Virus record (IMG/VR): IMGVR_UViG_3300024262_000104
Location: 1 to 38,068 of that record
DNA from: a virus
Direction: 5' to 3' (one strand)
DNA: 38,068 nucleotides
Every line of letters starts with the position of its first letter. The stretch's first letter is position 1. Positions 1-38,068 of the stretch are shown here, piece after piece. Position numbers and translations under genes: made by a program. The notes beneath the pieces were generated by a model. It worked only from the letters and a program-made list of their open reading frames with translations. It did no database searches and was not told the origin of the DNA.

Positions 1-113
1 CTACAGTTACATTAAATGAACAAGGGCAATCAGTACATTTGCTTTGTATAGATGATGGGACAGGGAATGGTGATTGGTATGTTGTTGGTGGCATAGGTTA
101 TGCAATATCTTAA
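1..113 (+). CDS. C-terminal end of a probable virion structural protein (partial)
   Basis: An open frame enters the window (first whole codon at base 3) and stops at TAA 111-113, giving 36 visible residues ending in GDWYVVGGIGYAIS. Short beta-rich tails with a W-x-V-x-GG pattern are common at the ends of phage tail-fibre and other virion proteins. Its position directly ahead of a block of tail/baseplate genes fits that role. The family cannot be named from so little sequence. The next gene starts only 16 bases downstream. Confidence 0.55.
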   Translation, partial: TVTLNEQGQSVHLLCIDDGTGNGDWYVVGGIGYAIS

Positions 114-129
114 AAATAAAAAAAAACAT

Positions 130-678
130 ATGAAACACATTAAACTATTTGAACAATTTGAAGCTTCTTTAAATGAAGCTAATGGCATCAATAAAAAAGG
201 TGTCTTCCAATACTTTGATAAGATTTGGAAATTGCACTTTGATAAACGTGATAATACAGTTAATATAACAGGAATGGCCGAAGATTATGTTGATAATATA
301 TTAGTTGGCAACGGTTCACAAGAAGGTGACGATGATGTCGTTTATGATTATGCAGTTGATTGGTTAGAATTAAACAAAAAGAAATTAAATTTAAACGAAT
401 CAAATCATAACGATTTAAATACTGAAGTAAATAGATTAATATCAAAATACGGTTTAAAAATAGTATATAAAATAGCAAAAGTCATAGTACCTTTTGGTGA
501 ACTTAACAAAAAACCAACTATGAAAATGTCAGACCTTAAAAAAACTATGATTAATGGCTATGGTATGAAAGTTGGTGATTTTTATGAAATAGCTGATTCT
601 GAACCAAATATTCTTAAAGTAATTTATGATAAATTTCAAGCAAGAGCTAATGCAGATGAAGAAGATAGATATAAATAA
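130..678 (+). CDS. Putative packaged head protein with N-terminal capsid-targeting leader
   Basis: This is a 182-residue protein of unknown function. An upstream in-frame ATG at 100 overlaps the preceding gene. I prefer ATG 130 because the protein then begins MKHIKLFEQFEASLNE followed by A, the same leader seen on several other genes here. The leader resembles the T4 internal-protein capsid-targeting sequence, with a gp21-type (L/I)xE site at LNE14-16 before Ala17. The rest is mixed charged and helical, with a KKK/NLN-rich middle and no recognised domain. A similar leader occurs at 3014, 27869 and 29189 with nearly the same DNA. Packaging is inferred from the leader alone. Confidence 0.7.
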   Translation: MKHIKLFEQFEASLNEANGINKKGVFQYFDKIWKLHFDKRDNTVNITGMAEDYVDNILVGNGSQEGDDDVVYDYAVDWLELNKKKLNLNESNHNDLNTEVNRLISKYGLKIVYKIAKVIVPFGELNKKPTMKMSDLKKTMINGYGMKVGDFYEIADSEPNILKVIYDKFQARANADEEDRYK

Positions 679-696
679 AACATAAACCTATAAATT

Positions 697-2811
697 ATGG
701 CAACTACGCCTTTAATAAAAACACCTCAAGTTGACGGTGGTACATTTTATACATTCTCTTCTTCTGCAAGAGACCTTTCTAAAACTCTAAATAATGAGAA
801 TCTTAGATTGGTCTTTTCTAAGTTTGTGCTTGTTAATATACCTGATTTTGATAGACTTGACCCAAATACATTTTCAAGCTTTCAAAATTTCATGCAATTT
901 GATACAATAGATAGTATGATTGCGAGTGGTGGGTTAAAAGGTGACCCTAATGTTAATTTTACGGAATCATTCCAAAACTATGCACTCAATTTAGAAGAGT
1001 TAATTATAAGTGATCCAAATTACGACAATACAACAAATCGTAGTGTAGCTGAACGAGTATTTTTTAAATGGTTAAAAGAAACTGGTGCAATAAGATTTAG
1101 AAATGCTACAAACTTAGAAAAGAATCAGGGTGTAGCAAGACCGTTGTTTGTTGAAGAAGATGAAAGAATATCTGGACCAACACAATATAGGAGAGTTGTA
1201 AAATATGTAGGTGAAATAGACATTGTAAATAATGTAGATAAGGCTGGTGAAGCATACACTGAATTGTATATCAATGTACCAACTGAAGTAGGTGGTACTC
1301 CTACAATCCTCTTTGATGCAGTGTCTGATAATAACTATCAACCATCATTAAAAATACAAGGTGAAAATGAATTAATTCTTGGTAGAAATTCAGCAACAAT
1401 TCACCCACAAGGTTTAAGTATCAATGCATTCTATGATTATGACCAAGCATTAAATGGTACAGGACCTGCAGGTTATACTGACCCGAATGCAAATTGGATG
1501 AATGAATCAACACCTCCAACTACAACTGATTCATATTTTACTGAACCTAATACTTTCATTGATGCATCTAATGTTGACATTAAAAAATACCCTGCGGATT
1601 ATAGTAACCCAATTGGTTTTAATGGTGTTGCATATAAAAGAAATAAACTCGATGGTATAAGTGTTGATTTTACACCTAACGACTATCAACAAATCGCAAG
1701 TAATCCAACAATATCAAACATACAAGAATTTAATGGAACTGATATTGCTTCAACTTTTGAATTTAATGCGGTTCTTGTATACTATGATATGATTGATTTG
1801 AGTGATAACTCAAAAACCACAACAAATTTATATGGGATTCTTTTAGTTGATAATATTACACCAACAACTGATGGTGGATATATTCAAAGATACCCAAAAT
1901 TTAAACCTAATAAAGTTACAGGGCAAAATGGTAATTCATATGGGTTTAAAATTAATTTGAGATTTGATGCATCACCAGGGACTGCAGGTGTAAATACTAT
2001 TGTGAATGATTATAATACATTTTCAATGGGACTGTTTGTTGATGCGGTTGCACAATTACAAGAATCTTCAAAAATATTCCAGAGACAGCAACTTGAAATT
2101 GCAAATATAGAATCAAGATTACAAGGTTTAGAAAATTCAAATGATTCAGTAAGTACATTATCATCTTTACAAGCACAAATAAATGTATTAAAATCACAGG
2201 TTGAAAATGCATCTTTAGCATTTGCAAGTAGTACTACTTTATTAGATTTAATTGCAAAGAATGCAGATGAAATTCAAGCACTTGCAAATGGAACTGTTAC
2301 AAAAACACTTCAATATAATACTAATGTTGTAAAATCAGGAAATGGTATATTTGTTGATACTAATACGCCAAATCAAATTAAAATTAATCAAGTTACTCAA
2401 GAATATGTATTTATGTCACCTAAGGATTTAAATGGAATTGAACTAAACGTCACAAATCCATTAAATCTTAATGTTGCACAACCTCAAGTATATACTGAAT
2501 TATTACAGTTCACAAATATGCTAAGAATAAATACAATAAACCAAGCAGGAGGTGATTTGTTAGTTTATATAGATGATACTGCAACTCAATTTAAAACAGG
2601 ACAAACTATAAGATTAACATTTGCAAATAATCTTAATATAGGTAGTAGAAATATAAGTATTTATAGTGATGCATCAAACCGATTGAGTAATGGTCCTTAT
2701 GGTAAATTATTAGCAACAATCAATAATGCAGAATTAAGTAATAAACCAATCATTGAATTAATTTGTAAAGAACAAGGTATCTTAGATTTTGTTTATGATA
2801 TTATAAAATAA
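697..2811 (+). CDS. Large virion protein, probable tail/baseplate component (704 aa)
   Basis: This 704-residue protein starts at ATG 697 after an A-rich leader. The N-terminal 450 residues are beta-rich and low in Cys, typical of tail or baseplate proteins. Residues about 448-525 form a predicted coiled coil (KIFQRQQLEIANIESRLQGL and following heptads), which suggests a trimer. A small C-terminal beta domain follows. It has no enzymatic motif and no capsid-targeting leader. It heads a run of giant virion genes in one orientation. I cannot assign it to a particular T4 gene; a baseplate-wedge or short-fibre role is inferred from size, composition and context. Confidence 0.6.
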   Translation: MATTPLIKTPQVDGGTFYTFSSSARDLSKTLNNENLRLVFSKFVLVNIPDFDRLDPNTFSSFQNFMQFDTIDSMIASGGLKGDPNVNFTESFQNYALNLEELIISDPNYDNTTNRSVAERVFFKWLKETGAIRFRNATNLEKNQGVARPLFVEEDERISGPTQYRRVVKYVGEIDIVNNVDKAGEAYTELYINVPTEVGGTPTILFDAVSDNNYQPSLKIQGENELILGRNSATIHPQGLSINAFYDYDQALNGTGPAGYTDPNANWMNESTPPTTTDSYFTEPNTFIDASNVDIKKYPADYSNPIGFNGVAYKRNKLDGISVDFTPNDYQQIASNPTISNIQEFNGTDIASTFEFNAVLVYYDMIDLSDNSKTTTNLYGILLVDNITPTTDGGYIQRYPKFKPNKVTGQNGNSYGFKINLRFDASPGTAGVNTIVNDYNTFSMGLFVDAVAQLQESSKIFQRQQLEIANIESRLQGLENSNDSVSTLSSLQAQINVLKSQVENASLAFASSTTLLDLIAKNADEIQALANGTVTKTLQYNTNVVKSGNGIFVDTNTPNQIKINQVTQEYVFMSPKDLNGIELNVTNPLNLNVAQPQVYTELLQFTNMLRINTINQAGGDLLVYIDDTATQFKTGQTIRLTFANNLNIGSRNISIYSDASNRLSNGPYGKLLATINNAELSNKPIIELICKEQGILDFVYDIIK

Positions 2812-2818
2812 AAAATTC

Positions 2819-3343
2819 ATGTCAGCTAAATCCAAATCACAACAGAGATTAATGGCTCAAGCCTACGAAATTAAGAAAGGGGAATTAAAACCAGAAGATC
2901 TCAATCCTGCTTATAGAGATGAAATTGTTAAACTTGCTGATTCTATGACAATGCAACAATTAAAAGATTTTGCTGAAACATCCCATAAAGGATTAAAAGA
3001 AAATACACATAAAATGAAACATATAAAACTATTTGAACAATTTATAAATGAACAGACTGCTATAGATAAATTAAAACCTAATCAAAAAGTTTATGTTGCA
3101 ACACAATCCTGGGATGGTGGTATTAAAAAGAATTCATTGTGGGTTTCAACTAAGAAAATTGAAATTGATAAAAGTGATGATGGTACATATGAATTTATTT
3201 ACCTGTGGTTAGCAAATCCAAATTATGATTCCGGTACAGAAATTAATCCTGAATACTTTGATGAAGTATTCAGAGAAGTTGATTTAGAAAGTACAAAAGA
3301 TGCAAAATATGTCAAATTTCTTAATAAGTGGAAACTTTTATAA
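2819..3343 (+). CDS. DUF3008-like domain fused to an internal capsid-targeting leader and second domain
   Basis: A 174-residue protein in two parts. Residues 1-62 (MSAKSKSQQRLMAQAYEIKK at the start, ending ETSHKGLKE) match my memory of the small DUF3008 family, which normally ends at the HKGLPE-like motif. Instead of a stop, the frame continues into MKHIKLFEQFINE at residues 66-78, a copy of the capsid-targeting leader used at the N-terminus of other genes here, with an INE cleavage-type site. A 96-residue domain of unknown fold follows. The ATG at 3014 could also be an internal start for the second half. Either this is a fusion cut by the prohead protease, or two nested products. The function of DUF3008 is unknown. 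Confidence 0.65.
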   Translation: MSAKSKSQQRLMAQAYEIKKGELKPEDLNPAYRDEIVKLADSMTMQQLKDFAETSHKGLKENTHKMKHIKLFEQFINEQTAIDKLKPNQKVYVATQSWDGGIKKNSLWVSTKKIEIDKSDDGTYEFIYLWLANPNYDSGTEINPEYFDEVFREVDLESTKDAKYVKFLNKWKLL

Positions 3344-3355
3344 AAATATAAATTA

Positions 3356-3652
3356 ATGGCTTACATATATTTTATAGATAATGATTCAGGTTTAACAAAA
3401 ATTGGAAGAACTAGAAAACATCCAACAAAAAGATTAAAGGAATTACCATTCCCACATTTAAGAATTAAATTTTTTTTTGAAACTGAATTTGATTCAAAGC
3501 TTGAAGTTGCATTACATAATTTATATAAACGAAATGCAGAAGGGAGAGAATGGTTTAATTTAAATGAATATAATATTAGTGAATTAAAACATTCATGCGA
3601 AGTATTAAATGAAGGCATTGACGCAGTATTTAACGTAAATAATGAAAAATAA
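3356..3652 (+). CDS. Small GIY-YIG/T5orf172-type protein
   Basis: A 98-residue protein starting AYIYFIDNDSG with KIGRTRKHPTKRLKEL at residues 16-31 and an E...LH..Y...R..EWF stretch near residues 50-68. This is the pattern of the T5orf172/MUG113 branch of the GIY-YIG nuclease superfamily: YIYFI stands for the GIY strand, KIGRT for YIG, followed by the Arg and the conserved Glu/His. Family members are DNA-binding or nuclease domains, sometimes free-standing homing-type genes. It lies alone between two genes with capsid-targeting leaders, 12 bases after one and 9 before the next. No target or insertion scar is visible. Confidence 0.7.
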   Translation: MAYIYFIDNDSGLTKIGRTRKHPTKRLKELPFPHLRIKFFFETEFDSKLEVALHNLYKRNAEGREWFNLNEYNISELKHSCEVLNEGIDAVFNVNNEK

Positions 3653-3661
3653 TGAAATATA

Positions 3662-4768
3662 ATGAAATATTTAAAAAGTTTTAATGAAGTAATAAATGAA
3701 AGTTTTTTATTTGAAGCTATTACATTAGATTCAAAATGGAAACAGTTAACAGCAAATGAATATGAACAACTTGAAGTTAAAGTTGGTGTGGTGAATGTTA
3801 AAGAAATACAAAAACCACAAGAATATGAAATGCTATTATCTACTATGTTAAATAAAACATATTGGATGTCTCCTGGGATTCCAAAAAAAACGAAAGCATT
3901 AATTGAATCATTAATGAATCACTTTAATATTAAATTTAATGCTGTTGGTGGTGCAGATTTAATTTTTATTAATGCAAATTCAATTTTTACAAGATTCATT
4001 GAAGCACAACCAAATACATGGAAGATATTTACTACATGGCGAGGTAAATATGTAACATCAAAAAAGCTAAAACAAACAACAACACAAGACCCTTCATCAA
4101 GCCCGACATTATACATAACCGATGATGATGGACCAACACGAGATAAAGTATATAATGATGATAATTATTTAAGCTTGATGAAGGGAACTAAATTTGAAGA
4201 TTTTTTAAAAAATAAATCATTTAACACAAACCCTGCAGAACAAAACAAATTATTAAAAGATACAAATATTAATAAGTACTTTGCAAAAACAGTCGATTCA
4301 AGTTTAACTCCATTAGACATAATAAATTCAAAAAATGGAGCAATTTGGTTAAATGCTAAACATCTTGAAAAATTTACAAATGCGTTAGATAGAATACTAT
4401 ATAAGTCGAATGAAACATATGAAATTTCAGACGAAGCGTTTATTGAAATGGTTGCATCAGATAATACTGATAATTTAGAATTATTATTACAACAAGCAAC
4501 ATTATTGAGTATCAATAAAGATACTTTGATAAAAGGTTTAATAAAATTTTATAGAAGCAAAAAAAATAATAATGCAAAAGTTGAAAAATTATATAAAATC
4601 ATTGACCCTGATTTTTATAATTTTGAGTTCCCACGAGCATACTCAGTCGAATCAACTCATACCGGATTGTTAAAATCAATTAAAGGTGCAAAACTGCAAA
4701 TTTCAATAGATACAATTATAAATTATATGACAGCTGATTATAAAGATTGGTTAAACACTAAACGATAG
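3662..4768 (+). CDS. Putative packaged protein with capsid-targeting leader (368 aa)
   Basis: The protein starts MKYLKSFNEVINE followed by SFLFEA. The leader ends in an INE/S site that fits the T4 gp21 rule, so the mature protein would begin at Ser14. The remaining 355 residues are a soluble alpha/beta protein with several Lys/Asn-rich helices (for example residues 290-325). I recognise no catalytic motif. It has the same layout as the other tagged genes: short leader, cleavage site, then an unrelated body. It is followed by a 28-base gap and the 1251-aa tail gene. Packaging is inferred from the leader; the function of the body is unknown. Confidence 0.68.
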   Translation: MKYLKSFNEVINESFLFEAITLDSKWKQLTANEYEQLEVKVGVVNVKEIQKPQEYEMLLSTMLNKTYWMSPGIPKKTKALIESLMNHFNIKFNAVGGADLIFINANSIFTRFIEAQPNTWKIFTTWRGKYVTSKKLKQTTTQDPSSSPTLYITDDDGPTRDKVYNDDNYLSLMKGTKFEDFLKNKSFNTNPAEQNKLLKDTNINKYFAKTVDSSLTPLDIINSKNGAIWLNAKHLEKFTNALDRILYKSNETYEISDEAFIEMVASDNTDNLELLLQQATLLSINKDTLIKGLIKFYRSKKNNNAKVEKLYKIIDPDFYNFEFPRAYSVESTHTGLLKSIKGAKLQISIDTIINYMTADYKDWLNTKR

Positions 4769-4796
4769 TGAAATAAATAATTTAAATAAAAAATAA

Positions 4797-7700
4797 ATGG
4801 CTGAAAATAATTCAATATCTACGTTATTACCTCAACTTTTACGACTTTATAATAACTCATTAGAAAGTTTTGAAAAAGTTAATCAAGCAATAACATCAAA
4901 CAGAGAATCTGTTACTATCAATATACAAAACGACGATGGTACGATAACTCGTGTAACTGTTCCAAGCTTTGGGTTTCTTAAAAATTCTGTAGATAGATTA
5001 GATAAAAATATACAAACTATCACTAACTTAAATGGGGGTGATAGTTCAATTAGATTAGCAGATGGTACATTTCGTAAATTAGTTTTAGCAAAATTACCAA
5101 CTGAGGCAAGTGACATTGAAACATTAAATTCAGTTAGTCAATTTAACATAAAACCTAATTGGTTTTTTGAAGAATTAATTAATCCTTTATTATATGTTTC
5201 ATTTGATTTAACTGGACAGGCACCAATTAATACAGAACGTGCAATTGTTAGGAGATATATTTTAGATACAGTTTCACAAAGTCAAAGGAATTTCTTTAGT
5301 TCAAACTACAATGGTAGAGGTGATATAAATTTTGATGATTTCTTACAAGATATTGTTGAGAGAAATATTGGTTATGTTTTAGATGAAGCAGTTGTTGATT
5401 TACCACCAAGAGAAAAACGTTTTAGTGGAAAATTTAGTGTAATAAGAATTTCACAAATTGAATTTAAAGAAGAAGTAAATGGTGTTGAAATCATTTCACA
5501 AAGAAAGGTTTATAAATTAAATAAACTCGACTATACTGATATACAATCAGATTTTCCTGATACAATTAGTTTAAAGGTTGGTGATAGTTTAGAAGTAATT
5601 TCATCACCTATTGATACTAGATATATTGTAAAGCAAGTTGATACGAGCACAAATTCAGTTATTTTGGAATTAGTTGAAGGTAGCAAAGCAATTGCAATTG
5701 GAGCAGATGTATTAAAAATAGGTTCAAATTTAAATAATAGTGTAAGAGTTGATGTTACTGTTGGTTTTGATGAAAGATGTGTAACATTTTTAAAAGCAAT
5801 TGACCCCGAATCAAAAATTCCTGCAGTTAATTGGTCTCCTGGTAGTGCATTCTATACAAGTGATTTAAATACAATTGACGAAAGTGGAAATTCACAAAGT
5901 TTAGCAGAATATTATCAAAACACAGCAGTTGACTTTGGTAAATTTCTCTTATCATTCGCTGCAGATAAAATGCCGACTAGTAGAGAAGGTATTACACCTA
6001 ATGCCCCAGTTTTAGACACTGACGATTTTTCAGTTGTTCTTGTAAATGCACAAGTAAGTGAATCAAAGGCAGTTGTCCAATTGCAGGATTTAAATAATCA
6101 AAAGGTTACACTACAAGCAACTATAAAGGGTTTGGATTCTGCAATTGCAAAGAAACGAACAAAAATTCAAACGACTAATTATACAACTGAAATTGAACGT
6201 GATGCGGATAAGAATGCATTACAAGGATTAATAACTGATAGGTCAACGCAATCAGAATTATACGCGTCAATTGTTAAGGAGATTGATGCAACAAGTAAAG
6301 ATAGTTCAATAACAAGTGTATTCCCAAAATATAGAGCAAGAGGTTTTTGGGCAATGCCTTCTGAAAAAACATCACCATCAACTGGACCTCAAAGTATTAT
6401 TAAATTTATAACAAGATATCGTTATTTATCTGAAGATGGTTCAGCAAATCCTGTTGACCAATTTAATTTTAAAGATGGTAGTGGTAAAAGTCAAGGTGCA
6501 TTTTCAAATTACGAACAAGTTGAAAGTGTAATAAGACCTAGAGTAAAAAATAATATTACTGGATTATATGAATGGGCTGCAATTGATAATGCTGATGCTG
6601 ATAGTATAAATATTAATCAATTAGATATATCAATAAGAAAGGGGGAACAAATTGAAGTTCAAGTCAAATCTGTATCTGAGGCTGGTTATCCATCAAACCC
6701 ATTGGAGAGTGATTGGTCAACACCTATAAGAATATCATTCCCAGCAGATTTGAGTTCTGATAACGCAGTTGATTCTATTGTTAATCAAAATACAGAAGAT
6801 TTATCACAAGTAAGACTTGAGGAAGATTTATCAGCAAAAGGTATAAATGAACATTTGGGTGATTCTTTTACTGCAAATGAAAAATATTTTTCTCACGCTT
6901 CACCTTCAATTGCTTCAGGGTTTTTATCAGAAAATCAAACCCCAATAGACTTATTTACTAAGCTTTCACAAATGCAATCAACACTAGATTCATTTGCTGA
7001 AATACTTAATAGAGCAGCGGGTGAACTTGCTGTTACTATGATTGATGAATTAGGTAACCCAATAAAATTAAATAGAAATTCAGTAACAAAAATATTTGCT
7101 GGTTTTTATTCACAAGAAGTGAAAGATTTGGATGACCCTCGTGGTGCTATCATATCAAAAACATTCTTTTTAAATTTAGCAAACAGTAAACAAACAACAT
7201 TACAATTAATTGCTAAACTTGCAGGTAGTCGTGGTAGAATGGTAAAACAATCTGAAAGCCCATCTGCTCCTATTAGTGAAATACAAACAGGTGAAGTGAT
7301 TTATCCTGCAACATATGCATGGTTGAATAATAGTGGAAATAATCAAAGTGATGGTAGAAGTACTTATGCTTCATCCGATAGTGATTATAATGTAATACGA
7401 AAATATGACTTAACACCTATTTCATTAACTAACCCTGATGTGAGTGTTGGTAACGAATATGGTCAAACTAAATCAATTCCACCATTCCAATCTACACAAA
7501 ATAAAAATCAATTTATTTATAGTAGATTTAAAGATGTTTCATCTGAAGAAGTGTTTTATAATTATATTAATCCTGATAATAATTATACAATAAATCTTGA
7601 TACTGCTGAAAATTTTTATGGTAGAACAACTGAAATTACGGGTACAGGTGGATTTATTTGGGGTGGTGGTTTTGATGCATCAGGTAACCCAAATACAGCT

Positions 7701-8552
7701 TCTTCATTTGAAGCAAATGATGATAATACTATTGATGTTCATATTGCTCACCCATGGTTACAATCATTTGCTGCATATAAAGCTGCATATGCCTCAATAT
7801 CAAAAGATGTATTAACATATCAAACTGCAAGTGGTGCGATTAATACGACTAATGGAGGTTTTGGTACATCTGGATTATTATTCAGACAATCTAAATTTAC
7901 GCCACTTACAATAGACCAAAACAAAGGTAAACAGCAGTCAATTTATTTAAATGAAAATTATAGTGAATTGAAAAATTTAGTTGCTTCAAATGTTATAAAT
8001 TTTGATACAGGACAAAATTGGGAAGCTTCACCATCTATAACTGCTGTAAATTTATTTAATATTAATACATTAAATTATCAAAGAAATGTTAAAAATTCAT
8101 TTGATGTATTTGACCAATATTTATTAGGTAAAAAATCGTGTGGTTCATATTTGTTTTTATCATCTGATAATCATTTAAATTTGCAAGTTGAAGGTGATTC
8201 TATACAATCAACAAAAACAATAAATTTTGGTAATGCAAATTCAATAAACATACCTATAGTTTTCCAATATAGAATGACTGATTACTATGGGGCTGGTGAT
8301 GGTTCATCTGGAGGTCAAGGTAACATTGGTGGTGATAGTACAGGTGCAACAGTAAACTTAACATATGCAAAAGCAATTGGTTTTGACATATACCCTGACA
8401 TAAATACATTATATCAATATGACATTGAAATTTTTGCAAAATATAGGTCAGATAATTTAAACCTTGATGTATTTCCATCAGCAACTGTTGCAAATGGTTT
8501 GAGTGATTTAGAAAAGGTTATTAGTAGTTTAAGCCCAAACATTAAATCTTAA
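4797..8552 (+). CDS. Giant tail/baseplate protein with coiled coil and Fn3-like segment (1251 aa)
   Basis: This 1251-residue structural protein has no leader. Residues 1-60 are helical. A predicted coiled coil spans about 421-500 (repeated Q/K/L heptads such as LNNQKVTLQATIKGLDSAIA). A fibronectin-III-like segment follows near 580-660, with EVQVKSVSEAGYPSNPLESD and a DWSTPI strand. The C-terminal half is Ser/Asn/Gly-rich and beta-type, with a Gly-rich loop (GAGDGSSGGQGNIGGD). Size, composition and position among fibre genes suggest a baseplate wedge or tail-spike carrier. I cannot match it to a single T4 gene. Its stop is 5 bases before the left arm of the 25-bp inverted repeat. Confidence 0.6.
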   Translation: MAENNSISTLLPQLLRLYNNSLESFEKVNQAITSNRESVTINIQNDDGTITRVTVPSFGFLKNSVDRLDKNIQTITNLNGGDSSIRLADGTFRKLVLAKLPTEASDIETLNSVSQFNIKPNWFFEELINPLLYVSFDLTGQAPINTERAIVRRYILDTVSQSQRNFFSSNYNGRGDINFDDFLQDIVERNIGYVLDEAVVDLPPREKRFSGKFSVIRISQIEFKEEVNGVEIISQRKVYKLNKLDYTDIQSDFPDTISLKVGDSLEVISSPIDTRYIVKQVDTSTNSVILELVEGSKAIAIGADVLKIGSNLNNSVRVDVTVGFDERCVTFLKAIDPESKIPAVNWSPGSAFYTSDLNTIDESGNSQSLAEYYQNTAVDFGKFLLSFAADKMPTSREGITPNAPVLDTDDFSVVLVNAQVSESKAVVQLQDLNNQKVTLQATIKGLDSAIAKKRTKIQTTNYTTEIERDADKNALQGLITDRSTQSELYASIVKEIDATSKDSSITSVFPKYRARGFWAMPSEKTSPSTGPQSIIKFITRYRYLSEDGSANPVDQFNFKDGSGKSQGAFSNYEQVESVIRPRVKNNITGLYEWAAIDNADADSININQLDISIRKGEQIEVQVKSVSEAGYPSNPLESDWSTPIRISFPADLSSDNAVDSIVNQNTEDLSQVRLEEDLSAKGINEHLGDSFTANEKYFSHASPSIASGFLSENQTPIDLFTKLSQMQSTLDSFAEILNRAAGELAVTMIDELGNPIKLNRNSVTKIFAGFYSQEVKDLDDPRGAIISKTFFLNLANSKQTTLQLIAKLAGSRGRMVKQSESPSAPISEIQTGEVIYPATYAWLNNSGNNQSDGRSTYASSDSDYNVIRKYDLTPISLTNPDVSVGNEYGQTKSIPPFQSTQNKNQFIYSRFKDVSSEEVFYNYINPDNNYTINLDTAENFYGRTTEITGTGGFIWGGGFDASGNPNTASSFEANDDNTIDVHIAHPWLQSFAAYKAAYASISKDVLTYQTASGAINTTNGGFGTSGLLFRQSKFTPLTIDQNKGKQQSIYLNENYSELKNLVASNVINFDTGQNWEASPSITAVNLFNINTLNYQRNVKNSFDVFDQYLLGKKSCGSYLFLSSDNHLNLQVEGDSIQSTKTINFGNANSINIPIVFQYRMTDYYGAGDGSSGGQGNIGGDSTGATVNLTYAKAIGFDIYPDINTLYQYDIEIFAKYRSDNLNLDVFPSATVANGLSDLEKVISSLSPNIKS

Positions 8553-8557
8553 TTATA

Positions 8558-8632
8558 TTTTGTTAAGAAGTTTCTCAACCATGAATAAATAAATAAATAA
8601 AATTTATATGGTTGAGAAACTTCTTGACAAAA
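8558..8632 (+). repeat. 25-bp inverted repeat enclosing a start codon
   Basis: Left arm 8558-8582 and right arm 8608-8632 are reverse complements over 25 positions, broken only by one G-U-compatible position (8564/8626). The 18-bp core is AAGAAGTTTCTCAACCAT paired with its complement. The right arm is exactly the ATG and first eight codons of the 1540-aa gene. The 25-base loop (8583-8607) holds about four tandem AAAT units. In RNA this would form a long hairpin hiding the start codon. There is no U-tract after it, so it does not look like an intrinsic terminator. Translational control or an RNase III processing site are the obvious options. Confidence 0.85.
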
Positions 8633-11600
8633 CTTCATATAGTTTAGTTAGAACAAATCCTAAGCTTACTTGTAATGTAAAAATTATAAGTAACGGTAAA
8701 GATATATATCTTGAATCTTTCAGTGCAAATAATAGATTAGCATCATCAACATTTAAAGCATTCAAAGTTGATGAAAATTCTACGTATGATAAAGATATAT
8801 ACAATTTCTTCAAACAAGGTACATTCCCAATTGATTTGGCATATGATGTGTTTAAAGAATTCTCTGATACATCAGTTTTAAATTCATTTGCCAATCAGTA
8901 TGAAATGTTTTATAATGCAGGTACTAGAGCAATTGCATCAGAATCTTATGTTGAAGATTTAGGTATATTATCGCCATTATGGTTAGATGAACAAATTCCA
9001 AATTATTTTGTAGTGTTTAGATTAAATGACCCGGTAGCAATTAACAATGTTAATGCAACATCAGAGAATGCAAACGAAGACTTAACACAAACACCAATCA
9101 ATTTTACAAAAAATGTTTTAGAAAATTGCACAGCAATAAAAACATTTGATTTAAGAGAATCTGCACCACTTGGTAAGTATATAAGAAATTATAGGAATCA
9201 AGAATCATTTCCAATATCACCGTTAACTACAACTTGGCGAAGAGATGAACCATTCTTATGGAATGGAATCTCATATAAGAATGGTGGGTTTGGTTCAGGT
9301 AGCGAATTTATATTTGATGATTTAGTAACCAAAGATGCTACAATTATACAAAATGAATATTTCTTGACTCAAGGATTTCAACGAAATGGAATCATATTAG
9401 CAAATTTATTAAATTTAGAATTTTTATTTACTGATGATAGTGCTGAAACATATACAACAAATAGATATTTTGGTTTATATGTAAACGAGGTTGAAGAAGG
9501 GTTATTTGATATTTCTGGTGATGGTTTTTATAGAGGAACTGAAAAAACACAGTTACCAAAAATTAAAAGTGTTAATGAAGTTTCAGAAGAACTTAATACA
9601 TCATTTGAATTGACAAACCCAAATGGGATTTTAGTTTATATTGACCCAAAAAGATCATCAACAATAACAGGATTCCCAACACCACAAAGAGTAAATGAAG
9701 TTGAAAGTATTTTTTATGTAAAAGACAAACTTGACAACTTTCATACAATTAAAAAAGGGGGAACATGGGAAAATAATCAACTTAGATTATTTGATAAAAA
9801 AATTGATATATCTTTACTAACAGGATTTAAACAGCCTGATACATTTGCAACTGCATTTGTCTTAAACAAAAAAGGTAATGCAATATCTTCATTTAAAGTA
9901 TTGGGTGAGATTGAAGATGGCGCAAAAATTACGTTTTATGATGGTGATAATTACGTTGGTGAAATTGCAGCAAATATAGAAACAACAAATGGTCCAGGTA
10001 GTAGTTTTGCACAATTCTTCAATCCTACAGGTACACCACAAGAAATAGTTAAAGCAATGTCAAATGCACTTAATCTTGGAATAAAGGAATCTATACGTTT
10101 TTTTAATGCAACATATGATAATGATACTTTATATGTAAGAAGTAGATTTTCAGGTAATAGATTTAATAGATTGAAATTTATTGTTAATTGGTTAGAATTT
10201 CCAAACTTTAATATAAAAACATTACCGATAACTTCAATAAATGAACCGGGTGCATATTTCATTGGTGGTAATGATGTTGAAAATAGTAGATTAAAAGTAA
10301 ATAATGGTGACCAAGATAGATTTAAGAAAGGTAACTATATCCAAACTAAAGGTGGGTTTACTGAAATTTTAGATAGCGTACCATATTTAGAAGAACCGAT
10401 ATATGATACAAGAAATAATATAATAGGTTATACTGACATTAATAAATATACAATCATTACATTAAATGACAATCAAGTAAATGTAACTAGAAATAATCAA
10501 GTTGCATTATATTCAGATTATAAACCTTCATTTGGTAGGTTTTCAATATTCCCTGTTCGTGATTTTGATTTTGATTTTTATAGTATAGTAAATAGCAATT
10601 TAGGTGAACTTGAATTTGAGGAAGAATATTATAACACGTTTGAAGATGGTACAGAACCATTAAAATATTTAGGTGTAAGCACAAATCCAAATATACGAGA
10701 ATTTTATGACAATGGTGGATTTGTAAAATTAATTGGACTAATTCGAGAAACTGAAGTTGACAATTCTTCTAATAAATCAATAATATCAGAATATCAACGT
10801 CTAGAAGAAAATTTCATAAAAGAACAATCAATTGCATCCAAAGTTGTTCCATATATCAATAAATGGGCATATGTTGAAGATGGTAAAAATGTTAGAAATT
10901 TACCATATAGATTAAACTTAAGTGAAGCATTTGGTAGAAATAATTTTGCACCATCAAAATGGACAATTGGTCAACAATCAGAAGGACTAAGTCATGAATG
11001 GTATTACTTATGTGAATTTCCAATATATTTTTCAAAAGATGCAATTGAAAATTCTTGGAGTTATGTTGATACAGCACCTAGAGATAATATTGAATTTAAC
11101 CAATTTACTGGTACACCATTTTCAGCTGGTACATTCCAAGACATAAATACAAATAATTTTGATAAGTATTTTATTATTGATAAGTTTGAGACAAATGGGA
11201 TAACAATAATTGATAAGCAATTGAGGTATGGTAGATTTAGGGGTGGTGATTCTGATAATTATGCAAGTACGTTTTTAAGAGGGGTGCGCATAATTGCAAA
11301 ACCTAAAGCTTTAGGTTCACAAAAATCAAATTATAATGCAAAGAAAATTGCATATGTAAAAAATGGTAGTTTAAATGATTATCGTTTTTCTGTAATGTTA
11401 ATTCCAAATAATGAAGAAAAACCAGAAACACAAATAAAATTTGTAAAAAACGATAAATGGAAAACTATCGTGATGCTTATTTTTATAACAATTAATAATG
11501 AATGTATAACAAATAAAAAACAATCAATTGATAGAACTTCATTATATGCAATTAAAAGTAACTTTACAACTGATGATACTTGTGCACCAATTAAAAATAC

Positions 11601-13230
11601 TGCAGGTGAATTTGAATTTAATAATGGTATAATGCAAGGTGCTATTTCATTTGCTCAGTCACAACCATCAACTGAGCCTAATGAAGTTGGTTTATTTAGA
11701 ATAAAAGGTACAACTGATATAAATGGAATCCCAACACTTTTTACAAAAAATATTCAAGTTCGTGTTGATGGTAATTATACACCAATTATTTTTAATGTAA
11801 ATGGTAAGGAATATAGAATTGAAGGCATTGTGAGAGTTTTAAGTGATGATGAATTATTAGCAAAAACAATCACTGAAGATGGGATTCCATTAATTATGCC
11901 TTCACCGTTCCCATCAATCATTGAACTAAGAAATGCAGAGTACTTTACCGAAGGTGGTGGATTTAATGAATTTGCATTGAGAATATCAAAAATTGGATTT
12001 GCATCTATATTTAATGATGTAAATCAAGGTGCACCAAATATCAAATACGAAACAATTGATATAAATGGTGAAAGAATTATTGATGCAAATTCATCAATTG
12101 CACAAACATTTTCAATTGAATTACGAGCACAAGATGATGTATTAAAATCAGTTTATTTAGGTGTATTGCCTGACCCAAATAAACCAACAGCTTTTAATTT
12201 AACTGATGTGATTGGTTATGAATTATCACTACAAAAGAGACCTAGGTTAACACCTATTGGTAGACATAGTGGTTTTTATGAACCATTGTCATTACCACTA
12301 TTTAAATTTAGGGACCCTTATTTAGAAATTGATTTTTCTAGAAACGTAACTGGAAGTACAGGTTCTAGTAATATAGTCGATGAATCATATAAACAAAAAG
12401 TATTAGAACTTACGCGTTATGCAAATACACAATTTTTTAGCAAAGGATTAGATTTTGGTATAATTAAAAATTTCTTTTATCATAAAGTAAATCAAGAAGA
12501 CCCTTCAAGTATTTTGGAGTTATCAACAGATAGTGCATTTTCAAGTTTATACCCTTTAATTAATGAAGTTGGTATTTCATTTAAAGATTATTATATATTT
12601 TCATCAAATTGGGAGGTAGGTTATTTTACGAAAAGTATTGATAAAACAGCAATTGCACCAGTTATTGGGACAAGATCCATGCTTGAAAAGAAATCATTCT
12701 TTGGTTCAAAATATTTGAAGGTACCACAAGAAATAAAATTAGAAACATTTGAATATTCAGACTTTATTAAAGGTGCAATACAACAACCTGATTTAGTACC
12801 CGGTACATTCATGGTAGTTGATAATTCCAATACAATTGATTTTTATATGTTCATTGAAAAACGATTAACTGAATTTTTGTTCCAACCAATCAAAAATGAA
12901 TTTATTAAATTTGTTAATCCTTTATATGGTTTTGGTGACGAACAAACTTTAAATGATGATGTTAATACATATATAAAAAATAATATTCTTAAATTATACA
13001 AAATTGCAAATGTTGAATTCTTTGTTAGATCTTTGCGTTTGGATATCCCAAATGATTATGAAACAGCAAAGTTAGATGACTTGAGTAAAATTAACGAGGG
13101 GTTATTAACGTCACAAGCATTTTCATCAAATATCACAAACACAAACCAATTTGATTTAAAACTAATATATAATAAAAGAGCAGGTTTTTCTGAATCGTTT
13201 GGGTTTAGTGTAACTTTAATCAAAAAATAA
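8608..13230 (+). CDS. Largest virion protein, probable tail/baseplate (1540 aa)
   Basis: This 1540-residue protein begins MVEKLLDKTSYSLVRTNPKL. The N-terminal 130 residues (NVKIISNGKDIYLESF, YNFFKQGTFPIDLAYDVF, LSPLWLDEQIPNYFVVFRL) resemble a conserved N-terminus I associate with very large structural proteins of Bacteroidota phages. The rest is a long series of beta-rich segments with Asn/Phe/Ile bias, and no enzyme motif is visible. The start codon lies inside the 8558-8632 inverted repeat, which suggests that its translation is controlled or delayed. The collagen-like fibre gene follows after 7 bases. Its exact place in the tail (wedge, spike or fibre) cannot be decided from sequence alone. 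Confidence 0.62.
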   Translation: MVEKLLDKTSYSLVRTNPKLTCNVKIISNGKDIYLESFSANNRLASSTFKAFKVDENSTYDKDIYNFFKQGTFPIDLAYDVFKEFSDTSVLNSFANQYEMFYNAGTRAIASESYVEDLGILSPLWLDEQIPNYFVVFRLNDPVAINNVNATSENANEDLTQTPINFTKNVLENCTAIKTFDLRESAPLGKYIRNYRNQESFPISPLTTTWRRDEPFLWNGISYKNGGFGSGSEFIFDDLVTKDATIIQNEYFLTQGFQRNGIILANLLNLEFLFTDDSAETYTTNRYFGLYVNEVEEGLFDISGDGFYRGTEKTQLPKIKSVNEVSEELNTSFELTNPNGILVYIDPKRSSTITGFPTPQRVNEVESIFYVKDKLDNFHTIKKGGTWENNQLRLFDKKIDISLLTGFKQPDTFATAFVLNKKGNAISSFKVLGEIEDGAKITFYDGDNYVGEIAANIETTNGPGSSFAQFFNPTGTPQEIVKAMSNALNLGIKESIRFFNATYDNDTLYVRSRFSGNRFNRLKFIVNWLEFPNFNIKTLPITSINEPGAYFIGGNDVENSRLKVNNGDQDRFKKGNYIQTKGGFTEILDSVPYLEEPIYDTRNNIIGYTDINKYTIITLNDNQVNVTRNNQVALYSDYKPSFGRFSIFPVRDFDFDFYSIVNSNLGELEFEEEYYNTFEDGTEPLKYLGVSTNPNIREFYDNGGFVKLIGLIRETEVDNSSNKSIISEYQRLEENFIKEQSIASKVVPYINKWAYVEDGKNVRNLPYRLNLSEAFGRNNFAPSKWTIGQQSEGLSHEWYYLCEFPIYFSKDAIENSWSYVDTAPRDNIEFNQFTGTPFSAGTFQDINTNNFDKYFIIDKFETNGITIIDKQLRYGRFRGGDSDNYASTFLRGVRIIAKPKALGSQKSNYNAKKIAYVKNGSLNDYRFSVMLIPNNEEKPETQIKFVKNDKWKTIVMLIFITINNECITNKKQSIDRTSLYAIKSNFTTDDTCAPIKNTAGEFEFNNGIMQGAISFAQSQPSTEPNEVGLFRIKGTTDINGIPTLFTKNIQVRVDGNYTPIIFNVNGKEYRIEGIVRVLSDDELLAKTITEDGIPLIMPSPFPSIIELRNAEYFTEGGGFNEFALRISKIGFASIFNDVNQGAPNIKYETIDINGERIIDANSSIAQTFSIELRAQDDVLKSVYLGVLPDPNKPTAFNLTDVIGYELSLQKRPRLTPIGRHSGFYEPLSLPLFKFRDPYLEIDFSRNVTGSTGSSNIVDESYKQKVLELTRYANTQFFSKGLDFGIIKNFFYHKVNQEDPSSILELSTDSAFSSLYPLINEVGISFKDYYIFSSNWEVGYFTKSIDKTAIAPVIGTRSMLEKKSFFGSKYLKVPQEIKLETFEYSDFIKGAIQQPDLVPGTFMVVDNSNTIDFYMFIEKRLTEFLFQPIKNEFIKFVNPLYGFGDEQTLNDDVNTYIKNNILKLYKIANVEFFVRSLRLDIPNDYETAKLDDLSKINEGLLTSQAFSSNITNTNQFDLKLIYNKRAGFSESFGFSVTLIKK

Positions 13231-13237
13231 AACATAG

Positions 13238-15388
13238 ATGCCTATAGTTATTAAGGAGCTGTTAGCAGCAGATACAATATCACAAGCAGCAGATAAAATC
13301 AATTTCAATTTTGACCAATTATTATTGAATGGTGGAGGTCCATTAGGCCCAATAGGTCCAATAGGTCCAATAGGTCCAATAGGTGGACGCGGTCAACGTG
13401 GTACGGTTTGGTTTGAAGATCCTAACATATTTCCTGGCACAAACCCAAATACTTTAATTATACCAAGTCTTGCTGAAGGTGACTCATATTTACAATCAAA
13501 TGGTACAGTTTGGACATATAATGGTACGATTTGGGTTGCAACAGTAATAAATTTAACTGGACCTTCAGGTTCAGTTGGAGCAGCTGCAGGATTAGGTTAT
13601 TTTGGGAATAATCCAGCAGCATCAATAACAGGTGAAAATGTTTTATATCCAACTGTTATGCCAGATGGTATATCAAGTGGTGCAACAATAGTAAATGAAG
13701 GTATTCCTGTCTTTATGGTTGGTGGGGTCGTAAGTATAACAACAAATGTCCCAACGATACCTTTCACTGATGCATATAAAATTAGTGATGCTTTAGCAAT
13801 ATCATTAACGAGTCAAGAATTAGCATTTTTTGTTCACCAAAAAAACTCTGCATCAAGAGGTATAATTCTTCATGGTGGAAATGATGGTACAGGTGAAAAT
13901 TATGAGCAGGCTGATTTAAACAATCTTTCACAAATTAAAGTTGGTTTGGATGATAGGTTGATTTTAGAAGTACCAAAGACCCCAACTAATACATTAAATT
14001 TAGATGATTTAATTGGGTTTAGAGTTGACACTATTAAAAAATCACAAACATTCAGAGCAGGTAAAGCAATAGTAATACAAACTGGTACAGATGCTACATC
14101 TTATAGTTTAGTTGGTGAAAATGACATGACAATAAATGTTAATGGTACATCAGCAAAATTTAGAGTTGCTATAGGAAGTGCAACAAGTTTTGGTGTAATG
14201 GAGTTGGGTGGTAATATTACGCTACCAAGTACTTTAACATTAACTGGTAGGTATTTAGTCAATACAGGTGAAATATATTTAGGTAGTAATGTTGGTACAC
14301 AAATTATATCAAACCAAAACATACAATTAACATCAAATGTTGGTAGTATAAATAATGTTGCAACTATTGGCAGTTTAAATAATACTGCAGGTGTGAATAT
14401 TATTAATACTGCGACAAATAACATAACAAATTCAGCTAAGGCGATTGGTTTTGGTGCAAATGTTATTTTGCCATCTCTTAACCCAGGTGATTTAAAAGGG
14501 AATGGTGTAATTATTGATTGGATTGCTGATAATACATCAAGAATGTATGGACAGAATTCAGTTACATTACAAACTGGCACAAATGGGTTAATTAATGTAT
14601 TAGCGCCTGGCACAGGGAACATTACAATTAATGGTGGGAGTGGTATAATTGATATTGATAGTAGAAGGTTTGATGTTAATATGACTGAAGATATATTAAT
14701 GAATGCACAAACAAGTATTTCATTAACCGCACAAACTAATGCAACAGTCACTTCAACAACAGGAAATATAACTATAAATGCAATAAATAATACAACAAAT
14801 GGTAGAGTATACATTGGTGGACAAGCACAACAACCAGTAAATTATGCATCAACATTATTATTCCCCCTACAATTTGAAGGTCATTTGACCGCTAGTGGGA
14901 AACATACGACACCAATAAGATTAACACCAAAAACATTAGCAGTTTTAAGTGGTACTGCAGTGTACCCAACTGGTTATATAACAAATGTACAGAGTACGTG
15001 TACTTTCAATTGGCAAAAAATTGGGTCAATTGTTAATGTACATGGATTTATAAATTTACTAGGTACATCAACTGGTCCAACTGCAACAGGTATTTTTGAA
15101 GTGCCCGTTCTTGGTACTATTGGTTCAAATATTGAAGATTTACATGGTACAGCAACTATATTTAGTAGTGAAGGGACATCAATAATACCAGGATTTATTG
15201 AATTAAACACTACAACTCCAGCATCTGAAGGTAAATATATTATAACCGTATTTTTAGGTGCAGCATATGGGAATAGTACTAAAGCAGATGGTTATGACAT
15301 CAAATTTGCACTAACAAATAATACAGTTGAAAGCAAAGTCATTAGAAGAGCAACAATAAAAGTTTCATTTAGTTACAGAATAAATTAA
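13238..15388 (+). CDS. Collagen-repeat tail fibre/adhesin-like protein (716 aa)
   Basis: The protein starts with a helical anchor (ISQAADKINFNFDQLLLNGG, about residues 15-34), followed by a short collagen-like run of G-P-x triplets (GPLGPIGPIGPIGPIG) and GGRGQRG up to about residue 55. The region from 60 to 600 is Gly/Thr/Asn/Ile-rich and probably forms beta-helix or stacked-sheet repeats. The C-terminal 110 residues look like a globular tip. An N-terminal anchor, a collagen stretch, a beta shaft and a tip is the usual layout of trimeric phage fibres that bind the host surface. It is the best candidate in this window for a receptor-binding or fibre protein. It has no capsid leader. Confidence 0.7.
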   Translation: MPIVIKELLAADTISQAADKINFNFDQLLLNGGGPLGPIGPIGPIGPIGGRGQRGTVWFEDPNIFPGTNPNTLIIPSLAEGDSYLQSNGTVWTYNGTIWVATVINLTGPSGSVGAAAGLGYFGNNPAASITGENVLYPTVMPDGISSGATIVNEGIPVFMVGGVVSITTNVPTIPFTDAYKISDALAISLTSQELAFFVHQKNSASRGIILHGGNDGTGENYEQADLNNLSQIKVGLDDRLILEVPKTPTNTLNLDDLIGFRVDTIKKSQTFRAGKAIVIQTGTDATSYSLVGENDMTINVNGTSAKFRVAIGSATSFGVMELGGNITLPSTLTLTGRYLVNTGEIYLGSNVGTQIISNQNIQLTSNVGSINNVATIGSLNNTAGVNIINTATNNITNSAKAIGFGANVILPSLNPGDLKGNGVIIDWIADNTSRMYGQNSVTLQTGTNGLINVLAPGTGNITINGGSGIIDIDSRRFDVNMTEDILMNAQTSISLTAQTNATVTSTTGNITINAINNTTNGRVYIGGQAQQPVNYASTLLFPLQFEGHLTASGKHTTPIRLTPKTLAVLSGTAVYPTGYITNVQSTCTFNWQKIGSIVNVHGFINLLGTSTGPTATGIFEVPVLGTIGSNIEDLHGTATIFSSEGTSIIPGFIELNTTTPASEGKYIITVFLGAAYGNSTKADGYDIKFALTNNTVESKVIRRATIKVSFSYRIN
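13340..13384 (+). repeat. 9-bp tandem repeat encoding Gly-Pro-Ile triplets
   Basis: Four perfect head-to-tail copies of CCAATAGGT (13349-13384) follow one degenerate copy CCATTAGGC (13340-13348). They encode the G-P-I collagen triplets of the fibre gene. Perfect identity at the DNA level suggests that the copy number changed recently by slippage, which would alter the length of the collagen hinge. Confidence 0.9.
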
Positions 15389-15392
15389 TAAT

Positions 15393-15632
15393 ATGCAATT
15401 AACACAGGAAGAAATTCAAAACTTACAAAATTTCATTAATAAATATAATGAAATTAACAACATGACAGATTTAATGCAAAAAAGTATTGAAAGTCTAGTT
15501 ATAAAAAGAGATTATCTCTTTGATGAATTACTTGAAATGAAAAAATCAGAAGAAATTTTTATGAGTAAATTAATTGAAAAATATGGAGCAAGTGAAATCA
15601 CCCCTAATAAATTATTAAATTATTTAAAATGA
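15393..15632 (+). CDS. Small coiled-coil protein (79 aa)
   Basis: A 79-residue, mostly helical protein. Leu/Ile/Met heptads run from about residue 5 to 65 (EEIQNLQNFINKYNEINNM, then IKRDYLFDELLEMKKSEEIF). It has no signal or membrane segment. It overlaps the next gene by ATGA (15629-15632), so it is probably translated together with the membrane-anchored spanin-like protein. Small coiled-coil chaperone, structural and lysis-accessory roles are all possible. I do not recognise the family. Confidence 0.6.
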   Translation: MQLTQEEIQNLQNFINKYNEINNMTDLMQKSIESLVIKRDYLFDELLEMKKSEEIFMSKLIEKYGASEITPNKLLNYLK

Positions 15633-16435
15633 TAACATTCAAACAAATACAAAACATAGTAACAAACCCAAAGATAATAAAACTAGGAATGTTATTTATA
15701 ATTGTTTTTTTAATATTTCTATTAGTTCACCAATGCGAGCGAAATTCAGATATTAAAAATAATGCAAAAAATGAAATAACTAGATTAAAAAATAATTTAG
15801 AAGCGAGTGATGATACTATAAAAAATTATAAGGATAAGTGGGGAAATTCTATTGGTGAAATTCAAGGGTTAACTTTAACGTTAGACGAATTAAAAAGTAA
15901 AGATAATACTATAATAATTGAAAAAAATAAAAAACCTGTTACTATAATTGAATATAGAACTAATATTATAGAAAAATTTACAAAGGTACCAATTTATATC
16001 AGAGATACAGTAATCATTCAAGATAGTTCTAAATTTGATTCTTCTGTAATGTTTGAAATTAATGATACTTTTGGTTTAAGTAATAGAAATATTTCTGTTG
16101 CGATTCCATATACAATTGATTCAACAATATTTTTTGGTAATGCTAATGTAAATTTAGAACAAAATATTTGGTTAAAGGCAGCAATTTATAAAGACCAAAA
16201 AACCAATAAAGTGTATGTTAAACTTGAATCAGATTATCCAGGTGTAACATTTAATAATGCAGAAGGTATTTTAATTGATAATTCATCAAAGGAATATAAA
16301 AAGTTTCAAATGAAAAATAGAAAGAGTTTTGGTATCGGTATAAATTTAGGTATAGGTTATGACCCATTGCATAATAATGTTGCACCTTATATTGGTATAG
16401 GAATTTCATATACACCAAAGTTTTTACAATGGTAA
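15629..16435 (+). CDS. Membrane-anchored spanin-like protein (268 aa)
   Basis: A short cytoplasmic N-terminus is followed by one hydrophobic segment at residues about 18-34 (LGMLFIIVFLIFLLV), then a charged coiled coil (about 40-95) and a beta-rich periplasmic part. The C-terminus (residues about 230-268) has alternating Gly/aromatic strands (FGIGINLGIGY, YIGIGISYTPKFLQW) that resemble outer-membrane-type strands. I associate this arrangement with spanin-like proteins of Bacteroidota phages, which would link the inner and outer membranes during lysis. It starts within the stop of the upstream coiled-coil gene. An alternative is a virion or periplasmic envelope factor. Confidence 0.55.
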   Translation: MITFKQIQNIVTNPKIIKLGMLFIIVFLIFLLVHQCERNSDIKNNAKNEITRLKNNLEASDDTIKNYKDKWGNSIGEIQGLTLTLDELKSKDNTIIIEKNKKPVTIIEYRTNIIEKFTKVPIYIRDTVIIQDSSKFDSSVMFEINDTFGLSNRNISVAIPYTIDSTIFFGNANVNLEQNIWLKAAIYKDQKTNKVYVKLESDYPGVTFNNAEGILIDNSSKEYKKFQMKNRKSFGIGINLGIGYDPLHNNVAPYIGIGISYTPKFLQW

Positions 16436-16476
16436 TTTATTTTAAAATTACAACAGTTAAAGATTGTAAGAAACGA

Positions 16477-16503
16477 ATAGAATCATAGAATCATAGAATC
16501 ATA
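16477..16503 (+). repeat. 8-bp tandem repeat in an intergenic gap
   Basis: ATAGAATC is repeated three times, plus a partial ATA, in the 99-base gap between the spanin-like gene and the next tagged gene. The rest of the gap is AT-rich with no ORF. The repeat could be simple slippage or a protein-binding array. Nothing else supports a function. Confidence 0.8.
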
Positions 16504-16534
16504 AACTAATATATAAATTAAAAAATAAATAAAC

Positions 16535-16954
16535 ATGCTAAAAAAATTTAATGAATTTTTAAACGAATCTATGAATAATGAGGTCATGGCTAACGTAGAT
16601 GATGTATTAAAGGTAGTTGATACTAATACTAAAATCATAGATAATAAAGTTAAACTATTTAAAAAATTATTAACTGACTTGGAATTTCAAAGAATGCCAA
16701 TTAGAACTATATATGGTACTAATGGTGGTTATGGTGGAGATAATAATTTTACAGAAGGTTTTCATCTTACATTTAAACTTACATTTCATCATGATACAAA
16801 TCTAAGAATTATAATTGATAACGTAAATAAATTAATTAAAAAATTAAAATTAGATGATATGATTATAGTTGATTGGACAAGGCAAAACGATGGGTTTGTA
16901 TTTAATATTCACCCTTCATTAAAACCATTTTTAATGCACCCTGATTATTCTTAA
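16535..16954 (+). CDS. Putative packaged protein with capsid-targeting leader (139 aa)
   Basis: The protein starts MLKKFNEFLNE followed by SMNNE, a compact version of the leader with an LNE/S cleavage-type site at residues 9-11. The remaining 128 residues are an alpha/beta protein with a Gly-rich turn (GTNGGYGGDNN, about residues 64-74) and a His/Asp segment (LTFHHDTNLRIIIDNVNKL). I do not recognise the fold. It sits between the lysis-type gene and the 455-aa virion gene. As with the other tagged genes, delivery inside the head is inferred from the leader. Confidence 0.66.
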   Translation: MLKKFNEFLNESMNNEVMANVDDVLKVVDTNTKIIDNKVKLFKKLLTDLEFQRMPIRTIYGTNGGYGGDNNFTEGFHLTFKLTFHHDTNLRIIIDNVNKLIKKLKLDDMIIVDWTRQNDGFVFNIHPSLKPFLMHPDYS

Positions 16955-16983
16955 AAAATATTAGCTTAAAATAAAATAGTTAA

Positions 16984-18351
16984 ATGCAATCATCAAGATT
17001 TATACAATTATCTTCACAAATTTTAGTGGAGTATATTTATACAGACCAAGCAAATCCAACGGAATTCAATACAGGAACATTTCCAATTGAAATTATGAGA
17101 GATGCTTATACTGGAGGTTCATATTTTTTTAATAGTGACACAGTTGCAACTACAATGGGTAATGAAAGAGATATTTCAGTTGCAGCAATAAATGCAAACA
17201 AAACAAAATATGCAAATCTTAATGTTGATGTTGGTGTACCATATAATGACTATGATTCTAATTTAACTGATACTGTAAATTTACCACAAGTATTTTCACC
17301 TAATTTAGATATAGCATATGATACTATCAAGGTTCATTTTATATCAGGTTTTTCATTTGAAAATTTTGATGGTATCATATTTAATGTTACTGTACCTAGA
17401 AGAGATAGTGTTGCTATTAATCTTTCATCTATAAATTTTACAAAAACTGATTCACCAGTTTTTAATCCTGACCCTTTTTTATTAGGTGATAAATTATATG
17501 CAACATATATTGAGTGGAGAGTACCTGCACTATTCTTTTTAAATAATACATTTTTTAAAAATGATCCAAATGGTTTAGCATATAGATTAACTGAGGGACA
17601 AGGTTTTTTATCAAATCCTCCTATTACTATTACTGCTTTAGGTATATACAAAACTACAATTGATAATTCTTATAGTTTATATGACGTGCAGGAAATAAAT
17701 TCTGCTAGTTTATTAAATCGAGACATTTTTGATTTATTATATGCTAAAGTCTATGAATCAAGTGCAGGTGATTATTTTGAATTAAGTGGTGAAGTTGAAG
17801 GTTCTACATTTGCAAATTTTATAGCACAATTAAATTCTTCAGGTGGAGATTATGTTGTATTTCATGACATCACAATCACGGAACAAATAGGTTTAGATTT
17901 TATTAGAACAAGTACACAAGTGTTTACACAAACAACAAATTTTGATGAACCTGTTTTTCTAAGACCTATAATTTTAAATAGTTCTATTGCTGTTTCATTT
18001 GCGATTAATTATGTATTGAGATTATATAATCGTGTTGATAATACACAAATTATAAAAAATGCAAGATTAGTTTCATTTGACACTAAAAAATATGGTAGAA
18101 GATTATTAAAAATTAATTTAGGTGTTATACCAACTGTCGCAAATGTATATAATAAAATATCCAATGATAATGGACAACAATTAATAGTCGGGAATAATAA
18201 CTCAGGTATAACTATAGCAGGCGAGACTTCTGATAATACTGAAGAAAAATTAGTTGTTAAAACACAATATGTTACATCATTTAGAGATAGAATAAATATT
18301 AAAGCAGCCATTGCTCCTGCGAAAATACAAAACATCAATAACAATGATTAA
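16984..18351 (+). CDS. Virion structural protein, probable baseplate/tail (455 aa)
   Basis: A 455-residue beta-rich protein without leader, signal or enzyme motif. N-terminal residues 1-20 (MQSSRFIQLSSQILVEYIYT) and the later FPIEIMRDAYTGGSYFFN segment look like a tail-protein start. The central part has long strands and Asn/Ser turns. The C-terminus becomes disordered and polar (NNNSGITIAGETSDNTEEK). It overlaps the next gene by 8 bases (18344-18351), and that gene in turn overlaps the tail-tube-like gene, so the three probably form one translational unit for a baseplate or neck subassembly. The exact T4 equivalent is not identifiable. Confidence 0.6.
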   Translation: MQSSRFIQLSSQILVEYIYTDQANPTEFNTGTFPIEIMRDAYTGGSYFFNSDTVATTMGNERDISVAAINANKTKYANLNVDVGVPYNDYDSNLTDTVNLPQVFSPNLDIAYDTIKVHFISGFSFENFDGIIFNVTVPRRDSVAINLSSINFTKTDSPVFNPDPFLLGDKLYATYIEWRVPALFFLNNTFFKNDPNGLAYRLTEGQGFLSNPPITITALGIYKTTIDNSYSLYDVQEINSASLLNRDIFDLLYAKVYESSAGDYFELSGEVEGSTFANFIAQLNSSGGDYVVFHDITITEQIGLDFIRTSTQVFTQTTNFDEPVFLRPIILNSSIAVSFAINYVLRLYNRVDNTQIIKNARLVSFDTKKYGRRLLKINLGVIPTVANVYNKISNDNGQQLIVGNNNSGITIAGETSDNTEEKLVVKTQYVTSFRDRINIKAAIAPAKIQNINNND

Positions 18352-19162
18352 TACAAATCAGCCAGTATCAAAAACTGAAGCACAAATATATAAGAAATTT
18401 AAAAATTTATCAATAAATGAAGAACCTTTACCACAAGGTGATGGTTCTATACGAATTTCTCCATTTGATGATTATTTTATTTTTACATTCTTTGATGAAT
18501 CTAATGGCGAAAATGTACCAATTGATTTATCAAATGTAGGAACATTAATGATGTCATTTATTGGTAAGAATGATGAAATAAGAATTCCATACTACACTAA
18601 TGTTTCTGATGTTGATTTATCTCAAGGTCAAGTTCTTTTTAGAATAAGTAAAGATGATAGTAAAAAGATTTTAAATTTAGATAATAATAATTTTTATATA
18701 TCAACAAAAATGGTTTCTAATGATGGCAGTGAATCAGATGAATCTGTAATTTATACTGGAACATTTCAATCAATAACTGATGATGCTAGAGTCTCATTAA
18801 CATCACAGATTGACGATTTAAGGATTCAATATACAAAGGATGTTGCGATACTAACAAATGAAAATACTACACTTAAAAAGCAAGTAAATGATTTAACAAC
18901 ACAATTAAATCAAGCGAATTTAATAATTCAAAATTTGAGAAATAGTAATGAATCACTAACAAATGATTTATTTGAATTATCAAAGGACTTAACATCTCAA
19001 AAAATTGAAAAAACTTTAAATGATGCAAAACAAGCACAGGCAGTTGCAGATAAAAACCAAAACGAAGTTACACAAAAAAATGCAATTAATTCTAGAATAA
19101 CAGATAAAACAAATAAAATTACAAATAAAATTGGAGCAAGTAAATTACAAAAATTTAGATAA
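18344..19162 (+). CDS. Virion protein with beta N-domain and coiled-coil C-terminus (272 aa)
   Basis: I place the start at ATG 18344 (MINTNQPVSKTEAQIYKKF), which overlaps the preceding stop by 8 bases. A further upstream in-frame ATG at 18311 would lie well inside the previous gene. Residues 1-150 form a compact beta domain ending YTGTFQSITDDARVSLTS. Residues about 155-245 form a long coiled coil (ENTTLKKQVNDLTTQLNQAN and following). The tail is Lys/Asn/Thr-rich. A globular domain plus coiled coil suits a trimeric wedge, whisker or collar protein. Its stop shares bases with the next start (TAATG). Confidence 0.6.
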   Translation: MINTNQPVSKTEAQIYKKFKNLSINEEPLPQGDGSIRISPFDDYFIFTFFDESNGENVPIDLSNVGTLMMSFIGKNDEIRIPYYTNVSDVDLSQGQVLFRISKDDSKKILNLDNNNFYISTKMVSNDGSESDESVIYTGTFQSITDDARVSLTSQIDDLRIQYTKDVAILTNENTTLKKQVNDLTTQLNQANLIIQNLRNSNESLTNDLFELSKDLTSQKIEKTLNDAKQAQAVADKNQNEVTQKNAINSRITDKTNKITNKIGASKLQKFR

Positions 19163-19716
19163 TGATATTAAGTGGTAGAAATGACCAATTTAGATTTGAA
19201 TTTCCAAGAAATTTTATACCAAAGTCAATTGTAAATAAATATAAACCTTACATTAATAAAATGCCAGGTGTTATGATTGAAGAACCAATTGATTTTTTTA
19301 ATTATGGTATTCAATCAATGAATTTACCTGGTCCAGGTTTTGACCCAGTGTCACAAAATGATAATCCAGGTAATACCAGAAAATTCAGATCTTCTTTACC
19401 TAAACAAGAATTGTTTGATAAAACAATGACCTTAACATTTCAAGCATTTAATGGTTGGATAAATTATTGGATGGCAATTGAAATTTTTGATTTTTATTAT
19501 GATTTCCAAACAAAACAACAATACTTACCAGAGGGTGTTGGTATACAAATGTTAGATGGAGAAGGTTTTGCTTTTATAACAGTACAAATGAAAGATATGT
19601 TAATGACAAAGGTAAATGACATTGATTTAAATTTTTCTTCAAACACAGTTGAATTTAAAACATTCACAATTGACTTTACTTATAATGCTTTAAATATTGC
19701 AATTAACATAGATTAG
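19162..19716 (+). CDS. Tail-tube-like (gp19/gp54-type) protein (184 aa)
   Basis: A 184-residue protein of the size expected for tail-tube or tube-initiator proteins. The N-terminus is RFEFPRNFIP. A LPGPGFDPVSQ loop (about residues 55-65) is followed by strands FDKTMTLTFQ, an aromatic helix (WMAIEIFDFYYDF, about 108-120), and paired strands FAFITVQMKDMLMTKVNDID and TVEFKTFTIDFTYNAL at the end. This order of strands, helix and a final two-strand beta hairpin resembles the T4 gp19/gp54 tube fold. There is no clear sequence identity, so the call rests on size, strand pattern and linkage to baseplate genes. Confidence 0.5.
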   Translation: MILSGRNDQFRFEFPRNFIPKSIVNKYKPYINKMPGVMIEEPIDFFNYGIQSMNLPGPGFDPVSQNDNPGNTRKFRSSLPKQELFDKTMTLTFQAFNGWINYWMAIEIFDFYYDFQTKQQYLPEGVGIQMLDGEGFAFITVQMKDMLMTKVNDIDLNFSSNTVEFKTFTIDFTYNALNIAINID

Positions 19717-19752
19717 GTAAGAATATATAATTTAACAAAAAAAAATAATAAT

Positions 19753-20190
19753 ATGAAATTTTTACTATTAACTTTGACATTTTTTATGATGTCGTTTACA
19801 ACTTTATATTCTCCAAATAAATTTATCCAAACTGTTTTAGTTTATGATAATGGTGAAAATGATGTTGAAATTATTGGAAGTATTTACACATCTTTGATGA
19901 CAGTTGAAAAGATTTCTAACATTTTGAATATTGAACTAATATCTTTAGATGAAGTTGAAGATGATATTTTCATGTTTGCAATTAAATCACAAGAAACAAA
20001 AATGTTAGTAATGAAATTGATTGATGAAGAAGGTTATGAAATTTCTGCGCATCGAAATATTAATGTGAATACTGGAAATAACTATAACGCTTTGGATGTT
20101 TCAACTTTGAAGGATGGGTCTTATAAATTTATTTTAGAAGATGAAACAGGTAGAAGTATTGAGAAAAAAGTTCAATTGACATCAAAATAA
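19753..20190 (+). CDS. Exported protein with Bacteroidota-type C-terminal beta domain (145 aa)
   Basis: The N-terminus MKFLLLTLTFFMMSFTTLYS is a Sec-type signal peptide without a lipobox. The mature part is acidic. The last 60 residues (KLIDEEGYEIS, ALDVSTLKDGSYKFILEDE, then GRSIEKKVQL) resemble the Bacteroidota beta-sandwich seen in type IX secretion sorting domains and in DUF3244-like secreted proteins. It is a paralogue of the lipoprotein at 25669, which shares DEEGY, the NxLxxGSY motif and the D-x-x-G strand. It probably acts at the host cell envelope or outside the cell. Superinfection exclusion is one possibility but is not shown by the sequence. Confidence 0.65.
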   Translation: MKFLLLTLTFFMMSFTTLYSPNKFIQTVLVYDNGENDVEIIGSIYTSLMTVEKISNILNIELISLDEVEDDIFMFAIKSQETKMLVMKLIDEEGYEISAHRNINVNTGNNYNALDVSTLKDGSYKFILEDETGRSIEKKVQLTSK

Positions 20191-20197
20191 AATATAC

Positions 20198-20854
20198 ATG
20201 AAAATAGGAATTGATTTTTCCTTAAATAGTCCTGCTGTAACAATTAAAAACGATAATGGAACATATGAGTTCATATCGTTTTTTAATTTTGATAATAGGG
20301 ATTGGAATATGAGAATATTACAAGATAAAATTCCCATGTCATTTGGTTTACATAAAGAATTAATGTTAAGTAAAACTATACATATATTCCCATACAACAG
20401 AAATGTTAAAAGTAAACTATTTCAAGAAAGGGAAAGGGAGAAGATGACCGATGCGAACATGATATCTGATTTGATAATTGATGCTTTAAAGAAACATATT
20501 AAATCAAATGATATTAATATTGGATTAGAAGGTTTTTCTTATGGTTCTTCTGGTAATTCGTTCATAGATATAATTCAATATAATACTTATTTGAGATATA
20601 AGTTATTAACTGAATTTGGTATTGATAATGTATCATTTTATCAACCGTCTCATGTTAAGAAGCTTGCAGGTAAGGGTAATGCAAATAAATTTTTTATGGT
20701 TAAAGCATTTCAAGATAATGTCTTAAATGATAAAGATTTAAAGCAAACTAAATTATGGAATTATGTTAAAGATAAAGACTATTCAAAAAAAATACCTAAA
20801 CCATTAGATGATATTATTGATTCCTATTTTATTTTAAATTGCAATATAGATTAA
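20198..20854 (+). CDS. RuvC-like Holliday-junction resolvase
   Basis: A 218-residue protein with a RuvC/RNase H-type arrangement: first acidic residue D6 in IGIDFSLNSPA, second E111 in IGLEGFSYGSSGNSF, and final acidic residues D204/D205 and D208 in PLDDIIDSYFIL. The PSHVKKLAGKGNANK segment before the last motif matches the K-rich helix typical of RuvC-like nucleases. In a T4-like phage this enzyme would do the job of gp49 endonuclease VII, cutting branched DNA before packaging and in recombination. It lies 7 bases after the exported-protein gene and before the replication block. Catalytic residues appear intact. Confidence 0.8.
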   Translation: MKIGIDFSLNSPAVTIKNDNGTYEFISFFNFDNRDWNMRILQDKIPMSFGLHKELMLSKTIHIFPYNRNVKSKLFQEREREKMTDANMISDLIIDALKKHIKSNDINIGLEGFSYGSSGNSFIDIIQYNTYLRYKLLTEFGIDNVSFYQPSHVKKLAGKGNANKFFMVKAFQDNVLNDKDLKQTKLWNYVKDKDYSKKIPKPLDDIIDSYFILNCNID

Positions 20855-20880
20855 AGTCAACCTAAAACAATAAATAATAT

Positions 20881-20913
20881 TAAGTATACTTATTCAATTA
20901 AAGTTTACTTTAA
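20881..20913. promoter_or_regulatory. Operator-like pair of palindromic repeats upstream of the gp31-like gene
   Basis: The 142-base gap after the resolvase gene has a 12-base palindrome TAAGTATACTTA (20881-20892). It also has a second dyad TTAAAG-TTTA-CTTTAA (20898-20913). The inner decamers AAGTATACTT and AAGTTTACTT differ by one base and start 19 bases apart, close to two helical turns. A weak TTGACT (20945) and AT-rich boxes follow before the gp31-like start. Paired dyads at this spacing are typical of dimeric repressor sites, but in AT-rich DNA chance is possible. Confidence 0.3.
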
Positions 20914-20996
20914 GTCTAAATCTAAATTCTAATCTTTTTCTTTCTTGACTCTGATAAATTTTATATATAGAGTTTTACATTTTGTTTCACATTCTT

Positions 20997-21296
20997 ATGA
21001 TAAAAGCCCTAGGAAATCGCATATTTTTAAAAAAAGATTTAAAAACACAAGATTCTTGTGAAATTATAGATAATTTACAAGCACAAAAAAATGGTTTTTT
21101 ATATGCTCCACCATACTCAGGTACGATTATAAGTGTTGGGTCTAGAGTTGAGGATATTGACTATATAGTGGGTGCTAGGGTGTTGTTTCATGACTTAGCA
21201 GGCGTTGAAATTGATTTAGATGATAGTAGTATAGTATCAATAAGAGAACAAGATGTTACTGCAATAATATTTGATGAAACTATAAAAATAAATTAA
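20997..21296 (+). CDS. 31: GroES/gp31-like cochaperonin
   Basis: A 99-residue protein. I chose ATG 20997 (MIKALGNRIFLKKD), which matches the GroES start, over an upstream in-frame ATG at 20982. The GroES pattern continues: a mobile-loop region (about residues 18-35), GFLYAPPYSGTIISVGSRVED, GARVLFHDLAGVEIDLDD, and a final strand SIVSIREQDVTAII. T4 gp31 replaces host GroES so that GroEL can fold the major capsid protein, and this gene would do the same for the phage head. It follows the longest regulatory-looking gap so far and precedes gp32. Confidence 0.82.
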   Translation: MIKALGNRIFLKKDLKTQDSCEIIDNLQAQKNGFLYAPPYSGTIISVGSRVEDIDYIVGARVLFHDLAGVEIDLDDSSIVSIREQDVTAIIFDETIKIN

Positions 21297-21477
21297 AATA
21301 GTATGAAACAAAACATTAAAACTTGATATATAATACAATAAATAGTTAAACAAACAAATTTAAAAGGCACAATAATATTTCAAACGGCATTCAAACATAA
21401 AATTTTTGATAAACTCGAGTAACTCAAATATCTAATGTTTTTATATAATTAATTTTTAAAATAAAAAGGCAAAAACA

Positions 21478-22377
21478 ATGGCAAATTTAGAAGATGAATT
21501 TAGTATTTTTGGTTTAAGTGTTGAAGACTTAGACACAGGTGATGATAAACAGACAACATCTGATTTATATAAACCTTCCCCTGATAATGGTAAGAATGGA
21601 GTTTATGAATCTCTTATTCGTTTTCTACCTAATGTAAAAAATCCACGCAAACCTTATATTCGTAAATACGTTTATTGGTTGGAAGATTCAGAAGGTAAGG
21701 GTTTTTATGTAGATTCTCCATCTACAGTAGGTGATAAATGTCCGGTACAAGATATGTTCTTTAAGTTGAGAAATTCTGAGTCAGCAATTGACAAAAAGAA
21801 TTCAGAACAATTAAAAAGAAAGGAAGTTTATTATGCACTTATTCAAGTTGTAGATGATGCAAATTCTACTGATGACGTTGGGAAAGTTAAAGTTTGGAGA
21901 TTTGGTTATAAAATCAAACAAAAAATTGACGATGAATTAAATCCAAAGTACGATGAACCAACTCAAGTATTTGATGTATTTGAAGGTAAAAACTTTGAAT
22001 TAAACATCTCCAAATTAGGTGGATTCCCAAACTACGATTCTTGCAAATTCCAAAGCAAAATAAAACCAATGAAAATTGGTGGTGAAGATGTAACTGATTC
22101 TGCTGAAGGTCGTAAAGCAATTTTAGAATATTTGGGTGCTGCACCCGATTTGTCTAATTTTGATTACAAACCATGGGATGAAGATACTAGAAAACGCGTA
22201 GAAGGTGTTTTATCAAAATTTACTTCACCAGGTAGTGCTGTAAAGAAAGTAACAAATACTGAATCTACAAAAGCTAAAGCAACAAAACCTGCAGACGAAA
22301 CAGCAAAAACTGTTAATGTTGAAAGTGATGAAGATGCTGGTGATTTAGATGATTTTATAAATGGGTTAGACCTATAA
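21478..22377 (+). CDS. 32: T4 gp32-like single-stranded DNA-binding protein
   Basis: A 299-residue protein, the size of T4 gp32 (301). Residues 40-200 match the gp32 core: ESLIRFLPNVKNPRKPYIRK, the SPSTVGDKCPVQ segment, KVWRFGYKIKQKID, and ELNISKLGGFPNYDSCKF. A Lys/Thr/Ala linker leads to an acidic tail (DEDAGDLDDFINGLDL), the part of gp32 that recruits replication proteins. Of the T4 zinc ligands (one His, three Cys) only C88 remains, so the zinc site is lost. The 181-base leader (21297-21477) is AT-rich, has no ORF, and contains an ACTCGAGT palindrome near 21414. The protein would coat ssDNA for the primase and UvsY encoded next door. Confidence 0.88.
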   Translation: MANLEDEFSIFGLSVEDLDTGDDKQTTSDLYKPSPDNGKNGVYESLIRFLPNVKNPRKPYIRKYVYWLEDSEGKGFYVDSPSTVGDKCPVQDMFFKLRNSESAIDKKNSEQLKRKEVYYALIQVVDDANSTDDVGKVKVWRFGYKIKQKIDDELNPKYDEPTQVFDVFEGKNFELNISKLGGFPNYDSCKFQSKIKPMKIGGEDVTDSAEGRKAILEYLGAAPDLSNFDYKPWDEDTRKRVEGVLSKFTSPGSAVKKVTNTESTKAKATKPADETAKTVNVESDEDAGDLDDFINGLDL

Positions 22378-22380
22378 TAA

Positions 22381-23451
22381 ATGAATTTAATTTCCCATGA
22401 ATTAAAAACCCGAATTATTGATAAGATAGTTCGGGTTCTTCATAAGAACCATTCCCATCCAGAAAAAACAAAAACATTAGATAGCAAAAGTAGATTAAAT
22501 TTTGCATGTCCATATTGCGGTGATTCATCAGATAACAATAGAAAGAAAAGAGGAAACTTATATTGGAATGATTTATTCTTTCACTGTTACAATTGTTCAG
22601 CACACACATCACTTGATGCATTCTTAACTGATTTTGAACATAATTTTGAGGGAGGCGATAGAGTAAATGTAATTAATTTCATAAATGAAAATCGGAAATT
22701 AATTAATGCTGGTGAAACTTTAGATTTTTATCTTTTTGATAAAATAAATGAAATGGCATTAACATTTGATGAACTTTCGTTAGGATTTAATATATACCCA
22801 CTCAATCAACATACATACCGAGCATTCCCATATCTTAGGAGTAGAATGCTGCATAATAAACTTGAGAGATTTGCATATGACCCAAGACGTAAAGATTTAT
22901 ATATTTTTAATTTAAATATAGATAAAAAAATTGTAGGATTTCAAGTTAGAAATCTTGAAGGTATTGGTCCAAAATATACTACATGGAATATTGAAAGAAT
23001 TTATAATAAGTTAGGATTGGATCTTGACGTTCAGGGTAACGATTTAGATTCTTTAAATAAAATATCAATGTTATTTGGTATTTTACAGGTTAATTTTTCA
23101 TCAAGATTAACAATTTTTGAAGGTCCCATGGATGCAATGTTTATGAGTAATTCATTGGGTTTAACTGGAGTTAAAAAACAAATAGTACAATTTGATGAAT
23201 TACCAAACGTTCGTTATTTTTTTGATAATGATAAGGAAGGTAAACTGAAAATGATTGAAAAATTAAAAATGCATCAAAGTGTATTTATGTGGAGTAAATT
23301 TTGTAAAGATTTCAATATCCCATATTATGGTAAAAAATTAGTTAAAGATTTAAATGACCTAGTAATATTTGAATACATTAATAAAACTGGGTGTTTATCT
23401 GAACTTGATAAATATTTTACAAACAATCCATTAGACATCATTTATATATGA
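22381..23451 (+). CDS. 61: DNA primase, T4 gp61-like
   Basis: A 356-residue protein (T4 gp61 is 342). The N-terminal zinc ribbon is C43-x2-C46 (CPYCGDSS) and C69-x2-C72 (HCYNCSAHT). The Toprim core follows with EGPMD at 247-251 and DND at 282-284 (FFDNDKEGK). The acidic residues needed for RNA primer synthesis are present. It begins 3 bases after gp32, so single-strand coating and priming are coupled. Its stop overlaps the next start as ATGA. T4 gp61 works with the gp41 helicase, which is not in this window. Confidence 0.87.
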   Translation: MNLISHELKTRIIDKIVRVLHKNHSHPEKTKTLDSKSRLNFACPYCGDSSDNNRKKRGNLYWNDLFFHCYNCSAHTSLDAFLTDFEHNFEGGDRVNVINFINENRKLINAGETLDFYLFDKINEMALTFDELSLGFNIYPLNQHTYRAFPYLRSRMLHNKLERFAYDPRRKDLYIFNLNIDKKIVGFQVRNLEGIGPKYTTWNIERIYNKLGLDLDVQGNDLDSLNKISMLFGILQVNFSSRLTIFEGPMDAMFMSNSLGLTGVKKQIVQFDELPNVRYFFDNDKEGKLKMIEKLKMHQSVFMWSKFCKDFNIPYYGKKLVKDLNDLVIFEYINKTGCLSELDKYFTNNPLDIIYI

Positions 23452-23672
23452 TAGATAAAATAATTTTACATGTGAGTGATGAAACTTCAGAATTTTACGA
23501 TGATTTAAATATTGAACAAACTAGACTTAAATTATTTGTTAACTTTAATTCAGACATAAAACACATTGATTCTGTAGAAACACCAAATATAACAATAGGT
23601 GAACCTAAAGAAAAATTTAAACCAATTGTTAAACAATATCAAAAAATTGATAGCTCAAAAAGTATTTTTTAA
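23448..23672 (+). CDS. Small protein between primase and UvsY (74 aa)
   Basis: A 74-residue, acidic-then-basic protein (ILHVSDETSEFYDDLNIEQT at the start, KFKPIVKQYQKIDSSKSIF at the end). It overlaps the primase stop by 4 bases and the UvsY start by 1 base, so it is translated as part of the replication operon. No domain is recognised. Being locked between replication genes, it could be a small cofactor of primase or recombination. Confidence 0.6.
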   Translation: MIDKIILHVSDETSEFYDDLNIEQTRLKLFVNFNSDIKHIDSVETPNITIGEPKEKFKPIVKQYQKIDSSKSIF

Positions 23673-24121
23673 TGGCATTTGATGATACACAAATTAAAGA
23701 AGCAAATATAGAACTAGAAAAAAAAATGACTAGTGATAGAGAATCTTGGCAAGATAAAATTAATAAAGTTGTCATGATGATTAAATATGTATCTGAACTT
23801 GCTGAATGTCAAGTGTTGATGCTTTCTTATAGGCAACAGTTATTGGAAAAAATTGCTGATTTTAAATCAATAATTTATAAGAGAAATTCAACGTGGGATA
23901 AATATTATAAAATACATTATCGTGATTATACTATTAATTATGATATTAAATTAACAAATAGTGAAAAAAATCAATTTATTAAAGGTGATTTATCAGCACT
24001 AAAACACCAAATTGATATGCTACAATCGCATGTTGATTATTACCAAGAATGTATTAAGACATTAGATAATATGGCATTTGCAATTAGAAATCGCATACGA
24101 TTAGACGACGAACAGATATGA
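23672..24121 (+). CDS. uvsY: UvsY-like recombination mediator
   Basis: A 149-residue helical protein (T4 UvsY is 137). The pattern W-x2-K early, YRQQLLEKIADFKS, then YKRNSTWDKYYKIHY, LTNSEKNQFIKGD, and a closing helix VDYYQECIKTLDNMAFAIRN follows UvsY (including the SE...GD-type turn and the Y/F-A-I-R/K-N/H helix). UvsY loads the UvsX recombinase onto gp32-coated ssDNA. It overlaps the UvsW start by ATGA. The uvsY-uvsW neighbourhood is the same as in T4, which strengthens the call more than the modest sequence match alone. Confidence 0.78.
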   Translation: MAFDDTQIKEANIELEKKMTSDRESWQDKINKVVMMIKYVSELAECQVLMLSYRQQLLEKIADFKSIIYKRNSTWDKYYKIHYRDYTINYDIKLTNSEKNQFIKGDLSALKHQIDMLQSHVDYYQECIKTLDNMAFAIRNRIRLDDEQI

Positions 24122-25626
24122 AGTTAACGCTAGACAATAACAAAAAATTTTTGATAATTGATTCTTGTACTGAATTAGAATATGAGCAATTAAAAATATC
24201 ATTGACAAAACGAATTGATGGGTGGAGATTTCACCCATTGGTAAAGAAAGGAGTGTGGGATGGTAAAATTTCTCATATTAAAGGCAACAAAATTCCTGCT
24301 GGTCTATGGAAAGAAGTAATTGATATTTGTAAAGAGTATGATTTTACATACTCTTTGAATAACATAACTGAACTTTTTGATACTGAAATTACTGAGGAAG
24401 AATTCGCATCTTGGGTAAATGATTTTTTTCAATATAGTAAAATAAAACCAAGAGATTACCAAATCGATGCAGCATTTAAGATTATTAAATATAGAAGGTG
24501 TATGGCTGAACTTGCAACATCAGCAGGTAAAACACTTATATCATTTATGGTTGTTGCTTATATTACTGATGTTCTAAAGAAGAACAAAGTTTTAATGATT
24601 GTACCGAATGTAAGTTTAGTAATTCAAGCGACTGGTGATTTTGAAGAATATAATAAACAAAAAGTTGAACTCAAAATCCAACAAATTTATGCAGGCGTAA
24701 AACTAAAGAAAAGTTCAAATGTTGTTATTGGTACATATCAATCATTAGTAAAAAGTGATGCTGAATACTTTAAACAATTTGATGCTGTATTTATTGATGA
24801 GACTCATAAAGCAAACGCAAAGTCAATTCAAACAATTATGGATCATTGTTGGCATTGTGACTATCGTTTTGGTTTGAGTGGTACAATACCAAAAAAAGGT
24901 ACACTTGAAAGATTATCTCTGATGTCTGCATTAGGTCCACTTGTAGTACAAGTTAAAGCTAGTGAATTATTAGAAGAAGGTTATATTACCCCATGTAAAG
25001 TTTTACAATTACACATGGATTACGCAACAGTTGAACAAAAAAAGGCATTCGCTGAATTATATAGCAATCCTTTTGATAGACAAAAACTATTTACACTTGA
25101 ACAAAATTTTATAAATAACAACGAAGAACGACTTAATTTTGTTGCACAGGTAATTAAAAAATCAACAAATAATTCTTTGGTGTTATTTCATAAAATTGAT
25201 TATGGAGAGAAACTTTACAAAAAACTCAAACAAATAACAAATAAGAAGGTATATTATGTTGATGGTTCTGTTAGTACCGCATTAAGAGAAGAATTTAAAT
25301 CTAGAATGGAAAAAAATAATGACGTAATAGTTGTTGCATCATACGGTACATTCTCTACAGGTATTTCAATTAATAATATTCATAATATATTTTTTACTGA
25401 ATCATTTAAATCAGAAATAATAATAAGACAATCAATTGGTAGAGGTTTACGGAAATTACTTGATAAGGCATTAGTAAAGATTTTTGATTTTGTTGATGAT
25501 TTAAGATACAAAAACCCTGATGAAAATTTAGATTGGTCAAATTACATATATAACCATGGGACTTCTCGTAGAAAAATATATAAAGAAGAAAAATTCCCAT
25601 GCGAAATTCATCAATTTAAATTTTAA
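24118..25626 (+). CDS. uvsW: UvsW-like superfamily 2 DNA/RNA helicase
   Basis: A 502-residue protein, almost the length of T4 UvsW (503). An N-terminal domain (residues 1-105, with GWRFHPLVKKGVWDGKIS) precedes the helicase core. The motifs are PRDYQ at 111-115 (Q-like), Walker A ATSAGKT at 133-139, DETH at 227-230, SGT at 254-256, and motif VI IRQSIGRGLRK at about 436-446. UvsW unwinds R-loops and branched DNA and ends origin-dependent replication as the phage moves to recombination-driven replication. Its start overlaps uvsY. All ATPase motifs look intact. Confidence 0.9.
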   Translation: MKLTLDNNKKFLIIDSCTELEYEQLKISLTKRIDGWRFHPLVKKGVWDGKISHIKGNKIPAGLWKEVIDICKEYDFTYSLNNITELFDTEITEEEFASWVNDFFQYSKIKPRDYQIDAAFKIIKYRRCMAELATSAGKTLISFMVVAYITDVLKKNKVLMIVPNVSLVIQATGDFEEYNKQKVELKIQQIYAGVKLKKSSNVVIGTYQSLVKSDAEYFKQFDAVFIDETHKANAKSIQTIMDHCWHCDYRFGLSGTIPKKGTLERLSLMSALGPLVVQVKASELLEEGYITPCKVLQLHMDYATVEQKKAFAELYSNPFDRQKLFTLEQNFINNNEERLNFVAQVIKKSTNNSLVLFHKIDYGEKLYKKLKQITNKKVYYVDGSVSTALREEFKSRMEKNNDVIVVASYGTFSTGISINNIHNIFFTESFKSEIIIRQSIGRGLRKLLDKALVKIFDFVDDLRYKNPDENLDWSNYIYNHGTSRRKIYKEEKFPCEIHQFKF

Positions 25627-25668
25627 ATTTTTTACATAATATATAATTAAAATAACAAACAACAAAAA

Positions 25669-26172
25669 ATGAAAACAATGAAATTTATTGCAATTTTTAT
25701 TTTATTTTTATTAGTGTCATGTTCATCTAATGAATCTAATAAATTTACAGAATTAAGTATTAATAATATTGATGCAAATGCCATTACAAGGGGTGGTGTA
25801 TTATACGACAGAGTATCACTTGTTTCAGATGAAAGTAACGACGAAGCAGATATTTTAAATATTGCCGAGGCATTATTCTCAACTGAGAAAGAAACACAAT
25901 TATTAGATGTTAAATTTACAGCTGCAGTTGATTCTGTAACGAATGGTATGTTCCTTTTTGGAATTGAAACTGAAAATGATAAAAATTTATCATTTGAAAT
26001 TTATGATGAAGAAGGGTATGATTTAGTTGGTCGTAATGGTTTTGTAATTTACACAGGTCAAAATTATAAAGCATTAAATCTTAACACGTTAGAATCGGGT
26101 TCATATGTATTCAGACTTAGAGATGATAAAGGTGCTGAATTAAATCACACAATTACAGTAAAAAATAATTAA
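25669..26172 (+). CDS. Phage-encoded lipoprotein, paralogue of the 19753 exported protein
   Basis: A 167-residue protein. The signal IAIFILFLLVSC ends in a lipobox LVSC with Cys18, followed by SSNESN, the Ser/Asn/acid-rich start usual for Bacteroidota lipoproteins. The last 65 residues (FEIYDEEGYDLVG, ALNLNTLESGSYVFRLRDD, then GAELNHTITV) match the C-terminus of the 19753 protein and resemble Bacteroidota secreted beta-sandwich or sorting domains. It is probably anchored in the host envelope. Phage lipoproteins often block superinfection or protect lysing cells, but the sequence does not decide this. It sits between uvsW and a tagged gene. Confidence 0.7.
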   Translation: MKTMKFIAIFILFLLVSCSSNESNKFTELSINNIDANAITRGGVLYDRVSLVSDESNDEADILNIAEALFSTEKETQLLDVKFTAAVDSVTNGMFLFGIETENDKNLSFEIYDEEGYDLVGRNGFVIYTGQNYKALNLNTLESGSYVFRLRDDKGAELNHTITVKNN

Positions 26173-26179
26173 AACATAA

Positions 26180-27394
26180 ATGAAAAAATTAAGAAATTTT
26201 TCAGATTTAAAACAGACTCACAATGAACACGAATCTTATATTGATTCATTATCCGAAGGTGTAGTTGAAGAACTTGTTAAAAAATTAGGTTTTAAAGATA
26301 TATCTGAATTAAAGAAACGAAAATCATTATTAGGTCAAATTGAATCTATTGTTAAAGAAATAGGTAAAAGAGATATTAATATAACTGAGGAAGATACTAT
26401 TGATGAAATTGAAAAAGAAATTCAGAGTCTTGATAAAGATTCTGAATTAAAAAAAGAAACTAAAGTGAGTGATAAAAAACATACAAGAAAAATTTTAAAA
26501 TTTGAAGAATTTGTTAATGAAAACTTAACGAGTGGTGAATTTGTAACAGTTTTAGAGTCGAGAACACGACTAACTAATGAAGAAATATTAGCAAAATATT
26601 CAGACATTAGTTTAGATGAAGGTATTAACCCTTTATTACGTCAAAGTAAATTATCATCTATTGAATATCAAAAGGCTAAAAAATTAAAAGATTTTAATCC
26701 AGATGATTATGAATGGGATGGTGAACAAAGTTTACATATTAAAAAATCATTAAAGGAAGCTAAGTCTGGAAATAAAGAAGAATATCAAGCTTTCTTTAAA
26801 GAGAAATTGAAAAAATTTGATGTAGAATCACCTGCAGATTTATCAGAAGAAGATAAAAAGAAATTCTTTAATGAAATTGAAAAAGAATGGAAAGGTACAA
26901 ATGAAGCACTGAAAGAAAGTTTAAAACTATCTGATTTAAAGGTAGGTGAAACTTATAAAGTATACTTAAACGGTTGGGAAGTTTTGGAATATGTAGGAAT
27001 GGACAATAACAATGATCATGTGTTTAAACCAGTTTTTAATGTTAAATTTGCACCTAGTAGTGAAACTATACTCACTCACAAACAGTTAATTAATTTAATG
27101 AAAGATGGTAGTATAACTGAATCATTAAATGAAAGTGTATATCCATATCAAATTGATGATACTAGAGGTAAAAAATTATATGATAAATATGACATTGCAC
27201 TAAGTGATAAAAAATGGAATGATAATAATAATACTGGTAGCGATGGTTATGAAGATATATTCCCTCTTGACGCATTTTTAAAGAAAACAAAAATGACATT
27301 AAAAGAATTAAAGGAATTAGAATCATATACAGATGAGAGCTGGGGTTATTATATTGATGAAGATGAAAATTTATTAAAAATTTTTTATAGCTAA
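26180..27394 (+). CDS. Multi-site prohead-type protein with terminal and internal targeting leaders (404 aa)
   Basis: The protein begins MKKLRNFSDLKQTHNE, a divergent leader, with a first gp21-type site LSE26/G. A second leader-like stretch, RKILKFEEFVNE, lies at residues 103-114. Further (L/I)xE followed by G/A/S sites are LDE147/G, LKE193/A, LKE246/S, ITE314/S and LNE318/S. Residues 200-240 (EYQAFFKEKLKKFDVESPAD, SEEDKKKFFNEIEKEWKG) form a charged helical module that I recall from other T4-like marine phages, without a known role. The whole chain is Lys/Glu-rich and helical. It could be a head-core or scaffold-like protein processed into pieces, or a chain of packaged peptides. Confidence 0.62.
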   Translation: MKKLRNFSDLKQTHNEHESYIDSLSEGVVEELVKKLGFKDISELKKRKSLLGQIESIVKEIGKRDINITEEDTIDEIEKEIQSLDKDSELKKETKVSDKKHTRKILKFEEFVNENLTSGEFVTVLESRTRLTNEEILAKYSDISLDEGINPLLRQSKLSSIEYQKAKKLKDFNPDDYEWDGEQSLHIKKSLKEAKSGNKEEYQAFFKEKLKKFDVESPADLSEEDKKKFFNEIEKEWKGTNEALKESLKLSDLKVGETYKVYLNGWEVLEYVGMDNNNDHVFKPVFNVKFAPSSETILTHKQLINLMKDGSITESLNESVYPYQIDDTRGKKLYDKYDIALSDKKWNDNNNTGSDGYEDIFPLDAFLKKTKMTLKELKELESYTDESWGYYIDEDENLLKIFYS

Positions 27395-27402
27395 AAACTT
27401 TC

Positions 27403-27481
27403 AAATCTCTCATGAATGTATTATAATTTTATTGTAACAAATTATAAACAATAATAAAACGGAAACAAACATGAGAGATTT
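27403..27481 (+). repeat. 12-bp inverted repeat enclosing a start codon
   Basis: Left arm AAATCTCTCATG (27403-27414) is the exact reverse complement of CATGAGAGATTT (27470-27481), which contains the start codon and first codons of the 127-aa gene. The loop is 55 bases of AT-rich sequence, with no U-tract terminator. The arrangement copies the 8558-8632 repeat: an inverted copy of a gene's own first codons placed in its leader. Confidence 0.75.
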
Positions 27482-27854
27482 AACAGCGATGGTACTATCA
27501 ATAGGTGTTGTAAATATTCCAACTGGAAAAACACAATATGATTGGTCAATATATGATACTGATGAGGCTGGTGTATTTTTAACATCTTGCGGAAAATTGA
27601 TGTATTGTAATGATGATACATTTCAAATTGGTGATAAAGTTACATTACGTGGAAATGATACTTTGCGCAAATGTGGAAATGTAACAATTGTTGATTATTC
27701 ACCTGCAGTTAAAGAACATGTTTTAGAAATGTTAAAGAAAAATAATTTTGATTATTACCCAATTAAAGCATTTCGTGCTAGAGCAAAAAATAATCGCAAG
27801 TTAACAACAAGTTTTTCTGTAAAGGGAACTATGTTTACTAAAGATTATAAATAA
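27471..27854 (+). CDS. Hypothetical protein (127 aa)
   Basis: The protein starts MRDLTAMVLSIGVVNIPTGK. The N-terminal half looks like a small beta domain (YDWSIYDTDEAGVFLTSCGK, then FQIGDKVTLRGND), and the C-terminal half is basic and helical (EMLKKNNFDYYPIKAFRARA). There are three Cys residues (CGK, YCN, KCG) but no clear metal site. It has no capsid leader, unlike both neighbours. Its start codon is inside the 27403-27481 inverted repeat, and a 76-base leader precedes it. No family is recognised. The basic tail could bind nucleic acid. Confidence 0.6.
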   Translation: MRDLTAMVLSIGVVNIPTGKTQYDWSIYDTDEAGVFLTSCGKLMYCNDDTFQIGDKVTLRGNDTLRKCGNVTIVDYSPAVKEHVLEMLKKNNFDYYPIKAFRARAKNNRKLTTSFSVKGTMFTKDYK

Positions 27855-27868
27855 AAAAATAAAACAAC

Positions 27869-29179
27869 TTGAAATATATTAAATTATTTGAACAATGGCT
27901 GACTCAAAAGAGTCAGCTTTTGTCAGAAAACAAAAACTATGATGTCTTGTTAGAGGGTGGCGCTTACGGACATCTCCAACACCCATTTGATGATTTTGGT
28001 TTGACTATGTCTGATATTCTAGAAATGATTGAATCTACGGTTCATGGTAATTTTGGTATGGAGAATTTTCTAATGGAAAAAACTGATGGTCAACAATTAT
28101 CAATTTCTTGGAAGAATGGTAAATTAATTGCTGCTAGGAATAAATCACATCTTAAGAACTTTGGTGAAAATGCATTAGATGCAGAAGGTATCAAGAATCT
28201 TTTTCTAGGAAGAGGCGATATTGAAACGGTTTATAATGCAGCTATGAAAGATTTAACTTTATCAATTGGTGCATTATCAGATAAAGATAAAGAACGAATT
28301 TTTGCAAATGGTGAAAAGTTTGCATCTTTAGAAGTCATTACTCCGGTGACTCAGAATACTGTCCCTTATGGTTTAAATATGTTAGTTTTTCATGGTGTTG
28401 TTGAATATGACCAAGCAGGAAATCCTATAAATGATGATAAACAAGCTGGTAGAGAAATAGGAAATCTTATAAAACAAGTTAACGCAGATATGCAAGAAAT
28501 GTTTTTTGTTAGGGGTCCACAAGATCTTGAAATTAAACCTTTGCCAAATGCTAAACGGAGGGCTACATATTATCTTAAACTATATAATAAAATTATAACT
28601 GATAATCATTTATTGCCTACATCAACTGTGGGTGACTATGCATTAAATAGAACTAAAATAATTTTAGAAGAAGAGGCTAAAAAATCTAATATTGTTATCC
28701 CACAAGAATACATAATAGGTTTATCAAATCGTTTAGCAGGCATAAGTAAATCATACAGCGTAAGTAATATTAAGAAAGATCTCGAACCACAAGTATCTTC
28801 TTGGTATATTGATTTTGAAAATAAAAACATCAAAACAATTAGGCGCAAAATATTTGCTCCACTTGAAAACCTTTTTATTGAACTTGGTACAGAATTAATG
28901 AAGAATATGTCTTCATTCTTATCAGCAAACCCAACAAAAGCTGCTGAATCAATGAGAAAGGAAATCGAATCAGTTATAAAGAATATAAAACAAAACGGCG
29001 GTCCTGATGAAATTGAAAAACTTGAACATGAATTGAGTAGAATTTCTGCTGCAGGTGGACTTGAATCAATTGTACCAACCGAAGGTATTACATTTGTATT
29101 TAAAGGTACTCTATATAAGTACACGGGAATTTTCGCACCCATACATCAAATACGTTCAATGTTAGCGTATAAAAAATAA
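27869..29179 (+). CDS. Tagged ligase-type nucleotidyltransferase-like protein (KxDG), TTG start
   Basis: A 436-residue protein whose start codon is TTG. I accept it because translation then gives the conserved leader MKYIKLFEQWLTQKSQLLSE, with cleavage-type sites LSE20/N and LLE29/G. The catalytic-type motif EKTDG (K71, D73, G74) followed by QLSISWKNGKLIAARNK resembles motif I of ATP-dependent ligases and related nucleotidyltransferases. FASLEVITP fits a motif III-like strand. EG at 405-406 (EGITFVFKGTLYKYTG, K417) fits motifs IV and V. I recall DUF6267-type proteins of marine T4-like phages with the same ends. Its substrate is unknown; RNA, DNA or protein adenylylation are possible. It is followed after 9 bases by the NMNAT-like gene. 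Confidence 0.62.
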   Translation: MKYIKLFEQWLTQKSQLLSENKNYDVLLEGGAYGHLQHPFDDFGLTMSDILEMIESTVHGNFGMENFLMEKTDGQQLSISWKNGKLIAARNKSHLKNFGENALDAEGIKNLFLGRGDIETVYNAAMKDLTLSIGALSDKDKERIFANGEKFASLEVITPVTQNTVPYGLNMLVFHGVVEYDQAGNPINDDKQAGREIGNLIKQVNADMQEMFFVRGPQDLEIKPLPNAKRRATYYLKLYNKIITDNHLLPTSTVGDYALNRTKIILEEEAKKSNIVIPQEYIIGLSNRLAGISKSYSVSNIKKDLEPQVSSWYIDFENKNIKTIRRKIFAPLENLFIELGTELMKNMSSFLSANPTKAAESMRKEIESVIKNIKQNGGPDEIEKLEHELSRISAAGGLESIVPTEGITFVFKGTLYKYTGIFAPIHQIRSMLAYKK

Positions 29180-29188
29180 AAATAGTAA

Positions 29189-29782
29189 ATGATACATATT
29201 AAATTATTTGAACAATTTAAAAATTCACGTCTAACCGAAAAAATAAATATTAACGATGTTGCTATTTTTCCAGGAAGATTTCAGCCATTTCATAATGGAC
29301 ATATTGCTGCATTGAAAAAAACTTCAATGACATTTGGTGTTCCAGTAATCCCAATACAAATTTTATCAGTTAGAGATGAATCACCATTCCCCCCTGAGTT
29401 GTTAAATAAAATTGGTAAAGCAGTACAAAATGAATTTAGTTCTTGGATGGCAGACTATTTTTTATACCCTCAAGATAGAAAGACAGTTATACCACAAATG
29501 GTTCAATTTTTAAGAGATAAAGATTATTACCCAATTGCAATGGGAGCAGGGTCAGATAGAATTAAATCATACGAATCTCAAGTTAAATATTTAAATTCTG
29601 ATAAATCAGATGTACCAATGAATCAACAATTTAAATTAGAAATGGTTGATGAACGAATTGTTGATGGTCCTTCAGGAACAAAGGTAAGAGAAGCAATACA
29701 GAATAATGACTACGAATTATTTAAAACTTTAGTACCAAAATCAGTACATAAATTTTACAATGATCTTAAAAAATATTTATAA
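29189..29782 (+). CDS. Tagged HxGH nucleotidylyltransferase (NMNAT-like)
   Basis: A 197-residue protein. The leader MIHIKLFEQFKNSRLTE (site LTE17/K) is followed at once by VAIFPGRFQPFHNGHIA, the GRFQPFHxGH signature of nicotinamide-nucleotide adenylyltransferases and related cytidylyltransferases (H35, H38). PSGTKVREAI at 161-170 is the ISSTxxR-like nucleotide-binding motif. Both catalytic signatures look complete, so it is probably active. NMN adenylyltransferase activity (NAD synthesis) is the best guess; pantetheine or glycerol-type substrates are not excluded. The leader suggests it is carried in the head. It shares its start pattern with the neighbour upstream and abuts the next gene by one codon. 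Confidence 0.75.
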   Translation: MIHIKLFEQFKNSRLTEKININDVAIFPGRFQPFHNGHIAALKKTSMTFGVPVIPIQILSVRDESPFPPELLNKIGKAVQNEFSSWMADYFLYPQDRKTVIPQMVQFLRDKDYYPIAMGAGSDRIKSYESQVKYLNSDKSDVPMNQQFKLEMVDERIVDGPSGTKVREAIQNNDYELFKTLVPKSVHKFYNDLKKYL

Positions 29783-30730
29783 ATGTTAAACTTTAATGAA
29801 TTTAAAAAATTATATGAAGGTGGCTCAGCAATAAGTGACTCGAGACCAATGTCACAGGAAGAGACTAAACTTACGTATGAATGGATAGTTAAAAAAATAT
29901 ATCCTATATTTGGTATTATTGATAAAATTGATGCGAAACCAATAGGTTCCTATGGGAAGAAAGCAACGGGTCAAACTTCAGGTGATATTGATATAGCAGT
30001 AGCAACAGATGTAATTGCTGGAAATAATCATATATCAGTTAATTCAGTTCTTGATTTTGTTGAAGATAAATTAAAATCTTTGGGTTATGATACATCAAAG
30101 GCAAAGGGTTTTAATCAAGTTTCATTTGCTGTTCCAATTAATGGTAACTATGCAAATGGAATTGGGCAGGTTGATTTTATGTTCACTGATAGTTTAAATT
30201 GGTCTGAATTCATTTATCATTCTCCAGATTTTAGTAAATTTGAATCTAAATATAAAGGGTTATATAGAAACATATTACTAATGAAAATTATCAGTAATGC
30301 AAAACGCAAAACAACAAAAATAACAGATTCCGGTGAGACTGAAGAATATGAATCTTATGTTGTTAGATTAAATCAAGGTGTAGTACAAGTAACGAAATCA
30401 TTCAAAGGAAAAACAGGTCTAGTAAAAAATGCAAATTTATTAAAAGACCAGGATAAATTTATCACAAACACACCCGAGGAAGTTTCAAACATATTATTTG
30501 GACCTAGTGTACAACCGTCTGATATAATGACATTTGAGGATCTTTGGAGACAATTTACCAATCCTAAATTTATTCATAAAGATAAATTCAATCAAATTTT
30601 AAAAGAATTTATACAACAAATTAAAATCACAAAGGTACCAATACCAACCGAGATTGAATTTGAATATCCAAATTTTATTAATGAAAATCTAGCAATTAAA
30701 TCTTTTAATGATTATTTAAATATTAGATAG
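29783..30730 (+). CDS. Tagged pol-beta-superfamily nucleotidyltransferase
   Basis: A 315-residue protein starting one base after the previous stop. The leader MLNFNEFKKLYE is followed by GG, with a LYE12/G site. The nucleotidyltransferase core is PIGSYGKKATGQTSGDIDIA: GS at 55-56, catalytic D68 and D70, and the third Asp at D131 in GQVDFMFTD. All three metal-binding acids are present. Poly(A), CCA and MNT-type enzymes share this core; the sequence does not show which substrate. The C-terminus (FINENLAIKSFNDYLNIR) contains a second leader-like stretch. It probably forms an operon with the NMNAT-like gene. Confidence 0.75.
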   Translation: MLNFNEFKKLYEGGSAISDSRPMSQEETKLTYEWIVKKIYPIFGIIDKIDAKPIGSYGKKATGQTSGDIDIAVATDVIAGNNHISVNSVLDFVEDKLKSLGYDTSKAKGFNQVSFAVPINGNYANGIGQVDFMFTDSLNWSEFIYHSPDFSKFESKYKGLYRNILLMKIISNAKRKTTKITDSGETEEYESYVVRLNQGVVQVTKSFKGKTGLVKNANLLKDQDKFITNTPEEVSNILFGPSVQPSDIMTFEDLWRQFTNPKFIHKDKFNQILKEFIQQIKITKVPIPTEIEFEYPNFINENLAIKSFNDYLNIR

Positions 30731-30761
30731 GTGATAAATAATAAAAATATTTATATAGGAG

Positions 30762-31067
30762 ATGTTGGAATTAAACACATTAATACAAACTTTAGGACCT
30801 GCGGGTTTAGCATTTTTCATTATGTGGTTATGGTTGAAGAGTGTTGAAAAGGATAAAGATAAAGCACAAGCTGCTCTTGAGGCTTCAAACAATGCACGTT
30901 TAACTGAATTGAAAGAAATGCTACCGTTATTGTCTGATACTTCAAAAGGGCTACAAGAGGTTTTAAAATTAACTACAGAAAACACAAATATAATGGTTGA
31001 AGACATTGTAGAACATATAGACAAAAAAATAAGTGAACTTGAAATAATATGCAAAACAAAGACTTAA
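30762..31067 (+). CDS. Holin-like protein with one membrane segment (101 aa)
   Basis: A single hydrophobic segment at residues about 8-26 (IQTLGPAGLAFFIMWLWL) is followed by a charged coiled coil to the end. The LGPAGLAFFIMWLWLK pattern is like BhlA-type holins and bacteriocin-associated small membrane proteins. GGAG stands directly against the ATG, too close to act as a normal Shine-Dalgarno site. The gene overlaps the PAS-domain gene by 19 bases. A holin role is the simplest reading. T4-like phages also carry other small membrane proteins, so it is not certain. Confidence 0.5.
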   Translation: MLELNTLIQTLGPAGLAFFIMWLWLKSVEKDKDKAQAALEASNNARLTELKEMLPLLSDTSKGLQEVLKLTTENTNIMVEDIVEHIDKKISELEIICKTKT

Positions 31068-31465
31068 AAACAATTATTGCTAAACTTCGATTAAAAGAAT
31101 TGGAAGTAATAGAGAAAATATCAACACCAGGTGATGATTTAATTATTCGTGCAATTACAGACCCACAGACACAATCATTCATTGCAGTAAATGGTGATTG
31201 GGAAAAAGTGTCAGGCTATACTTCAGCTGAATGTATTGGTGAAAATTGGCTTTCGTTTACCTGTCCTAGTGAAAGGGAAGTAATGACAAATAGAAGAAGT
31301 AATGAAATAAATACTGATTCTGATGAAAGCTTTGATGAATTTGAATTTAATTTAATTAGTAAAGATGGTCAAAAAATATTTAGCAAATGGAAATCTAAAT
31401 ACTATAAAGATATTAATGCAACAGTTTCAATTGGGAGAATAAATAAAAATATATTAAAGAAATGA
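31049..31465 (+). CDS. Free-standing PAS-domain protein
   Basis: A 138-residue protein. A basic helical start (residues 1-28) is followed by a PAS fold covering about residues 31-132: SFIAVNGDWEKVSGYTSAEC (N48, the GYT turn), the FxF-type strands FDEFEFNLISKDGQK, and a closing strand NATVSIGRI. PAS domains sense ligands or mediate pairing. No output domain (kinase or DNA-binding) is attached. It starts inside the end of the holin-like gene, so the two are translated together. A stand-alone PAS protein in a phage is unusual. A sensory or adaptor role toward host proteins or lysis timing is speculation. Confidence 0.72.
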   Translation: MQNKDLKTIIAKLRLKELEVIEKISTPGDDLIIRAITDPQTQSFIAVNGDWEKVSGYTSAECIGENWLSFTCPSEREVMTNRRSNEINTDSDESFDEFEFNLISKDGQKIFSKWKSKYYKDINATVSIGRINKNILKK

Positions 31466-31476
31466 TAAAATAAATT

Positions 31477-32766
31477 ATGCAAGAACTATCAAACATATAC
31501 AGTGAAGTTGGACAAAAAATAATTGATGATCTTTTAAATGATTATGTAACTGTCACCGAAAAAATATCTGGGTCTTCTTTTTCATTTGAACAAAAAAATA
31601 ATCAATTAAATTTTTATAAAGGGTCATATAACAGACCTATTAATTTGATTGATAGAACTCTTATGATGTATTATGAAAAACCAATAGTTCACATAAAACA
31701 AATATCAGAAAATCTTAATATACCTAATAATTTTAAGTTTTGCTTTCAATATTTTATTAATAATACACCAAGTATTATTAATTATGATAATTTACCAGAA
31801 AATGGATTAGTTTTAACTCATATAATTGATTCAAATAATAAAAACATAAATATCATTGACGAATCCGATGTAATAAAAATATGGGCCAGGAGATTGCAAG
31901 TTTCACCAATGTTACCAATTTTTAAAGGACTATTGTCAGATTCCCAAAAAAAGAAAATTAAAAATTTCATAACAACACCTAAAGAAGATCACTATGAAAT
32001 TTTTAAAACATCCTCATTTGCAGAATTTATTGTTGGTATATTAAACCCAACTCAAACCTCTACATTATTACAAAATGATTTAACAAAACCAATAGAATCA
32101 ATCATCTTTAAATTCAAAAAAAGAAATGAAACTATTTCTGCTAAATTAATTGACCCTTATACTGCAAATTTGATGAAGAATAAGGAACCAATATATTTAA
32201 AACAAGTTCCTGCAGATATAAATGAAATTTTGTTATTAGATATTTTGGGTTTTATTACTAGTCGAGGTCTCTTGATAAATAATTTAACAACAACAACAAC
32301 AGATGAACGTTATATAGAACTAATTTCAAATATATTTAACGATTATATTAATATTAAAGGTAACGATATAAAAAATATTAATATTGAAAAATATTCATTT
32401 GCAGATGGACCAGAATTTGATTTAAATTTGGATTTTATTAAAAATAAAAAAACAAACGAATATTTATCTAAATCTGAAATATATAAAGATTTATTTAAAA
32501 TAATATTAGGTTCTCTTCGCAAAAAACGAAATTTAAATAAAGCATCAAGTATAATGACACAATCAAATGTCAATGATTTTAATGATTTGGTTGAACTTAT
32601 ACGAAATGAAACATCAAAGGAAATTGATACTTCATTTAAAACATTTAAGGATTACCTATCAATAAAAACCGAGAGTGTTAATTACGAAAATGTGGAGGAT
32701 TTGATAATAGAAGAAAAAATTCTAAAATTAAATGAATTCATAAATATAGGTAAAATTAATTTATAA
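31477..32766 (+). CDS. Second ligase-like nucleotidyltransferase-type protein (degenerate motif I)
   Basis: A 429-residue protein without an N-terminal leader (MQELSNIYSEVGQKI). YVTVTEKISGSSFSFE (K29, G32) resembles ligase motif I with Ser31 replacing the usual Asp. The following RTLMMYYEKPI, FKFCFQYF and LVLTHIID strands suit a ligase adenylylation fold. ESIIFKFKKRNETISAKLID resembles motifs IV-V. I recall similar proteins with KLDG at this site in other large phages. The C-terminus KILKLNEFINIGKINL looks like the capsid leader placed at the wrong end. It may be active or a degenerate relative of the 27869 enzyme. Confidence 0.5.
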   Translation: MQELSNIYSEVGQKIIDDLLNDYVTVTEKISGSSFSFEQKNNQLNFYKGSYNRPINLIDRTLMMYYEKPIVHIKQISENLNIPNNFKFCFQYFINNTPSIINYDNLPENGLVLTHIIDSNNKNINIIDESDVIKIWARRLQVSPMLPIFKGLLSDSQKKKIKNFITTPKEDHYEIFKTSSFAEFIVGILNPTQTSTLLQNDLTKPIESIIFKFKKRNETISAKLIDPYTANLMKNKEPIYLKQVPADINEILLLDILGFITSRGLLINNLTTTTTDERYIELISNIFNDYINIKGNDIKNINIEKYSFADGPEFDLNLDFIKNKKTNEYLSKSEIYKDLFKIILGSLRKKRNLNKASSIMTQSNVNDFNDLVELIRNETSKEIDTSFKTFKDYLSIKTESVNYENVEDLIIEEKILKLNEFINIGKINL

Positions 32767-32779
32767 AAATAAAATTTAC

Positions 32780-33922
32780 ATGAAATACTTTAACACATTC
32801 GCTAATTTTAAATCTCTATTAGAACAAACTAGTGATGATACTATAAATGAAGCATATGCAATATTCCCACAATCCTTAGAAGACATTGACGCTTTAAATT
32901 TTTATAATGAAAAAGAAAAAGAAAATTTAAAAAATCTATGGACTGAAGTGACTTCGGTTTCGGGTGGTATGTTAAATCCATTAGCAATATCCGATAAATC
33001 GAATGAAAAGAAAAATATTAAAGTATTCAGACAACTTGCAACGAAATTAAATTTAAAGGATTTGACTAGAAAATTTAAATTTAATGTAACTGCAGGTAAT
33101 GGTTCAAGGGGTAATCGTGGTATAAAATCTGCTGGATTTTCATTTGAAAATAATTTTGCCAAAGATGTTGAAATGTATATTGAAGAAGGACCAACTTCTT
33201 TAAATTTTTCATATCCAGATATTATGAAAAAACTTCACCCATATTTAGAAAATGCATCTGAAATATTAGTATCAATTGATGGTGGTAAAAATACACCTAG
33301 ACCTCTTATTTATGATGGTAAAGATTTTGTTGTTGGTGGACCAAATCTTGAAATTGGACAAGATGTAACTGATGTAACATTAAGTATTGACGGGAAACCT
33401 TTATATGTTTCAAATAAATTTGGTCCAACTGTTACATTTTTCAATACTGGCATTAAAAAAATATTTACAGACAGTCAATTTGAAAATCGTAAAATTACTG
33501 ACCCCCAGGCAAAACGTTTATTGGAAATATTTGGTATTGATGAATCTAGGTTTCTTGTAACATTTAATGAATATGACCCTGAATCAAATAGTAGAGCACC
33601 AAAGGACCGTGTTGACACTACAAAAATTGCAGATATAAAAGCAATTGAAAAATTAATAAGAACTGGGGTTGGTGTTGGTTATTTTATGGCTCATACTGGA
33701 ATCCCAGGTATGCCAGATAAATTTTATGAAGTTAATCATAGTGTACTTGACTCTCTAACAAAAATACAAAGTGTTACTGTTGAATACCCGAAGGTTGGTA
33801 GTGCAAAACGGATTGATGTTAAAGTAGAAACACCAAATATGCAATTTAATTTTAATATTAGAAATAAACAAGGTGGTTTATACCCTTCTCATTTGATGTC
33901 AGATTATAAATATAAAAAATAA
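32780..33922 (+). CDS. Tagged protein with possible nuclease-like core (380 aa)
   Basis: The protein starts MKYFNTFANFKSLLEQ and has an INE24/A cleavage-type site. Residues 118-135 (AGFSFENNFAKDVEMYIE) and 195-223 (DVTDVTLSIDGKPLYVSNK, then FGPTVTFFNTGI) keep the order Glu, Asp, x-x-Lys seen in PD-(D/E)XK nucleases: E123, D198, K213. The acid expected before the Lys is Ser/Asn, so catalysis is doubtful. I recall relatives with YLSLK...TVTFFN in marine phages, also of unknown function. It is followed 2 bases later by the second HxGH-type gene. It belongs to the tagged, probably packaged set. Confidence 0.55.
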   Translation: MKYFNTFANFKSLLEQTSDDTINEAYAIFPQSLEDIDALNFYNEKEKENLKNLWTEVTSVSGGMLNPLAISDKSNEKKNIKVFRQLATKLNLKDLTRKFKFNVTAGNGSRGNRGIKSAGFSFENNFAKDVEMYIEEGPTSLNFSYPDIMKKLHPYLENASEILVSIDGGKNTPRPLIYDGKDFVVGGPNLEIGQDVTDVTLSIDGKPLYVSNKFGPTVTFFNTGIKKIFTDSQFENRKITDPQAKRLLEIFGIDESRFLVTFNEYDPESNSRAPKDRVDTTKIADIKAIEKLIRTGVGVGYFMAHTGIPGMPDKFYEVNHSVLDSLTKIQSVTVEYPKVGSAKRIDVKVETPNMQFNFNIRNKQGGLYPSHLMSDYKYKK

Positions 33923-33924
33923 AT

Positions 33925-34938
33925 ATGAAATATATAAAAACTTTTAATGAATTAATTACTGAGAAAAAACTTGCGGTAGTTAATATATCAACAGCAGCAA
34001 GAGTACGAAATGCAATATTTGATGCAATGTCAGATGGTATTTTATCAGAAGAAGAACTTAATAACATTTTAGGAGAAATCAAAGCTCACAAATCTTGGGT
34101 AAAAAGAAATATTAAATTATTTAATATAACTGAAGATGGTGAAGGTAATAAGCAATATTCATTATCAAGATATGGTAAAAAGATACAAAATGTAATTATA
34201 AAAAATGGAACTATAAATGAATCTTTATATGTACCACATAAAAATCAAGGTGTGAAAGATGTTAATATTTTTATTGGTAGATTTCAACCATTTACATTAA
34301 ATCATATAAAGATTTTTGAACAATTACACAAAAAGAATAAGTTACCTGTAGTTGTTTTATTGTTAAATAGTTCAACGCAAGATATAAATTCCAGACCATT
34401 TGAAGAAGCAACACAGCAATTAATGTTTGGTAAACTAATGGGACAATATTCATTTTTGGAATCTATGTTTATGATTAATGATAGTTCAATTGATACTATT
34501 TTCGCAACACTACGACCTACATATGAACCTATTATTTGGGGATTTACCTCAGATAAAACAAAACGATACAATTCAATGATAAATGATGAGTCATATCGTT
34601 TAGAACTTGATGTCAATGATAACTTTGAAGGATTTGAATTGGACGATATTGTTGATACTTCAATTAAAGTTAGGACTGCTTTAATAATTGATGACGAGGA
34701 ATCATTCAAATTACTTGTACCTGAAAGTTTACATACAATGTACTTAACATTACAAGACGAATTAGCTGAACTTTCTGAAAATGCTAATTTAAATCCTAAT
34801 ATGAATGTTAATAATATGGGTCCAGTAACATTTCCTAGCAACCCTGAGTCAATGAATAATTTTTATAACCAAAACATCGGTAGTGGCGATTATCCATTTG
34901 ATGATGAAGAAGATGATGAAGATGAAGTCAAAAATTAA
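33925..34938 (+). CDS. Tagged second nucleotidylyltransferase, HxGH variant
   Basis: A 337-residue protein. The leader MKYIKTFNELITE (ITE13/K) is followed by a 90-residue helical region, then a second cleavage-type site INE99/S just before the enzyme domain. INIFIGRFQPFTLNHIKIF (from about residue 114) is the GRFQPFHxGH signature with TLNH in place of HxGH, so the first His and the Gly are lost and activity may be altered. DTSIKVRTAL is the ISSTxxR counterpart. The C-terminus is very acidic (DDEEDDEDEVKN). It is a distant paralogue of the 29189 gene with an added N-terminal domain. Removal of 99 residues would leave just the enzyme. Confidence 0.65.
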   Translation: MKYIKTFNELITEKKLAVVNISTAARVRNAIFDAMSDGILSEEELNNILGEIKAHKSWVKRNIKLFNITEDGEGNKQYSLSRYGKKIQNVIIKNGTINESLYVPHKNQGVKDVNIFIGRFQPFTLNHIKIFEQLHKKNKLPVVVLLLNSSTQDINSRPFEEATQQLMFGKLMGQYSFLESMFMINDSSIDTIFATLRPTYEPIIWGFTSDKTKRYNSMINDESYRLELDVNDNFEGFELDDIVDTSIKVRTALIIDDEESFKLLVPESLHTMYLTLQDELAELSENANLNPNMNVNNMGPVTFPSNPESMNNFYNQNIGSGDYPFDDEEDDEDEVKN

Positions 34939-34963
34939 AACATTTAATGAATTTATTAAATAA
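34922..34963 (+). other. 13-codon orphan leader-like reading frame
   Basis: In the +1 frame at the end of the preceding gene, ATG 34922 to TAA 34961-34963 reads MKSKIKTFNEFIK, a clear match to the capsid-targeting leaders, but it stops before any (L/I)xE site. Skipping one base in the AAAAA run at 34930-34934 would join the upstream protein to EVKIKTFNEFIK as a C-terminal tag. It is either a remnant of a lost tagged gene, a one-base frameshift, or a frameshift product. The following 67 bases to the dUTPase start contain nothing else recognised. Confidence 0.5.
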
Positions 34964-35030
34964 ATCATAAAACAAAATAAAAATTTGCAATATAAAAACA
35001 AAATCATTCTTAACAGATAAATTTAAAATA

Positions 35031-35525
35031 ATGGCAAATCAAGACAACAAATGTAAAGACCTCGCGGTTGACAATGTATATAAGGAATTAGGCTATGATA
35101 CTGGGTCTAATTCCTTAGCAGACTTATTTAATCTGCAAGCAAAAACACAAAAAATGTATCAGGATAAACAAGGTAAGAAAAATTTTAAAGATTATACTAT
35201 AGGTGATCTCGTTGATTTTACTATGATAAATAATCATGCAATTATAGATGAACTACACGAAATGGTTGATGCAATGGGTGGTATTGATGATGGTGTAGGT
35301 AATGCCGCATGGAAACCTTGGAAGGAAAAGAATAAAGAAGCTAGAAATTTAAAATTATCTGATTTATCTGCGAGTGATTTAAAGGAATTGAAAATGGAAT
35401 GGATTGATGTGATGCATTTTGTATTTAATTCAGGTTTGGCTATTGGAGTTACTCCAGAAGAATTTTATAATCTTTATATTTCAAAAAATAAAGCCAATTG
35501 GTCGAGACAAGAAAATAACTATTAG
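35031..35525 (+). CDS. dut: Dimeric (all-alpha) dUTPase
   Basis: A 164-residue, all-helical protein. Metal-binding E74-x2-E77 (IIDELHEMVDAMGG) and E123-x2-D126 (MEWIDVMHFVFN) are followed by IGVTPEEFYNLYISKNKANW and a final RQENNY. This is the pattern of the all-alpha dUTPase/dCTPase-like family (MazG-related), with the C-terminal KNxxNxxRQ motif. It would hydrolyse dUTP (possibly also dCTP) to dUMP, keeping uracil out of DNA and feeding dTMP synthesis. It sits next to DNA polymerase and NrdB, which forms a nucleotide-supply cluster. Confidence 0.8.
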   Translation: MANQDNKCKDLAVDNVYKELGYDTGSNSLADLFNLQAKTQKMYQDKQGKKNFKDYTIGDLVDFTMINNHAIIDELHEMVDAMGGIDDGVGNAAWKPWKEKNKEARNLKLSDLSASDLKELKMEWIDVMHFVFNSGLAIGVTPEEFYNLYISKNKANWSRQENNY

Positions 35526-35564
35526 ACTAAAATCAACATATTTTTAATTTTTAAAACGAATTTA

Positions 35565-36971
35565 ATGCTTTTAGATATATCACAAGAAGGGAGAGATTTA
35601 ACAGTTTCATATTTTGACACTGATGGTAAAACACAATTTAAATTATTTGAACTTACATCAGATGAAATGTTTAATTGGAATGTATGTGAAGTGAATGATA
35701 AGAAGGCTGATACTATTATGAAGAATTGGGATGGTAGACCAGTTAAAAAGGTTGCATCAAAATATCTTAATAAATATAGAGTTATTGAATATATTGATAA
35801 GTTACCACAATTTCACAAAGATACAATATTTGGATACACATTTCCCCGTACATATTTTGTGGATATTGAAGTTGAAGTTACTGATGAATTTCCAGAACCT
35901 AGTAGAGCAGATAATCAAATTACAGCAATATGTATAGTTACACCAAATCGTCAATGTATTGTTCTAGCAACTAAGGAACTTGATAGAGAATCACAATTAG
36001 TAATCCAAAAAAATATTGATGAACATTTTAAACATATAAATGATAAATTTACGTTTATATATAAAAAGTTTGAAACTGAATATGATTTACTTTATACATT
36101 TTTAGTTGAATTTGTTAAGAAATTTCCAATGATGACTGGTTGGAATTTTATAAAATTTGATTGGCAATATATTGTTAATCGTGCAAAAAAACTAGGTATA
36201 GATATTAATATATCTTCTCCAACAGGAAAGACATTTGGTAAACATAAATTCCCTGAACATGTAGGTGTAATGGATTATCTTGATATTTATTCAAAGTGGG
36301 ATAGAACTATTGATATAAAAGAAAATTTTAAATTAGATACTGTTGGTGAAGCAGTATTAGGCATTAAAAAAGTTAAATACGAAGGTACATTACAAGATTT
36401 ATTTGAAAGAAATTATTCTAAATATATTTTTTATAATGTAATTGATACTGCTCTTGTTTATTTGATTCATCAAAAAATCAAAACAATGGACATTGCCCTT
36501 ACAATTGCTCATATGAGTCAAATAAGTGTATTTAAAGCAGGTTCACCAGTTGCAATTACCGAAGCATTACTTGCAAAAGAATTTTTAAGTAGAGATTTAG
36601 TGATGGCAGTTGACCCAAAAGCAAAAGCATCCAAACGCGAACAATTTGAAGGCGCTTTTGTTAAAGAACCGATTTTAGGTATGCACAATGCAGTCGTTGC
36701 ATTTGACTTTGCTTCGCTATACCCATCAATAATGAGACAAATGAATGTGTCACCAGAATCATTTATGAAAAAGGTAAAACCTGAACATCGTAAAAAGGAA
36801 ATTAGTTCAGACACAATTGTTGCAGTGACGGGGGCAGTTTATAGTACAAAAAATTCAATATTAAAATCTATATTAACAACACTATATTCCCAACGTAAAG
36901 AATATAAAAAGAAATCATTTGAATATCAACAACGTGCATATGATTTAGAACAAAAAATAAAAAATTCATGA
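35565..36971 (+). CDS. 43A: DNA polymerase family B, N-terminal half (split gp43)
   Basis: A 468-residue protein (T4 gp43 is 898). The proofreading exonuclease is complete: D100 and E102 (FVDIEVEV), D199 (GWNFIKFDWQYI), D294 (YNVIDTALVY). Polymerase motif A is present at D381 (FDFASLYPSIMRQ). The chain then ends after a finger helix (LYSQRKEYKKKSFEYQQRAY), before motif B (Kx3NSxYG) and motif C (DTDS). The stop overlaps the nrdB start as ATGA, so it is a genuine gene end rather than a sequencing slip. The C-terminal half must be encoded elsewhere. Split gp43A/gp43B genes are known, as I recall, in some Aeromonas T4-like phages, and the halves form one enzyme. Confidence 0.88.
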   Translation: MLLDISQEGRDLTVSYFDTDGKTQFKLFELTSDEMFNWNVCEVNDKKADTIMKNWDGRPVKKVASKYLNKYRVIEYIDKLPQFHKDTIFGYTFPRTYFVDIEVEVTDEFPEPSRADNQITAICIVTPNRQCIVLATKELDRESQLVIQKNIDEHFKHINDKFTFIYKKFETEYDLLYTFLVEFVKKFPMMTGWNFIKFDWQYIVNRAKKLGIDINISSPTGKTFGKHKFPEHVGVMDYLDIYSKWDRTIDIKENFKLDTVGEAVLGIKKVKYEGTLQDLFERNYSKYIFYNVIDTALVYLIHQKIKTMDIALTIAHMSQISVFKAGSPVAITEALLAKEFLSRDLVMAVDPKAKASKREQFEGAFVKEPILGMHNAVVAFDFASLYPSIMRQMNVSPESFMKKVKPEHRKKEISSDTIVAVTGAVYSTKNSILKSILTTLYSQRKEYKKKSFEYQQRAYDLEQKIKNS

Positions 36972-37978
36972 GTAAATTATTTGAAGAGAGAATAGCATAC
37001 AAGCCATTTGAATATCCTGAATATGATTTAGATGGTTGGATGCCACAAAGTCAAGCACATTGGTTACATACAGAAATACCAATGCAGGGTGATATTAAAG
37101 ATTGGAAAGAAAATTTACAAGAACATGAAAAAAATTTAGTTGGGAATATTTTATTAGGTTTTGCTCAAACTGAATGTGCTGTTTCTGATTATTGGACAAC
37201 AATGGTGACAAAATGGTTTCCAAAACATGAAATTAAAGAAATGGCAATTTCATTTGGGTATTTTGAAACAATTCATGCTAGAGCTTATTCTTACTTGAAT
37301 GAAACATTAGGTCTAGAGGATTTTGAGGGTTTTTTACATGAACCTTCAATGTCAGAACGATTTGAATTTTTGATGAAGACAAAGGCTGATTATAATCATA
37401 TCATTTTATCAAATGATAACAATGCAAGAAAGGATGTTGCAAAAAGTTTAGCAATATTTTCAGCGTTTGCAGAAGGTGTAAGTTTATATAGTTCATTTGC
37501 TGTTTTATATTCATTTCAACTTAGAAATTTATTAAAGGGTATAGGTCAACAAATGAAATGGTCAGTTAGAGATGAATCTTTACATTCTAAAATGGGTTGT
37601 CAATTGTTTAGACATTTGTGTGAAGAATATCCTGATATATTGGATGAATGTAAAGATTCAATATATGAAGCTGCGAATGTAATGGTTGAAATGGAGCATA
37701 AGTATATTGATAAAATTTTTGAAATGGGAGATTTGCAAAATCTATCAGCAAAAGATCTTAAAAATTTTATTTATAGAAGAGCTAATGAAAAACTAATTGA
37801 ATTGAATTTAAAACCAATATTTGTATATGATATTAAATCTGCGGATAACTTAAACTGGTTTTACCATCTATCAGGTGGTGTTATGCACACAGATTTCTTT
37901 GCGATTAGACCTACTGATTATGCAAAAGCAGGTGAAAATGACGACTGGGATGATATTTGGGAAACTGAAAATAAATAA
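36968..37978 (+). CDS. nrdB: Ribonucleotide reductase class I small subunit
   Basis: A 336-residue protein with all diiron ligands visible: E69, E100 and H103 (FETIHARAY), E169, E203 and H206 (RDESLHSK). The radical tyrosine is Y107. The C-terminus is acidic (DDWDDIWETENK), as required for docking to NrdA. It supplies the radical for conversion of ribonucleotides to deoxyribonucleotides during replication. Its start shares ATGA with the end of the polymerase fragment. The large subunit is not in the window. The family assignment is firm; NrdB versus NrdF cannot be separated by motif alone. Confidence 0.92.
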   Translation: MSKLFEERIAYKPFEYPEYDLDGWMPQSQAHWLHTEIPMQGDIKDWKENLQEHEKNLVGNILLGFAQTECAVSDYWTTMVTKWFPKHEIKEMAISFGYFETIHARAYSYLNETLGLEDFEGFLHEPSMSERFEFLMKTKADYNHIILSNDNNARKDVAKSLAIFSAFAEGVSLYSSFAVLYSFQLRNLLKGIGQQMKWSVRDESLHSKMGCQLFRHLCEEYPDILDECKDSIYEAANVMVEMEHKYIDKIFEMGDLQNLSAKDLKNFIYRRANEKLIELNLKPIFVYDIKSADNLNWFYHLSGGVMHTDFFAIRPTDYAKAGENDDWDDIWETENK

Positions 37979-37980
37979 AT

Positions 37981-38068
37981 ATGAAAATGGATATAGATAG
38001 ATTAGCAGAAGAATTGGGTTGGGTTTGTGGTGTAGATTACCCTGAATGGGGTCATACTGATGTATATT
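37981..38068 (+). CDS. Start of an unidentified gene, cut by the window end
   Basis: An open frame begins with ATG 37981, two bases after the nrdB stop, and runs past the end. The 29 visible residues (MKMDIDRLAEELGWVCGVD then YPEWGHTDVY) do not match a family I know and do not look like the missing polymerase half. The tight spacing suggests it is in the nrdB operon. Confidence 0.5.
   Translation, partial: MKMDIDRLAEELGWVCGVDYPEWGHTDVY

What the first reader, a model, noticed from the sequence alone, without database searches (positions are those of the whole stretch)
35565..37978. Split DNA polymerase with nrdB attached by ATGA
The polymerase gene keeps the whole exonuclease and motif A but ends in the fingers before motifs B and C, and nrdB starts within its stop codon. 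The break is at the same general place as in the split gp43A/gp43B genes I recall from Aeromonas T4-like phages, so it may be an independent or ancient split. The other half is outside this window.
Basis: partly seen in the sequence, partly recalled or inferred. Interest (0 to 1): 0.66.

Follow-up and report, generated by a model that had tools for sequence, protein, structure and literature searches.

The report
Half of a two-gene phage replicase
This phage makes its DNA-copying enzyme from two separate genes, and the window holds only the front half; every close relative surveyed has the same break, which arose separately from the similar split known in Aeromonas and Acinetobacter T4-like phages, but a split replicase is itself a known kind of thing.

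Summary
Confirmed. Window 35565-36971 (468 aa) is an intact N-terminal half of a T4-type family B DNA polymerase: N-domain, 3'-5' exonuclease, palm motif A and first fingers helix. It ends at T4 gp43 residue ~503 (RB69 ~506), the fingers tip. The window is a whole 38-kb viral contig that stops 90 bp after nrdB, so the missing half cannot be in it. In relatives it exists: 19 of 20 contigs carry a separate C-half (motifs B and C), 7-17 kb downstream; the 20th ends too soon. All 100 related N-half loci (60 distinct sequences) end at the same point. Both halves are under purifying selection and co-diverge (Mantel r 0.96). No PolA or PolIII-alpha was found in nine relatives, and no full-length PolB. 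One origin shared with the Aeromonas/Acinetobacter gp43A/B split is rejected (AU p 7.5e-5): an independent, old fission at the same spot. The ATGA overlap with nrdB is real but peculiar to this contig. Some relatives (LR756500, Lak phages, Tenacibaculum PTm1, two IMG/VR contigs) cut the C-half again at motif C with a split intein, giving a three-gene polymerase. Split PolB and PolB split inteins are already known kinds.

The parts
35565..36971 (+). polN: N-terminal half of a bipartite family B DNA polymerase (468 aa, complete gene, TGA stop)
   Evidence: phrog_2062 over positions 5-497 of 502, E 4.6e-88; model spans RB69 gp43 residues 4-506, Z about 30
35862..36446 (+). 3'-5' exonuclease core: DIE (aa 100-102), NFIKFDW (aa 194-200), YNVID (aa 290-294)
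   Evidence: invariant columns; Pfam DNA_pol_B_exo1
36705..36728 (+). palm motif A, DFASLYPS (aa 381-388)
   Evidence: aligned to T4 SLYPS at 411
36858..36968 (+). first fingers helix (aa 432-467) and the C-terminal end of the half; the break
   Evidence: helix H432-467 in the model; end maps to T4 ~503 / RB69 ~506
36968..36971 (+). ATGA: stop of polN overlaps start of nrdB; peculiar to this contig
   Evidence: not conserved in relatives
36968..37978 (+). nrdB, ribonucleotide reductase small subunit; syntenic neighbour, not part of the polymerase

Best explanation
The gene makes the N-terminal half of the replicative DNA polymerase of a large phage of the same lineage as huge phage LR756500, the Lak phages, PAU and PTm1. 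A second gene, missing here only because the assembly ends, makes the C-terminal half (second fingers helix, motif B, motif C palm, thumb, C-terminal tail). The two chains fold together without a peptide bond: the fingers hairpin closes from one helix of each chain, and the palm forms from the motif A part of polN and the motif C part of polC, giving one proofreading polymerase. Shown: intact catalytic residues in each half, conserved break, presence of the C-half in relatives, co-divergence, purifying selection, no other recognised polymerase in relatives. Inferred: presence of the C-half in this phage, non-covalent assembly, activity. The fission is old within this lineage and arose independently of the gp43A/gp43B split of Aeromonas and Acinetobacter phages; the fingers tip is a repeatedly used break point.
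For: C-half found in 19 of 20 close relatives' contigs (the 20th ends about 1 kb after the N-half) and in nine huge or jumbo phage records. All 100 N-half loci, 60 distinct sequences, stop at the same place. N and C distances correlate, Mantel r 0.96, 0 of 5000 permutations as high. Median dN/dS 0.095 (N) and 0.059 (C). No full-length PolB beside the halves and no PolA or PolIII-alpha in nine records. Structure: polN spans RB69 4-506, Z 30; the C-half of a relative spans RB69 about 582-898, Z 18 but rmsd 15. In the separate models the low-confidence parts are the motif A stretch of polN (355-385) and the motif B and KKKY stretches of the C-half (17-52, 171-199), the parts that should need the partner. 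No intein at the break: the N-half ends 4-18 residues after the shared profile, leaving no room. Precedent: Aeromonas phage 25 gp43A and gp43B co-purify and are active (PMC2988022 citing Petrov 2010). Independence of origin.
Against: The C-half was not seen in this contig, so its presence here is inference. No complex was predicted or measured. The separate models rest on shallow alignments (17 and 24 sequences), so low-pLDDT regions are only suggestive. Two fused polymerases (L185, L212) nest inside the lineage and a single split clade without fused members is rejected (p 4.5e-4), so the number of fissions and re-fusions inside the lineage is unsettled; those rows have long branches.
Confidence: 0.9

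Rival explanations
1. The ORF is a decaying remnant or a truncated gene, and another polymerase replicates the genome.
For: The contig alone shows no second half.
Against: Every catalytic residue kept; dN/dS about 0.09; 60 distinct relatives with the same end; no full-length PolB, PolA or PolIII-alpha in relatives.
Confidence: 0.03
2. The halves are joined covalently after translation or at RNA level at the fingers (split intein, trans-spliced intron), so the mature enzyme is one chain.
For: Relatives do use a split intein, but at motif C. Aeromonas phage 25 gp43B carries a group I intron.
Against: No intein sequence at the polN end or the polC start; each half has its own stop and start, and the genes lie from 1 kb to over 100 kb apart, in some genomes on opposite strands.
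Confidence: 0.03
3. polN acts alone as a 3'-5' exonuclease and the C-half has another job.
For: polN holds a complete exonuclease domain.
Against: It also keeps motif A (D381, SLYPS) and the fingers helix under the same constraint, which an exonuclease does not need; N and C co-diverge; no other polymerase seen.
Confidence: 0.02
4. Assembly artefact: a frameshift or chimera broke one gene.
For: The window is a metagenomic contig.
Against: Same break in 100 loci from many samples and in the isolates PAU, MA9V-2 and PTm1.
Confidence: 0.01

Closest known systems
gp43A/gp43B split PolB of Aeromonas phages 25 and 44RR and Acinetobacter Twarogvirinae (e.g. Kimel)
   Same: T4-type PolB broken at the fingers tip (T4 515 and 501 versus 503 here); exo plus motif A in one half, motifs B and C in the other. 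Phage 25 halves co-purify and are active.
   Different: Different branch of the tree, one origin rejected. There the genes are near neighbours parted by a homing endonuclease or small ORFs; here they are usually 3-17 kb and in some genomes over 100 kb apart.
DNA polymerase genes of Sphingomonas phage PAU (gp105/gp110), Chryseobacterium phages MA9V-1/MA9V-2, Tenacibaculum phages PTm1/PTm5
   Same: Same larger clade, same break; annotated as two or three DNA polymerase genes (PMC10537231 lists two ORFs).
   Different: About 29-31% identity for PAU and MA9V; PTm1/PTm5 have in addition a split intein at motif C.
PHROG families 2062 (502 positions) and 1918 (382 positions)
   Same: Existing families of half-length DNA polymerases: polN matches 2062, the relatives' C-half matches 1918.
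   Different: They are sequence clusters, not a described bipartite enzyme.
PolB split inteins ('fractured genes'; Aes123 PolB1, CP21 PolB1, LCGC14 PolB2; phage MIJ3)
   Same: Relatives L008/L069, L019/L079, LR756500, Lak and PTm1 carry a split intein in PolB at YxDTD/S, with Ser at both splice junctions (PMC12707363, PMC6892783).
   Different: A separate break from the one in the window; whether this phage has it is unknown.

Membership tests
Family B DNA polymerase (T4 gp43 type) | Exonuclease motifs I-III and palm motif A | tested here: met
Family B DNA polymerase (T4 gp43 type) | Motif B and motif C (YxDTDS) in the same genome | tested here: inconclusive
   absent from this 38-kb contig, present in relatives with more sequence
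Bipartite PolB of the gp43A/gp43B kind | Break at the fingers tip between motifs A and B | tested here: met
   T4 residue 503, RB69 506
Bipartite PolB of the gp43A/gp43B kind | Common descent of the split with the Aeromonas/Acinetobacter split | tested here: not met
   one clade rejected, delta lnL 881, AU p 7.5e-5
Bipartite PolB of the gp43A/gp43B kind | Halves associate and polymerise | not testable with these tools
   reported for phage 25 (PMC2988022)
Huge-phage split PolB lineage (PAU, Lak, LR7565xx) | polN groups with these in a tree | tested here: met
   100/100 clade of 40 rows
PolB with split intein at motif C | IntN after YxDTD and IntC before S in this phage | not tested
   the C-half lies outside the contig; neighbour row L019 has it, with weak support for that pairing (96/38)

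The most novel reading that the evidence does not exclude
This phage, like its neighbour in the tree (L019), builds its only replicase from three genes: polN joined without a bond at the fingers, and two pieces of the C-half welded through the catalytic DTD/S motif by a split intein, so that replication can start only after protein trans-splicing.
Probability: 0.25. Interest if true: 0.5.

Novelty: new member of a known kind. Interest (0 to 1): 0.42.

Why it matters
It shows that breaking the main replicase at the fingers tip is not a curiosity of a few T4-like phages: it happened several times, and in one large lineage, including Lak phages and genomes over 600 kb, it is the usual form. In that lineage a PolB search with full-length filters would call each half a fragment. 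The series fused enzyme, two pieces, cis mini-intein, three pieces with a nuclease gene is natural material for asking how an essential enzyme tolerates fission and whether two-gene dosage controls replication.

Tried and rejected
Sliding clamp for the 250-aa gene just upstream of polC: suspected from its place beside the polymerase, but no PHROG, Pfam or PDB profile match, and hhalign to T4 gp45 gives probability 1%, so left unnamed. ATGA coupling to nrdB as part of the system: dropped, not conserved. One split clade for all phages: rejected. One split clade in the huge-phage lineage without fused members: rejected, with long-branch caution. L204 and L237 as further fingers-tip splits: their breaks map elsewhere (T4 ~604 and ~431). 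Genome-contig scan with the N-half alignment: only PolB at 23-30% identity, none a close relative. PolA and PolIII-alpha in relatives: none; the minimal split PolIII-alpha that PMC7824862 reports for group 2.2 jumbo phages did not match the Pfam model, so its absence is not shown. Prediction of the two-chain complex was not possible with the tools.

Full report
What is in the window. The window is the whole of a 38,068-base virus record. ORF 35565-36971 encodes 468 aa and ends in TGA; nrdB (36968-37978) starts inside that stop. The contig ends 90 bases after nrdB. Pfam finds the PolB exonuclease domain and only the first third of the polymerase domain; PHROG 2062, a family of half-length DNA polymerases, is matched nearly end to end. 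The closest solved structures by sequence are RB69 and T4 gp43. The AlphaFold2 model (mean pLDDT 83) overlays RB69 residues 4-506 with Z about 30. Its last element is a single 36-residue helix, the first helix of the fingers.

Where the break lies. In an alignment with T4 gp43 the half ends at residue 503, between motif A (411) and motif B (561). Acinetobacter phage Kimel breaks at 501, Aeromonas phage 25 at 515, PAU and Lak at 518, and the T4-like IMG/VR loci L202, L208 and L240 at 524-526.

The other half. The contig has no C-half, but relatives do. Twenty-one IMG/VR loci encode the N-half at 53-74% identity. A PolB search of twenty of their contigs and of eleven phage records shows, besides the N-half, a separate motif B/C gene in 19 of the 20 contigs (the 20th ends about 1 kb after the N-half) and in nine huge or jumbo phage records; MaF61 is fused and Kimel is the known Acinetobacter split. 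The C-half is 372 aa in the nearest relatives, begins about 20 residues before motif B, has YIDTDS and KKKY, and ends in SLF. It lies 12-17 kb downstream on the same strand in most of the nearest contigs, about 7 kb in two, 1-6 kb in many more distant ones, and over 100 kb away, on the opposite strand, in several 540-735-kb genomes. PHROG 1918 is the matching family.

Signs that the two work as a pair. All 100 related N-half loci (60 distinct sequences) end within 4-18 residues of the same profile position. Median dN/dS is 0.095 for N-halves and 0.059 for C-halves. N and C distances over 34 phages correlate at r 0.96. Seven large phage records and two long contigs have no PolA or PolIII-alpha match, and no record other than the fused MaF61 has a full-length PolB. 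Predicted alone, each half is least certain where the partner should complete it; the alignments are shallow, so this is only a hint.

Independent origin. In a 69-row tree of N plus C, the window sits in a clade of 40 rows with huge phages and phages of Bacteroidota (37 split, 3 fused), apart from the T4-like clade (22 fused, 7 split) at 100/100 support. PAU belongs to this picture because its host was reassigned to Sphingobacterium (PMC3738902). Holding all split rows together costs 881 log-likelihood units (p 7.5e-5). Well-supported branches force at least six changes between fused and split. Inside the window's clade L185 and L212 are fused and nest among split rows; a split clade without fused members is rejected too (p 4.5e-4), but these are long branches, and repeated fission cannot be told from re-fusion.

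A second break in some relatives. In L069, L079, LR756500 (L083), Lak (L084, L085) and PTm1 (L331) the C-half is itself two genes: the first ends in an intein N-part right after YxDTD, the second opens with an intein C-part ending HN before S. L077 has the same intein in one piece of about 160 aa. Between the parts lie a homing-endonuclease-like gene in L083 (PHROG 3339), other ORFs in L079 and L084, an annotated VSR endonuclease in PTm1, and only 82 bp in L069. PTm1 is already annotated 'intein-containing split DNA polymerase precursor', and cysteine-less PolB split inteins are used as tools (PMC12707363). Whether the window's phage has this is unknown.

The ATGA. nrdB follows polN in most of the close relatives, but after a gap of about 50-105 bp. 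The overlap here looks like a local shortening of the spacer; polN is not shortened by it.

Known or new. Split gp43 is known from Aeromonas phages, where the halves co-purify and polymerise (PMC2988022); 'split DNA polymerase' appears in Acinetobacter records and in papers on MIJ3 and OM43 phages. I found no paper that describes the conserved, independent split of this huge-phage lineage, but the library is partial, and the PAU, MA9V and PTm1 records already list the separate genes. Hence a new member of a known kind.

Noticed in passing
L064 2940-14657 (close relative, between polN and polC): About 12 kb of sugar-nucleotide and polysaccharide genes (DAHP_synth_1, Polysacc_synt_2, DegT aminotransferase, hexapeptide transferase, HAD, NTP_transferase, epimerase) sit between the two polymerase halves; in distant relatives the gap holds only nrdA/B, an Hc1 gene and a 250-aa gene.
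   Followed up: partly
L064 14704-15453; L119 9054-9815; L107 5885-6640: A conserved ~250-aa gene directly upstream of polC, sometimes overlapping its start, matches no Pfam, PHROG or PDB profile well. A divergent sliding clamp is a guess.
   Followed up: partly
L119 8770-8952 and similar genes in L107, L116, L129, L064: A 57-60 aa histone H1-like Hc1 protein (Pfam E 3e-25 for L119) lies between the polymerase halves in many of these phages.
   Followed up: no
C-terminal ends of N-halves: L028, L030, L331, L330, L202, L208, L240: An RG[IL] motif near the end of the N-half occurs in split polymerases of both clades and in none of 33 fused ones; convergent end-cap or chance is open.
   Followed up: partly
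L332 8989-9968 (Tenacibaculum phage PTm5): The IntC-polC2 gene, one CDS in PTm1, is annotated as two in PTm5, perhaps a frameshift or a sequencing error.
   Followed up: no
L237, L204: Two more T4-like polymerases appear split away from the fingers tip (about T4 431 and 604).
   Followed up: partly
window 29189-29782 and 33925-34938: Two genes with nucleotidyltransferase-type GRFQPF motifs; the second is CTP_transf_like by Pfam.
   Followed up: no
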